Counted from the first letter of the stretch, positions 1 to 45,788 are shown. The stretch: DNA of 45,788 nt from Candidatus Doudnabacteria bacterium (GCA_016186915.1 JACPKU010000007.1:1-45788), one strand, 5' to 3'. Numbers and translations are program-made. The notes: a model not told the origin generated them from the letters alone.

Positions 1-491
1 GTAGCACCCGTGTGATCAGAAAGGAAAATCCTTCCCGCGCCGGTAATCACCGTGCCTGCGGAATCAAGATGAACTAAGATACCGCTTGTTTGGGTAATTC
101 CAGTTGCGTCAACGTGGATGGCTTTGCCGGTGGTAATGGCGGCGAGGTCAGACATATCAATGCCTTTGCCAGTTGTTAATGCGCCAAGGGCGATGTCAAC
201 GCCGTTGCCAGAGGTCACTAAGGCGGCGTTGATATCCAAAGCATCCGTGGTTGTGGCCCCGGAAGCAATGGTCGTGGCGCCGGTATGCGTTGTCGAACCA
301 ATAGTGAAGGAACCAGTCGTGTTGCTGGCGCCCAAAATAAAGGCGTCAGCCGCAGCCGTGTCTATGGCCGTGCTCGTAAAGGTCAGCGTAGCCGAGGCAG
401 CGGTTGCCAAAAAAGCAAAGGCGAAAACCAAGACGGCAATCATCAAAGCTTTTTGTCTATTGTTTACAATGTATGCAGTTAATTGTTTCAT
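1..491 (-). CDS. Secreted repeat-rich surface protein, C-terminus cut by window edge
   Basis: The reading frame opens with ATG at 491 and runs without a stop to the window edge, giving at least 163 residues. The N-terminus is a signal peptide: basic residues, a hydrophobic stretch (ALMIAVLVFAFAFLATAA) and an AxA-like cleavage site (ASA). The mature part is rich in Thr, Ala, Gly and Ile and repeats a loose motif such as ALTTGKGIDMSDL and AITTGKAIHVDATGI, as in beta-strand-repeat surface proteins. No Shine-Dalgarno is visible upstream. The function is unknown; a cell-surface or S-layer-associated role is inference. The plus-strand ORF over the same bases is a low-complexity shadow. Confidence 0.7.
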   Translation of the reverse strand, partial: MKQLTAYIVNNRQKALMIAVLVFAFAFLATAASATLTFTSTAIDTAAADAFILGASNTTGSFTIGSTTHTGATTIASGATTTDALDINAALVTSGNGVDIALGALTTGKGIDMSDLAAITTGKAIHVDATGITQTSGILVHLDSAGTVITGAGRIFLSDHTGA

Positions 492-865
492 TGTTTTATT
501 ATTAATTACTTATTTATTAATTATCTTTCTAACGTATAGACTTTTTGGTTATCCCTATATCGACCAAGGTTAGGGAATTATTTTATAAATAAAAACACAC
601 CTAAATAGGTATGAGTTATTTAACAAAATGAAATTTCTCCAAAGCAAGAACCTGCTCTGAAGTATTATCTATGCAGATAGAATTTAAATCTTTTTCTTTC
701 AATTTTTTATCTTTATTTGTCTTGTTTATTTAGTTTCTTAAGGTGAAGAATTATCCACAAGACACAAAAAGTGTAACACAAACATTTAAAAAAGGCAAAT
801 TTGGAATTTCTAAGCTCAAATATCTCGCAGTTTCCCCTCTCCTTCTGAAAGGAAAAAGAGTCAGA
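492..865. other. AT-rich intergenic region
   Basis: No gene seen. It contains a short palindrome (ACCTAAATAGGT, 598-609) and one perfect DnaA-box sequence (TTATCCACA, 751-759). I find no promoter here that I would defend for the gene on its left. Confidence 0.5.
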
Positions 866-1126
866 TTACAAATTCTTATAAACGTTTTTGCGATGTCTAA
901 GCCGATGTAAAATTAATCTTGACCGGTCAAAACTATAGACTAATCTATAAACGCCAATGCGTATTCGCCATGCTGGAAAACTGATTTTTAGTTTTTTAAC
1001 TCCAAGATTTGGATCCACCGGATTTTTGCGCAACACAAGAAGCAGGCCATCCGCCTGCTTCTTAATTTCTTCTGGAATACCTTTCAAGTCTTTGCGAAAC
1101 TGCGGCGTAAAAAACAGCTCGCGCAT
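866..1126 (-). CDS. RelE/ParE-superfamily toxin
   Basis: This 86-aa protein has the compact RelE/YafQ-like pattern: an N-terminal FTPQFRKDLKGIPEE helix, a middle GVKKLK segment, then WRIRIGVYRLVYSF and a basic C-terminal HRLRHRKNVYK. Family members usually cleave ribosome-bound mRNA. It lies 5 bp after the small ORF at 1132-1341, in antitoxin-first order, which supports a type II toxin-antitoxin pair. Activity is inferred from family resemblance only. Confidence 0.75.
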   Translation of the reverse strand: MRELFFTPQFRKDLKGIPEEIKKQADGLLLVLRKNPVDPNLGVKKLKISFPAWRIRIGVYRLVYSFDRSRLILHRLRHRKNVYKNL

Positions 1127-1131
1127 CGGAA

Positions 1132-1341
1132 TTATATTTCCTTTAGCGAATTAGTCTTTTTCAATTTGCTTGATCGTGCTTGCTTAAAAGACAATTCCAA
1201 GCCTTTAAGAAATTCCTGGCTGAAACTTCCATGAGACTCCAAAATATCTTCTAGGGTATCCGCCAAGTCATTGCTGATCCTAAAAAGTCTATAAGCCTCT
1301 TTTGGCGCTAATTTAAATTCTGTTATATTAGTCCTGGCCAT
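1132..1341 (-). CDS. Putative antitoxin of the RelE-like toxin
   Basis: A 69-aa acidic-to-basic small protein immediately upstream of the RelE-like ORF. It is predicted largely helical (LAPKEAYRLFRISNDLADTLEDILESHG), with a lysine-rich tail (SSKLKKTNSLKEI). I do not recognise a named antitoxin family. The assignment rests on size, order and 5-bp spacing from the toxin gene. No clear ribosome binding site is seen. Confidence 0.6.
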   Translation of the reverse strand: MARTNITEFKLAPKEAYRLFRISNDLADTLEDILESHGSFSQEFLKGLELSFKQARSSKLKKTNSLKEI

Positions 1342-1445
1342 GTTCTTATATTGTTTTAGTGAATGAATACTAACACGATTAAACTCCTGGTGTCAAAAAG
1401 TATACGAGTTCTAAGTTAATAGTTCTTAGTTCGTAAAGTACTAAG

Positions 1446-1790
1446 TTATAAAGTCTTAATCAGCCCCGAGATCAATTTTGAGATTTCTACTGTTGCTCTG
1501 TAAATATGCTCGAATTGATCCTTTGTTATATAGCCTAATTCCAAAGCAATATAAGCCATAGATCTGACTTCTGCACAAGAACCCTTGGCTATATACAGAA
1601 ACTTTCTGAATTCTTTATTGCCTTTTCTTTCGAATCCTTCGGCAATATTATTTGACATGCTGACCACGGCACTCCTGATTTGATCGCGGAAACTGAAGTC
1701 GCGATTATCTTTAAAAACTTGGTAAACATAAATCGCCAAGTCCCTAGACTTCTGCCACGAGATTATATCTTCAAATTTTTCTATCACCAT
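1446..1790 (-). CDS. Four-helix bundle protein (23S rRNA intervening-sequence protein family)
   Basis: The 114-aa protein has the hallmarks of the family: FEDIISWQKSRDLAIYVYQ at the start, RDQIRSAVVSMSNNIAEGFER in the middle, and FLYIAKGSCAEVRSMAYIALELGYI. Family members form pentameric four-helix bundles and are common in Patescibacteria and near mobile sequences; their role is not established. Both sides of the gene carry short AACTTAG/CTAAGTT heptamer repeats (about 1404-1440 and 1799-1833), which suggests acquisition as a unit. Confidence 0.85.
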   Translation of the reverse strand: MVIEKFEDIISWQKSRDLAIYVYQVFKDNRDFSFRDQIRSAVVSMSNNIAEGFERKGNKEFRKFLYIAKGSCAEVRSMAYIALELGYITKDQFEHIYRATVEISKLISGLIKTL

Positions 1791-1798
1791 ATAACTTT

Positions 1799-1833
1799 AT
1801 GAACTTAGAACTTAGAACTTAGAACTCAGAACT
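1799..1833. repeat. Tandem AACTTAG heptamer microrepeat
   Basis: Four consecutive copies of a 7-bp unit (three AACTTAG, one AACTCAG) lie between two genes. Related pieces in inverted orientation lie at about 1404-1440, and degenerate copies at 3100-3137. They flank the four-helix bundle gene. Confidence 0.8.
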
Positions 1834-1835
1834 TT

Positions 1836-2582
1836 CTATTTGATAACATCCTCTAATAACTTCACGCCCTCTTCGTAAGATAAGCCGTGAGTTCTAAAAA
1901 CCAACGCCCCAATACCCGGGTTAGGGGTGCTTAAGATAGCCGCCGGCCTGCCCGCCGAAGCTTCAGCGAAGGCGGGATCTCCATTCCCGTCTGCTTCCAC
2001 GGTATTTTTAATGATGTAGGCGGTATAAGGCACGAAACTGCCGCTGGGAATAGTGATGGTTTGCTCGACCGTGATCTCTACGACCGGGTCTTGATCAGTC
2101 AGGTGCAGCTTCAATTTATTCCCGACATTTTCAAACCAAGCAGTCTTAAACAAGACAAGACCTAAGTCTGGGCAGTTTTTATACCCCGTGGTGGCATAGC
2201 CAAAATCGAGATTGGAACTGTTCTGAAACGTGCCCACCGCCAAGAAGCCTTCGGAACATTCATATGTTTCTACCCTGACCTCACCGAAACTCGCCGGATA
2301 GGTAAACTCAAATTCGTATTCGGGATTTCTGTAGATTTTCTTGTCCGCCGACTCACTTAAGACAGGGGGCGCCTGAATGTCGCCAACAGTTGCGGGCTCA
2401 CCTTCCTGCGGCACTGAATTTTGATCAGAAGGCTGGGACCCGATCTCGTAAGTTTTTTGCTCGCCCAAAATATCTTGGTTGGGATTCCCAGCTTGGTTAT
2501 TTTTATAAAAATTTAAACCCGCGGCAATCGCGATAACTGCCAGAACCCCTAACCACATTATAATTTTATTTTTGGGAGTCAT
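1836..2582 (-). CDS. Membrane-anchored protein of unknown function
   Basis: This 248-aa protein starts with a short basic segment and one transmembrane helix (IIMWLGVLAVIAIAAGLNFY). A Pro/Gln/Ser-rich linker to about residue 85 follows, then a globular extracytoplasmic domain beginning KIYRNPEYEFEFTYPASFGE, a form common in PsbP-like/DUF lipoproteins of Patescibacteria. There is no lipobox cysteine. Around residues 201-212 the protein carries DPAFAEASAGRP, which is a translated copy of a GC-rich palindromic intergenic repeat (about 1936-1980). The repeat has entered the frame without breaking it. Function unknown. Confidence 0.75.
   Translation of the reverse strand: MTPKNKIIMWLGVLAVIAIAAGLNFYKNNQAGNPNQDILGEQKTYEIGSQPSDQNSVPQEGEPATVGDIQAPPVLSESADKKIYRNPEYEFEFTYPASFGEVRVETYECSEGFLAVGTFQNSSNLDFGYATTGYKNCPDLGLVLFKTAWFENVGNKLKLHLTDQDPVVEITVEQTITIPSGSFVPYTAYIIKNTVEADGNGDPAFAEASAGRPAAILSTPNPGIGALVFRTHGLSYEEGVKLLEDVIK
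1936..1980. repeat. GC-rich palindromic repeat inside a coding sequence
   Basis: The sequence reads CCTGCCCGCC...GGCGGGA around an AAGCTTCAGC centre. Relatives of the same CCGCC/GGCGG type lie between genes at 8745-8765, 8850-8870, 18910-18945, 21040-21100, 24025-24045 and 41262-41280. Here it is translated in frame in the 1836-2582 protein. Confidence 0.7.
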
Positions 2583-2611
2583 GTTAAGTAATAAGAATTG
2601 TTAGTTGCTTC

Positions 2612-2640
2612 GCAATCCTGATGACAATCAGGATCTCTTT
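2612..2640. repeat. 29-bp direct repeat, copy 1 (3' of GIY-YIG gene)
   Basis: GCAATCCTGATG..ATCAGGATCTCTTT occurs here and again at 2996-3024 in the same orientation with two mismatches. Each copy is itself a hairpin (ATCCTGAT/ATCAGGAT). The stop codon of the GIY-YIG gene lies inside this copy. Confidence 0.85.
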
Positions 2641-2930
2641 ACAAACTCTTCGTATAAGTCTTTCCATTCTGGGTTATACTTTTCGATTAGCTCTATTTTC
2701 CATTGTCTGTGCCAATTTTTAATTTGTCTTTCCCGTTCTAACGCCTGTTCTACCGTCTCACACGGTTCAAAGTATACAAGCTTCGTCAAATTGTATTTCT
2801 TGGTAAAGCCTTCTACTAACTTCCGTTTATGTTGATCAATTCTTTCCAGACCATAACCTGAACTGCCTGTATATAACACGGTATTCGTCTTATTCGTCAT
2901 TATATAGATCGCGGGTTCTCGGTCGTCCAT
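2628..2930 (-). CDS. Solitary GIY-YIG endonuclease-like protein
   Basis: From the ATG at 2930 the protein has 100 residues and matches single-domain GIY-YIG proteins (YhbQ-like): AIYIMTNKTNTVLYTGSS is the GIY...YIG region, followed by the conserved Arg in the helix (LERIDQHKRK), the EGFTKKYNLTKLVYFE strand, and EQALERERQIKNWHRQWKIELI with the catalytic-type Glu. I chose 2930 because the in-frame extension to 3011 only translates repeat DNA. It lies between 29-bp direct repeats (2612-2640, 2996-3024) and further palindromes (2942-2962, 3031-3056). The family often acts in DNA repair or as small mobile-type nucleases; its role here is unknown. Confidence 0.85.
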   Translation of the reverse strand: MDDREPAIYIMTNKTNTVLYTGSSGYGLERIDQHKRKLVEGFTKKYNLTKLVYFEPCETVEQALERERQIKNWHRQWKIELIEKYNPEWKDLYEEFVKRS

Positions 2931-2941
2931 AATTTTTTGAG

Positions 2942-3075
2942 ATGCTGAATTAAATTCAGCATTACGTGAGAGAGTCAGGGTTCGTCCCTCCTCCCGCAAT
3001 CCTGATGTCATTCAGGATCTCTTTCTTTGAGACCCTGAATCAAGTTCAGGGTTGCGTAAGAGTGTTCAGGATTGC
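2942..3075. repeat. Cluster of palindromes including 29-bp direct repeat copy 2
   Basis: It contains GCTGAATTAAATTCAGC (2944-2960), direct-repeat copy 2 (2996-3024) and CCCTGAATCAAGTTCAGGG (about 3033-3051), followed by a partial TTCAGGATTGCG. It lies just upstream of the GIY-YIG gene start. Confidence 0.8.
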
Positions 3076-3128
3076 GAAAAAGTCTTCTATTCTAACTTTA
3101 CAAACTCAGAACTTAGAACTTTATTAAC

Positions 3129-3875
3129 TCAGAACTTATTTCTTAGCCTTTGAATCTCGGCCTCATAAATCTCGTAGCTCTCCGGATGCGCTTCTTGGGC
3201 CTTTTGCCACTGCTCGATTGCTCCACTTATGTCGCCAATGCTTTCCAAATACCCAGCAAAGCTGGTAAAGATATCGGTCTTTTCCTTTACCGCTGCTTCA
3301 GCCAAGGCATATAAGTCCCGAATTTCAGATTCCGACCAATCTAATTTTTCCACGGCCAACAGCAGATACCGTCTCCAAGCGTCGGGATTATTCGGCAGGA
3401 GCTCCAAAGATTTTTGAATGCTTGCTTCCGCTTGTTGGTAGTTTCCCATTTCAAAGTAAACTTGGTATAAGTGGACATAAATATTAAAGTTTTCCGGATT
3501 AACCTCGGCCGCTTGAATAAAAACATCCCTGGCCTCGGCCAGCTTGCCTAATCCAGACAGCTGGACGGCCTTGTAAACCAAAGCGTCGGATTTTTCTTGA
3601 TTATCTTTGGCTTCGGCAATAAATCTCTCGGCCTCAACCAAACGGTCTTCGTAAACCTTGCGGTCTTCGTCGCTTAGCTTGCGGTCCACTTCCTCAATGA
3701 AACTGGTTTGCTTCTGTTGCTCCTGCCAAACCGTAAAGCCTATGACTGCGCCGAGTAAAATAATAGCAATTAGGATTCCAAAAATAAGTTGTTTATTTCC
3801 GCCAATAGATTTTGCGCCAGCCGGAGGCTCAACCTTCGGCTGAAGTCCGCCCCCGGCGGACATTTCTTCGTTCAT
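3129..3875 (-). CDS. Membrane-anchored TPR protein
   Basis: A 248-aa protein with one N-terminal transmembrane helix at about residues 29-50 (LIFGILIAIILLGAVIGFTV). A charged linker follows, then tetratricopeptide-like repeats from about residue 95 (ALVYKAVQLSGLGKLAEARDVF, IYVHLYQVYFEMGNYQQAEA, FAGYLESIGDISGAIEQWQKA). The TPR part should face outside and act as a protein-protein scaffold. The first 25 residues include SAGGGLQPKVEPPAGAK, which translates a palindromic repeat (3807-3861) that also occurs untranslated at 8261-8321. The N-terminus has therefore been lengthened by repeat DNA, or the true start is further in. Confidence 0.8.
   Translation of the reverse strand: MNEEMSAGGGLQPKVEPPAGAKSIGGNKQLIFGILIAIILLGAVIGFTVWQEQQKQTSFIEEVDRKLSDEDRKVYEDRLVEAERFIAEAKDNQEKSDALVYKAVQLSGLGKLAEARDVFIQAAEVNPENFNIYVHLYQVYFEMGNYQQAEASIQKSLELLPNNPDAWRRYLLLAVEKLDWSESEIRDLYALAEAAVKEKTDIFTSFAGYLESIGDISGAIEQWQKAQEAHPESYEIYEAEIQRLRNKF
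3807..3861. repeat. 55-bp palindromic repeat (copy in TPR gene)
   Basis: It starts TTTTGCGCCAGCC and ends GGCGGAC, with an inner AGCC/GGCT-type hairpin. The homologous copy is at 8261-8321. Here it encodes the N-terminus of the TPR protein. Confidence 0.75.
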
Positions 3876-4184
3876 AAATTATTCATTTAATTGCCTGACA
3901 ATTTTAGCAAAAAAGCTGGATCTTTTCAAGCATAAATTCAACGGGTTGTCATTCTGAACGCAACCTTTTCCTCCTTGTCATCGCGAACTTTTTTCCATTC
4001 TCCCATCCCCGCTGAGGATTCTGACGGGTTGGGCGGGGATCTAATCCTCGATCAGGTCGAGGTAAGATCCTCGATTACTTGCCCAACCCTCACCTCGGGG
4101 ATGGGCAGGAGGGAGGGAAATCCTCTCCTCGGGGATGGGTGGAAAGTAGGATGGCAATAGTTTCTTAAATTATACCAAATCAAA
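3876..4184. other. Intergenic region with ATCCCCGC palindrome array
   Basis: No gene. At about 4003-4138 there are several overlapping palindromes of the type CATCCCCGCT...GGCGGGGAT and CCTCGATCAGGTCGAGG. This is the same family that flanks the second GIY-YIG gene at 32266-32300 and 32623-32658. No nuclease gene is attached to this copy. Confidence 0.65.
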
Positions 4185-4185
4185 A

Positions 4186-4212
4186 CCGCCCGATCGGCTG
4201 ACTAGGCGGTAA
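4186..4212 (-). terminator. Rho-independent terminator of the coiled-coil gene
   Basis: On the minus strand ACCGCC...GGCGGT forms a stem followed by TTTTGATTT, 12 bp after the stop of the gene at 4225-4485. Confidence 0.7.
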
Positions 4213-4224
4213 TGTCAAAAATAT

Positions 4225-4485
4225 TTATTGCGGCAGTTCGATGCCGAGTTTGGCCGCGGCCTGTTTGGCCCACTTTTCCAGAACTTCCAGCCGGCGGTGG
4301 ATGACGATATGCTCATCGCGAAAATCTTTGACCAGCTTGGCCAGGTTGTCAATTGATGTTTGGAGAATTCTGACTTGGCTTTCCAGATCGTCGAATCTTT
4401 CAGCAACTAAACGAAACCCTTCGTCCATTTCCTTTCGGCCAGCCAAAGACTCAGTCAGCAATTTTATGTCTTCTTTAGTAAGCAT
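4225..4485 (-). CDS. Small coiled-coil protein
   Basis: This 86-aa protein is helical and heptad-patterned over most of its length (RLVAERFDDLESQVRILQTSIDNLAKLVKDF, then IVIHRRLEVLEKW). It has no signal peptide or membrane segment. Similar short coiled-coil proteins are frequent in Patescibacteria; I do not know a function. A weak AAAAGGG lies upstream of the ATG. It is followed by its own terminator, so it is probably a single-gene unit. Confidence 0.65.
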   Translation of the reverse strand: MLTKEDIKLLTESLAGRKEMDEGFRLVAERFDDLESQVRILQTSIDNLAKLVKDFRDEHIVIHRRLEVLEKWAKQAAAKLGIELPQ

Positions 4486-4558
4486 AGCGCCCTTTTAAAG
4501 ATTACCTTCCTAATTCATGGTAAATAAATTTTAGTCGCGAAAAAACGCTTTGTCAATA

Positions 4559-4590
4559 GCAAAACCCCGCGCCTGGCTGGCGCGGGGTTA
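4559..4590 (-). terminator. Terminator of the large surface-protein gene
   Basis: The minus strand reads AACCCCGCGCC...GGCGCGGGGTTTTG: a 9-11-bp GC stem with a T run, about 40 bp after the stop of the gene at 4632-8171. Confidence 0.85.
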
Positions 4591-4631
4591 GGACAATTAT
4601 TCTCGTAATTGCGAACGGTTGAACTAACTTG

Positions 4632-7600
4632 TTAGTTAGTCATTGTGTTCGACGTGGTCGGCAAGAACTTGAGCAAGTGATTGTTGACCCAGTCAAGAGT
4701 GCCGGTGTCGTGGTTGGCCGCTGACATATCGCTCCAGACGAATGTTGCGTCGTCTGCAGTAAGATCATTGTCATTGGTCAGGTATGCGGCGGAGTCAACG
4801 TGCGCCAAGTTGGAGCCAATGTAGGTGGACACGTATTCTCCAGTGGAGATTGCGCCACCTGCGGTTACCCGAACTTCATAGGTCTTAGCGCCGCTCACGG
4901 TTTCTTCCACGTTAAGATCGGCTTTGGTGCCGACGGTAATGAGAAGTTCGCAAGTCGTGTCTGACGCATCGCAATCAGCGTCTGCGCCTTCATCAGAGTT
5001 CTGGAATATTTCCGCGGCTGTAACTTGAGTGTTACCACCGCTGGTGACATCCCATATGCTTGGAACGGTCAAAACCGGATCAAGGCTCTTGCTGATGTAG
5101 ATCAAAACGTCCTTCCAAGCCACTGAACCGGTGCCATTGGTATTCACTGTGAACTTGGCAATGGTCCTGGTGCCAGCTGTTAAGGCGGTGGAAGGCAGGT
5201 TTTCGTAGGTCACGGTCGGTACGGCTTTGTAGACGTACATCACGTTGCCTGCTGGATCAGCCGAAGCTTCAGTGACTGCTGCTGAGACACCTTGTGAATT
5301 TCTGCGGGTGGCAGAAGTCAAGGTGGTCAGAAGCGAGGAACCGGTAGTGCCTGCGCCCACACCTACGCTGGCCATAGTCAGTTCAACTTTCAGCACAACA
5401 TTGTTGTTGGCATCCACAGGCACTGACACATTGTTGAAGGTTGTGGTAGCGGCTGCGGGCTTGCTGGCAACTGTCGTGCCGTCAGCTTTCTTTAGGGTGA
5501 CGGTTGAGACAGCTGAAACATTGGCGATTGTGAAGGTGATGTCTGTGACGGTAAAGCCGTCATAGAGCGATTCAAACTTCCATGCGCCAGAGACCACGGT
5601 GCCGGAATCATCAACCAAGGCGGAAACCGGGGCCGAAGCGTCTTTCGACACTGTCAGGGTTCCAGCTTCAACGGTGATGGTTTGCCCGGTCGCGCCATTG
5701 TCAGTAGCAACGGCGTCGGAGTCAGTGTCGGCATAGACAGTAGTACCAGATTGAGCAGTGATACCAGTGACACGCATGTAAGTAATCATGGTGTCGTCAC
5801 TGCCGGCAGCAGTGATGCTTGAACCAATGGTGGCCCAAACTTCTACGGTCATGCTGCCGTCTATCGGAAGCGTTTCGCTGACTGACCAGGAGTTGGCCAT
5901 GGAGGTGATTGAACCGTCAGCTACCGTTCCTTTGATGGAACTGGTCTTGCCACCGTATTTAAGAAACACGTTGGTCAGATCGTCTGATGGGTCAAACGTA
6001 TCATTGCCCACAAAACCGATGGCCATGGTGTTGAGGTTCACAGCTTCAGTGGCATTTCCCGTAAGGTCAAACGAAGCCAGCTTGTAAGAGCTTTGAGGTG
6101 CAACCGTGCTCTGGTTTGGATAGCTTGGAGTTGAAGCCAAAGCGATCGAGCCAGAAGCAATGGTTAAGCTGTTGGCATTAACGTTCGCGGAAGGAACATC
6201 CAGGGTGCCCAAGGAAACCTGCGGCACCGCGTTGTTGAGAGTAGCGCCGCCAACCAAGGCCACTTGTACTGTGGTCGTAGTTAAGAGCGCGATTTGATCG
6301 GTGCCTTCATTGTCAAAGATGTCGGCACGGAATTCCACGGTGGCCGGGGTTCCAGGGTTAACCAAAAAGTTAACCGTGAAGCTTTGGCCGGTCGCGGCGG
6401 CATCAGCGGCAGCCACATGAGTGGTTGAGCCATATTGCGCGCCGTTGATCATGACGCGGCCATTGCGGAAGGTGTTGTCGGCATCAGTGCCGTTCACATC
6501 AATACCCACAGTCAGGGTTTCCAATTTCACTGCTTCGCCATAGACCGTAACGGTCCAGGTGCCCAATGAAACATCCGATCCGCCAACAGTCACATTTTGT
6601 GATTGTGAGTTGGAGGCCTTGACCACAGTCACAGTGCCGGCGTTAACCGTAAAGGCAGCTGGATCATATGGGAAGGCATCACCCGTGGCCGTAACAATCG
6701 GAGCGGCATTGTATTGGGTGTCAATCACGCGGATATCGTAAGCGCCGCGCAGCGACATTTGGACCGTGCGTCCGGAGCCGCCGATGACGTCAGCGATAAC
6801 TTTGAGCACGCGGGAACCGGTGGTCAAAGTTTTGCTTAGGGTGAAGGTAACATAGCCGTTGCCATCCAAGGCTGCTTGGGAGGCTATTTCCACGCCATCA
6901 ACAAACAATCGGAAGTTCTTGATGTCTACTGATTGAATGGAACCAATTTGGCGCAAAGCCAAACGATTCAGAGTAACATCGCGAGTGGTAACAGAGACAG
7001 TGCCCTGCCAGACATTGATGTCAGTGCCAGGATCTGTGTCGCCAGAGCCGGTAGGCGCAGTGCTTAAGTCAGCGCCTGCCAAAGTGGCGGTGGCGATGGA
7101 GTGGTTGTTGCCAGCAACTGGCAAGCCACCGACTGAGCCGGACGAGAGAGTCACGGCAGTCAATTTCACGCCCACGGTTTCACCGGCGGTAGCGGCCATG
7201 TCAGCTCGGGCAGAAACTGTCTTGGTGCCTGAAACTGAGAACAGACCGCCTGAATTGCTGAAGTTGATCACGCTGCCGGAGGTAACAGAAGCGGCATCAG
7301 TAACTCTGACATCGCCGTCAAACAAATAAACGTTGGTCAGCGAGGTGTCAGCTGAAATGCCGGTTCGCTGCATGGTAACGGCGGTTACAGTGCCAGAGCC
7401 TGAGAACACGAAGTTCGCCAGGACCGCTTGGGATTCGTCGTTGATTAGAGTGGAAGCAGCGGGACCGGACAGCGAAACGTTAAGAGATCCTGTGGGGGTG
7501 GAAACGCTGGCACAAGTGCCGCGAGCTTCCACCAGTCCTTCGTCCGTGGCTGCGAGGTCAGCAGAGTTGGCAGTCACGACTTTGGCCAAACTAAAGCCAT

Positions 7601-8171
7601 GGGAGTTAAAGACGCTCATAGAAGCGATGCCTTTGCGTCCAGTGGCAGTCATTTGCCAAATGGTGCCGGAAGCGTTGACCAGCACGCCTGCACTGTGGCG
7701 TTCGGTGGCGGACTCGAGATTGGCGCCGGTGGGCAGGTCAGCAAAAGTGTTGACTGCCGCGGACATGATGTTAGCAAAGCTAAAACCCAGTCCGGTAAAC
7801 ACCGAGCCGGAAACGAATCCTCGCTTTTGTCCGTTGGCTACTAAGTAGACCAAGGGATCAGAAGGCCCCTTGACTAAAGAGCCGTCTGCGTAGACCTGAA
7901 TGGGACCTACTGGCAGAGTGGCATCTTCAGAGTTAGCGGCAACCACTTGACCGAAGTTATTCCCGTGAGAGGTAAAAACTTCCGCGGAAGTGTAACCCCG
8001 CTTCTGTCCGCCGGTCACCAAATAAACGGTGCCCGACTCATTGATCAGACAGTTGTCGCCATGAGGAGCAGCAAAAGCTACAGGCAAAGCAAATAATGAC
8101 ACACTCCACAAAATCATGGAGATGGCCAATCCGCCTGCCAAGCCTCTGCGTGCTTGAATAGATAATTGCAT
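4632..8171 (-). CDS. Large S-layer-like cell-surface protein
   Basis: An 1179-aa secreted protein. The signal peptide covers about residues 1-35 and ends VAFAAPHG. Residues about 40-215 hold three repeats of a domain with the pattern YLVTGGQKRGYTSAEVF / YLVANGQKRGFVSGSVF / IWQMTATGRKGIASMSVF, a hallmark of Patescibacteria surface proteins. The remainder is Thr/Ser/Val/Ala-rich beta-sandwich sequence, probably several Ig-like modules, with no C-terminal membrane helix. A GGAG ribosome site lies about 7 nt before the ATG. The consensus promoter at 8648-8676, the leader of about 470 nt and the strong terminator fit a highly expressed envelope protein. Calling it the S-layer subunit is inference. 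Confidence 0.8.
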   Translation of the reverse strand: MQLSIQARRGLAGGLAISMILWSVSLFALPVAFAAPHGDNCLINESGTVYLVTGGQKRGYTSAEVFTSHGNNFGQVVAANSEDATLPVGPIQVYADGSLVKGPSDPLVYLVANGQKRGFVSGSVFTGLGFSFANIMSAAVNTFADLPTGANLESATERHSAGVLVNASGTIWQMTATGRKGIASMSVFNSHGFSLAKVVTANSADLAATDEGLVEARGTCASVSTPTGSLNVSLSGPAASTLINDESQAVLANFVFSGSGTVTAVTMQRTGISADTSLTNVYLFDGDVRVTDAASVTSGSVINFSNSGGLFSVSGTKTVSARADMAATAGETVGVKLTAVTLSSGSVGGLPVAGNNHSIATATLAGADLSTAPTGSGDTDPGTDINVWQGTVSVTTRDVTLNRLALRQIGSIQSVDIKNFRLFVDGVEIASQAALDGNGYVTFTLSKTLTTGSRVLKVIADVIGGSGRTVQMSLRGAYDIRVIDTQYNAAPIVTATGDAFPYDPAAFTVNAGTVTVVKASNSQSQNVTVGGSDVSLGTWTVTVYGEAVKLETLTVGIDVNGTDADNTFRNGRVMINGAQYGSTTHVAAADAAATGQSFTVNFLVNPGTPATVEFRADIFDNEGTDQIALLTTTTVQVALVGGATLNNAVPQVSLGTLDVPSANVNANSLTIASGSIALASTPSYPNQSTVAPQSSYKLASFDLTGNATEAVNLNTMAIGFVGNDTFDPSDDLTNVFLKYGGKTSSIKGTVADGSITSMANSWSVSETLPIDGSMTVEVWATIGSSITAAGSDDTMITYMRVTGITAQSGTTVYADTDSDAVATDNGATGQTITVEAGTLTVSKDASAPVSALVDDSGTVVSGAWKFESLYDGFTVTDITFTIANVSAVSTVTLKKADGTTVASKPAAATTTFNNVSVPVDANNNVVLKVELTMASVGVGAGTTGSSLLTTLTSATRRNSQGVSAAVTEASADPAGNVMYVYKAVPTVTYENLPSTALTAGTRTIAKFTVNTNGTGSVAWKDVLIYISKSLDPVLTVPSIWDVTSGGNTQVTAAEIFQNSDEGADADCDASDTTCELLITVGTKADLNVEETVSGAKTYEVRVTAGGAISTGEYVSTYIGSNLAHVDSAAYLTNDNDLTADDATFVWSDMSAANHDTGTLDWVNNHLLKFLPTTSNTMTN

Positions 8172-8647
8172 TATTTTCTCCTGTTTATAGAAATCTTAAG
8201 AAACGATTAATTAATAGTTCATATGAGACCATCAATTACCATTTCATTCGATTTTCCGCCAGAGGTTTTTGCGCCAGCCAGGGGCTGGCCAGCCTTCGGC
8301 TGGGATCCGCTTTTGGCGGACAATAAACATTCTTTCGTTAATTCTTTATGGATACCTGTTGTCCAGATTAATGACAAAGACCGACCGTGCCCTGAACCGG
8401 AAACGTTAGTGACTGATTTCGGGCCAGTGTCTTCTTAAGACAACAAATATAATCCATAATCTAAGACGTTGTTTGCCAATGAAAGTTACAAGCCAAGTAT
8501 GGGCTTGAGGCATTCATGCAAACCCTCAAAAATCAAGGTTAAAACCTAAAAATAACACAAAAACACCGCAGTAAACTTCGAGTTTAGCTGAGGCAGATTA
8601 TGTGGATAATCTTTGAGATTTCAACAACTTCATCTTTGAGTATCCAA
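8172..8647 (-). promoter_or_regulatory. Long 5' leader of the surface-protein gene
   Basis: No credible gene lies here. If transcription starts near 8641, the surface-protein mRNA has an untranslated leader of about 470 nt. It contains the 55-bp palindromic repeat (8261-8321), a short TGAGG...CCTCA hairpin near 8507-8530, and GATTATGTGGATAATC, which includes a perfect DnaA-box sequence (8601-8609). Long leaders often stabilise S-layer mRNAs; that function is an inference here. Confidence 0.55.
8261..8321. repeat. 55-60-bp palindromic repeat (untranslated copy)
   Basis: Homologous to 3807-3861: it shares TTTTGCGCCAGCC at the left, CCTTCGGCTG in the middle and GGCGGAC at the right. It lies in the leader of the surface-protein gene. 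Confidence 0.75.
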
Positions 8648-8676
8648 ATTATAAAGATAATCTACTGTCTTGTCAA
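8648..8676 (-). promoter_or_regulatory. Consensus sigma-70 promoter of the surface-protein gene
   Basis: On the minus strand TTGACA (8676-8671), a 17-bp spacer and TATAAT (8653-8648): a perfect match to the consensus. The predicted start is near 8641. Its -35 overlaps the -35 of the plus-strand promoter at 8670-8698. Confidence 0.85.
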
Positions 8677-8698
8677 GTTTGAGTAAATTTGTTAGAAT
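8670..8698 (+). promoter_or_regulatory. Promoter of the tRNA-Gly locus
   Basis: TTGTCA (8670-8675), a 17-bp spacer and TAGAAT (8693-8698). The predicted start is near 8705, a few bases before the tRNA-like fragment at 8712. It is divergent from, and shares bases with, the surface-protein promoter. Confidence 0.7.
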
Positions 8699-8711
8699 CT
8701 TCAAAGAATGT

Positions 8712-8748
8712 GCGAAAGTAGCACAAATGGTAGTGCACCTTGCCTTCC
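8712..8748 (+). pseudogene. 5'-half tRNA-Gly-like remnant
   Basis: The sequence has an acceptor-like GCGAAAG, TA, a perfectly paired D-stem (GCAC/GTGC) around AAATGGTA, then CTTGC and CTTCC as an anticodon stem and the start of a Gly TCC anticodon loop. It stops there and runs into a GC-rich palindrome. No matching 3' half with a T-arm follows. It resembles, but is not identical to, the intact tRNA-Gly 22 bp downstream. Confidence 0.5.
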
Positions 8749-8871
8749 CCGCCTGCCAAGGCCTTTGGTGCGGGATTAGTATAGTGGTAGTACATCACCC
8801 TTCCAAGGTGAGAGGACGGGTTCAAGTCCCGTATCCCGCTCCAGTGGCATCGGCGGGCAGGCAAGGTGGGA
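8736..8871. repeat. Inverted repeat bracketing the intact tRNA-Gly
   Basis: CACCTTGCCT with following CCGCC (about 8736-8755) is repeated inverted as GGCGGGCAGGCAAGGTG (about 8853-8870), with the tRNA gene between the arms. Confidence 0.65.
8770..8843 (+). tRNA. tRNA-Gly (anticodon TCC)
   Basis: A complete 74-nt cloverleaf: acceptor GCGGGAT/ATCCCGC, D-arm with GGTAG, anticodon arm CACCC-TTCCAAG-GTG giving TCC, T-arm with GGTTCAAGTCC, discriminator T and encoded CCA. Confidence 0.93.
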
Positions 8872-9074
8872 CGTAGGGTTCTTGAGCACATTTATGAACA
8901 AATATTGGCGAAATCCGCCTAAGTCCAGCGGACAAAGGCGGAGATTCCGGTATCCCGGCTTCAATAAGATAAAAAACCGACTAAATATTGGCGATTTTTT
9001 GTTTGTCCACATAATTAAAAACTGCTAATGATAGGTTCAAAACAATTATTCACATTTTATCTACAACCACACAA

Positions 9075-9974
9075 TCACCTAAATGATCTATAAAATTTCC
9101 AAAGATATCTTAACAACAAAATAATCACAATTAGCAAAAGCCATTGCCTATTCAATATAAATACCAACCCTGACAGCAACCCTTTGTATATCTTTTTCCC
9201 AGTAACGCTATTGTCCTTCTCTTCTCGCACCCCAGCCAATCCCTCCTCTCTGGCTTCCTGTTGTTTGATTTCATGGTCCAAATCTTCAATTTTCTTCTCC
9301 AATTTCTCAGTAACCTGCTCGAGCGCACCACTAGTTTTTTCGCCAAGATTATCTGCTACTTTCTGAACCACTGATCCCGCTCCACTCGTGGGATTGGAAT
9401 TTTGTTTTACTTCTTCACCATCATTTACTCCATCATTGTCAGTGTCAGGATTAAGCGGATCAGTGCCAAGTTTCTCTTCTTGTTCATCGTCCAAACCATC
9501 ATTGTCATCATCAGGGTCTTCCTTGTCTCCAACCTCATCATTGTCTGTGTCAATGTCAACAAATCTTTTATCCACGCTCGAAATGCTAAAGCCCAAATCA
9601 ATTGGTTCAGGATCATTTCCTGCGATGGTTTTGTAAGTGTCTATTAACTTAACATAAATTTCATGTTCGCCTGCGGTTGCCGCCCAATCTGTCCATTTCT
9701 CGATGAGTCTGCCGTCAATTACTTCGAACTCATTCTCACCCAAAACCTGATCCTTATCGAAAAACTGAATCTTGCCTGTGATATCAAATCCAGACTGGTT
9801 TTGGAGCGCAGTGTAAATCCGGACGTCATCCCCGGCAAAAAACGGATACTCTGAATACCAAATCCCACTCACAAACCCCGCATTCACCCCTGGCTCCTGA
9901 GCCGTCACCAAACAAAAAGGCAGAGTCAAGCCTAATAATATTGCAAGGCTATTTTTTAATCTGTTTAATTTCAT
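9075..9974 (-). CDS. Surface protein with thrombospondin type 3-like calcium repeats and C-terminal anchor
   Basis: A 299-aa protein. The signal peptide (LAILLGLTLPFCLVTAQ) is followed by an Ig/CARDB-like domain at about residues 30-135. Asp-rich type 3 repeats follow at about 139-195 (DTDNDEVGDKEDPDDDNDGLDDEQE, NPDTDNDGVNDGEE), which bind calcium in known proteins. A charged coiled coil (EQVTEKLEKKIEDLDHEIKQQ) comes next, then a C-terminal transmembrane helix at about 273-292 with a basic tail. The layout is a calcium-stabilised envelope protein anchored at its C-terminus. Its start overlaps the end of the VOC gene by 26 bp, so the two are probably co-transcribed. Confidence 0.8.
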   Translation of the reverse strand: MKLNRLKNSLAILLGLTLPFCLVTAQEPGVNAGFVSGIWYSEYPFFAGDDVRIYTALQNQSGFDITGKIQFFDKDQVLGENEFEVIDGRLIEKWTDWAATAGEHEIYVKLIDTYKTIAGNDPEPIDLGFSISSVDKRFVDIDTDNDEVGDKEDPDDDNDGLDDEQEEKLGTDPLNPDTDNDGVNDGEEVKQNSNPTSGAGSVVQKVADNLGEKTSGALEQVTEKLEKKIEDLDHEIKQQEAREEGLAGVREEKDNSVTGKKIYKGLLSGLVFILNRQWLLLIVIILLLRYLWKFYRSFR

Positions 9975-10317
9975 AAATATTTCCGTCAGGGCCGCGGAAG
10001 TGAGCCCAGCGAGAGTTGGTGCCTTGGATAGGACCTATAAATCCTATGCCTTTACTCTCTAATTCTTTTCGCGCTGCTTCTATATTATCCACTTCAAAGC
10101 CGGCGACCGGACCAGTGGTGAAATGATCGTGGTTAGGAGCATTAGGGTCGTTGTTGCCATAAATTTCAACCTTATCTCCGTTTGGCATTGCAAACGTAGC
10201 AAACCCTGGTTCAAAATGATCCTGCTCTAGCTTTAGTGTGTCTTTATAGAACTTATAAAGTTCTTCAAATTTATCCGTCTTAACTCCTAAATAGACAATG
10301 CCTTTTATCACTTTCAT
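9949..10317 (-). CDS. VOC superfamily (glyoxalase/bleomycin-resistance-like) protein
   Basis: A 122-aa protein with the paired beta-alpha-beta-beta-beta layout: VIKGIVYLGVKTDKFEELYKFYKDTLKL in the first half and GPVAGFEVDNIEAARKELESKGI with FRGPDGNIYEIKQ in the second. Members bind a metal and act on small molecules or confer resistance; the substrate cannot be told from the sequence. An extended -10 element (TGATATGAT, minus strand, 10332-10324) puts the transcript start almost at the ATG, so the mRNA may be leaderless. Confidence 0.85.
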   Translation of the reverse strand: MKVIKGIVYLGVKTDKFEELYKFYKDTLKLEQDHFEPGFATFAMPNGDKVEIYGNNDPNAPNHDHFTTGPVAGFEVDNIEAARKELESKGIGFIGPIQGTNSRWAHFRGPDGNIYEIKQIKK

Positions 10318-10323
10318 ACCTCA

Positions 10324-10332
10324 ATCATATCA
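10324..10332 (-). promoter_or_regulatory. Extended -10 promoter of the VOC gene
   Basis: TGATATGAT on the minus strand places the transcription start at about 10317, the first base of the ATG. No good -35 is present, as is usual for extended -10 promoters. Confidence 0.5.
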
Positions 10333-10358
10333 AAATATTACCTTCTCCGCACCAACTA

Positions 10359-10398
10359 AAATAACATAAAAATATCTATAGATATTTTTATGTTATTT
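10359..10398. repeat. 40-bp perfect palindrome between divergent promoters
   Basis: A perfect 20+20-bp AT-rich inverted repeat with centre CTATAG and ends AAATAACAT/ATGTTATTT. Its right end overlaps the -35 box of the tRNA-Pro promoter, and it lies 40 bp upstream of the VOC gene. It could be an operator or a bidirectional hairpin. Confidence 0.9.
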
Positions 10399-10425
10399 GA
10401 AAAGTTAGTGGATTTTGGGTATAAT
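10397..10425 (+). promoter_or_regulatory. Promoter of tRNA-Pro
   Basis: TTGAAA (10397-10402), a 17-bp spacer and TATAAT (10420-10425). The predicted start is near 10432, before the partial tRNA copy at 10445. Confidence 0.85.
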
Positions 10426-10444
10426 AATAAAAGTTCGCAGACTT

Positions 10445-10460
10445 CGGGGACTGGCTCAAT
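10445..10460 (+). pseudogene. Partial duplicate of the tRNA-Pro 5' end
   Basis: CGGGGACTGGCTCAAT is identical to the first 16 bases of the intact tRNA-Pro at 10538. It ends in the D-loop, where a double hairpin (10461-10480 and 10481-10500) begins; TTGGCT, the next bases of the tRNA, resume directly after the hairpins at 10501. The copy therefore looks interrupted by a 40-bp palindromic insert. Confidence 0.75.
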
Positions 10461-10500
10461 CCCGACGCTTGCGGTCGGGACTCCGACTGAAACGTCGGAG
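10461..10500. repeat. Double hairpin inserted in the tRNA-Pro duplicate
   Basis: Two adjacent hairpins, CCCGAC..GTCGGG and CTCCGAC..GTCGGAG, lie exactly between tRNA-identical CAAT and TTGGCT. Confidence 0.75.
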
Positions 10501-10537
10501 TTGGCTTACAGAGGCCAGTCTTCAAACAACAATCCAT

Positions 10538-10614
10538 CGGGGACTGGCTCAATTGGCTAGAGCGCTCGCTTTGGGAGCGAGAGGTTCCGGGTTCAAGTCC
10601 CGGGTCCCCGACCA
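10538..10614 (+). tRNA. tRNA-Pro (anticodon TGG)
   Basis: A complete 77-nt cloverleaf: acceptor CGGGGAC/GTCCCCG, D-arm GGCTCAATTGGCTAGAGC, anticodon arm CTCGC-TTTGGGA-GCGAG giving TGG, T-arm CCGGGTTCAAGTCCCGG, discriminator A and encoded CCA. Confidence 0.95.
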
Positions 10615-10619
10615 ACATT

Positions 10620-10646
10620 ACCCGCTATGCGGGTTTTTATTTTACT
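10620..10646 (+). terminator. Terminator of tRNA-Pro
   Basis: ACCCGC-TAT-GCGGGT followed by TTTTATTTTA, six bases after the tRNA CCA. Confidence 0.85.
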
Positions 10647-10654
10647 TGTAAGAT

Positions 10655-10663
10655 TGTTATGAT
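10655..10663 (+). promoter_or_regulatory. Extended -10 promoter of the ECF sigma gene
   Basis: TGTTATGAT, a TGn-extended -10, gives a start near 10670 and a leader of about 14 nt before the ATG at 10684. There is no obvious -35 or ribosome site. Confidence 0.45.
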
Positions 10664-10683
10664 TATCACGTCATATACAATGT

Positions 10684-11181
10684 ATGTTTAAATCCCAAGA
10701 ACGGCAATTCCTTAAGGCATATGATGAATATGCTGACAGTATATACCGGCACTGCTACTTCCGGGTTTTTCAGAAAGAACAAGCGCAGGACCTAGTGCAG
10801 GACACGTTCACCAAAACATGGGAGTACCTCTCCAAAGGCAACACAATCGAAAACATCAGAGCCTTTCTCTACCGGACTGCCACCAATTTAATAGTCGACC
10901 AATCACGAAAACCTTCCGAGCTGTCGTTGGAAAGCGCGATGGAAGAAGGGTTTGAGCCGCAGGCCGTGGAAAATATTGAAGTAAACGTTGATACAGAAAT
11001 TTTGGTAAATCGGTTGAAAGATTTGGAGGAACCCTACCGCGAGGTTATTATTCTAAAATACATTGAAGGATTTAAGATCAAAGAAATAGCTGAAATCTTG
11101 GATAAATCTGAAAATATAATTTCTGTAAGGCTCCATAGAGGGGCAAAAAAACTTAAGGAAATACTTAAAGAATATGAGTAA
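10684..11181 (+). CDS. ECF-type RNA polymerase sigma factor
   Basis: A 165-aa sigma-70-family protein of ECF size. Sigma region 2 covers about residues 8-75 (YDEYADSIYRHCYFRVFQKEQAQDLVQDTF, then FLYRTATNLIVDQSRK). Region 4 covers about 108-160 (LKDLEEPYREVIILKYIEGFKIKEIAEIL, RLHRGAKKLKEILKE), with its helix-turn-helix. It overlaps the next gene by 8 bp, so translation is coupled. The downstream membrane protein with a short cytoplasmic N-terminus is the likely anti-sigma partner, suggesting an envelope-stress or surface-sensing switch. Its target promoters cannot be read from this window. Confidence 0.92.
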   Translation: MFKSQERQFLKAYDEYADSIYRHCYFRVFQKEQAQDLVQDTFTKTWEYLSKGNTIENIRAFLYRTATNLIVDQSRKPSELSLESAMEEGFEPQAVENIEVNVDTEILVNRLKDLEEPYREVIILKYIEGFKIKEIAEILDKSENIISVRLHRGAKKLKEILKEYE

Positions 11182-12289
11182 TATTTTTGACCAATTAAAA
11201 ACTGTAAAACTCGACAAATCGGATAGAAAAAGGATCCGTTCAGATTTAAAATTGTTTGTTAAGCAAAATCCTGTAAGATTTTCAGAAGATCCACGTCATA
11301 TATGGCATAGGTCGTTAATATCATTAAAAGAAAGGAAATTTTCTATGCCAGCAGTATTTTTAGCTCTTGTGCTTGCTTTGAGTGGAGGAACAGCCGCCGC
11401 AGCAAGCGACACTTTGCCGGGCGACTTCCTCTACCCTTACAAACTTCATGTCAATGAGAACGTCCGCTCCTTCTTCGCACTCTCAGAAGAGGCCAGAGCG
11501 GATCTGGCAGTAGATCTCGCAAGTCGCAGGCTTAACGAAGCCGAACGGTTGGCTCTCAGACAAGAATTAAGTGCCGAACATCACGCCATGTTGGAAGCGC
11601 GTTTCCAAGATCGAATTGAGCACATGCAAGCAATCATTACTGATCTGGAAGCAGAAGGTAAAACTGAAGCAGCCGCGGAACTTTCTGCCAAACTGGAAGC
11701 AATGCTGAAAGCTCACGAAGAAATCTTAAGCAAACTCGAGGCCAAGGCACAGGCCGAAGGTGAAGTAAATGCCGAAGCAAAAATCAATTCAGGTCTTGGC
11801 CCCTTACTGAAAAACATTAGAATGCGTCATGGAGCAGCCATGGAGCAACGCGCCGAATTAGAGGCTAAGTTGGAAGGCTCGGATGCCGATGACCGAGCCG
11901 AAGTGATGAGTGAAATTCATATCCGGCAAGCGGAACAAAAGCTCAATCTCGCCCAAAATACACTCGTAAGAGCAGAAGGAAAAATTTCAGCCGATTCCAA
12001 AGCCCGAGCCGAAGGTTACATCAATACTGCTAACGAGCTGTTGGTTCAAGCCAAAACCAAATCCGAAGCCCAAGAATTCAGCGAAGCCATACGCTTAGCG
12101 TTAGAAGCCCAGGCGCAAGCCTTAAATGCAGAATTACTGCTCAAAGCCTACTTACGCTTAGACGCCAACCTCAAAACCGAGCTAGAGGTAGAAAGTGAAA
12201 CCGAAACTGATACTGAGGATTCCAATGTCGAGATTGAATCAGGTCTCCATCTGGAGACCGACGCCGATTTCGAACTTCGCCTCCAATAA
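11174..12289 (+). CDS. DUF5667-type membrane protein, putative anti-sigma partner
   Basis: A 371-aa protein. Residues 1-55 are basic and cytoplasmic (FDQLKTVKLDKSDRKRIRSDL). One membrane segment follows at about 58-76 (PAVFLALVLALSGGTAAAA), then a DUF5667 signature (SDTLPGDFLYPYKLHVNENVRSFF). After this comes a long Ala/Glu-rich helical region of about 250 residues, probably an extended coiled coil outside the membrane. DUF5667 proteins commonly follow ECF sigma genes. The anti-sigma role is inferred from gene overlap and topology; there is no zinc-binding HXXXCXXC motif. A terminator at 12310-12343 closes the pair. Confidence 0.8.
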   Translation: MSNIFDQLKTVKLDKSDRKRIRSDLKLFVKQNPVRFSEDPRHIWHRSLISLKERKFSMPAVFLALVLALSGGTAAAASDTLPGDFLYPYKLHVNENVRSFFALSEEARADLAVDLASRRLNEAERLALRQELSAEHHAMLEARFQDRIEHMQAIITDLEAEGKTEAAAELSAKLEAMLKAHEEILSKLEAKAQAEGEVNAEAKINSGLGPLLKNIRMRHGAAMEQRAELEAKLEGSDADDRAEVMSEIHIRQAEQKLNLAQNTLVRAEGKISADSKARAEGYINTANELLVQAKTKSEAQEFSEAIRLALEAQAQALNAELLLKAYLRLDANLKTELEVESETETDTEDSNVEIESGLHLETDADFELRLQ

Positions 12290-12309
12290 ACAAAAAGCGG
12301 GAATAAAAA

Positions 12310-12343
12310 AATGCGCCCCTGTAAATCCAAGGCGCATTTTTTT
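12310..12343. terminator. Bidirectional terminator
   Basis: AATGCGCC...GGCGCATT is flanked by A and T runs on both sides. It can end both the sigma/DUF5667 operon and the convergent gene at 12394-12939. Confidence 0.8.
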
Positions 12344-12357
12344 ATGAACCAAGCACT

Positions 12358-12391
12358 CCCTCATACTATTTCATATGTTAAAAGATGAGGG
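12358..12391. repeat. 34-bp palindrome, downstream of wHTH/Cas2-like gene 1
   Basis: An imperfect palindrome with ends CCCTCAT/ATGAGGG and centre CATATG. It ends 2 bp from the stop of the 12394-12939 gene and matches the ends, length and centre of the perfect palindrome at 12962-12995. Confidence 0.85.
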
Positions 12392-12393
12392 AA

Positions 12394-12939
12394 TTAAATA
12401 TTGAACATTTTCTCTAGTTCGTTCTTCCTGTCCATCTCCTGACAAATAAGTAGTCGGGTATATTTTCTGACGCGGTAATATTCAGCGATAAAATCTACTT
12501 CGTCTTCACACGGATAGGGGCAGACCCAAACACTTTTTTGAAGATACTTAAAGCCCAGCTCCCGCAGTTTGCTGGTAAAAGCCAGACGCGCCGAATTGAG
12601 CGAAACCGGCACATCAAAAATCACTATTCGCCAAAGTTTATCCCAACGCTTCGGCTTCTCTATCTTTAGATCGTCAACTTGATATTTCAAAATTTTTTCT
12701 TTACCGTTTTTAGTGAGTTTCATGACGATTTTGTTGCCTTCATAACTCATAGAAACCAGACCGTCTTTTTTAAGTTTCTCTAACGATCTTTTAAAATTAT
12801 CCTTTCTGGTTTTACTAAAATCACCAAAACGGCCAAATGCTGCAAACAGGTTGGGAGCCGCTGCAGCCACCACTATCACTCCGGCTAATCCCAAAGCCAA
12901 AAGGACTCCCTTCGCCACTTGTTTTCTACTGATTTTCAT
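12394..12939 (-). CDS. Membrane-anchored winged-helix protein with Cas2/PaaX-like C-terminal domain
   Basis: A 181-aa protein. One membrane helix lies at about residues 9-33 (VAKGVLLALGLAGVIVVAAAA). A winged-helix-like segment follows at about 42-90 (NFKRSLEKLKKDGLVSMSYEG, KLTKNGKEKILKYQ). The last 80 residues are ferredoxin-like with WRIVIFDVP, SKLRELGFKYLQKSVWVCPYPC and AEYYRVRKYTRLL. The domain resembles the C-terminal part of PaaX-type regulators and Cas2; such ORFs are often labelled Cas2, but there is no CRISPR array here. The Asp of FDVP matches the Cas2 catalytic position. It is flanked by two 34-bp palindromes and is paralogous to the gene at 44396-44962. Function unknown. Confidence 0.75.
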   Translation of the reverse strand: MKISRKQVAKGVLLALGLAGVIVVAAAAPNLFAAFGRFGDFSKTRKDNFKRSLEKLKKDGLVSMSYEGNKIVMKLTKNGKEKILKYQVDDLKIEKPKRWDKLWRIVIFDVPVSLNSARLAFTSKLRELGFKYLQKSVWVCPYPCEDEVDFIAEYYRVRKYTRLLICQEMDRKNELEKMFNI

Positions 12940-12961
12940 TCTATTTTGATCCTTTCTTACC

Positions 12962-12995
12962 CCCTCATAATATTACATATGTAATATTATGAGGG
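12962..12995. repeat. 34-bp perfect palindrome upstream of wHTH/Cas2-like gene 1
   Basis: Ends CCCTCATAATATTACAT and its exact reverse complement, centre CATATG, 23 bp before the ATG. It probably covers the promoter (TAATATTAT), so it may be an autoregulatory operator as well as an element end. Confidence 0.9.
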
Positions 12996-13044
12996 AAACG
13001 ATTTACGTTAAAGTTAATAAATAAACCAGCTTCTTCTAAATTGA

Positions 13045-13320
13045 TTATCTTACAGCGTCTTTCAAACCTTTGCCGGCTCGGAACTTAGGCACCTTGGTAG
13101 CAGGGATCTGAATTTTCTCAGACGGATTTCTGGGGTTCACTCCTGTCCTGGCGTGTCTTTCCGAAACCGCAAACACACCAAACCCAGAAATACTCACCTC
13201 TTGCCCGGCGCGCAGAGATTCCATTACCACGTCTACAAAGGCATCCAAAACTTTTTCGGCCTCAGGTTTGGTCACCTGCAACTTATTCGCTAAGGCATCA
13301 ATCACATCTTGTTTGTGCAT
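13045..13320 (-). CDS. hup: HU-family DNA-binding protein
   Basis: A 91-aa protein with the complete HU/IHF fold: MHKQDVIDALANKLQVTKPEAEKVLDAF as helices 1-2, GQEVSISGFGVFAVSERHAR in the saddle, the NPRNPSEKIQIPATKVPKF DNA-binding arm and GKGLKDAVR at the end. It bends DNA non-specifically and compacts the nucleoid. It starts 3 bp after the stop of the lamin-tail gene, so it may be expressed by read-through, although a local promoter could lie inside that gene. There is no clear Shine-Dalgarno. Confidence 0.95.
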   Translation of the reverse strand: MHKQDVIDALANKLQVTKPEAEKVLDAFVDVVMESLRAGQEVSISGFGVFAVSERHARTGVNPRNPSEKIQIPATKVPKFRAGKGLKDAVR

Positions 13321-13323
13321 ATT

Positions 13324-15357
13324 TTATATATTTATTTTGCCTTTACTTACCACACTATAACAAAAAATACCCAACATGACAAAGCCTATCAAATCAAAAT
13401 TATACTTGACTCCCGTGGTTGGCAAACTAACTCCTTTGACATCGCCTCTTTCGGCAATCTGATTTTCTTTTCCTGGAGTAATTACCATACTCCATCTAAA
13501 CTCGCCATCCTCGTCAAGGTTATATGATTGATTTTTCAGCGCGTCCTCATACTCTATTTCTTGCATGATTTTATCCTCAGGATCAATCAAACGCACTGTT
13601 TCCTGACCTGAATTATTCAATGCTATTTTACTAACAGACTTGGTAACAAACCCAATTTCTCCAGGCTCTAATACTAAACTTGTTATGGTATATTTGCTCG
13701 CGTTGTCTGCCAGAACCCAGCCAGTCAAATCAGCGACCTCCTCTCCTGTATTTTTTAACTCGATAAATTCCTCGACACCGACATCTGGTTCAGGAAAAAT
13801 TTCATTGATCAAAATTTTAGTAGGATCAAAACTTGCTGTTTCGGCTTCAAACAAATTCGGCTCCTCTGGCGTGGGCGTGGTCCAAGTCCAAACGCCATCC
13901 TCGTTTTTGGCATAACTTAAATCCTGGATGGCTCCCTCATAACTTACATTGTCAATCAAGGTTTTATCAGGCCAGAACAATCTCACCGTTTCTTTCCCGG
14001 TATTATTTAGCGCAAACTTGCCGGCCGGAATTATGATGATAGCCAATCCGCCCGGCTCAATAATCGGGCTTTGAATTTGGTAAGCGCTACTGCCAATAAC
14101 TGCTTCCACCTCACCATCATCCAAAATCCAGCTATGCAAATCCACAACCATGTCTCCGACATTCATTATTTCCACCCATTCATTGCCGCTGTCCTGCCCG
14201 GAAGGATTGGGAAATATTTCATTCAACTTCACTTCTTTATAGGTAACCAAAGATTGTTCTGCTTGTTGTGTCTCTTTTGAAGAAGAATCTGAACCGTTTG
14301 GTACGGACACAGGAAATTTGTTTGAAGCGCCTTTAGTAACAATTGAAGTCCAAGCGTAGCTGTCATCATCCTTTCGAGCATAAGTTTCATCTGAAGAAGC
14401 GGAGCCGGTATAAGTTACCAAACTCACAAGCTGTCCATTGGGCCAAAATAAACGGACCTCGTCTCCGCCAGAATTATTAAGCGCGAAGCTGCCTTCCGGT
14501 AAATCGATGGCCAAATAGCTTTCTGGTTTGATGACTAGGTTTTCTAAAGTGTAAGCGCTGGAACCAATCTCGCCACTTTCCGAATCATCGTCTAAAATCC
14601 AGCCAGACAAATCTACTTGTGCGTCAGATGAATTAAAAAGCTCGATCCATTCCTCCCCGCTGTCAATCCCGTCTGGATTGGGCAGAAACTCTGAAATAGT
14701 TACACTTGATGAATACTGGATGGTGGACGGAGGATTTGTAGTAGGCTCAGAGGGAGAGGGTTGAGGTGAAGGCGCCTCTGGAGCAAAAGACGAGTTGCGA
14801 GGATTGGGGTCAGCCAAGACAAAATCAAGGCTGTTATTGTTTGTGTCATCGCCGAAACGTAACAATACTTTTTCGGATTCCGGCAAAGCAGCGCTTGATC
14901 CTTCCGGAGAATTATTTTCCGAGCCGCCGTAAGCTAATTTATCTACTATGTTCGGATCCGTTCCTGATTCGACAAACTGATTATCATTCACCAAAAAGAT
15001 GGTGCCGCCGCTCCCAGCACCTGAAAGACTAAAACTAGCATGCACATGGTCAGCCGAAACTGCACCATTATAATCACTGCGCGCAATCAAAAAATATCCA
15101 TGCGCCAGCACTGTGGTATCAGGCAAATTTTTCTTGCCGGTTGTAAGGGGAAAATCGCCGGACGCAGATTTGTATTGAATTGACCAGCCGATCAGAGATA
15201 CGGCCTGACCCGTTGGGTTGAAAATTTCAATAAATTCATCGTTCGCGCCATTATCGCCGCTCACTTGAACCTGACTGATAACCAGGTGGTTAGTCGCTGC
15301 CAAAACCAAAATCGGACTGAATAAAGCCAGCCCTAAAATGTATGCTATTTTTTTCAT
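13324..15357 (-). CDS. Surface protein with four lamin-tail domains and LPTTG anchor
   Basis: A 677-aa protein with a signal peptide (IAYILGLALFSPILVLAA) and four lamin-tail (LTD) beta-sandwich domains. They begin near LVISQVQVSGDNGANDEFIEI (about 27), VTISEFLPNPDGIDSGEEW (about 220), KLNEIFPNPSGQDSGNEW (about 380) and ILINEIFPEPDVGVEEFIEL (about 518). Between domains lie Pro/Ser-rich linkers. The C-terminus has LPTTG at about 645-649, a hydrophobic helix and a short basic tail, the pattern of a sortase substrate; no sortase gene lies in the window. LTD domains occur in secreted nucleases and adhesins; binding of DNA or surfaces is only a guess. AGGAGGAG precedes the ATG. Confidence 0.85.
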   Translation of the reverse strand: MKKIAYILGLALFSPILVLAATNHLVISQVQVSGDNGANDEFIEIFNPTGQAVSLIGWSIQYKSASGDFPLTTGKKNLPDTTVLAHGYFLIARSDYNGAVSADHVHASFSLSGAGSGGTIFLVNDNQFVESGTDPNIVDKLAYGGSENNSPEGSSAALPESEKVLLRFGDDTNNNSLDFVLADPNPRNSSFAPEAPSPQPSPSEPTTNPPSTIQYSSSVTISEFLPNPDGIDSGEEWIELFNSSDAQVDLSGWILDDDSESGEIGSSAYTLENLVIKPESYLAIDLPEGSFALNNSGGDEVRLFWPNGQLVSLVTYTGSASSDETYARKDDDSYAWTSIVTKGASNKFPVSVPNGSDSSSKETQQAEQSLVTYKEVKLNEIFPNPSGQDSGNEWVEIMNVGDMVVDLHSWILDDGEVEAVIGSSAYQIQSPIIEPGGLAIIIIPAGKFALNNTGKETVRLFWPDKTLIDNVSYEGAIQDLSYAKNEDGVWTWTTPTPEEPNLFEAETASFDPTKILINEIFPEPDVGVEEFIELKNTGEEVADLTGWVLADNASKYTITSLVLEPGEIGFVTKSVSKIALNNSGQETVRLIDPEDKIMQEIEYEDALKNQSYNLDEDGEFRWSMVITPGKENQIAERGDVKGVSLPTTGVKYNFDLIGFVMLGIFCYSVVSKGKINI

Positions 15358-15429
15358 ATTTGTTTCTCCTCCTAAAAATATTTATATGTTAAATATATAA
15401 TCAGTATTCTCCGGGTTTAAATAGTCCCG

Positions 15430-15894
15430 CTATTTTCCTTTTTCTTTTTTCTTTTCCATTGCTTCGCCTTTTTTCTTTTCTTCTTCTGGCAGGTCCTTAT
15501 ACAAAGTGCCCAAAACACCGTTTATAAACTTCCCACTGCTTTCTCCTCCAAATGTCTTGCCCAACTCCACTGCTTCGTTGATTACCACTTTGGGCGGCAC
15601 TGATTTGGCAAACATTAACTCATAAATGCCAAGCCGTAGGATGTTGCGATCCACCACTGTGATCTGATCCAGTGGCCATTCCGGCGCTGTTTTTACTATT
15701 ATTTCATCAATTTTGGGCAAATTATCTTCGACACCTTTAAGCAAATCAAAAATAAAAACAGGATCTTCTAATCCCGGGCCAAACTGCTTAATGTTGTATT
15801 CTGCAATTTCTGCAAGCGGTTTGACTCGGTCGTTGAAGTCCCATTCGTAAAGACTTTGCATCGCAATTGTTCTGGAGAGATGTCTGTTGGCCAT
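15430..15894 (-). CDS. nusB: Transcription antitermination factor NusB
   Basis: The 154-aa protein matches NusB over its full length: [14 protein letters not shown] at the start, [16 protein letters not shown], then [46 protein letters not shown]. NusB with NusE (S10) binds BoxA on rRNA leaders and prevents termination. A Lys/Glu-rich tail of about 20 residues extends the normal C-terminus. It follows rpmF by 2 bp and shares the promoter at 16142-16170. Confidence 0.93.
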
Positions 15895-15896
15895 AC

Positions 15897-16097
15897 CTAA
15901 CTTTTGACTTTTGACTTTTGACTTTTGAGTTTCAATACTTGCTTGCCTTTGTAGTAGCCGCAGTTGGTGCAGGCCTGATGAGGCATCGCTGGGTATTTAC
16001 AATTCTGACAAATGCTGAGATTGATCTTGCTTAGAGCGTCGTGCGATCGTCTTTGGTTGCGCGAGGATCTGGTTTGTCGTTTTTTAGGTACTGGCAT
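15897..16097 (-). CDS. rpmF: 50S ribosomal protein L32
   Basis: A 66-aa protein starting [21 protein letters not shown], with the zinc-binding pairs CQNC and CTNC ([23 protein letters not shown]). The normal protein would end near KGKQVLKL. The last residues KSQKSKVKS are encoded by a tandem 7-bp repeat (15899-15930), so the tail was added by microrepeat expansion. First gene of the rpmF-nusB unit. Confidence 0.95.
15899..15930. repeat. Tandem CTTTTGA heptamer repeat inside the rpmF 3' end
   Basis: Four copies of a 7-bp unit (ACTTTTG/CTTTTGA) straddle the end of rpmF and supply its last residues. Other heptamer microrepeats in the window have different sequences (1799-1833, 17776-17797). Confidence 0.85.
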
Positions 16098-16141
16098 AAG
16101 GTTAGAATATAGAATGTTGAATGTAGAATATGGACTGTTAA

Positions 16142-16170
16142 TTTATAGCATAAAAAGTTGTGCGAGTCAA
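16142..16170 (-). promoter_or_regulatory. Promoter of rpmF-nusB
   Basis: On the minus strand TTGACT (16170-16165), a 17-bp spacer and TATAAA (16147-16142) with an extended TGC before the -10. The predicted start is near 16135. Confidence 0.8.
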
Positions 16171-16200
16171 AAAAATTACCCTTATATCTCTTTTCTTAGC

Positions 16201-16335
16201 GAGGAATTCCTGCGAAATTAGCCTTCGGAACCCTGCCCGCGGCAGGGTGAGAACGCAGGGAACGTCTGACGTTCCAGGCTGCGTTTCGTAGCAACGAAAC
16301 GACAGCCGTTAATTTCGCAGGAATTCCGAGCGCTC
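16201..16335. repeat. Long inverted-repeat element (AAATTAGCC family, copy C)
   Basis: Perfect 18-bp arms (GGAATTCCTGCGAAATTA at 16203-16220 and its complement at 16310-16327) enclose several inner hairpins (CCCTGCC..GGCAGGG, GGAACGTC..GACGTTCC, CGTTTCGT..ACGAAACG). The AAATTAGCC...AGCCGTTAATTT junction is shared with the elements at 37602-37737 and 41318-41422. It lies 3' of the small-ORF operon that ends at 16470. Confidence 0.7.
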
Positions 16336-16420
16336 CCAGGCAGCTGCCGACGAACAGGAGACCAGCGCTAGTTTTGCAAATAGTACTGGATTCGTCGACA
16401 GGTGTCTGAAAACGGGATGG
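16336..16420. other. Non-coding spacer
   Basis: I see nothing specific between copy C of the inverted-repeat element and the terminator at 16421-16461. Confidence 0.4.
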
Positions 16421-16461
16421 AGAGAGCGCAAGTGCGGTTAAGCTACCGCGCTCTCTCCTTG
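16421..16461 (-). terminator. Strong hairpin after the small-ORF operon
   Basis: GGAGAGAGCGC...GCGCTCTCTCC pairs over 11 bp with an inner GCGG/CCGC. It lies just 3' of the gene at 16470-16733. No long T run follows, so it may be an mRNA 3' stabiliser rather than a classic terminator. Confidence 0.65.
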
Positions 16462-16469
16462 AACGCACC

Positions 16470-16733
16470 TCACGGATCTGGTTCGTCAGCCAGGCCGAAA
16501 GGGACGTTATTGCAGTCCGGGTCTTGCTCGCACTCGGCCAGCGCTTTCTCCATCTTGCGCTGGAAGCGCTGGTCAGGCGTGCGGACTGCTTCGAGCTCCT
16601 GACGCACCTCCTCGCTGGGATTAGGCGCGAGCAGTACAAGCAACGCCCCTATCACCAGCAACGAGACGACCGCCGCAATCACCCACGCGAGCACGCTATT
16701 GCCTTGGGGCGATCCAACGATTTCGCCTCGCAT
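16470..16733 (-). CDS. Small single-span membrane protein
   Basis: From the ATG at 16733 the protein has 87 residues. The start is fixed by a GGGGG ribosome site a few bases upstream; the longer frame to 16772 lacks one. A short cytoplasmic start leads to a strong membrane helix (VLAWVIAAVVSLLVIGALLVLLA, about residues 13-35). A charged helical tail follows, with two Cys spaced CEQDPDC. I do not recognise a family. It is the third gene of a GC-rich mini-operon (16872, 16747, 16470) whose base composition differs from the AT-rich genes around it. Confidence 0.6.
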   Translation of the reverse strand: MRGEIVGSPQGNSVLAWVIAAVVSLLVIGALLVLLAPNPSEEVRQELEAVRTPDQRFQRKMEKALAECEQDPDCNNVPFGLADEPDP

Positions 16734-16746
16734 AGTTTGTCCCCCT

Positions 16747-16860
16747 TTAGAGCAAGGCCGCCGCGACCACAATGATTGCGATCACGACGATGGCGCCAAC
16801 TACGTACTTGGCCCGCCCTGACTGCTTGGGCGGTTCCGGGTTCAGTAGGATCGACGGCAT
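16747..16860 (-). CDS. 37-aa single-span membrane microprotein
   Basis: The product begins MPSILLNPEPPKQSGR and ends with one membrane helix (YVVGAIVVIAIIVVAAALL). A GGGAGG ribosome site lies 7 nt before the ATG. The ORF lies 11 bp after the 54-aa ORF and 13 bp before the 87-aa ORF, in operon order. The strong ribosome site and membrane helix make it more likely real than its size alone would suggest. Function unknown. Confidence 0.55.
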   Translation of the reverse strand: MPSILLNPEPPKQSGRAKYVVGAIVVIAIIVVAAALL

Positions 16861-16871
16861 TGTTTCCTCCC

Positions 16872-17036
16872 TCAGTGTACCGTTGGCCGACCCAACGGAT
16901 GAAAACAAACGCGAATGACCACGTCCTCGAGTTCTTGACGCTCAAGCGCGATCTCGTCGCGACTCAAACGCTTGGGACCAGTAGGACCATATCCGAACCT
17001 CGCGAACTTGTTTGGGACGTCAGGACCCTTTTGCAT
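16872..17036 (-). CDS. 54-aa hypothetical protein
   Basis: The first ORF of the mini-operon reads MQKGPDVPNKFARFGYGPTG at its start and continues as a charged helix (RDEIALERQELEDVVIRVC). The TAGGAGGACC ribosome site is nearly perfect, and a promoter (TTGTAT, 17 bp, TATATT) lies at 17061-17089. No family recognised. The coordinated promoter, ribosome site and downstream genes support expression. Confidence 0.5.
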   Translation of the reverse strand: MQKGPDVPNKFARFGYGPTGPKRLSRDEIALERQELEDVVIRVCFHPLGRPTVH

Positions 17037-17060
17037 ATAATGGTCCTCCTACACCTCCAC

Positions 17061-17089
17061 AATATAAGATACTTTGAGAATTCATACAA
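17061..17089 (-). promoter_or_regulatory. Promoter of the small-ORF operon (17036 to 16470)
   Basis: TTGTAT (17089-17084), a 17-bp spacer and TATATT (17066-17061) on the minus strand. The predicted start is near 17054, with a ribosome site at about 17041-17050. Confidence 0.65.
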
Positions 17090-17110
17090 GCATCCTAAAT
17101 TCCAAAGGCT

Positions 17111-17153
17111 TCTCCCGCCGCTAAGCTTGAAGCTCAAGCTCACTGGCGGGAGA
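17111..17153. repeat. Strong nested hairpin
   Basis: CTTCTCCCGCC...GGCGGGAGAAG (11 bp) encloses AGCTTGA/TCAAGCT. It lies between the two small-ORF units and probably separates their transcripts. Confidence 0.75.
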
Positions 17154-17191
17154 AGATCTGAAGTCTTGGGGGACTATCAGATCTCCGTGAA

Positions 17192-17250
17192 GTTTCCTGG
17201 CGGGGGCCAGTGTAAGCTGGCAGCCTGCGTTTGAAACGCAGTTAGGAAAC
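17192..17250. other. Three-way-junction structured element
   Basis: GTTTCCT (17192-17198) pairs with AGGAAAC (17244-17250). Inside are two hairpins: GCCAG..CTGGC (17206-17221) and the palindrome CTGCGTTTGAAACGCAG (17225-17241). A further hairpin TGCCGGTG..CACCGGCA follows at about 17258-17292. It lies 3' of the ORF at 17284-17403. Confidence 0.6.
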
Positions 17251-17283
17251 CTCGGTTTGCCGGTGGATTTTGTGGGTCCCCTA

Positions 17284-17403
17284 TCACCGGCAGGTGGGCG
17301 AACTCCGACGGACCGAGCAGCCGGCCTTGGCGTCAAGTCGAATGACCCGAAGGCCAAGCGCCAAAAGCGCTGCGACAGCGAGAAAGGTGCATAGCTCAGC
17401 CAT
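17284..17403 (-). CDS. 39-aa membrane microprotein
   Basis: The product starts MAELCTFLAVAALLALGLRVI, one hydrophobic segment, and ends with a basic Cys-containing tail (SVRRSSPTCR). A GGAGGAG ribosome site lies a few bases before the ATG. It follows the 71-aa membrane protein gene by 17 bp, so the two form a unit. No family recognised. Confidence 0.45.
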   Translation of the reverse strand: MAELCTFLAVAALLALGLRVIRLDAKAGCSVRRSSPTCR

Positions 17404-17420
17404 CGGACTCCTCCTTCGCC

Positions 17421-17636
17421 TCATCCGAGCCTTCTTTTCCAAACCAACCAAGCGCCGACAACGCCTGGCAAGTATACGATGGCAGCCTCGACAAAGACTG
17501 CCGTGACACCCCAGCCGAGCCCCAACTTAGGCTCCAGCCAGAGCCACAGCGGGTCGTGAACATCGCCGATGGGTCCGCCCTGAAAGGCGAATAGAAAGCC
17601 GGATAGTGCGAGCAAAAACACACCCAGAATTTGCAT
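17421..17636 (-). CDS. 71-aa two-span membrane protein
   Basis: The start at 17636 is set by AGGAGG nine bases upstream; the longer frame to 17660 has none. Helix 1 is MQILGVFLLALSGFLFAF, then a loop with DPLWLWLEPKLGLGWG, then helix 2 VTAVFVEAAIVYLPGVVGAWL and a basic KRR end. Function unknown; the hydrophobic profile and strong ribosome site support it as real. Confidence 0.6.
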   Translation of the reverse strand: MQILGVFLLALSGFLFAFQGGPIGDVHDPLWLWLEPKLGLGWGVTAVFVEAAIVYLPGVVGAWLVWKRRLG

Positions 17637-17775
17637 CAAGTCCTCCTTTTGCGTCCACAATTCAGGATATTTATTCTAAGAAGTTCTGTGAGACTAAAAT
17701 TACTTGATTCTCTCTTAACTTAAATAAATATCCTACTTTTGCGGAAACAAACTAGTTTGCAAGAAGTTTAATCTT

Positions 17776-17797
17776 TCAACTAACAACTGTCAACTGT
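17776..17797. repeat. CAACTGT-type heptamer microrepeat
   Basis: Three imperfect 7-bp units (CAACTAA, CAACTGT, CAACTGT) lie in an intergenic region beside element E1. Confidence 0.6.
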
Positions 17798-17802
17798 CAT
17801 TT

Positions 17803-17981
17803 CCGATCCTCTGACCTCCACTTCAATACGTTAAAGTATTAAAGTGAAGCCCAAGGGAAGGGAGGCTGGACGAAACGCAGTGAAGCGAATCGACCAGCCA
17901 TACTAAGAGGGATCTGTGCGCGGATATGGAATCCGCACAGCGCGGTCACCTTCTTCACGATGTCCACCGGGCGGTGGATCA
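17803..17981. other. Multi-hairpin structured element E1
   Basis: Four hairpins in order: P1, an AT-rich palindrome around AATACGTTA (about 17818-17846); P2, GGCTGG..CCAGCC (17864-17899); P3, TGTGCG..TCCGCACA with one bulged C (17915-17939); P4, CCACCG/CGGTGG (about 17959-17980). The homologous element E2 at 18961-19140 has the same order and linkers (CGGTCACCTT, TTCACGATG) but different paired bases in P1, P3 and P4, that is, compensatory changes. It lies at the 3' end of the ORF at 17979-18239. Confidence 0.65.
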
Positions 17982-18239
17982 AGCCGTCGGGTGGTAAATG
18001 AACCCGCCCAGGTTGTCGGGACTGCACGAGCCGTCGCATACCCCCTTTGGCTCGAACGAGATGTCCTCTGCGTAGCTCACGTTACCGTCCTGGTCGAACC
18101 AGACATGGATCAACCAATCAACGTGAGAGTGGCCGTCGCAACCGTAATTCCTCTGGACTTCCACCTTGCCGAGGCCACCGCGGACATCAGCAGGCTCCTT
18201 GCTCTCCACCTCAACTCCGTAAATTCGGTAACCGTTCAT
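17979..18239 (-). CDS. 86-aa hypothetical protein rich in Cys/His/Trp
   Basis: The start at 18239 is fixed by AGGAGG eight bases upstream. The protein starts MNGYRIYGVEVESKEPADV and has a middle part NYGCDGHSHVDWLIHVWFDQDGNV, then GVCDGSCSPDNLGGFIYHP. It has no signal peptide or membrane helix. The paired Cys and His residues could bind a metal. No family recognised. The start codon overlaps the stop of a 26-aa ORF (18236-18316), and the stop lies inside structured element E1. Confidence 0.5.
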   Translation of the reverse strand: MNGYRIYGVEVESKEPADVRGGLGKVEVQRNYGCDGHSHVDWLIHVWFDQDGNVSYAEDISFEPKGVCDGSCSPDNLGGFIYHPTA

Positions 18240-18316
18240 GCTGTCCTCCTTTTTTGCTCGGGTTTGCTCGGGCGAGCGATATTTCGGGCACACTGGTCGC
18301 ACACCTTGTCCTCCAT
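18236..18316 (-). CDS. 26-aa ORF with CxxC, translationally coupled
   Basis: MEDKVCDQCARNIARPSKPE followed by QKRRTA; the stop overlaps the next start as ATGA. It has a CxxC pair and is basic. The ribosome site is weak (AGAGAAG), so it may be a leader peptide for the 86-aa gene or not expressed. Confidence 0.35.
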   Translation of the reverse strand: MEDKVCDQCARNIARPSKPEQKRRTA

Positions 18317-18334
18317 AACTTCTCTGGAACCATT

Positions 18335-18379
18335 CCCTCCCAGAAAATTCCAATTGCTTGAAATGCTCTGGGAGAGAAA
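18335..18379. repeat. 45-bp direct repeat G, copy 1
   Basis: Starts CCCTCCCAGAAAATTCC and ends CTCTGGGAGAGAAA. Copy 2 at 20732-20776 differs by one base. It is a hairpin (CTCCCAGA/TCTGGGAG). Both copies lie just upstream of minus-strand GC-rich ORFs (18316/18239 and 20662). Confidence 0.85.
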
Positions 18380-18389
18380 AAGAATTGAT

Positions 18390-18418
18390 TTGATTTTTAA
18401 ATAACAATAAATTATACT
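18390..18418 (+). promoter_or_regulatory. Promoter of the DUF4258-DUF2283 pair
   Basis: TTGATT (18390-18395), a 17-bp spacer and TATACT (18413-18418). The predicted start is near 18425, giving a leader of about 8 nt. Confidence 0.75.
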
Positions 18419-18432
18419 AAGATTACTAACTT

Positions 18433-18690
18433 ATGAAAAGACCGAAGATTGCTCTGAGCCACCACGCACATTATCAGATCAAGGAACGGAAACTGTCAAT
18501 TCAGAAAGTCAAAGCAGTCGTTCTTAGTCCAGACAAAGTCACAAAGCAACCTGACAACCGCTTCTTGGCTTACAAACTAGTTAAACGCTCTGATAAAGAT
18601 TATCTGTTAATCGTGATTTATGAACAAACCAACTCAAGGCTTAAAATCGTGACCACATTCTTAACCTCTAAACTTCGTAAATATTTATGA
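18433..18690 (+). CDS. DUF4258-like protein (toxin-like)
   Basis: An 85-aa basic protein with the DUF4258 pattern: LSHHAHYQIKERKLSIQKVKAVVLSPDKV, then RFLAYKLVKRSDKDYLLIVIYEQ and IVTTFLTSKLRKYL. The fold resembles RelE/BrnT-type small toxins. It overlaps the DUF2283 gene by 4 bp (ATGA). Pairs of DUF4258 and DUF2283 are common in bacteria and have been suggested to be toxin-antitoxin-like; no activity can be claimed from this sequence. Confidence 0.8.
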   Translation: MKRPKIALSHHAHYQIKERKLSIQKVKAVVLSPDKVTKQPDNRFLAYKLVKRSDKDYLLIVIYEQTNSRLKIVTTFLTSKLRKYL

Positions 18691-18902
18691 AATTCCATTA
18701 CGATAAAAAAATTGACGCTCTCTCTATCCGTTTCAATGACAAACGGTATGTTGAGTCTGACCAGGTTTCGGATGACATCATCTTTGATTATGACAAGCAA
18801 GGACATATCATCGGGATAGAAGTGCTTAATGCTTCCAAACGCTTCCCCAAAGAATTTCACAAACAACTTCATAATAAGCTAATTCCAGTCCAAACCGTCT
18901 AA
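18687..18902 (+). CDS. DUF2283 protein
   Basis: A 71-aa protein with the DUF2283 signature: MKFHYDKKIDALSIRFNDKRYVES, then DDIIFDYDKQGHIIGIEVLNAS. The family is small and acidic and usually sits next to DUF4258; function unknown. It is translationally coupled to the upstream gene and followed by a terminator hairpin. Confidence 0.85.
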   Translation: MKFHYDKKIDALSIRFNDKRYVESDQVSDDIIFDYDKQGHIIGIEVLNASKRFPKEFHKQLHNKLIPVQTV

Positions 18903-18906
18903 GCAA

Positions 18907-18955
18907 GGCGCCTGCCCGCCAAAGCTCGAAGAGCAAAGGCGGGGTTTTAATTTAT
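18907..18955 (+). terminator. Terminator after the DUF4258-DUF2283 pair
   Basis: CCCGCC...GGCGGG with an inner GCTC/GAGC, followed by TTTTAATTT. The stem is also a member of the GC-rich CCGCC repeat family. Confidence 0.7.
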
Positions 18956-18960
18956 CAAAG

Positions 18961-19145
18961 AACTTTCCCTTCCTCTACGCTCCACTTATAATACGTTAAC
19001 GTATTATAAGTGTAGAACAAAGGAAGGGGCTGGACGAACGAATTGCTTGCTGTCCAGCTGCGTTGGTAGGGACTTGTGCGCGAGCAGGATGCTCGCACAG
19101 CGAGGTCACCTTTCACGATGCTTGCCGAGCGGCAGACATCGGCTG
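18961..19145. other. Multi-hairpin structured element E2
   Basis: P1 is a perfect 30-bp palindrome (18983-19012; CACTTATAATACGTT and its complement) enclosed by CCCTTCCT/AAGGAAGGG. P2 is GCTGGAC..GTCCAGC (about 19029-19058), P3 is TGTGCG..TGCTCGCACA with one bulged C (19075-19099), and P4 is GATG..GCCG/CGGC..CATC (19117-19140). It shares linkers and order with E1 at 17803-17981. It lies 28 bp 3' of the gene at 19168-19794. Confidence 0.65.
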
Positions 19146-19167
19146 GTTTTCTGGTCCAGCAACCACT

Positions 19168-19794
19168 TTAGTGCCTCCTGCTAACCACGTAGTTCACTCG
19201 CACTTGGGAACCGGCCGGCAACTTCTGGAACCACAGTTCCACACTGCCGGCCTGGTTGAACTTCACCGTTCCCGTGACGAACGGCTTATGCTCCCAAGCC
19301 TGATCCCCGAACTTGTAGGCGGCGTAGCCCGCACCCGCCTTGAACCGGCCAAAGTCGTACTCGAGCTTCGCCCGGTCGAGAACGTGCTGGATACGTGCAA
19401 TTTTGTTGATCGGCACGTACAGCAGATAGTTGGCCTGCGCGCTCACCCGCTCGGTCAGTTGGAACAGTCCGAGCACGAACGGTTGGACGTATCGCTCGGA
19501 TGTTCCCGGACTGATGGCCTGAACAAAGTAGGTCTCGGCCACCAACGCCATCCGCTTGGCAGGCGTGAGCACTCGGCCGGCACCGACATACAGCTCACGA
19601 TAAACGTCAGAGCCGAAGTCAATGTAGCCAAGATCCCAGGCCACCGTATTGCCTCGAGTCTGATAGACCTCAAGCAACCGATATGTATGGCCGTCGGAGT
19701 TGCCAGCGATGCGGAACTCCGCACTGGTTTCGGTCTGCGCGAAAAGCTGCACAGGCAGGCTGATTACAAACAGAACAACAAGGATTCTGGTCAT
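19168..19794 (-). CDS. Secreted beta-barrel-like protein
   Basis: From the ATG at 19794 (GGAGG nearby) the protein has 208 residues. The signal peptide is MTRILVVLFVISLPVQLFAQ. The rest shows the alternating pattern and Gly/aromatic spacing of transmembrane beta strands: YVGAGRVLTPAKRMALVAETYFVQ, RVSAQANYLLYVPI, LEYDFGRFKAGAGYAAYKFG, FVTGTVKFNQAGSVELWFQ, SQVRVNYVVSRR. Such proteins normally sit in an outer membrane, which Patescibacteria are not known to have. The gene is GC-rich relative to its neighbours, so transfer from a diderm is possible. The large plus-strand ORF over it is a shadow. Confidence 0.6.
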   Translation of the reverse strand: MTRILVVLFVISLPVQLFAQTETSAEFRIAGNSDGHTYRLLEVYQTRGNTVAWDLGYIDFGSDVYRELYVGAGRVLTPAKRMALVAETYFVQAISPGTSERYVQPFVLGLFQLTERVSAQANYLLYVPINKIARIQHVLDRAKLEYDFGRFKAGAGYAAYKFGDQAWEHKPFVTGTVKFNQAGSVELWFQKLPAGSQVRVNYVVSRRH

Positions 19795-19954
19795 GCTTGC
19801 CTCCATGCGCTTTCGCGCCAAAAAAGAACGATCTAGTTGCTTCCACAATCTTGAACACTTTATTTAAGCATCAAAAATTCTGGAAACAATATTCTCCCTC
19901 ACCCCCGTCCCCTCTCCCCTGAGGGGAGAGGGGAGTTCTAATTTGTAAAAATCA

Positions 19955-20043
19955 TTTGCACAACTCTGGGTGCTAAGAAACTTCTTGGAACTATGGTACT
20001 GAATAATTTTCCTGTTTAACTGCTAACGCCCAGAATGGTGGAA
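19955..20043. repeat. Long inverted-repeat element F2
   Basis: Arms TTTGCACAACTCTGGGTGC and GCCCAGAATGGTGGAAA pair across about 50 bp. The arms are homologous to element F1 at 20928-21024, while the interior differs. Confidence 0.7.
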
Positions 20044-20156
20044 ACCAGCCTTCTCCCGGACTTGATCCGGGGTTGGACTGATAAGTAAAATGTATATACA
20101 AAAGTATATACACAGATATAACTTTTTTAATGTTCGATCATATAATATTGTATTAT

Positions 20157-20260
20157 ACTTAAATACTGTAAAGTATTTAAGTTTTTCCGATCCTCTGCCC
20201 CGAACCAAATGGTTCTGGGGCAAGGGAAGGGAGAGAGACGGGATTTACTCAATCAAGAGT
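20157..20260. other. Partial E-type structured element E3
   Basis: An AT-rich palindrome (20157-20182), then CCGATCCTCTG and AAGGGAAGGGAG around CCCCG..CGGGG-like pairing, then AGAGAGA..TCTCTCT. It shares outer motifs with E1 but not P3/P4. It lies 3' of the ORF at 20300-20662. Confidence 0.45.
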
Positions 20261-20299
20261 GTCAACCATCTCTCTTCTTCACACACAAACTTCCTCCAA

Positions 20300-20662
20300 T
20301 CATTTCTGTGATCGGCCCGCTGCTCTCGTCCTGAAGTACTGGACGAGCATGGGCAGAACAATGAGTAGTCCCAACATCCTCATCGCATTGCCGATCAAAT
20401 CGTACTCCGGCCAGAATGAGATGGTCGAACCGACAACCATCCCGACCGCGCCAGTCCAGAAAACCAGACAGGAGAACATGATCTCCGGGACTGTCGCCAG
20501 AGCGCCGCCATACCCGAGAATCGGGAGGCCGTTACTCAAAAGCTCTCCCGACCAGCCCGCAAGAAACGGGAAGTCTTGGATCACCCGTGGGTGACCCACG
20601 AAGAACCCGATGAAGACCAGCACAACGCCGAACTTCAACAAAGCCTTAGCACAGCGGTCCAT
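20300..20662 (-). CDS. Small multi-span membrane protein
   Basis: A 120-aa protein with about three membrane helices: FGVVLVFIGFFVGHPRVI, VPEIMFSCLVFWTGAVGMVVG and LIGNAMRMLGLLIVLPMLVQYF, with a basic end. GAGGTGAT precedes the ATG. I recognise no family. Like its neighbours in this stretch it is GC-rich, has a strong ribosome site, and is preceded by repeat G (20732-20776) and followed by an E-type element. Confidence 0.55.
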   Translation of the reverse strand: MDRCAKALLKFGVVLVFIGFFVGHPRVIQDFPFLAGWSGELLSNGLPILGYGGALATVPEIMFSCLVFWTGAVGMVVGSTISFWPEYDLIGNAMRMLGLLIVLPMLVQYFRTRAAGRSQK

Positions 20663-20731
20663 ACTCTATCACCTCGCGCATTATTCCCACGCCTTTGGCG
20701 GGGTCAGCGCAAAAAAGAACGATCTATTCCT

Positions 20732-20776
20732 CCCTCCCAGAAAATTCCAATTGCTTGAAATGTTCTGGGAGAGAAA
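20732..20776. repeat. 45-bp direct repeat G, copy 2
   Basis: Identical to 18335-18379 apart from one base. It lies about 70 bp upstream of the ORF at 20300-20662. Confidence 0.85.
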
Positions 20777-20791
20777 TACCTATAAATTTTT

Positions 20792-20923
20792 GAGCGAGGG
20801 TTGTCTGCGAAAAAAGAATCTCGGAGCTGAAACCGCTTAGTTCCTGCGGTTACAGGGAGAGCTTAGCGGCAAATTTTGCGTCCAGTAAAATTTGACCTCG
20901 TCTTTTTTCACAGACACCCGAGC
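20792..20923. repeat. Long inverted-repeat element H
   Basis: Arms GAGCGAGGGTTGTCTGCG/AAAAAAGA and their near-complement at 20901-20923 pair over about 22 bp. The interior holds ACCGC..GCGGT and AAATTTTGCG-type pairing. Confidence 0.65.
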
Positions 20924-20927
20924 GTTA

Positions 20928-21024
20928 TTTCCACAATTCTGGGCACTGCTGTATGCAAGTGTACGGGCATAAAAAATATGGTTATCCCTCTTAAGCATAA
21001 GTTGAATGCCCAGAACAGTGGAAA
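20928..21024. repeat. Long inverted-repeat element F1
   Basis: Arms TTTCCACAATTCTGGGCA (20928-20945) and TGCCCAGAACAGTGGAAA (21007-21024). The pairing continues outward as GCGTTATT/AATAACGC. Homologous to F2. Confidence 0.75.
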
Positions 21025-21360
21025 CAATAACGCGGGATGGCGGGCAGGTTAAACCTCACTTGTCCGCCGAAGTCCCGCAAAGCGGGACGTAGGCGGATAG
21101 AGTGCCCAACATCCGAGAAGCAAAAAATCCCTTGTTCAGGGACTATTCTAGCTCTGCTATAAGCTATCAGCTAAAAGCTATAAGCTTACGGCTTCCGTCT
21201 CCTGAACGGAAAATTATATATAGTAACCCTTCGATTTCGCTTCGCTCCGCTCAGGGATCAAATGTTGCCTGAGCTTGTCGAAGGCGATCATGTAAGGGTC
21301 TATTTTCAAAGAACAGGCAAGTATATACCAAAATCGCAATCTTGTCAACCCCTTTAGAGT

Positions 21361-21404
21361 AAATATTGGCTAATATAAGCCAATATTTATCTTTTTGATA
21401 TAAT
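21361..21404 (+). promoter_or_regulatory. Extended -10 promoter with upstream inverted repeat
   Basis: TGATATAAT (21396-21404) is a perfect extended -10. Just upstream AAATATTGGCT and AGCCAATATTT form an 11-bp inverted repeat (21361-21388) in the place of the -35, a likely operator or activator site. Confidence 0.65.
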
Positions 21405-21435
21405 AAACCCAAGACCCCAAAGGAGGATATTCGCG

Positions 21436-22239
21436 ATGAAAAGACTGTTGCTTGTGCTGGCACTGACAGTTGGTGCCATGCAGGCACCAGTTGGACAGGA
21501 ACAAACGCCTGAACCGAACCGCATCAAGCGGGTGCCAGAAGACACGCGAGACTGGGTGAATGCCTACTTCCCGCCCGAAGTCATGGAAGTGCTTTGGCTT
21601 ACTGACTACGCTGCCTTAGACCAAGCCTATGAGAACGGCTGGCTGGTTGATATCCCGCAAAACAGCGACCCCTTGGCAGAAGCTCTGGGGATTCGATTGC
21701 AGACAGAAGGCGACTTCCCCATTGCCGAAGCAGAACCCGATCCCAAGCTTAAGGTCAAGCTCTTCCGCCTGGCCAAGCCTGGGGCAGGCTTGCTCTACTC
21801 GATCGCTGATCATGTGCGAGAGGAAGAGAGAAAAGAACGAGAAAGAAGAAAGCTCCAACCAAGGCCGTTCTTGCCCATCGGCGTTACAAGCCTGGTCAGA
21901 ACGGCAGAATACCAAGCCCGCCTGATTCCTCTCAACGCTAACGCAGATACAGAGAGTCAGGGCGTACCAGCGACCCACATAACTGGATTGGTGACTGACA
22001 TCACGCGCGCGAACATGACTACAGCGCGTGATAGAATCGTCTCTAACTATCTGATCGAGCTTAGAGACGCTGATAAGATCCTTTACTTCCGTGAAGGGGC
22101 CAAACAGGCCACCTACCACGTGATCGCACTCCTGCAAACCCGCGAATTCTTCGAGGCCGAGTATGACCGACTGCTCCTTAAGGCCCGGGAACGAATGGCC
22201 GCCGAGGCACAAGGAACAATCGAAAAGCCGAACGACTGA
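21436..22239 (+). CDS. Secreted DUF5715 protein, M15-peptidase-like
   Basis: A 267-aa protein with a signal peptide (LLLVLALTVGAMQAPVGQ). The C-terminal half carries TSLVRTAEYQARL and ATHITGLVTDI, and YHVIALLQ near the end. These match the R-x-x-x-Y-Q, S-x-H-x-x-G-x-A-x-D and H positions of zinc carboxypeptidases of the M15/VanY type, as in DUF5715. The first acidic ligand and the last His appear present, so peptidoglycan peptide cleavage is plausible but not proven. AGGAGG lies nine bases before the ATG. It is the only plus-strand gene of the GC-rich group and has its own terminator. Confidence 0.7.
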   Translation: MKRLLLVLALTVGAMQAPVGQEQTPEPNRIKRVPEDTRDWVNAYFPPEVMEVLWLTDYAALDQAYENGWLVDIPQNSDPLAEALGIRLQTEGDFPIAEAEPDPKLKVKLFRLAKPGAGLLYSIADHVREEERKERERRKLQPRPFLPIGVTSLVRTAEYQARLIPLNANADTESQGVPATHITGLVTDITRANMTTARDRIVSNYLIELRDADKILYFREGAKQATYHVIALLQTREFFEAEYDRLLLKARERMAAEAQGTIEKPND

Positions 22240-22262
22240 CTCGCTCGGCTTCTTTTTTTTAC
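22232..22262 (+). terminator. Terminator of the DUF5715 gene
   Basis: AAGCCGA...TCGGCTT overlaps the stop codon and is followed by CTTTTTTTT. Confidence 0.75.
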
Positions 22263-22276
22263 AGATTATTGAAACG

Positions 22277-22333
22277 AGGAATAGTTGCAAAATTAGCCTG
22301 CGCAGGACAACGGTGATTATGCAACCTATTCCT
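22277..22333. repeat. Short inverted-repeat element (AAATTAGCC family, copy D)
   Basis: Arms AGGAATAGTTGCA and TGCAACCTATTCCT enclose AAATTAGCCTGCGCAGGAC and AACGGTG. The inner sequence matches copies at 37602-37737 and 41318-41422 but lacks their central hairpin. It lies between the convergent DUF5715 and groEL genes. Confidence 0.65.
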
Positions 22334-22336
22334 AAG

Positions 22337-24105
<1,769 letters not shown>

Positions 24106-24110
24106 ATATA

Positions 24111-24404
24111 TTACTGAACTATCCCGAGGATGTCCTCGTCTTTTAGAAATTTGTATTCGACCTTGCCTTTGCCATCTGGTGATTCCATTTCGACTTCGTC
24201 CCCGGCGTATTTGCCGAACAGCACTTTATCGCCAATCTGCAAATTCAACTTTTTTATTTTCTCGCCGTCGCCGATTGCCACTACTTCGCCCTGCTCTTTC
24301 TTTTCTTTTTCCGCCGTATCCGGCAGCACAATGCCCGACTTGGTCACTTCTTCCTGGGTTAAGGGCTTGACCAATACCCGGTTTCCCAATGGTTTAATAT
24401 TCAT
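24111..24404 (-). CDS. groES: Co-chaperonin GroES
   Basis: A 97-aa protein with NIKPLGNRVLVKPLTQEEVTKSGIVLPDTA (mobile loop region), GEVVAIGDGEK and GDKVLFGKYAGDEVE. It caps the GroEL ring. A GAGGAGATA ribosome site lies just before the ATG. The promoter at 24519-24547 gives a leader of about 108 nt that contains a palindromic repeat. Confidence 0.97.
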   Translation of the reverse strand: MNIKPLGNRVLVKPLTQEEVTKSGIVLPDTAEKEKKEQGEVVAIGDGEKIKKLNLQIGDKVLFGKYAGDEVEMESPDGKGKVEYKFLKDEDILGIVQ

Positions 24405-24436
24405 AGCTTATCTCCTCGCAAATTGAGTTAATGAAA

Positions 24437-24497
24437 TGTCATCCTGAGTGAAACGAAGGATCTATTTGTTAGATTCTTCACTGCGTTCAGAATGACA
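24437..24497. repeat. Palindromic repeat in the groESL leader
   Basis: TGTCATCCTGAGTGAAACGA pairs with its imperfect complement ending CAGAATGACA, with AAGGATCTA/TAGATTCTT inside. Pieces of the same family occur at about 3944-3965. It would form a hairpin in the groESL mRNA leader. Confidence 0.75.
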
Positions 24498-24518
24498 AAA
24501 ATTATTTGACCGCCCTTT

Positions 24519-24547
24519 ATTATAATAATTTTTTTCAAGCTTGGCAA
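24519..24547 (-). promoter_or_regulatory. Promoter of groES-groEL
   Basis: TTGCCA (24547-24542), a 17-bp spacer and TATAAT (24524-24519) on the minus strand. The predicted start is near 24512. Confidence 0.75.
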
Positions 24548-24550
24548 GGG

Positions 24551-25291
24551 CTAAAAATCTTTATTTTGCGCGTAAATGTAAGCCCCTGCAACTTTGACAT
24601 CAAAGCCGGCCTGCCTTAAACAATCGACTAATTGATGGTGACTACGCACACCGAAATTATGATATTCCAAGGCTATTTTTTCTATCCGTTTCAAAATCTC
24701 CGGCTTTATATTCAACAAAATATTATACTCTGCTCCCTCGCAATCGAGTTTCAAAAAATTAATTTTCTCAAGGCCGTGATCAAGCATAAATTGTTCTAAG
24801 GTCATCGTTTCAATCTCTAACTCCCCCTTGCTCCAGGGTTTTTGATACAAACTATGCCCGCCGATATTCTCAGTCAAATACATTCGATATCTGCCCGCAG
24901 TTTCCCACAAAGCCTTGGAAATGATTTCAACGTTTGAGAGCTGGTTAAGCTTTATGTTCTCCGCCAGCGCCTCTAAAAGAAATGGCACTGGTTCAAATGC
25001 AAATACTCGTCCTTTGCTCGCTTGGATAGAAGCGTAAACTGTAAAATAACCTTTGTTGGCCCCCACGTCCACCACGACATCGTGTTTTCCAATTGCAAAT
25101 ACTCGATCGTAAACCTGTCGACCCCAGATATCCAAGAGCATGGACAGTTCCGCGCGCCCCAGAGTTTGGTTTACCGCAAACTGCTGCCCCGAACGCAGAC
25201 GGAGTTGTGCTAAATTTCGAACCAACAGAATCTGTGGCCAGTTCTTAAATAATCGAATCGTCAGCCAAATGTTATATATCAATCTAAACAT
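24551..25291 (-). CDS. FkbM family methyltransferase
   Basis: A 246-aa SAM-dependent methyltransferase. Motif I is VVVDVGANKGYFTVYAS at about residues 72-88, followed by VFAFEPVPFLLEALAENIKLN, the FkbM hallmark, and INFLKLDCEGAEYNILL. Members O-methylate sugars or lipids, often in surface glycans. A short LRLRSGQ stretch at about residue 31 resembles peptides derived from translated intergenic repeats. It follows the nucleotidyltransferase-like gene by 3 bp, so the two are likely co-transcribed. Confidence 0.9.
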   Translation of the reverse strand: MFRLIYNIWLTIRLFKNWPQILLVRNLAQLRLRSGQQFAVNQTLGRAELSMLLDIWGRQVYDRVFAIGKHDVVVDVGANKGYFTVYASIQASKGRVFAFEPVPFLLEALAENIKLNQLSNVEIISKALWETAGRYRMYLTENIGGHSLYQKPWSKGELEIETMTLEQFMLDHGLEKINFLKLDCEGAEYNILLNIKPEILKRIEKIALEYHNFGVRSHHQLVDCLRQAGFDVKVAGAYIYAQNKDF

Positions 25292-25294
25292 GGG

Positions 25295-26200
25295 TCAGGT
25301 GTTCAAGCGATTCTGGAATTCTGCCTTGAAATCTTTGCGCGGATCTAACGCATGGAGTTTTAAGATATCCTTTTCTGCGATGGTCGTGGCAGTCGGCCAA
25401 TGGTTTTCCGGCAGACTGAAAGTATGGCGAATATGAACCAAACGCGCCAACGGCTCCAGCAATTCTGCGGGCAGCCAGAAAATAATCTCCAGCGTTTTTT
25501 TTATGACTTTCAAAATAAAGCTTGGCTCTTTCAATTTCTGAAAACAGCTATCTGGCTCAAAATTCGGCAAATAATCATAAATCCACTGATTTTGTTTCAT
25601 AAATTCTAAATAATCTTCCCGGCCGTACAAGGGCAAAAAAGACGCAAACCAAAAAGCAAATAAAGGATCACTGCCCGGAATTAACACCCGCGATAAATCC
25701 TGATGTTTTTTTGTGACATAAAACCCGAAACAAAACCGATCCTTCACTTTATACTTAGTTTTGTAAAGCCCAAATAATTTGAGGATGACAATGATGATTG
25801 ATCGGGCCACATACAAGCGTCTGGGCGAGGTAATCACAAAAAAATCAATGTCCGACTTTTCGTTGGTATTATTTAGCGCCAAACTGTTGATGATAGAAAT
25901 CTGCCTCACAAACGGCAACAAGTATAATAGCCAATAAAAACGAAAAACCTTTTGCCACTGCTTGTTCACCAAAGTTAATTTCTGTTCGTATCTATCCAGA
26001 TCTGCTTGCGATAAAGCATAATACGCGCCTCGCTTAAAAATTTTTCCCTGATTGAGCAGTTGATTTAGATTATTGTTCAATTCAGACAAATTCGTCTTGG
26101 TTTGATAGAGCAATGCCAAAATTCGTTCCTTGGTGGCCGGAACTTGAAAAATGTTAAAAAAAATCAGGGTCGAAAGAATTCCCCGTTCTATTTCGGACAT
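25295..26200 (-). CDS. Nucleotidyltransferase-like protein with N-terminal winged helix
   Basis: A 301-aa protein. Residues 1-75 look like a winged helix (ILALLYQTKTNLSELNNNLNQLLNQGKIFKRG). At about 105-125 NSLALNNTNEKSDIDFFVIT matches the polymerase-beta-type motif GS-x-A-...-SDIDF, with the first Gly replaced by Asn. The rest is hydrophobic and helical, possibly membrane-associated. It probably transfers a nucleotide to a small molecule or is a degenerate relative. It sits at the head of a run with the FkbM methyltransferase and close to the hypothetical gene at 26204. Confidence 0.7.
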   Translation of the reverse strand: MSEIERGILSTLIFFNIFQVPATKERILALLYQTKTNLSELNNNLNQLLNQGKIFKRGAYYALSQADLDRYEQKLTLVNKQWQKVFRFYWLLYLLPFVRQISIINSLALNNTNEKSDIDFFVITSPRRLYVARSIIIVILKLFGLYKTKYKVKDRFCFGFYVTKKHQDLSRVLIPGSDPLFAFWFASFLPLYGREDYLEFMKQNQWIYDYLPNFEPDSCFQKLKEPSFILKVIKKTLEIIFWLPAELLEPLARLVHIRHTFSLPENHWPTATTIAEKDILKLHALDPRKDFKAEFQNRLNT

Positions 26201-26203
26201 ATC

Positions 26204-26551
26204 TTATACCGCAAATTGCTCGGCATCAATTTCCTGCCACTCATCGTCATCTTCGCTCCACTTATAAACCTTTAATTTGTGTGAGAATTCGGAGTCGGAA
26301 AATTTGTATTCCGTGCGGGCCGCCTGACCAGCGCGGTGAGAGTAATGAAACTTTTTATCCAAAACCACCGGTTTCGATTCGCGCGTCAACTTCATCCTGC
26401 CCATCGGGGTTTCAACAACTAAATATTCCACCAACCCTTGCTTGACCGCTCCATCAGCGGTCTCCACGATTAAATCCTCTGTCTTTTCTTCCAAGACACG
26501 GAATTTACTTTTTACGTTCTCTTTTAATTGTTCCCAGCGATCATTATCCAT
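26204..26551 (-). CDS. Conserved hypothetical protein
   Basis: A 115-aa soluble protein, mostly beta strands: DLIVETADGAVKQGLVEYLVVETPMGRMKL, KPVVLDKKFHYSHRAG, TEYKFSDSEFSHKLKVYKW. Short proteins with this pattern are common in Patescibacteria genomes, but I know no function. It is 3 bp upstream of the nucleotidyltransferase-like gene on the same strand. Confidence 0.7.
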   Translation of the reverse strand: MDNDRWEQLKENVKSKFRVLEEKTEDLIVETADGAVKQGLVEYLVVETPMGRMKLTRESKPVVLDKKFHYSHRAGQAARTEYKFSDSEFSHKLKVYKWSEDDDEWQEIDAEQFAV

Positions 26552-26590
26552 AAGTCTTTTAGATTGCTTCGCTAAGGCCGTCGCGGCAGC

Positions 26591-27508
26591 CTATTTCTGG
26601 CAGACCGGACAAAAACTGCCAGTCCGTCCACTAAATTTCATGCTCTTTATTATACTACCACAAACTTTGCATTTCAGTCCTGCGCGCCCATAAACCTTAT
26701 GTAATCGGCCGTATTTACCCCAAGCACCTGAGGGTCTCACAAAATCACCAACCGAGGAGCCGTTATGCCTTACTGCGTCTTTCAAAACCTCTTTTATAGC
26801 CTTAAATAATCTTTGTTCCTCTGACTTAGTCAGGGTTTTTACAATACGACCGGGTCTGATCTTGGCAAAGAACAAAATTTCGTCTGAATAGATATTACCA
26901 ATTCCGGCGATGATTTTTGGATCCATTAAAAACAGCTTTACTTTCATTTTCGGTCGCTTACTTAGGATGTTTATAAATTTCGCGATCGCGAAATTTATTT
27001 TCAGGGGTTCTGGACCAAATTCATTTAATTCTTTAACTTGGTCTATTTCACTGTCTTTCACTAACTTCAAATATCCAAATTGGCGCAGGTCGTTAAAAAA
27101 CAGTTTGGAGCCATCGGTAAAAGTAAAAATTACATGGGTCCATTTGGAAGGTAGGGTTATCGGCTGGAAAGTCTCAATATTTAAAAGTTTGATTTTCTTG
27201 TTTAGCTGCTTCTTTTCGAGAAAAATCAATTGGCCTGTCATTTTCAAATGCACCAAAATAGCGAACTTGCCCGCGATGTCGATAATGATGAGCTTGGCGC
27301 GCCTTTGAACCCCGGTAATTTTTTTGCCCTTCAAAATTTGGGCGAATTTTTTCGCGGCCACGCTATTCGACTTTCGAACATTCGACAAAGTCAAAGGCCC
27401 GACCGCAATAAGTTTCGGCGATCGGACTTCTACTTGTCTGATAACTTTATTCTTCAACAGTGGTCGCAGCTCCGAAACCACAGTCTCGACTTCCGGCAAT
27501 TCTGGCAC
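26591..27508 (-). CDS. mutM: Formamidopyrimidine-DNA glycosylase
   Basis: A 305-aa Fpg/MutM protein. The N-terminal PELPEVETVVSEL contains the catalytic Pro and Glu exposed after Met removal. DPKIIAGIGNIYSDEILF is the helix-two-turn-helix, and the C-terminal zinc finger has CKVCGSI...GSFCPVCQK. It removes 8-oxoguanine and nicks the abasic site. The protein is about 30 residues longer than E. coli Fpg, with a Lys-rich insert near residues 85-110. Confidence 0.95.
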   Translation of the reverse strand: MPELPEVETVVSELRPLLKNKVIRQVEVRSPKLIAVGPLTLSNVRKSNSVAAKKFAQILKGKKITGVQRRAKLIIIDIAGKFAILVHLKMTGQLIFLEKKQLNKKIKLLNIETFQPITLPSKWTHVIFTFTDGSKLFFNDLRQFGYLKLVKDSEIDQVKELNEFGPEPLKINFAIAKFINILSKRPKMKVKLFLMDPKIIAGIGNIYSDEILFFAKIRPGRIVKTLTKSEEQRLFKAIKEVLKDAVRHNGSSVGDFVRPSGAWGKYGRLHKVYGRAGLKCKVCGSIIKSMKFSGRTGSFCPVCQK

Positions 27509-27516
27509 AAATTTGG

Positions 27517-27567
27517 TCTTCGACTTCGCTCAGACAACAAATTTATGCCCTGAGCCTGTCGAAGGGC
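27517..27567. repeat. TTCGAC/GTCGAAG palindromic repeat
   Basis: TCTTCGACTTCGCTCAGAC and CCCTGAGCCTGTCGAAGGGC form an imperfect inverted repeat before mutM. A relative lies at 21226-21286. Confidence 0.7.
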
Positions 27568-27623
27568 TATTAATCATTGAGGATATTATACCCCCGACAC
27601 TCGAATTAATCGAGGTCGGAACA

Positions 27624-27656
27624 AAAAAGGCCGCTGCAGCTTAACGCTGAACGGCA
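27624..27656 (-). terminator. Terminator of the 81/62-aa operon
   Basis: On the minus strand GCCGTTCAGC...GCTGCAGCGGC is followed by CTTTTTTG. It overlaps the last codons of the 62-aa gene. Confidence 0.7.
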
Positions 27657-27829
27657 TACAACAATCGTCGGACTTCGGCGGTGACCTCGGCCGGATCCAG
27701 CCGTTCGCACTCGTGGTGATTGATATCGGAGATGATCCGACTAACCACTGGCAAGGTGCCGCGGCTGTTAAACATCCGAATCCAAACCGCTGCCTGATCG
27801 GCCGAGCTGATCACCACCTTCAATGCCAC
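27641..27829 (-). CDS. 62-aa hypothetical protein, GTG start
   Basis: The product starts ALKVVISSADQAAVWIRMF and continues ISDINHHECERLDPAEVTAEVRRLLYAV. Its start is GTG with GGGAG eight bases upstream. It is the second gene after the 81-aa ORF (30 bp apart) and is closed by a terminator that overlaps its stop. No family recognised. Confidence 0.5.
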   Translation of the reverse strand: MALKVVISSADQAAVWIRMFNSRGTLPVVSRIISDINHHECERLDPAEVTAEVRRLLYAVQR

Positions 27830-27859
27830 AAAATCTCCCTTCCTATGGCGTATATTCCC

Positions 27860-28105
27860 TCATCCGGCGCAGATCTGCTCGACTTCCACGCGCAGGGAAG
27901 CCCGCAGATAATCCGGCTCGATCGGCCACAGCTCGATCGTGGCTGAATCGAAAGTCACGTGAAGACCCAAATCAGCGGCGATGTGCCTCACCTCTACCTT
28001 CAGATTGTCCCTCACTGAAGGATTCGGCGGGCAAATAAAATGCCTGACAAAGGACACTCCGTCAAACCCGGGTCGCTCGAACCTGGCCGTAAAACCATTA
28101 TTCAT
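27860..28105 (-). CDS. 81-aa hypothetical protein
   Basis: The product has beta-rich patterning: GFTARFERPGFDGVSFVRHFI, NLKVEVRHIAADLGLHVTF, YLRASLRVEVEQICAG. GGAGGAT lies before the ATG and a near-perfect promoter at 28135-28163. With the 62-aa gene it forms a complete transcription unit (promoter, ribosome sites, terminator) of GC-rich composition between AT-richer genes. No family recognised. Confidence 0.55.
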   Translation of the reverse strand: MNNGFTARFERPGFDGVSFVRHFICPPNPSVRDNLKVEVRHIAADLGLHVTFDSATIELWPIEPDYLRASLRVEVEQICAG

Positions 28106-28134
28106 GGGATCCTCCTTCCTTTCCGAATCTTAGC

Positions 28135-28163
28135 ATTCTATCAATCCCGCTGAACTCTGTCAA
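28135..28163 (-). promoter_or_regulatory. Promoter of the 81/62-aa operon
   Basis: TTGACA (28163-28158), a 17-bp spacer and TAGAAT (28140-28135) on the minus strand. Confidence 0.8.
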
Positions 28164-28178
28164 AACAAAAAAGCCCTC

Positions 28179-28649
28179 CTAACTTTTATTCTTTTTGTCT
28201 GATTCGTTTATGAGATCGTAGATTTTTTGTTTCAAGAGATTCGGCTGGTCAATGTGCGGCAGCTTAATCTCATGGACTTCCAGCCCGGCGGTGTTGACGT
28301 AAATGCTGCCGCTTTTGAACAACAGCCACTCAAAAAACGGCTGAATGATGGTCACATCCGTAATCCGGTCGTAATCAATACTGATGGTATTGGTTGACAA
28401 CCAGCCGCGATGAATGATGATTCTCCGATCAGTCAGACAATAAATATTGGAAACTTTCAAATAAAAACTCAAAATAAACCAAGCAGCGACAAAAGTAATA
28501 ATGCCCAAACCAAACGCAAACAACAGTGGAATACTGACCAGGGCCGCAATCAGCAGATTGACATTGCGAAACCGATCACTGATCGAAAACTCAAAAACCA
28601 CTTGCTCATCCCGACCCAAATGCTGTTGCCAAAGACGTTGATGTGTCAT
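28179..28649 (-). CDS. Bacterial PH-domain (bPH2, YdbS-like) membrane protein
   Basis: A 156-aa protein: a short N-terminus (DEQVVFEFSISDRFR), two close membrane helices at about residues 30-70 (LLIAALVSIPLLFAFGLGIITFV), then the bPH2 core IYCLTDRRIIIHRGWLSTNTISIDYDRITDV and GSIYVNTAG. Members are membrane proteins of unknown role. Its start overlaps the ndk stop by 4 bp (ATGA), so it ends the comEC-MBL-cyclophilin-ndk run. Confidence 0.85.
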   Translation of the reverse strand: MTHQRLWQQHLGRDEQVVFEFSISDRFRNVNLLIAALVSIPLLFAFGLGIITFVAAWFILSFYLKVSNIYCLTDRRIIIHRGWLSTNTISIDYDRITDVTIIQPFFEWLLFKSGSIYVNTAGLEVHEIKLPHIDQPNLLKQKIYDLINESDKKNKS

Positions 28650-29233
28650 AGTCCTTCTTCAATGCGCGTGTAGATATGGATCTTCCCTTTCATCCCCCAG
28701 TGTTCAATCTCGTGTGCCGCTTCTTCTGCGGTTTCGGATGCGTGGATTAAATTATGGATCGCGCGCTTGTCTTTGTTCGCAGAGGCCGCAGAATCCACAG
28801 AATAATCACCACGAATGGTCCCCATTTCCGCCAAGGCTGGCTGGGTATTGCCGGCGAGCTTGCGGATCATATCCACCGCATGCACCCCTTGCACCACAAT
28901 CTTCACCACCGGTCCCGACGTCATATAATCAATAAGCCAACCCCTCACTTGCGGCCCAATCTTTTCTGCCTTATCAGTTCCCATCTCTTCCTTGGCATCG
29001 AAGCCATATTTTTCATAAGTGGAAAGTGTCTTTTCCCCCAAACGCGTAATCCAGGCCTCGTCTTTCGGATAATGACGGTCAATCTCTTCTTTGCTCGACT
29101 GGTGCATTTCTAATGCCACAATTTTCAATCCCGCCCGCTCAATCCGTCTGATTACTTCTCCAGCCAGCCCCCGTCTCACACCGTCCGGCTTAATCAAAAC
29201 GAAAGTAGTTTCTTCTTTTGGATGAGGTTTCAT
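28646..29233 (-). CDS. ndk: Nucleoside diphosphate kinase with internal insertion
   Basis: A 195-aa protein, against about 140 for typical Ndk. The N-terminus TTFVLIKPDGVRRGLAGEVIRRIE and the active-site segment IRGDYSVDSAASANKDKRAIHNLIHASET (catalytic His in NLIHAS) are standard. Between HYPKDEAW and DYMTSGPVVKIVVQG lies an extra segment of about 45 residues (TRLGEKTLSTYEKYGFDAKE and following). It interconverts NTPs and dNDP/dNTP, which fits the nearby dNTP metabolism genes only in a general way. Similar long Ndk proteins occur in Patescibacteria. Confidence 0.93.
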   Translation of the reverse strand: MKPHPKEETTFVLIKPDGVRRGLAGEVIRRIERAGLKIVALEMHQSSKEEIDRHYPKDEAWITRLGEKTLSTYEKYGFDAKEEMGTDKAEKIGPQVRGWLIDYMTSGPVVKIVVQGVHAVDMIRKLAGNTQPALAEMGTIRGDYSVDSAASANKDKRAIHNLIHASETAEEAAHEIEHWGMKGKIHIYTRIEEGL

Positions 29234-29235
29234 AA

Positions 29236-29871
29236 TTAATCTTTAATAATAGTTATTTTATTAATTACCACATCGGTCAATGGGACAGACACCTCGCCGC
29301 TAAATGGATTGGGTTCCACTGGCGTTTTGCCGATTTGTTCCACCACTGCCATGCCGCTCGTGACATACCCGAACACCGTGTACTGTCCGTCCAAAAACGG
29401 CTGCGCTCCAAGGGTGATATAAAACTGGCTGCCTGATGATTCTCTGTTGGGATTGATCTGGTCTCCCAGTCTGGCCATGGCAATCGCGCCGTTGGTGTGC
29501 TTTAAGCCGATTTCTGCCGGAATGGTATACCCCGGTCCCCCTGTGCCGTCACCGTTTGGATCCCCGCCCTGAATCATAAACCCGGCCACGATGCGGTGAA
29601 ATTTCAAACCTTCATAAAACCCCTCGCGGGCGAGCTCCAAAAAATTGCTCACGGTGCGAGGTGCGGCCTGACCATCTAAGGTAACTTCAAAGCTGCCTTC
29701 GCTAGTCTCAATCTTAACCACTGCCTCGGCCGGGACTGAAGACTCAGAGGCTTCTGGCTGTTGCGGAGAATTGTTATCATCCTCATCCACCGGCTTTTGT
29801 GAATTATTCAATAGCACATACCCTCCAATCGCGATAATAAAAACAAGGAGAATAATAATGGCTTTATTCAT
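29236..29871 (-). CDS. Membrane-anchored cyclophilin-type peptidyl-prolyl isomerase
   Basis: A 211-aa protein with an N-terminal membrane helix (AIIILLVFIIAIGGYVLL), an acidic linker, then a cyclophilin domain from about residue 50: VSNFLELAREGFYEGLKFHRIVAGFMIQGGDP, GTGGPGYTIPAEI, GSQFYITLG. The catalytic Arg of FHRI and the FMIQGGD motif are present. It should assist folding of secreted proteins outside the membrane. It lies 2 bp upstream of ndk. Confidence 0.93.
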   Translation of the reverse strand: MNKAIIILLVFIIAIGGYVLLNNSQKPVDEDDNNSPQQPEASESSVPAEAVVKIETSEGSFEVTLDGQAAPRTVSNFLELAREGFYEGLKFHRIVAGFMIQGGDPNGDGTGGPGYTIPAEIGLKHTNGAIAMARLGDQINPNRESSGSQFYITLGAQPFLDGQYTVFGYVTSGMAVVEQIGKTPVEPNPFSGEVSVPLTDVVINKITIIKD

Positions 29872-29913
29872 AGATTTGTTGGTTACTTTACTCTCTTTAG
29901 CTTAGCCAAAATC

Positions 29914-30798
29914 TTACTGTTTGTAAAGATTGGCGCCATCTGAGACAAACCTAATGGTTTGACCCTGATCAGTGCGAAAAACCTGCGATCCAACCTGTTC
30001 CAGCTTGTCCAAAACTTCCTGCGTGGGGTGGCCGTAATTATTTTCCCCGACTTCAATCACGGCAAACTCCGGCGTCACTTCTTCCAAAAACGGTACAGAG
30101 GTGGAATGCCGCGACCCATGGTGCCCGACCTTCAACAAATCAGCATCCAAATTAAACTGCGGCAACAAAATGCTTTCAATATTTATCCCCGCGTCGCCGG
30201 TAAATAATATGCTCGTTTTGCCGAAGCTAAGTTTCCCCACGATTGATGTGTCATTCAAATCTTGACTTGCCTGACTCACAAACCCTTCGGTAAAACTTCC
30301 TCCCGCTGCCTGGCCGTAAGGATAATAAACATCAAACACTGTGGCCTTGTCCAAATAAATCCGCTGTCCCTGTTTGGCATAAACTAATTCAACGCCCTTG
30401 TCGTTTGCCTCGGCCAAAAACTCATCATAGGTTTGGGAATGAAAATCAACTTCGGGCAGAATAATCTTTGTAACCTTATAGCGCCTAAGGATATCTACAA
30501 ACCCTGCCACGTGGTCAGCATGCGGGTGGGTCAAAACCAGAAGGTCAATTGTCCGGTCATAAAACGGCATGTCCTCTCCCAAATATTGCAGAACCTGGTC
30601 TGTCGGTCCACCATCGATCAAAATCTGGTTGCCTTGAAAGGTCTGAATAAATATTGAGTCCCCTTGCCCAACGTCATAAAAATTTACATGCAATAAAAAG
30701 TCGGGTTGGCGCTGCCAGCCAGCAGCCCACACTGCTATGGTAGCAAACAGTAAAGGGACTAAGAAAAATTTAATAAGGTTTTTAGTTTGAGCGTCCAT
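29914..30798 (-). CDS. ComEC-associated metallo-beta-lactamase-fold hydrolase
   Basis: A 294-aa protein with an N-terminal membrane segment, then the ComEC C-terminal type MBL domain: FYDVGQGDSIFIQT, ILIDGGPT, VLTHPHADHVAGFV (zinc ligands), ILFTGDAG and LLKVGHHGSRHST. In other bacteria this domain is fused to ComEC and may degrade the non-transported DNA strand. Here it is a separate ORF that overlaps the comEC 3' end by 40 bp, a split seen in other reduced genomes. Confidence 0.9.
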   Translation of the reverse strand: MDAQTKNLIKFFLVPLLFATIAVWAAGWQRQPDFLLHVNFYDVGQGDSIFIQTFQGNQILIDGGPTDQVLQYLGEDMPFYDRTIDLLVLTHPHADHVAGFVDILRRYKVTKIILPEVDFHSQTYDEFLAEANDKGVELVYAKQGQRIYLDKATVFDVYYPYGQAAGGSFTEGFVSQASQDLNDTSIVGKLSFGKTSILFTGDAGINIESILLPQFNLDADLLKVGHHGSRHSTSVPFLEEVTPEFAVIEVGENNYGHPTQEVLDKLEQVGSQVFRTDQGQTIRFVSDGANLYKQ

Positions 30799-32267
30799 GC
30801 CAAGCGATGCTTATTGATATAATAAATCAAAACCAAATAATACAAGAGCAGCAGCCAGATGCCGAAGTTAGAGAAGTTGATTGAGGCCAAGGGAACCCGA
30901 GCGGTTAATTTAACCACTTGCATGACGTATTCAAGCATGGCCCAAGTGATCCAGGCCAAAGGCAACGCCAGTCCGGTCCAAATCAGACCCAACATCCCGG
31001 CCAAAAACCCAAACAGCATGGCAAAAGGTATCAAGGGCAGAATAAGCACGTTGGTAATGGGGGCAATCAGCGATAATCGGTCAAAGTTCAAAAGCAAGAC
31101 TGGCAGCACGAAAATTTGGGCAGACAACGTTGCAACCACAATCTCCCGCAAATAGCGCCAAAGCCAAACAAAGTATGGTTCCATTCTGGGAGCCAAATAC
31201 ACCAACCCCATGAGGGCCAAGAACGAAAGCTGAAACCCGATATCAAAATGCAAAATTTGCGGATTGATCGCAAGCATTACAGCACCTGTGAGCACCAAAG
31301 CATTGGTGATATTATCGAGCCTGCCGGTATTCAGCGCCAACATCCCTAAAATACCCATCACCGCTGCTCGCACCACTGAAGCCTGCGCCCCAGTCATGAT
31401 GACGAACAACACAATTGCCACCAAGGACAAAATAAACGACACGCGGCGCCGAAACCAATTAAGGAGGAGCCGGTCAAAAGCCTGCGCAATGATGGTGATG
31501 TTAAAACCGGACAAAGCGATAATGTGGGTTACGCCTGTGGTGTTAAAATCGGCAAGCAGTTGTTCAGGAATGCCGCGTCTTAACCCTACCAGTAATCCTG
31601 CCAGGAACGAGTGGTGAGGTTCTGGTAAAATTTCTGAAATTTTCCCGATAAACGCTTGTTTAAACTGAAAAAGCGAGGCTTTCACAAAATTGCCCTGTCT
31701 GGAAGCCAAAAGTTCTATGTCCGGATAATAGACTACCGCTTCAATGCCTGATTTGGATAAATAATTTTTGTAGGAAAACTCTCCCTGGGCTTCCGCATCC
31801 CGCGGGGCTGTGATTTTTTTTCTAAATTGAATTTGGTCGCCGTAGTGGTATTCCGGAAACAAGCTCGTGGTCAGAAGGAGCTTACTGTCAATCTCCCGGT
31901 TATTAACCTTTAATCGCCCGACCGTCAAATAAGTTTTATCTGACCTGACATCCGGCTCATCTACAATCAGTCCAACTACCTCCACTGTTTGATCCAAGTA
32001 GCCACTTAAGTGCTCGGCCTGCAAGCTAAAACTAATCCTGGCCATGCCCAAAACCAAAATCAATCCAGCAAAGCCAATCACCTTGGCCGCCCGACTGCTC
32101 CAACCCAAACTCACGACCATTGCAAAAATCATGGCGCTTAAAGCCATGATTTCGTAAGACGCGTATTTCCCGAGCCAGACCCCAACAATAAATGCGAGAC
32201 AAAAAATGAGGAAGATCTTGGACTTGGAAACCCCTCTCCTTGGAACAAGGGAAGCCTCTTTACCCAT
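30759..32267 (-). CDS. comEC: ComEC/Rec2 DNA-uptake channel (membrane part)
   Basis: About 502 aa from the ATG at 32267. A DUF4131-like N-terminal part (LSGYLDQTVEVVGLIVDEPDV, GDQIQFRKKITAPRD) is followed by the Competence domain with many membrane helices (HSFLAGLLVGLRRGIPEQLL, GVTHIIALSGFNITIIAQ). It forms the inner-membrane channel for single-stranded DNA. The frame stays open to 32381, but that extension (KIPAQLTKTSAG) translates a palindromic repeat and overlaps the GIY-YIG gene, so I take the inner Met; the true start is uncertain. The MBL domain follows as a separate overlapping gene. Confidence 0.9.
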   Translation of the reverse strand: MGKEASLVPRRGVSKSKIFLIFCLAFIVGVWLGKYASYEIMALSAMIFAMVVSLGWSSRAAKVIGFAGLILVLGMARISFSLQAEHLSGYLDQTVEVVGLIVDEPDVRSDKTYLTVGRLKVNNREIDSKLLLTTSLFPEYHYGDQIQFRKKITAPRDAEAQGEFSYKNYLSKSGIEAVVYYPDIELLASRQGNFVKASLFQFKQAFIGKISEILPEPHHSFLAGLLVGLRRGIPEQLLADFNTTGVTHIIALSGFNITIIAQAFDRLLLNWFRRRVSFILSLVAIVLFVIMTGAQASVVRAAVMGILGMLALNTGRLDNITNALVLTGAVMLAINPQILHFDIGFQLSFLALMGLVYLAPRMEPYFVWLWRYLREIVVATLSAQIFVLPVLLLNFDRLSLIAPITNVLILPLIPFAMLFGFLAGMLGLIWTGLALPLAWITWAMLEYVMQVVKLTARVPLASINFSNFGIWLLLLYYLVLIYYINKHRLAWTLKLKTLLNFS

Positions 32268-32300
32268 CCCCGCTGAGGTTTTCGTGAGTTGAGCGGGGAT
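32266..32300. repeat. ATCCCCGCT/AGCGGGGAT palindrome, 3' of GIY-YIG gene 2
   Basis: Nine-bp arms around TGAGGTTTTCGTGAGTTG. It covers the start region of comEC. Same family as 4003-4138. Confidence 0.85.
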
Positions 32301-32328
32301 CTTGCCCCCGATCTTAGTCGAAGGCACG

Positions 32329-32616
32329 CTATTGATTAATCTCATCATAGAGATCTTTCCAAGTGGGATTATGCTTCTCAATCAGTCCGATTTTCCAAGC
32401 GCGGTTCCACTTCTTAAGTTGTTTCTCTCTTTTCAAAGCAGCGTCTCTGTCTTCAAAGATTTCAAAATAGACCAATCTATGTACGTGATATTTCTTGGTA
32501 AATCCCTCGATTAATTCATTCCGATGCGTATAAGTCCTGCCTACCAGTTCATCAGAAAAACCTATGTATAAAACTCCTCTGGGTCTGCTGGCTAAAATAT
32601 ACACGAAGTAATTCAT
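32329..32616 (-). CDS. Solitary GIY-YIG endonuclease-like protein 2
   Basis: A 95-aa single-domain protein: MNYFVYILASRPRGVLYIGFSD is the GIY-YIG core, then the helix with Arg (LVGRTYTHRNELIEGFTKKYHVHRLVYFE) and AALKREKQLKKWNRAWKIGLIEKHNP. It is about 50% similar to the protein at 2628-2930. It is bracketed by ATCCCCG palindromes (32266-32300 and 32623-32658) and inserted between comEC and hisS. The catalytic residues look intact. Its role is unknown; the flanks suggest a mobile or repeat-linked nuclease. Confidence 0.88.
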   Translation of the reverse strand: MNYFVYILASRPRGVLYIGFSDELVGRTYTHRNELIEGFTKKYHVHRLVYFEIFEDRDAALKREKQLKKWNRAWKIGLIEKHNPTWKDLYDEINQ

Positions 32617-32622
32617 AATAAG

Positions 32623-32658
32623 ATCCCCGACTACTTGACTAATCCTTGACTCGGGGAT
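32623..32658. repeat. ATCCCCGA/TCGGGGAT palindrome, 5' of GIY-YIG gene 2
   Basis: Eight-bp arms around CTACTTGACTAATCCTTGAC, 7 bp upstream of the GIY-YIG start codon. Confidence 0.85.
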
Positions 32659-32688
32659 GGTTTCGGGGAGAAATGGCTACGAATCGCA

Positions 32689-33927
32689 TTACCAAAGCAT
32701 TGACTTCACTTCGGTCACTAAATTTGCCAACTCCACAGTGGTTTGTCTTTTTTCTTGTAAATTCTTGACATTAACTTTTTGTTGCTTGGCTTCTTCGCTG
32801 CCAAAGATAATGGCCAGCTTCATATTTTTGGCAATCGCGTATTTAAATTGCTTGTCCATTTTTACAGGCTCGTAATAAAACTCGCAATCAATGCCGGCTG
32901 CGCGCAAATTAGTCACCATATTGAGGTATTCAGCAGTCAAACTCTCATCCAAATTCATCACTAAGACTTCCGCTGTAGTTTGCGGTGCAATGAGTTTGGA
33001 TTCGGACAAAGCCGCAAACAATCGATCCAAACCGATGGAACCGCCAACGGCCGGAGTTTCTATGCCTGTAACATTTCCAATCAAATTATCATACCGACCG
33101 CCGCCTCCCACACTGCCAAATTCAGGCTTTTCTATAAGCTCGAACTCAAAAATAATCCCAGTATAGTAATCCTGCCCGCGCATCAAGTATTTGTCGAACT
33201 TCATGTTTTCAACGCCCATGCCGGATAACAGATTCTCCATCTCCTCGACATAATCCTTACTTATGTCTTCTATGGTACTGGAATATTTTGTTAAAATATT
33301 TTTTTCAAAACCTTTTTCAACAAGCATCTCAACGACTTTTTTTTCCCCGATTTTAGCGATCTTGTCAATGATACGGAAAAACGCAGGAACCATGTTTTTC
33401 GGAACTTTCAGTTTAGTGAGTGCCTGATCCACCAGTTCGCGGTTGTTGAATTTAACCAAAAAATTTCCGACCTCAAGGCTGTTGTATGCTGCTATAAGGG
33501 CGGCGATTACTTCGGCATCAGCAAGTTTAGAAGTAGTGCCCACAATATCGATATCGCATTGCATCAATTCACGATACCTTCCTTTTTGCGGCTTGTCCGC
33601 ACGCCAGACATTTCCGATCTGATACCGCTTAAACGGTTTAGGTAAATCCCTGTAGTCGGACACGACTCTGGCTAGCGGTACTGTCAAATCGTAGCGAAGG
33701 GAAACCTCTCGACCGCCCAAATCTTCAAACCTGTAAATCAACTTCTCGTCCTCCCCTATTTTCCCCTTGAACAATTCGTATGGCTCCAAAGCCGGCGTGT
33801 CAATCGGAGCAAAGCCGAAGCGTTCGAACACTTCGGAAATTTTGGTAATAATCTTCTTGCGCGCGATCTGCTCGCTGGGCAGATAATCGCGAAAGCCTTT
33901 TAAAACTTGGGGAATTTGTTTGGTCAT
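32689..33927 (-). CDS. hisS: Histidyl-tRNA synthetase
   Basis: A 412-aa class II synthetase. Motif 1 region is QVLKGFRDYLPSEQIARKKI. Motif 2 is KRYQIGNVWRADKPQKGRYRE, followed by MQCDIDIVG. The histidine-specific stretch is RGQDYYTGIIFEFE and motif 3 is VGGSIGLDRLFAAL. The anticodon-binding domain occupies the last 95 residues. It attaches His to tRNA-His. It probably starts a single-gene unit: the upstream hairpin at 33951-33990 closes the neighbouring gene. Confidence 0.97.
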   Translation of the reverse strand: MTKQIPQVLKGFRDYLPSEQIARKKIITKISEVFERFGFAPIDTPALEPYELFKGKIGEDEKLIYRFEDLGGREVSLRYDLTVPLARVVSDYRDLPKPFKRYQIGNVWRADKPQKGRYRELMQCDIDIVGTTSKLADAEVIAALIAAYNSLEVGNFLVKFNNRELVDQALTKLKVPKNMVPAFFRIIDKIAKIGEKKVVEMLVEKGFEKNILTKYSSTIEDISKDYVEEMENLLSGMGVENMKFDKYLMRGQDYYTGIIFEFELIEKPEFGSVGGGGRYDNLIGNVTGIETPAVGGSIGLDRLFAALSESKLIAPQTTAEVLVMNLDESLTAEYLNMVTNLRAAGIDCEFYYEPVKMDKQFKYAIAKNMKLAIIFGSEEAKQQKVNVKNLQEKRQTTVELANLVTEVKSMLW

Positions 33928-33950
33928 AAATCAATTTTACCACAAAAAAA

Positions 33951-33990
33951 AGCAAAAAAAAATGGGGAGTGATCACGTGGTAATCACTCC
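33951..33990 (-). terminator. Terminator of the 105-aa gene
   Basis: On the minus strand GGGAGTGAT...ATCACTCCC with an ACGTG loop, followed by a long T run. Confidence 0.9.
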
Positions 33991-34013
33991 CGCCTCGCGC
34001 GCGTCGACTCACC

Positions 34014-34331
34014 TCACGCTACCAGGTAGGCAGGTAGCAGTTGGCCTGTCTCGTCGAACACCTGCTTTCCTTGTCGCCTGTCAGCGTTGATGAGGGCTGC
34101 GCCTCGCCGCACAGCTTCTGGTGGATCAGGCCGACGGTTCATGACGTCGCACGCCATCCCCTTCAGCCGCGTTCCCATACTCACCGGCACGTTGCAGTTC
34201 AGAATGAGAGAGCTGATGGCATCAACGGTCTCCTGGGCTGCAACGACCACAGGCCCTCGACGTTGCCCATCCACTTGCCAACAATGAAACGGGCCTCCGC
34301 AGTTCACGATCCCAACAATCGGCTCGTCCAT
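34014..34331 (-). CDS. 105-aa hypothetical protein
   Basis: The product reads DEPIVGIVNCGGPFHCWQVDG, then VVVAAQETVDAISSLIL and RRGAALINADRRQGKQVFDE. It has no membrane helix or signal peptide. GGGGGTGAT precedes the ATG and a strong terminator follows. It belongs to the GC-rich, strong-ribosome-site group (compare 16470-22239, 27641-28105, 45108-45314). No family recognised. Confidence 0.5.
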   Translation of the reverse strand: MDEPIVGIVNCGGPFHCWQVDGQRRGPVVVAAQETVDAISSLILNCNVPVSMGTRLKGMACDVMNRRPDPPEAVRRGAALINADRRQGKQVFDETGQLLPAYLVA

Positions 34332-34367
34332 GAATCACCCCCCTGTTGGTTTATCAATATTAAAACT

Positions 34368-34402
34368 ACTCCTTGTTTGCGGTTTTGGCAAATCAAGGAG
34401 TC
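34368..34402 (-). terminator. Hairpin after the DUF167 gene
   Basis: ACTCCTTG...CAAGGAGT pairs over 8 bp, starting at the DUF167 stop; on the minus strand it is followed by AGTTTTAAT. A weak terminator. Confidence 0.5.
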
Positions 34403-34625
34403 AGTCAATCTCAATCAATTTATGCGTGCTTTTGTTGCCAGACTTGATATGGATGCTGCTTGGAGCCACATTGAAATGCTCAGCCAAAATTTCGATCACG
34501 GCTTCGTTGGCCCCGCCCTTTTGCGGGATCGCAGTGGTCCAGATTTTGTATTCGTCCAAATCCAGTTCCTCCAACCTGTCTTCATGCGCGTGGGTTTGGA
34601 CGTGCACTCGAATAATGCGTGACAT
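34401..34625 (-). CDS. DUF167 (YggU) family protein
   Basis: From the ATG at 34625 the protein has 74 residues; the longer frame to 34652 translates repeat sequence. It has the family pattern IIRVHVQTHAHEDRLEEL, PQKGGANEAVIEILAEHFNV and SIHIKSGNKSTHKLIEI. Members are small conserved proteins of unknown role. It is the last gene of the long minus-strand run that begins with nrdR. Confidence 0.85.
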   Translation of the reverse strand: MSRIIRVHVQTHAHEDRLEELDLDEYKIWTTAIPQKGGANEAVIEILAEHFNVAPSSIHIKSGNKSTHKLIEID

Positions 34626-34638
34626 ACATTTCAGAACT

Positions 34639-34662
34639 CCTCTCTCCCTCAAGGGAGAGAGG
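34639..34662. repeat. CTCTCTCCC/GGGAGAGAG palindrome, 3' of DUF559 gene
   Basis: A near-perfect palindrome with CTCAAG at the centre. Its core is identical to a hairpin inside the cobalamin riboswitch (41677-41697). Confidence 0.88.
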
Positions 34663-34682
34663 CTGGGAGAGAGGGTGCAAGA

Positions 34683-35027
34683 TCACTTAATTGCTCGGAA
34701 AATTTTATCTAAAACGTCTGGTAATTTCTTTTCAATTTCACTATTCCAAAATTTGAGGACTTTATAACCTGCTTTTGTAGCATAATCTATTTTCTTTTTA
34801 TCTTCGACTTTGCCAGTGCCTTTATGACCAAAACCATCCAATTCGATCAACAATTTCTTTCGTTTAGCTCCAAAATCAAAAATATACTGCCCGAGCACAA
34901 TTTGTCTTTTAAATTTAATCCCAGAGTTATTCGCCCTTAGATGTTCCCACAAGAGCGATTCCCAAATGGTTTGCCTCGTTCTTAAGTCCTTGCTATGGGC
35001 AATCATAACACGGGACAACTTAACCAT
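34683..35027 (-). CDS. DUF559 endonuclease-like protein
   Basis: A 114-aa protein of the DUF559/Vsr-like PD-(D/E)XK group: RTRQTIWESLLWEHLRANNSGIKFKRQIVLG, YIFDFGAKRKKLLIELDGFGH and GYKVLKFWNSEIEKKLPDVL. The Asp of IFDF and the ELD motif match the catalytic positions. It is flanked by CTCTCC-type palindromes on both sides (34639-34662, 35047-35068), the second of which runs into the neighbouring gene. It looks like an insertion at the end of the cobalamin operon. Confidence 0.88.
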   Translation of the reverse strand: MVKLSRVMIAHSKDLRTRQTIWESLLWEHLRANNSGIKFKRQIVLGQYIFDFGAKRKKLLIELDGFGHKGTGKVEDKKKIDYATKAGYKVLKFWNSEIEKKLPDVLDKIFRAIK

Positions 35028-35030
35028 AAT

Positions 35031-35546
35031 CTACCTCTCCCTTGTTCCCTCTCCTTTAAAGGAGAGGGAAGATCTATATTGTTGTACCAATTCGTATGCT
35101 CCAAAAAATATACTGACGTAAAACAAATCTCCCAAAACTGTATTTTTGAAAAACGGCAGAGCGTTGATATAAGATGAAAGAATCCCGGTTAGATCGTGTG
35201 GATACATCGTGGGTGAATAGAAGAAAGCAAAATTAGTAATCAGATAAAATAAAACTGATCCGAATAAGGCGCCGCCAAAAATTGTGCCAATATTTTTGTG
35301 TTTCTTAATGGCAAGCCCAATCAGCCCGATCAGAAGGAAAGAGCCGTAAACCATTATCCGGCTTTGGAGTGAATCAAAGCCAATGAAAAAATCTGAAATA
35401 AACATAGCAAGAAGCGGCAGAATTAAGGCTTGTTTTTTATTTAGATAAGTGCCGCCGAAAAGGGCAATGGCTGCGATAGGCGCAAAATTTGCTGGGTGCG
35501 GAATCACCCGCAACAGCGCGCCGATTAGAATAATTATGTAAGTCAT
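35031..35546 (-). CDS. Multi-span membrane protein, DUF6580/ECF S-component-like
   Basis: A 171-aa protein with about five membrane helices. The start IIILIGALLRVIPHPANFAPIAAIALFGGTYL matches DUF6580 membrane proteins, whose size and layout resemble substrate-binding S-components of ECF transporters. The last dozen residues (SLSFKGEGTRER) translate a palindromic repeat at 35047-35068, so the native C-terminus was replaced. It follows the DUF4430 gene by 6 bp. Together with cobO and nrdJ, I infer corrinoid uptake; the substrate is not proven, and no ECF ATPase or T-component gene lies in the window. Confidence 0.7.
   Translation of the reverse strand: MTYIIILIGALLRVIPHPANFAPIAAIALFGGTYLNKKQALILPLLAMFISDFFIGFDSLQSRIMVYGSFLLIGLIGLAIKKHKNIGTIFGGALFGSVLFYLITNFAFFYSPTMYPHDLTGILSSYINALPFFKNTVLGDLFYVSIFFGAYELVQQYRSSLSFKGEGTRER
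35047..35068. repeat. CCCTCTCC/GGAGAGGG palindrome, translated in the DUF6580-like gene
   Basis: A perfect 22-bp palindrome, centre TTTAAA. It lies 5' of the DUF559 gene and supplies the C-terminal residues of the upstream membrane protein. Confidence 0.9.
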
Positions 35547-35552
35547 CGAATT

Positions 35553-35963
35553 TTAGTAATCTCCAATTTTTTCCAACTTCCACTCAATTCTCTCTCCGTT
35601 TTTTGTTTGGTATTGACCGGCCCCGACTTGTGCTTTCTGGCCGTTGGCATAAAACGCCCAAAAATGTGTGTTGGCTGGCTCAATCCCGTCAATCGAAAGG
35701 ACAAACTCTCCAAGCCCGCCAAAATCTTGCGTTTCAACGCTGTGAGCTTCTTTCAGCAACTCTAACGCCGTATGGCCTTCTACGCCTTGATAGGAAATTG
35801 TGCTTGCTGGAGCTTGTTGAACAGCCGGGGCTTCCTGAATTTCTGTTCGGTCAATCGTAAGATCCGCTTGCGGCCGGGACGGTGCGCGAGTGAGAGCAAA
35901 AGCCACGCCAATTACCGCAATGATCACAATGATTACAAACAGTTCTATTCTTTTGGCATTCAT
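35553..35963 (-). CDS. Membrane-anchored DUF4430 protein, putative corrinoid binding
   Basis: A 136-aa protein: one membrane helix (IELFVIIVIIAVIGVAFAL), a Pro/Ala-rich linker, then a DUF4430 domain from about residue 57 (VEGHTALELLKEAHSVETQD, IEPANTHFWAFYANGQKAQVGAGQYQTK, GERIEWKLE). DUF4430 is the fold of the beta domain of intrinsic factor and transcobalamin, which covers bound B12. It lies 6 bp from the membrane protein gene and close to cobO, and the divergent riboswitch-controlled gene has the same domain. It could pass cobalamin to the transporter. Confidence 0.85.
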   Translation of the reverse strand: MNAKRIELFVIIVIIAVIGVAFALTRAPSRPQADLTIDRTEIQEAPAVQQAPASTISYQGVEGHTALELLKEAHSVETQDFGGLGEFVLSIDGIEPANTHFWAFYANGQKAQVGAGQYQTKNGERIEWKLEKIGDY

Positions 35964-35973
35964 AAGTTATTCA

Positions 35974-36573
35974 TTAAGTGCGCCCAAACATACTAGCATA
36001 TTTCTTTTCTTCCTCAAAAGTCATGGGTATATCATCCTGAATCTTGTGCTGCTTACAATATTCGAGGAACAATGTCGAATAACCCTTATTAATCCCTTTG
36101 GTTAAAGACAGTCCTAATTTTGGCAAAAAAACATCCAGGGTGTTTTCCGCCGCCTCTATTTCCAGAAAATCTCCCAAAAAAGGCAGTTTATGAAATTCCA
36201 ATACTAGTCCTTCCAATTCGAATTTCGTCACAAACTTCTCCTTGATACGAAAATGATAAAACCCGATCTTTCTCAAAATCTCATCCATAACTTCGAAATT
36301 CTCTATTTTTGTCTGAATTTCAAATCTTTGCAGCAAATTCTGATGCTCCTCGCCCTTTTCCTTGTACGTAAAAACATTCCCATATGGGGCCTTTCGTAAT
36401 CTTAAATGCTTGCCGGTTGGATTGTCAAAATCAAAGTCTCCGGCTTGATTGTTGTACATAATATCCGACTCCAGTCCTTCTTGCTCGGAAATTTTTATTC
36501 CGCCCAAGGCCGCCACTTTTTTCATCAGAGCTTCCGGGTTGTCTAATTTTATTTTAACCTCAATCTCTTGCAT
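35974..36573 (-). CDS. CYTH-domain (class IV adenylate cyclase-like / triphosphatase) protein
   Basis: A 199-aa triphosphate tunnel metalloenzyme-like protein. The ExExK signature is at residues 3-7 (MQEIEVKIKL), with further charged strand motifs KHLRLRKAPYGNVFTYK, ENFEVMDEIL and GLVLEFHKLPFLGDFLEIEA. Members cleave triphosphate groups (thiamine triphosphate, inorganic triphosphate) or make cAMP. It lies 6 bp after cobO. CobO-type enzymes release inorganic triphosphate, so an attractive but untested idea is that this protein removes that product. Confidence 0.85.
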   Translation of the reverse strand: MQEIEVKIKLDNPEALMKKVAALGGIKISEQEGLESDIMYNNQAGDFDFDNPTGKHLRLRKAPYGNVFTYKEKGEEHQNLLQRFEIQTKIENFEVMDEILRKIGFYHFRIKEKFVTKFELEGLVLEFHKLPFLGDFLEIEAAENTLDVFLPKLGLSLTKGINKGYSTLFLEYCKQHKIQDDIPMTFEEEKKYASMFGRT

Positions 36574-36579
36574 AATTGT

Positions 36580-37110
36580 TCAAAAATCTATTCCCCGCTG
36601 CGCTAGTATACCTTTGTAATACGGGTGTTTTATCATTCGCATCTCGGTCACTAAGTCCGCAGCCTCGATTAATTTCTTGATGCGCTTATGGCCAGTCAAA
36701 CACAGGTGCACGGATTTGGGTTTGGATTTAATAATTTTTAACACATCGTCTGTACTTAAAAGTTTGGATTCTATCGCAGAGATTGCTTCGTCCAAAACAA
36801 CCAAGTCGTATTTTTTGCTTTTCAAAGCCTTGATACTTTCTTTCATGGCATTCTTTGCGGCCTTTATATGCTCTTCAATCGGTTTGCGATCTCCCAAGAT
36901 GCCCACGAATCCGCGGCCCATTAGTTTAACTTCAACATTTGGCAAGCTCGCTAAAATTTTCCGCTCCCCTGACGGCCAATCACCTTTGACAAATTGCAAA
37001 AATAAAACCTTAAACCCTGTGCCAGCAGCACGTATGGCTAATCCTGCTGCGGCACTAGTTTTTCCCTTTCCATCTCCTATATAAATTAGGGTTAAGCCTT
37101 TTTGATTCAT
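36580..37110 (-). CDS. cobO: Corrinoid adenosyltransferase (CobO/BtuR type)
   Basis: A 176-aa protein with the family P-loop GDGKGKTSAAAGLAIRAAG at about residues 12-30, FLQFVKGDWPSGE, YDLVVLDEAISAI and VHLCLTGHKR. It transfers the adenosyl group of ATP to reduced cobalamin, making adenosylcobalamin and releasing triphosphate. The operon contains no de novo B12 synthesis genes, so it probably acts on salvaged corrinoid and feeds NrdJ. Confidence 0.93.
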   Translation of the reverse strand: MNQKGLTLIYIGDGKGKTSAAAGLAIRAAGTGFKVLFLQFVKGDWPSGERKILASLPNVEVKLMGRGFVGILGDRKPIEEHIKAAKNAMKESIKALKSKKYDLVVLDEAISAIESKLLSTDDVLKIIKSKPKSVHLCLTGHKRIKKLIEAADLVTEMRMIKHPYYKGILAQRGIDF

Positions 37111-37111
37111 G

Positions 37112-37525
37112 CTATCTAATTAAATTTAAGTCAGCATTTAAAATGGTGGGTTTAATGGCTTGCAGCTCAGTTTTGTAGATTGGATTGTCGGGAATTGGGT
37201 TAAGTAAATATATTTTTTGTTTCAAATAATAGGCAAGCGTGATATCCATAAATGAATTGCCGCCAATATAATTCTTAACGCCGTTTTTGTCGTAATTTAG
37301 GATCAACAACGCATCGCTGTTTTTCATACTATTCCAAAACGATTCGATCGCATTCTCGGAAAACTTTTGTTTCAATTTAATTTGTTCTTTCTCTTTCTGC
37401 GTTTTGCCGACCAGTTTCTCGGTATTCAAAGACAAGAATACCTGGTGGCCCATCTGTTCAAGCTTGCGCTTAACCTCCACCATCTGTTCTGCAAATTGCA
37501 TACTCCCACCCACGGCGATTTTCAT
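37112..37525 (-). CDS. Nucleoside 2-deoxyribosyltransferase-like protein
   Basis: From the ATG at 37525 (GAAAGAGAA upstream) the protein has 137 residues. It starts MKIAVGGSMQFAEQMVEVKRKLEQMGHQVFL and has DALLILNYDKNGVKNYIGGNSFMDITLAYYLKQKIYLLNPI, the Rossmann-like pattern with the NYIGGN loop of this superfamily. The in-frame extension to 37600 crosses a hairpin and is not used. It may act on deoxynucleosides, which would fit dNTP metabolism beside nrdJ, but many relatives are uncharacterised. It is 1 bp from cobO. Confidence 0.7.
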   Translation of the reverse strand: MKIAVGGSMQFAEQMVEVKRKLEQMGHQVFLSLNTEKLVGKTQKEKEQIKLKQKFSENAIESFWNSMKNSDALLILNYDKNGVKNYIGGNSFMDITLAYYLKQKIYLLNPIPDNPIYKTELQAIKPTILNADLNLIR

Positions 37526-37559
37526 AAATTCTCTTTCGCTCCAAGCATAATTTTTAAGG

Positions 37560-37580
37560 CGGCGGTAACCCGCCGCCTTT
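37560..37580. repeat. GGCGGCGG/CCGCCGCC hairpin
   Basis: An 8-bp GC hairpin between nrdJ and the deoxyribosyltransferase-like gene. It has a pyrimidine-rich tail on the plus strand and could attenuate operon transcription. Confidence 0.55.
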
Positions 37581-37601
37581 CCTTTCTTTTCTTTATTCAC
37601 T

Positions 37602-37737
37602 TTCGAAATGCGGAACGCGAGGCGACGGGCTGCAAATTAACCCGCGCAGCACGACGGTGCAAGCGAGTAGGCTGCTCCGCCAGCAGGCGGAGACAGCCGG
37701 TAATTTACAGTCTGTCGCCGAGCATTAACATTTCGAA
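37602..37737. other. Structured inverted-repeat element (AAATTAGCC family, copy B)
   Basis: Nested pairing: TTCGAAATG/CATTTCGAA, GGCGAC/GTCGCC, AAATTA/TAATTT, GGCT/AGCC and CTCCGCC-AGCA-GGCGGAG. The core matches copy A (41318-41422) with paired substitutions. Its right arm includes the nrdJ stop codon. Confidence 0.75.
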
Positions 37738-40331
37738 TACCCACACATTTCGCATTTCGTACACCCTTCTGCCATCACCAGCATATTCCCGCACTCTGGA
37801 CAAGCCGGGGCATGGCCCAAATCCGCCACTGACACTTTCTGCGCCACCATGGTCGTGCCATTGGTCTTGATCTCCGTGGTCACTGACTCATACACCAATT
37901 CTTCTTGCGGCTGGACTAATTTCGGCTCGATCTTGGGCAAATCAAGTTTCAGAGTGGTTTGTCCGCGCTTGGTGTGATTTTCCAAAACATTGGCAATCGC
38001 ATCCGGCAGAGACAAAATCCGCTCGCCGTTGTGAAATACCGGATCCGGCCCTCGGATGCCTTTGAGCTGGTCAATCACGTCAGAGATAGAGATTCCAGAA
38101 CGCAAAGACAGAGAAATCATCCGACAGATCGCCTCGGTTTGCGCGCCAAAGAACCCACCAGCCTTACCCAGCTGGGAAAAAACTTCAAACGGTCCGGTTT
38201 CGTCTTCGTTGATGGTCACGTAAAGATTGCCGTATGCTGTGGATATTTTATAGGTTGAACCCTGCATCACATCCGGCCGTTCTCTGGGTGAGATGTGTCC
38301 TATGTTCACAAGCCCTGGATTGGACTTAAGCTCTGGCGCCATTTCTATCTTTTGGTTCTTGGCCTCCACCTGTTCGGCTGCGTCCTTGCCCAATTTTTTA
38401 TGATCCACGGCCAAAATCTGCTCGTCTCTGGAACCGTCCCGATAAATCGTCCCGCCTTTGCAGCCTAGGTCATACATGGTTTCGTACAATTTTTTGGTTT
38501 GCTCAACAGTGTAATTTTCCGGCGCATTCACGGTCTTGCTAATTGCACTGTCAGTCCAGCGCTGCACCGCGGCCTGCACGGCCACGTGTTCTTCCGGACT
38601 TAACTCCATGGCAGTCGCATAATAATCCGGCAGCTCCTCGCCCGGATGCTCATCCAGCCAATTTTTGGCCAACTTAATATGCTCCTGATGCACACCAAGC
38701 CGGGATTTGCGAAAATAAGTCCAAGAAAAAAACGGCTCAATCCCAGTAGAAGTGCCGACCATCGTCCCTACCGTGCCTGTGGGCGCTTGGGTCATGATAG
38801 TGACATTGCGGATGCCGTACTGGCCGACCAAATGGCGGATATAGTCTGGCATCTGCTTCATATAGCCGCTTTGTAAAAATTTTTCTTTGTCGAATCTCGG
38901 AAACGAGCCTTTCTCGCGCGCCAAATCCACTGAAGTTTCGTAGGCCACCACTGCGATGTACTGGTACAGTTTGTCGATAAACTTCACGGCTTCCGGTGAG
39001 CCATACCGCAGCCCCAGATGAATCAGCATCTCTGCCAAACCGATCGTACCCATACCCACCCGGCGCTCGCTCATCTGCTGAAGCTTGTTCTCCTCAAAAA
39101 AGTAAGGGGTGGCGTCAATCACGTTGTCCTGGAAACGCACCGCAGAAGACACCGTGGTTTTAAGTTTGTTCCAATCCACGTCCTTTTTCTCCATGTCCAC
39201 GTGCTTGGCCAAATTAACATGTCCCAAATTGCACACGCCCCAAGCCGGCAGTGGCTGTTCACCGCAGGGATTGGTGCAGGAAAGAGGGGCAAAGTACCAA
39301 GAGTTGGAATAATGATTCGCTCGATCTATAAAATACATTCCCGGTTCAGCCGAAGCCCAGGCAGAAGAAATGATGTTGTCCCAGATATCCCGCGCCTTCA
39401 CGGTTTTATGCTTGACCACCTTGCCGCCCACTTGCTTCCAGCGCTTGATGTCTCCGTTCCAATACTCTTTATACAAAGGATCAGAAGGGTCAGGAAAAAT
39501 CAGATCCCAGGCTTCGTCATTTTTTACAGCTTGCATAAAGTCATCGGTAATTCCGACCGAAATGTTCGCGTTGGTAATTTTGCCCGCTTCTTTTTTGGAA
39601 TTAATAAAATCCAAAACATCGGGATGCCAGACATTGAGAATGAGCATCAGCGCTCCTCGCCGCGAGCCCCCTTGTTCAATCAGGCCAGTGACAAAGCTAT
39701 ACAAAGACGCCCAGGATACGGCGCCTGAAGACCGGCCGTTTACGCCTTTCACATAGGAATACCGAGGGCGCAGGGAAGAAACATTGATGCCCACCCCGCC
39801 GCCGCGCGACATAATTTCGGCCATTTGCGTCAAAGTTTCAAAAATCCCACCCCGGCTGTCGTCAGGAGACGGGATCACATAGCAATTATAAAAAGTTAAA
39901 TTCTGACCGGTGCCGGCGCCGGTAAAAATTCTGCCGGCAGGCACGTATTTCCAATCATCCATCAGTTCCCGGAACCTGCCTTCCCATTCTGCCTGCAATT
40001 CCTCGGTTTCCTCCACGCTGGCCACGTGGCGCGCCACCCGATCAAACATTTGTTCTGGTGCAGTTTCCAAAGGCTTGTCCACATGCTCGACTGCCCGCGT
40101 CTCTGTGGAGCCATCGCGCATCTTCACGGTCACCTGCCGGTTTGTTTCATCAATGCTTTCCACTGTGCCAATCTCTCGGTGTCCGGTTTTGAGATTGACG
40201 CAGACCACGGCCAAATCGCCGATCTTCAAGGTTTCTTTCTTTGCATCTTTTACCGCGTATCGATCCAGAAAAATTTTTTCACCCAGTTCGCTTAAGGCAT
40301 TTTTGGTTCTTGCCTGCAAGTTCTCGTGCAT
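37725..40331 (-). CDS. nrdJ: Adenosylcobalamin-dependent (class II) ribonucleotide reductase
   Basis: An 868-aa enzyme. After an N-terminal part with a small beta domain at about residues 36-90 (IGDLAVVCVNLKTGHREIG), the barrel follows: VPAGRIFTGAG, FYNCYVIPSP, SRGGGVGINVSSLRP, then SCTNPCGEQPLPAWGVCNLG at about 351-370 with the active-site Cys in NPCGE, and MTQAPTGTVGTMVGTSTGIEPFF. The C-terminus has a Cys-rich zinc-ribbon-like tail (CPECGN...CTKCEMCGYSKC) that also carries the redox cysteines. It makes deoxynucleotides using adenosylcobalamin and no oxygen. No other RNR is seen in the window. It follows nrdR by 130 bp. Confidence 0.95.
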   Translation of the reverse strand: MHENLQARTKNALSELGEKIFLDRYAVKDAKKETLKIGDLAVVCVNLKTGHREIGTVESIDETNRQVTVKMRDGSTETRAVEHVDKPLETAPEQMFDRVARHVASVEETEELQAEWEGRFRELMDDWKYVPAGRIFTGAGTGQNLTFYNCYVIPSPDDSRGGIFETLTQMAEIMSRGGGVGINVSSLRPRYSYVKGVNGRSSGAVSWASLYSFVTGLIEQGGSRRGALMLILNVWHPDVLDFINSKKEAGKITNANISVGITDDFMQAVKNDEAWDLIFPDPSDPLYKEYWNGDIKRWKQVGGKVVKHKTVKARDIWDNIISSAWASAEPGMYFIDRANHYSNSWYFAPLSCTNPCGEQPLPAWGVCNLGHVNLAKHVDMEKKDVDWNKLKTTVSSAVRFQDNVIDATPYFFEENKLQQMSERRVGMGTIGLAEMLIHLGLRYGSPEAVKFIDKLYQYIAVVAYETSVDLAREKGSFPRFDKEKFLQSGYMKQMPDYIRHLVGQYGIRNVTIMTQAPTGTVGTMVGTSTGIEPFFSWTYFRKSRLGVHQEHIKLAKNWLDEHPGEELPDYYATAMELSPEEHVAVQAAVQRWTDSAISKTVNAPENYTVEQTKKLYETMYDLGCKGGTIYRDGSRDEQILAVDHKKLGKDAAEQVEAKNQKIEMAPELKSNPGLVNIGHISPRERPDVMQGSTYKISTAYGNLYVTINEDETGPFEVFSQLGKAGGFFGAQTEAICRMISLSLRSGISISDVIDQLKGIRGPDPVFHNGERILSLPDAIANVLENHTKRGQTTLKLDLPKIEPKLVQPQEELVYESVTTEIKTNGTTMVAQKVSVADLGHAPACPECGNMLVMAEGCTKCEMCGYSKC

Positions 40332-40367
40332 GTTTGTTTCCTTTAGTTAATTCTTTAATTATAATAG

Positions 40368-40463
40368 CGATCCGAATGATCCAAATCATCATCCGAATTA
40401 TCCGAATCTTAAACTCAAATTATTCGTGTCATTCGGATGTCATTCGTAGATTGGGATCGCATT
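40368..40463. repeat. GCGATCC/GGATCGC palindromic repeat, copy 2
   Basis: Outer GCGATCC and GGATCGC enclose several ATCCGAAT/ATTCGGAT units. Homologous to 24008-24105. It fills the gap between nrdR and nrdJ. Confidence 0.7.
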
Positions 40464-40920
40464 AAAGTTTTTTCGCTTCGCGGACGAATTCGTCTACGTC
40501 CTGGAATTGCCTGTACACGGAGGCAAAACGAATGTAAGCCACCTGGTCTTTCTTTTTAATCTGTTTCATCACAATACTGCCGATGTCTTTGCTGCCAATC
40601 TCGCTTTTCCCGCTTTTTTGAATGTCCTGTTCAATCGCGGATACAATCTGGATAAAATCATCTCGGGTCAGCGGCCGTTTTTCAAATGCCTTGCGGATAC
40701 CCGACTCGATCTTTTCCCGCATATACGGCTGCTTGGTGCCGTCGCGCTTAACCACGGTCAGATCCAGAATTTCCATCTCCTCATGGGTGGAGAACCGAAA
40801 ACCGCATTTAATGCATTCGCGCCTGCGGCGAATCGCCATACCTTCGTTAAGCGGCCGGGAATCTAGGACTTTGGTATCTTCATGAGAACACTTGGGGCAC
40901 TTCATAAATTTTGGGCTCAA
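40462..40920 (-). CDS. nrdR: Transcriptional repressor NrdR
   Basis: A 152-aa protein with the N-terminal zinc ribbon MKCPKCSHEDTKVLDSRPLNEG...RRRRECIKCGFRFSTHE and the ATP-cone domain from about residue 53 (VVKRDGTKQPYMREKIESGIRKAFEKRPL). It senses dATP/ATP and represses ribonucleotide reductase genes through paired NrdR boxes. Such boxes lie at its own promoter (41034-41049, 41067-41082), so it should control itself and nrdJ downstream. Confidence 0.96.
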   Translation of the reverse strand: MSPKFMKCPKCSHEDTKVLDSRPLNEGMAIRRRRECIKCGFRFSTHEEMEILDLTVVKRDGTKQPYMREKIESGIRKAFEKRPLTRDDFIQIVSAIEQDIQKSGKSEIGSKDIGSIVMKQIKKKDQVAYIRFASVYRQFQDVDEFVREAKKL

Positions 40921-41033
40921 AAAAAATAAAAGAGATTACTCCTGGATTAAGCCTCTCGGTTAAGCTTGTCAAAATGAACGAACTATGTTTGATTTCGATT
41001 TTGTGCCTGCAAACCTTAAGATTTCAAGGTTCA

Positions 41034-41082
41034 ACACAATATATAGTATTAACCTTATTTAATATAGCCCTATATATAGAAC
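41034..41082 (-). promoter_or_regulatory. Pair of NrdR boxes
   Basis: Box 1 is ACACAATATATAGTAT (41034-41049). Box 2 has the core CTATATATAG (41070-41079). Both fit the consensus aCaCwAtATaTwGtgt well in the core. Their centres are 33 bp apart, about three helical turns, as NrdR requires. Confidence 0.85.
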
Positions 41083-41089
41083 CTGTCAA
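41061..41089 (-). promoter_or_regulatory. Promoter of nrdR-nrdJ
   Basis: TTGACA (41089-41084), a 17-bp spacer and TATATT (41066-41061) on the minus strand; start near 41054. NrdR box 2 lies inside the spacer and box 1 just downstream of the start. Confidence 0.85.
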
Positions 41090-41317
41090 AAATCGGTTTT
41101 TCCGCAATTTTTTCAAATTTTCCCATAATCTGGAAAAACTTATCAACAAAATCGCCCCTCCCAAAGTTTTCAATGTCAAGGCCAAAGCCAAAGACAAAAA
41201 TGGGATGATAACGTTGTAGAAAAGCATGATTATAATAATTCTGGGTCTCGCCCCGTACCTCCCTTGCCGGCAGGCAGGATGGTGCGGGGTCAAGGCCTCT
41301 CAATCCCTTCTTTTTAG

Positions 41318-41422
41318 CGAGAGATGGATATAAAACTAGCCTGCGCAGCACGGCGGTGCGAGCAAGCAGGCCGCCCCGCCAGCAGGCGGGGACGGCCGAT
41401 AGTTTTATAGCCCATCTCGAGC
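41318..41422. other. Structured inverted-repeat element (AAATTAGCC family, copy A)
   Basis: Nested pairing: GCGAGAGATGG with CCATCTCGAGC, ATAAAACTA/TAGTTTTAT, GGCC/GGCC and CCCCGCC-AGCA-GGCGGGG, plus GCAC/GTGC on the 5' side. It has the same orientation as copy B. A and B bracket nrdR-nrdJ. Confidence 0.75.
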
Positions 41423-41443
41423 GGCATATGCCCGAGCGCTTTC

Positions 41444-41472
41444 TTGACAAACTTTTTTTTGAGGTTTAAGAT
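41444..41472 (+). promoter_or_regulatory. Promoter of the riboswitch-controlled operon
   Basis: TTGACA (41444-41449), a 17-bp spacer and TAAGAT (41467-41472). The predicted start is near 41479, giving a leader of about 365 nt. Confidence 0.8.
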
Positions 41473-41504
41473 CAATTTACCTTAATAAATTAATATCCAG
41501 ATAA

Positions 41505-41745
41505 CTCCCCGCAAGGGGTCGGTTAGGGAAACCGGTGCGTTCGTCTCTAAAAAAGACACTAGTCCGGTGCTGTGCCGCAACTGTAATTGTATCTTTCAGT
41601 TTAGTTCTCCCCTTTTAGGGGAGATGTCACGAAGTGACAGAGAGGTCTATAACCCTCTCTCGGCGCTTCGCGCCACTCTCTCCCTCAAGGGAGAGAGTTA
41701 AGCTGAAGATTACATAAGCCAGAGTACTAACCAGTTATTTTGCCA
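41505..41745 (+). promoter_or_regulatory. Cobalamin riboswitch
   Basis: It contains the conserved blocks of the B12 aptamer in order: TAGGGAA (41524-41530), CCGGTG (41532-41537), GTCCGGTGCTG, GCCGCAACTGT (41574-41584, the B12 box) and AGCCAGAGTAC (41717-41727), closed by GGTTAG/CTAACC. The side stem between the B12 box and AGCCAGA (ATCTTTCAG/CTGAAGAT) is enlarged by about 100 nt of tandem hairpins (41601-41702). A terminator hairpin follows at 41799-41832. B12 binding should switch the downstream genes off. Confidence 0.9.
41601..41702. repeat. Palindrome array inserted in the riboswitch side stem
   Basis: Five consecutive hairpins: CTCCCC/GGGGAG, TGTCAC/GTGACA, AGAGAG/CTCTCT, GGCGC/GCGCC and CTCTCTCCC/GGGAGAGAG. 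The last is identical to the repeat beside the DUF559 gene (34639-34662). Confidence 0.85.
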
Positions 41746-41798
41746 GTTACTCTCTCTTCGAGCAAAGAGAAGGGATTTTGTTTTCTCCAAAAAACAAT

Positions 41799-41832
41799 CT
41801 TACCCGTCTCTTAACCAAGACGGGTAATTTTT
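41799..41832 (+). terminator. Riboswitch-controlled intrinsic terminator
   Basis: CTTACCCGTCT...AGACGGGTAATTTTT ends directly before the coding region. It is the probable expression platform of the cobalamin riboswitch. Confidence 0.85.
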
Positions 41833-41844
41833 ATGGAGAAAAAT

Positions 41845-43644
41845 ATGAGAAAACGAACTGCTTGGGTTTTAATCGGGTTACTAATTTATTTTCCGCTCAA
41901 CGCCTTAGCAACATTTAACTCTTCCGGAGCACAGAGTTACCTTTTGGCGCACGGCAGCAACCCCTGGTCTACGATCGCATTGGTTTCGCTGAACGCTTCC
42001 TCGATACCCACCAATCATCTGACCAATGTTTCCGGTAATTCAGCAATCGAGTACGCCGCCCCGATCCTGGCTATAACCGCGCTGAACAAAGATCCAAGAA
42101 GCTTTGGCAGTACTGACTTGGTTTCGAAGTTAAAATCTTTTCACGACAACGGCCAAATTGGCGATCCCGTAACCCTCAACGACGATTTATTCGGCATCTT
42201 GGCTCTGGTTTCCGCAGGAGAAAGCAAGGCTAGCCCAATCCTTACAGATGCCAAAAACTTTTTGACCTCAAACCAAAACCCAGACGGCGGCTGGGGATTT
42301 ACCACAAGTAGTCCGTCGGATACTAATATGACCGCGGCGGGTATCTTGGCCTTAAAATCTTTAGACATTAACACTGCTGATAATCACATCCAATCGGCCT
42401 TGAACTATTTACAAGCCGCGCAGAACGATGACGGCGGCTTTCCTTATGACCCCCAAAGCTCATTTGGCACAGCTTCTGATTCTTCCTCAACTGCTTGGGT
42501 AATCTGGGCGCTGAACAGCCTTAACATCAATCCCGCGACCTGGAACAAAACCGGCGGGAACCCAACTAGTTATCTGGAAAGCACGCAAACTAACAGTGGC
42601 TTTTTTGAGTATCAATCCGGCTCAGGCGAAGACGCTTTTTCTGCCATCACCACGGCTTACGCTGCAATCGCGCTGCAAGGGAAAACTCTACCGCTAAACA
42701 TTATCAAGTCGGCAAGCAGTCTGCCAGTGATTCCTTTCCGCATTGAAGGATCCCAGTCCACGGTTTGTGAAGGGTCCATCCCTGGCCCGACTGCTTTGGA
42801 TGTAGTGAAAAATGCCGCTGAAATTTGCAACTTCACTTACAATGTCCAGGAACTTAGCTTCGGTCCTTATCTAAAACAAATCAACAATGACACGGCGCAA
42901 GGCTTGATTGGCTGGATCTATCTGGTCAATAACACTCCTCCCAGCGTGGGAGCGGCTGACTTTGTGCTTGGAGCCTCTGACGAACTGCTCTGGTTCTATG
43001 GTAACTTTGACGATAAACCTACCCGATTAAACTTATCCAATCCCCAAATCAGTACAAACCAATCAGCCACAGTAACAGTGGAGTCATTTGCCAACAATAC
43101 CTGGACGCCTCTCAACGCCGCTGAAGTATTTTATGCAACCAGTACTGCCACCACTGGCGCAAATGGACAGGCAACCATCAGCCCAGATGACGGCTTCTAC
43201 AAAATCTACGCAGAGAAACAAGGATTTATCCGCAGCAACCGCAAGCTTCTGAAAGTTGGCGAACCTGCGCAAGGATCAGTCAACCTTTCTGCCAATGTTT
43301 TACCGGGTGACGTGCTTGGCGAAGATAACGAACAATCTTCAGTGAGCTTCACCATGGATCTGAACAGTGTTGATTTTGGCACGCTTAATCCCGGCACAGA
43401 AAAATCCCAAACCATCAAGCTTACCAACACTGGCTCAACTGCCCTGACAATAGAGAGTATTGTGGAAGGTGATAGTCTGTTTGTTGATCATCTGCTCATT
43501 GATCAAAGCTTGTGGAAAGTGTTCAGCACAAAGCTGGCCGTGGATCAAGCAAAAAGCCAGCAGCTCAAACTTAAGATTCCTGCCAGCTATTCAGGCAGCG
43601 GCAGCAAAACCGGCACCCTGACTTTCTGGGCACAAGCCAACTAA
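41845..43644 (+). CDS. Secreted transcobalamin/intrinsic-factor-like B12-binding protein
   Basis: A 599-aa protein. I use the ATG at 41845, because GGAG lies at the right distance and the ATG at 41833 is in the terminator T run. The signal peptide is RTAWVLIGLLIYFPLNALA. Residues about 20-285 are alpha/alpha-barrel repeats of the squalene-cyclase/prenyltransferase type (NQNPDGGWGF, AQNDDGGFPYD). Residues about 300-390 are a DUF4430 domain (GPTALDVVKNAAEICNF, LIGWIYLVNNTPPSVGAADFVL). Two beta-sandwich modules follow; the last (VDFGTLNPGTEKSQTIKLTNTGS) is ASH/HYDIN-like. The first two domains are the order found in animal intrinsic factor and transcobalamin. Riboswitch control supports B12 capture. 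It has no membrane anchor of its own. Confidence 0.82.
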   Translation: MRKRTAWVLIGLLIYFPLNALATFNSSGAQSYLLAHGSNPWSTIALVSLNASSIPTNHLTNVSGNSAIEYAAPILAITALNKDPRSFGSTDLVSKLKSFHDNGQIGDPVTLNDDLFGILALVSAGESKASPILTDAKNFLTSNQNPDGGWGFTTSSPSDTNMTAAGILALKSLDINTADNHIQSALNYLQAAQNDDGGFPYDPQSSFGTASDSSSTAWVIWALNSLNINPATWNKTGGNPTSYLESTQTNSGFFEYQSGSGEDAFSAITTAYAAIALQGKTLPLNIIKSASSLPVIPFRIEGSQSTVCEGSIPGPTALDVVKNAAEICNFTYNVQELSFGPYLKQINNDTAQGLIGWIYLVNNTPPSVGAADFVLGASDELLWFYGNFDDKPTRLNLSNPQISTNQSATVTVESFANNTWTPLNAAEVFYATSTATTGANGQATISPDDGFYKIYAEKQGFIRSNRKLLKVGEPAQGSVNLSANVLPGDVLGEDNEQSSVSFTMDLNSVDFGTLNPGTEKSQTIKLTNTGSTALTIESIVEGDSLFVDHLLIDQSLWKVFSTKLAVDQAKSQQLKLKIPASYSGSGSKTGTLTFWAQAN

Positions 43645-43648
43645 ACTT

Positions 43649-44146
43649 ATGAAAAAAATCTGGCTTTCGGCTCTGCTGTTTCCTTCTATGGTGTCTGCCG
43701 CTGGCATTGATATTAGTCCTGCCAAGATCGATCTGGAAACCCACAAAGACCAGACAGCAGAACAAGTAATCACGGTGGCAAATCCCACTGCAGATGTGCA
43801 GGTGTTCGAAGTGTATGCAGATGATTTTAAAAATCTGTTTACCTTTACACCTGCCAGTTTTACCCTGGAAGCAGGCGAGAGAAAAACAGTAACCCTTAGT
43901 TTTGATGGTAAGTCAACCGATTCGGCATTGCTGTCCACCAATATCTCGGTGCTGGCCACCCCTCTGGCAGACGCCAGATTTAATGCCAACACTGGGGTCA
44001 AGATCCCGACCACGGTAAGAATCTCGGAAGGCGGTAATTCTTCGAACTGGGTAAACAAGGATCTGATATTTTTTGGAACGCTTGGACTAGTTCTGCTTTA
44101 CTTAATCTTCAGACTCATCAAAGCCAAGCAGGATCACAATATCTAA
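43649..44146 (+). CDS. Membrane-anchored Ig-like (pili-chaperone-type) partner of the B12-binding protein
   Basis: A 165-aa protein with a signal peptide (IWLSALLFPSMVSA), a single beta-sandwich starting GIDISPAKIDLETHKDQTAEQVITVANPTADVQVFEVY, and a C-terminal membrane helix (LIFFGTLGLVLLYLIFRLI) with a basic tail. The fold resembles P-pilus chaperone or MSP-like Ig domains. It starts 4 bp after the B12-binding protein gene and shares its riboswitch. I infer that it tethers that protein, or its cargo, at the cell surface. Confidence 0.8.
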   Translation: MKKIWLSALLFPSMVSAAGIDISPAKIDLETHKDQTAEQVITVANPTADVQVFEVYADDFKNLFTFTPASFTLEAGERKTVTLSFDGKSTDSALLSTNISVLATPLADARFNANTGVKIPTTVRISEGGNSSNWVNKDLIFFGTLGLVLLYLIFRLIKAKQDHNI

Positions 44147-44340
44147 CGAAAAAAGCAGGGCAGCGATTGTACGGCCCGCCGAACGCGAGCCTTAAAATAC
44201 ACTCTCGGTTTTTGTCCTCACTAACCTACACACTGCTGTTTGTACCAATTACCAAGCGATAGATACGTAGTGGTACAACTTCAATTTAAAACCACTTAAA
44301 ACCACAGTGCCGGATGCGACGTGATGTGGTGATTGAACTA
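44147..44340. other. Intergenic region with TTGTACCA inverted repeat
   Basis: No gene. TTGTACCA...TGGTACAA (about 44238-44281) forms an 8-bp stem, and AAACCACTTAAAACCACA is a short direct repeat. There is no convincing terminator for the upstream gene. Confidence 0.5.
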
Positions 44341-44375
44341 TGATAGCACTATAGGTTGATTGTGATACAATTCAT
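44341..44375. repeat. Direct repeat flanking wHTH/Cas2-like gene 2 (3' copy)
   Basis: TGATAGCACTATAGGTTGAT..TGATACAATT recurs as ATAATAGCACTATAGGTCGAT..TGTTACAATT at 44961-44997 in the same orientation. The outer GGTGAT/ATCACC around this copy makes a hairpin. Confidence 0.8.
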
Positions 44376-44395
44376 CATCACCGACTCGGACTTGC

Positions 44396-44962
44396 TTATA
44401 GACTAAAAAATTTACGCAACTCTTTGTCTAAATCCGTATAAACTACTTCCGCGAATAATGTATACTTGGCCACCTCATAGTATTCTGCCACTGTTTGAAG
44501 TTCCTTCCGACAATCATAAGGATATGCAAATAAGCTGCGCTGAATGTTATAACAACCTAGCGATTTTAACTTCCGTCGCATCATATTTCTGGCGGTGGTC
44601 AATTCCTGTGGTATATCAAAACTAAACAAACGCCACTTGCCGTCCCAGGCCTTGGGCTTGGGCAGGGCCAGCTTCTCAAACTCGACTCGCTTAAGCCACT
44701 TTCGTCCTTTTGGCAAAAGCCTAATTAACCAGCCCTCGTTGGTTTTAGTCAAGGCCACATATCCTTTCTTTTGCAACTTTTTAACTTCACGGTTAAACTC
44801 GTAACGGCGAAAATAGTATCTCGTAGCCCCGATTACTAAAGCGTACAAAGCAAAAGGAGATGTAATAGCCGCCGGGATTATAAAGGCCCAGATTAACCCA
44901 TCCGCAATTTTGTCCGCAATGCCCTTGGTTTCAATTTTCGGCTTCTTCTTCAATTGGTACAT
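44396..44962 (-). CDS. Membrane-anchored winged-helix protein with Cas2/PaaX-like domain, paralogue 2
   Basis: From the ATG at 44962 the protein has 188 residues; the longer frame to 45220 runs through another gene and is discarded. A membrane helix (IADGLIWAFIIPAAITSPFALYALVIG) lies at about residues 20-46. A winged-helix segment follows (REVKKLQKKGYVALTKTNEGWLIRLLPKG), then the ferredoxin-like end WRLFSFDIPQELTTARNMMRRKLKSLGCYNIQRSLFAYPYDC and AEYYEVAKYT. The order and key positions (FD-I/V-P, Q-R/K-S, PY-x-C, AEYY-x-V) are shared with the protein at 12394-12939. Direct repeats lie on both sides. Function unknown. Confidence 0.78.
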   Translation of the reverse strand: MYQLKKKPKIETKGIADKIADGLIWAFIIPAAITSPFALYALVIGATRYYFRRYEFNREVKKLQKKGYVALTKTNEGWLIRLLPKGRKWLKRVEFEKLALPKPKAWDGKWRLFSFDIPQELTTARNMMRRKLKSLGCYNIQRSLFAYPYDCRKELQTVAEYYEVAKYTLFAEVVYTDLDKELRKFFSL

Positions 44963-44997
44963 AATAGCACTATAGGTCGATGATGTTACAATTTTTA
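44961..44997. repeat. Direct repeat flanking wHTH/Cas2-like gene 2 (5' copy)
   Basis: It begins at the start codon of the gene and covers its likely promoter region (TATAGT on the minus strand). Homologous to 44341-44375. Confidence 0.8.
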
Positions 44998-45054
44998 TAT
45001 ATTCAGTATAGCACAACTGTAAAAATTTCCATGTCAACAAAAAGCAAATTAGAC

Positions 45055-45100
45055 AAAAAAATAGGCGGTGCGAGGGGTTAACCCACTCGCCCGCCTTTTG
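45055..45100 (-). terminator. Terminator of the 68-aa gene
   Basis: On the minus strand GGCGGGCGAG...CTCGCACCGCC with an inner GGGTTAACCC, followed by TATTTTTTT. Confidence 0.9.
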
Positions 45101-45107
45101 GTTTCGG

Positions 45108-45314
45108 TCAGCTCGAGACAGCCACTTCGTCTTGCTTCGCGAAGTAGTAGCCCTTACCGTCGTCGAGACAGACCGCGTTGCGCTCGCCGAGCGTCTCGGC
45201 CAGCTTGAGGAACTGGCCATCTGTGCCCGACGAATGCCGGGCGTAGAATTGTCCCGCTGGCGCCACCATCTCGAACGTGGTATCCGGCCTCGGCGGCCTC
45301 GCCCCTCGAATCAT
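45108..45314 (-). CDS. 68-aa hypothetical protein
   Basis: The product has GARPPRPDTTFEMVAPAGQFYARHSSGTDGQF, then KLAETLGERNAVCLDDGKGYYFAKQDEV. It has no membrane helix. AGGAGG lies before the ATG and a strong terminator follows. It begins 16 bp after the phosphoribosyltransferase gene and is probably co-transcribed with it. Composition and ribosome site match the GC-rich small-ORF group elsewhere in the window. No family recognised. Confidence 0.5.
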   Translation of the reverse strand: MIRGARPPRPDTTFEMVAPAGQFYARHSSGTDGQFLKLAETLGERNAVCLDDGKGYYFAKQDEVAVSS

Positions 45315-45330
45315 GCGTCCTCCTTAGACT

Positions 45331-45788
45331 TCAGTTCACATCCTGCTGTTGCAGCCAGAGTTCGTTCCAGTTCGGTTTGCCCTTGACCACGGGTGACCCC
45401 GCCGCACAGTAGGGGCAATGATCCGGTTCGTAGGTCTGGACATCAAAGTGAAACGGAGAACGAACCGGTGTCCCGTCCGTCAACTCCCAATCTCCGCTCC
45501 GATGCACCAGCACCACCGCAAACTCGTCGAATTGCACCGGATGAGGGTTGGACTTCTGTACGGCCAGCTTGGTGGTGTACGTACTGCCGCCCCCCGTTGT
45601 CATGAGTTCATTCATGACAAGCACACGCTCCCCTTCCGGAATCTCACCGTTGAAGACCGTGGGGTTACCTTCTGCGTCCTTCTCCACAAAGGCGTACTGG
45701 GCACCCAATTGACGAGCCAATTCAGAGCCGAGAGTAACCGCCGCCATGGCCGAACTGACAACCCAGTCAACAGTGTCCATATCCTGCA
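45331..45788 (-). CDS. Orotate phosphoribosyltransferase-like protein, N-terminus cut by window edge
   Basis: The frame is open to the window end. The visible 149 residues align with the C-terminal part of type I phosphoribosyltransferases: VDWVVSSAMAAVTLGSELARQLGAQYAFVEKD, then VLVMNELMTTGGGSTYTTKLAV at the PRPP-binding loop, and DHCPYCAAGSPVVKGKPNW, a Cys-pair tail seen in some PyrE proteins. The usual acidic pair before the TTGG loop is Asn-Glu instead of Asp-Asp. About 50 N-terminal residues are probably beyond the edge, although an ATG at 45780 could also serve. Orotate is the likely but unproven substrate. Confidence 0.7.
   Translation of the reverse strand, partial: QDMDTVDWVVSSAMAAVTLGSELARQLGAQYAFVEKDAEGNPTVFNGEIPEGERVLVMNELMTTGGGSTYTTKLAVQKSNPHPVQFDEFAVVLVHRSGDWELTDGTPVRSPFHFDVQTYEPDHCPYCAAGSPVVKGKPNWNELWLQQQDVN

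Follow-up and report, generated by a model that had tools for sequence, protein, structure and literature searches.

A dispersed palindromic element with covarying stems at gene ends of Candidatus Doudnabacteria, with relatives in other Patescibacteria

The analysed window is a 45,788-nt stretch of a Candidatus Doudnabacteria genome (GCA_016186915.1, JACPKU010000007.1:1-45788), with positions counted from its first letter. It carries the genes nrdR and nrdJ and, on either side of them, a copy of a small structured element (copies A and B). The element starts with GCGAG, ends with CGAGC and consists of a long variable stem, P1, enclosing two hairpins. P2 has a GCA/GA internal loop and beyond it a short stem whose loop is GGCG or, as is usual across the element family, GACG; P3 usually has an AGCA loop and a single bulged A. 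Element size was recorded as about 105-135 nt, and as 95-135 nt elsewhere in the analysis. Five copies lie in the window, starting at 16199, 20794, 22274 (truncated), 37617 and 41317. The features are given below, with scores from models R1 and R2.

16199-16331, plus strand: additional copy, in which an extra hairpin separates P2 from P3 (R1, 56.2 bits)
20794-20923, plus strand: divergent further copy (R2, 48.3 bits, E = 4.2e-9)
22274-22337, plus strand: copy with an internal deletion, P1 being retained, at the groEL stop codon (R1, E = 0.0015)
37603-37611, plus strand: left-hand outer arm of copy B, TTCGAAATG, which repeats the 3' coding end of nrdJ in inverted form (fold, flank comparison)
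37617-37723, plus strand: copy B, full element, with its right end 1 nt from the nrdJ stop codon (R1, 107.6 bits; in the seed alignment)
37725-40331, minus strand: nrdJ, B12-dependent (class II) ribonucleotide reductase (Pfam PF02867, PF12637, PF00317)
37729-37737, plus strand: outer right arm of copy B, CATTTCGAA, within the last nrdJ codons (fold, flank comparison)
40462-40905, minus strand: nrdR repressor (Pfam PF22811, PF03477)
41317-41422, plus strand: copy A, full element from GCGAG to CGAGC with P1, P2 and P3 (R1 covariance-model match of 117.7 bits, the copy being in the seed alignment, and fold)
41339-41367, plus strand: hairpin P2 of copy A, GCA/GA internal loop and GGCG loop (fold; kept across copies)
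41369-41397, plus strand: hairpin P3 of copy A, AGCA loop and bulged A in the 3' arm (fold; kept across copies)

A preliminary description of this DNA had reported two structured copies in the same orientation. Both were found in place on the plus strand, and their folds lie far beyond those of shuffled sequence: fold energies compared with dinucleotide shuffles gave z = −6.2 for copy A and −8.9 for copy B, with none of 200 shuffles as low. The compensated differences described between the two copies are present (AAACTA/TAGTTT versus AAATTA/TAATTT, GGCC versus GGCT/AGCC, CCCC versus CTCC). In copy B, TTCGAAATG pairs with CATTTCGAA as an extra outer arm, inside the wider limits (37602-37737) originally assigned to this copy; the flank arm to the left of copy B is TTCGAAATGCGG.

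Stem sequences vary freely between copies yet remain paired. In an alignment of eight copies from this genome, two-sided changes occurred in 25 of 41 pairs, compared with 14.3 in shuffles, and the covariation score was 0.53 versus 0.20 in shuffles and at most 0.12 with partners slid. The alignment of 104 family copies gave 0.643 versus 0.167 (0.03-0.08 with slid partners, maximum 0.076), with 97.5% of cells paired. Alignment A3 was made against the model and leans toward it for that reason; alignment A1, produced by MAFFT without structure, gives the same covariation result. The covariation claimed for the stems is thus upheld with 8 and with 104 copies, far above both controls. The tandem GA/AG mismatch beside the closing GC pairs is nearly invariant, and more than 90% of Doudnabacteria copies have the GCGAG/CGAGC ends. 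The same 41 pairs also covary in relatives outside Doudnabacteria, as aligned to the model, and these share the same core.

The structure-aware search for more copies that had been proposed revealed about 20 in this genome (728 kb in 7 contigs), a number resting on covariance-model searches, and relatives in other Patescibacteria. All 14 sampled genomes of the family Candidatus Doudnabacteria were positive, with 1 to 19 copies each, and the titles of matching public contigs were all Candidatus Doudnabacteria. Models R1 and R2 detected the element in none of 35 other genomes of the same order. Restriction to one family was dropped once R3, a third, relaxed model built from distant matches, detected related elements in 42 of the 380 Patescibacteria genomes, covering 35 of 313 genera and in many cases with several copies each; the earlier result therefore reflects model sensitivity. 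No Rfam 15 family matched the element at E up to 1, and a known RNA family was dropped as an explanation. One exact-pattern scan of viral contigs gave no match, and a core-only scan gave one contig, without the fold; a phage vehicle was dropped, since no folded element was found in these scans.

Copies are strongly biased in position and orientation. In Doudnabacteria, 42 of 104 copies had an opposite-strand ORF terminating within 12 nt of their right end, typically with 1-6 nt to the stop codon, compared with 5 for the left end (p = 2e-8), and the corresponding counts in other families were 21 and 6 (p = 0.006); these p-values are optimistic because copies share ancestry and the counts are not independent, and they refer to uncurated longest-ORF gene calls. 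Another 15 of the 104 right ends were within 12 nt of a tRNA gene (9 at 3' ends, 6 at 5' ends). The abutting genes are core genes, namely fusA, groEL, dnaB, rplL and nrdJ; names were read from translations, and nrdJ alone among them was checked against Pfam. Several sites are reused in more than one genus: the 3' end of fusA, both sides of dnaB, the 3' end of nrdJ and tRNA-Pro. Random spread with no tendency to flank genes, which the preliminary description had held to speak against its reading, was not what we found, because copies strongly prefer gene ends.

The two strands are not equivalent. Internal mismatches of the P1 arms were G-U in 39 cases and A-C in 11 (p = 9e-5, optimistic for the same reason), with the same bias when arms were defined from the opposite strand, and the plus strand folded more stably in 85 of 104 copies. 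Together, these sequence biases indicate that the folded strand is the one antisense to the abutting gene. The strand bias weakens a 3'-UTR role in the abutting gene's own mRNA. A −10-like TANNNT box was present 5-7 nt upstream of the element in 24 cases compared with 8.5 expected (z = 6). There was no T run after the hairpin in either direction, and no terminator after the element.

Among the 104 Doudnabacteria copies, none was clearly inside a gene. In families f76 and f29, copies were found in frame in recG, dnaE, mnmA, prmC, two uvrD-like genes, three tsaD genes and fmt, and also in def, ksgA-like and mutY-like genes. The names recG, tsaD, fmt, mnmA and def come from PDB or Pfam, and the remaining hosts were named by reading of the sequence. 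RecG and TsaD have 33 additional residues at the element relative to solved homologues, and the element may be the source of inserts of about 33 residues in proteins of Patescibacteria. Only frames staying open across the element were sought, so this list would miss frame-breaking copies.

Within one genome, copies are up to 97% identical with unrelated flanks. Some copies sit within remnants of another, and P3 hairpins differ as entire modules between copies with a common P1. Near-identical copies with unrelated flanks, together with nested copies, therefore argue for movement. Same-site copies in different genera had a similarity of 0.68 compared with 0.66 for random pairs, while same-genome copies reached 0.97. 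Amplification and turnover at favoured places fits these data better than inheritance of one functional copy per site; the recurrence of sites across genera could equally mean an ancestral functional site.

No transposase or recombinase was linked to the element in searches of the 14 family genomes for Y1 transposase, reverse transcriptase and TnpB. Y1 transposase (PF01797) was absent from this genome and present in 7 of the 14, and a RAYT/REP system was rejected on its absence here. Reverse transcriptase was present in just 5 of the 14 genomes, not including this one, and retrotransposition was set aside on that count. TnpB (PF07282) was found in none of the 14, with control genomes positive; lack of a TnpB-type nuclease in them removed an omega RNA of TnpB/IscB from consideration. 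No element split around a gene, as expected of a parent transposon with the same ends, occurred among the element loci examined. Target-site duplications were not seen around recent near-identical Doudnabacteria copies compared by eye; in other families, direct repeats accompany some of the copies next to tRNA genes.

The reading we favour, with a probability of roughly 0.6, is that copies A and B are members of a small, non-autonomous, mobile palindromic element family of Patescibacteria, presumably without a cellular function of its own. The conserved core (P2 and P3) would be carried on stems of free sequence that is kept paired, and the best-folding strand, antisense to the abutting gene, appears to be the one under selection. 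This strand may act as single-stranded DNA, which a mobilising enzyme would recognise in trans, or as a short RNA started at the −10-like box just upstream. New copies would arise at other genomic locations. Those of Doudnabacteria would insert, or be retained, a few bases beyond stop codons and tRNA ends with a fixed orientation; those of other families would also settle in frame within genes. Some outermost arms, read as copies of the neighbouring host sequence in inverted or direct orientation, were probably produced by fold-back or template-switch synthesis during insertion.

Selection could instead keep the element at stop codons as a cis-acting boundary, with the folded strand, transcribed antisense, stopping or buffering transcription that enters the neighbour's 3' end, or with its complement protecting the upstream mRNA 3' end. 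We regard this as rather unlikely. The tight, oriented spacing of 1-6 nt to the stop codons of fusA, groEL, dnaB, rplL and nrdJ, the occupation of the same sites in several genera and the −10-like box favour such a role; the near-random similarity of same-site copies across genera against the high identity within genomes, the missing T run in either direction and the many copies inside genes of other families speak against it. Another reading is a dispersed small RNA, in which each copy would be an independent non-coding RNA gene acting in trans that has been multiplied. A strand-polarised fold, conserved unpaired motifs (the tandem GA at the ends and the GCA/GA loop) and the positioned −10-like motif are consistent with it, but no Rfam relative, no terminator after the element and in-frame copies in coding genes make it improbable.

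A further possibility is an integron-like recombination site, with the folded antisense strand lying directly after a reading frame. Integron attC sites are variable, structure-conserved palindromes after reading frames whose antisense strand is folded, and their boxes read RYYYAAC/GTTRRRY. The element resembles them in being a variable, structure-conserved palindrome of 95-135 nt after stop codons, folded on the strand antisense to the gene. However, it ends in GCGAG/CGAGC rather than in those boxes, has a branched fold with two inner hairpins, and is found beside tRNAs and core genes of the chromosome, not cassettes, so that an attC analogue is very improbable.

Copies A and B had been described as enclosing exactly nrdR-nrdJ. 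Little else than these two genes lies between them, but copy A is about 0.4 kb upstream of nrdR, in an intergenic region shared with a divergent gene. Of the 14 family genomes, 10 have nrdJ; a copy directly follows it in three (this genome, G001 and G009), and a copy just upstream of nrdR/nrdJ occurs in this genome only. For about 20 copies in 728 kb, chance alone would give about 1.9 pairs of neighbours no more than 3.8 kb apart, and another copy pair brackets dnaB. Because such close pairs are expected by chance and the upstream copy is confined to this genome, the bracketing of nrdR-nrdJ is incidental, though the site after nrdJ is one of the preferred positions. The suggestion that nrdR-nrdJ forms a transferable block was checked in the relatives and failed, since none has both ends, and a mobile block or composite transposon was rejected accordingly. 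That copies A and B are the ends of a composite unit carrying nrdR-nrdJ between genomes is hardly credible: the shared orientation and the enclosure of just these genes here agree with it, but the genome-wide copy number makes so close a pair unsurprising and the relatives already contradict it.

The preliminary description had also proposed that the outermost arms adapted to their insertion sites, and this held in part. Outside the GCGAG/CGAGC ends of Doudnabacteria copies, complementarity of at least 9 nt in 60-nt flanks was observed 11 times compared with 0.9 expected. In all three copies at the nrdJ 3' end (this genome, G001 and G009), the left arm repeats, in inverted form, the 3' coding end of nrdJ from its own genus; the flank matches that coding end in each genus, so the right arm is taken as coding sequence and the left as its inverted copy. 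In other families, arms matched nearby host DNA over at least 9 nt in 17 of 84 cases compared with 4.6 by chance. The strongest matches were in copies lying 11-89 nt beyond a tRNA gene or a tRNA-like 3' end, where the right arm repeats 11-18 nt of this upstream 3' end. In the def and ksgA-like in-frame copies, one arm is homologous, over short alignments, to native sequence of element-free relatives; the readings of the mnmA and uvrD arms are single comparisons.

The P1 arms of Doudnabacteria copies did not follow this pattern. Matches to flanks of at least 9 nt occurred in 3.9%, compared with 4.2% in shuffled pairings, and matches of at least 10 nt in 2.9% compared with 0.2% (three copies, two of them A/T-rich). 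With so little excess, if any, above the shuffled pairings, an origin of these arms in nearby host DNA was dropped. Resemblance between the flanks and the P1 arms enclosed by the GCGAG ends is slight or absent beyond chance, and site-derived arms do not explain P1 there.

As a tentative extension, with the odds against it, structured mobile elements throughout the phylum may build their outer stem from host sequence at the insertion site. The arms that match host sequence at nrdJ (inverted, in three genera), at tRNA 3' ends (direct) and in def and ksgA would then mean that fold-back or template-switch synthesis builds the hairpin anew at every site, with placement guided to gene and tRNA ends. 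If stems are copied from the host site, hairpins would have a testable way of arising and relocating, and paired arms that differ completely between copies would be explained.

Among known systems, REPs are 20-40 bp long (PMC3733652). The element resembles REP/BIME repeats with RAYT (Y1) as an extragenic palindrome near gene ends and differs in its length of 95-135 nt and in the absence of Y1 transposase from this genome. ERIC/IRU, RUP, Correia/NEMIS and other bacterial MITEs are small, non-coding, dispersed repeats whose transcripts can fold into long stem-loops (PMC2229807). The element is likewise a small, dispersed, non-coding repeat foldable into a stem-loop; unlike MITEs, it showed no TA termini or target duplication and no parent transposon among the loci examined, and its stems differ between copies yet stay paired. 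Rickettsia palindromic elements (RPE) and their Wolbachia counterparts are dispersed palindromes of about 100-150 bp that form a long, stable stem-loop and occupy both intergenic positions and, in frame, conserved protein genes (PMC2229807, PMC10969869). Compared by the described features of RPE, the element is a palindrome of matching size that forms a stable hairpin, and its copies in f76 and f29 lie in frame inside conserved genes. In contrast to RPE, it has a branched core conserved across a phylum and outer arms partly copied from host sequence, and in Doudnabacteria it keeps out of genes and lies against stop codons with a single orientation. We found no description of a small palindromic repeat in the candidate phyla radiation in the literature searched. 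No known family fits all tested features, and we do not assign the element to RPE, REP or MITE. Small palindromic repeats are known from a few bacterial groups; here, the fold is conserved across distant families, and the element combines strict orientation at stop codons with in-frame residence in conserved genes of very small genomes.

A neighbourhood of genes for B12 use and uptake surrounds nrdJ at 35031-43644 of the window, with the following members.

Members of the B12 neighbourhood
35031-35546, DUF6580 membrane protein
35553-35963, DUF4430 protein
36580-37110, CobA/CobO adenosyltransferase
37725-40331 (-), nrdJ
41833-43644, DUF4430 protein with alpha-alpha toroid domains

The last of these proteins resembles transcobalamin. 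Its gene is preceded by a leader resembling a cobalamin riboswitch (about 41480-41690, +), which scored 21 bits in the Rfam comparison with RF00174, below the gathering score of 31.5.

L-numbers denote loci of the element. At L142 (G000:C4 16200-16501), two same-orientation copies separated by 71 nt lie 3' of an rplL-like gene; the outer copy carries an extra GAACGTC hairpin that it shares with the copy at 16199 of the window. The hairpin CATCCCGCC...GGCGGGATG forms P3 in L143, L145 and L135, although neither these copies nor their genera are related, as though the element had taken up a palindromic repeat of a different kind.

In three genera, the element occupies one shared surface segment of tsaD (L272, L258 and L285), with its orientation reversed in one of the three. 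At four other loci (L215, L299, L301 and L294), it lies 3' of a tRNA gene, and its right arm and flank duplicate the 3' end of that tRNA. These tRNA-adjacent copies recall attR fragments of islands targeting tRNAs.
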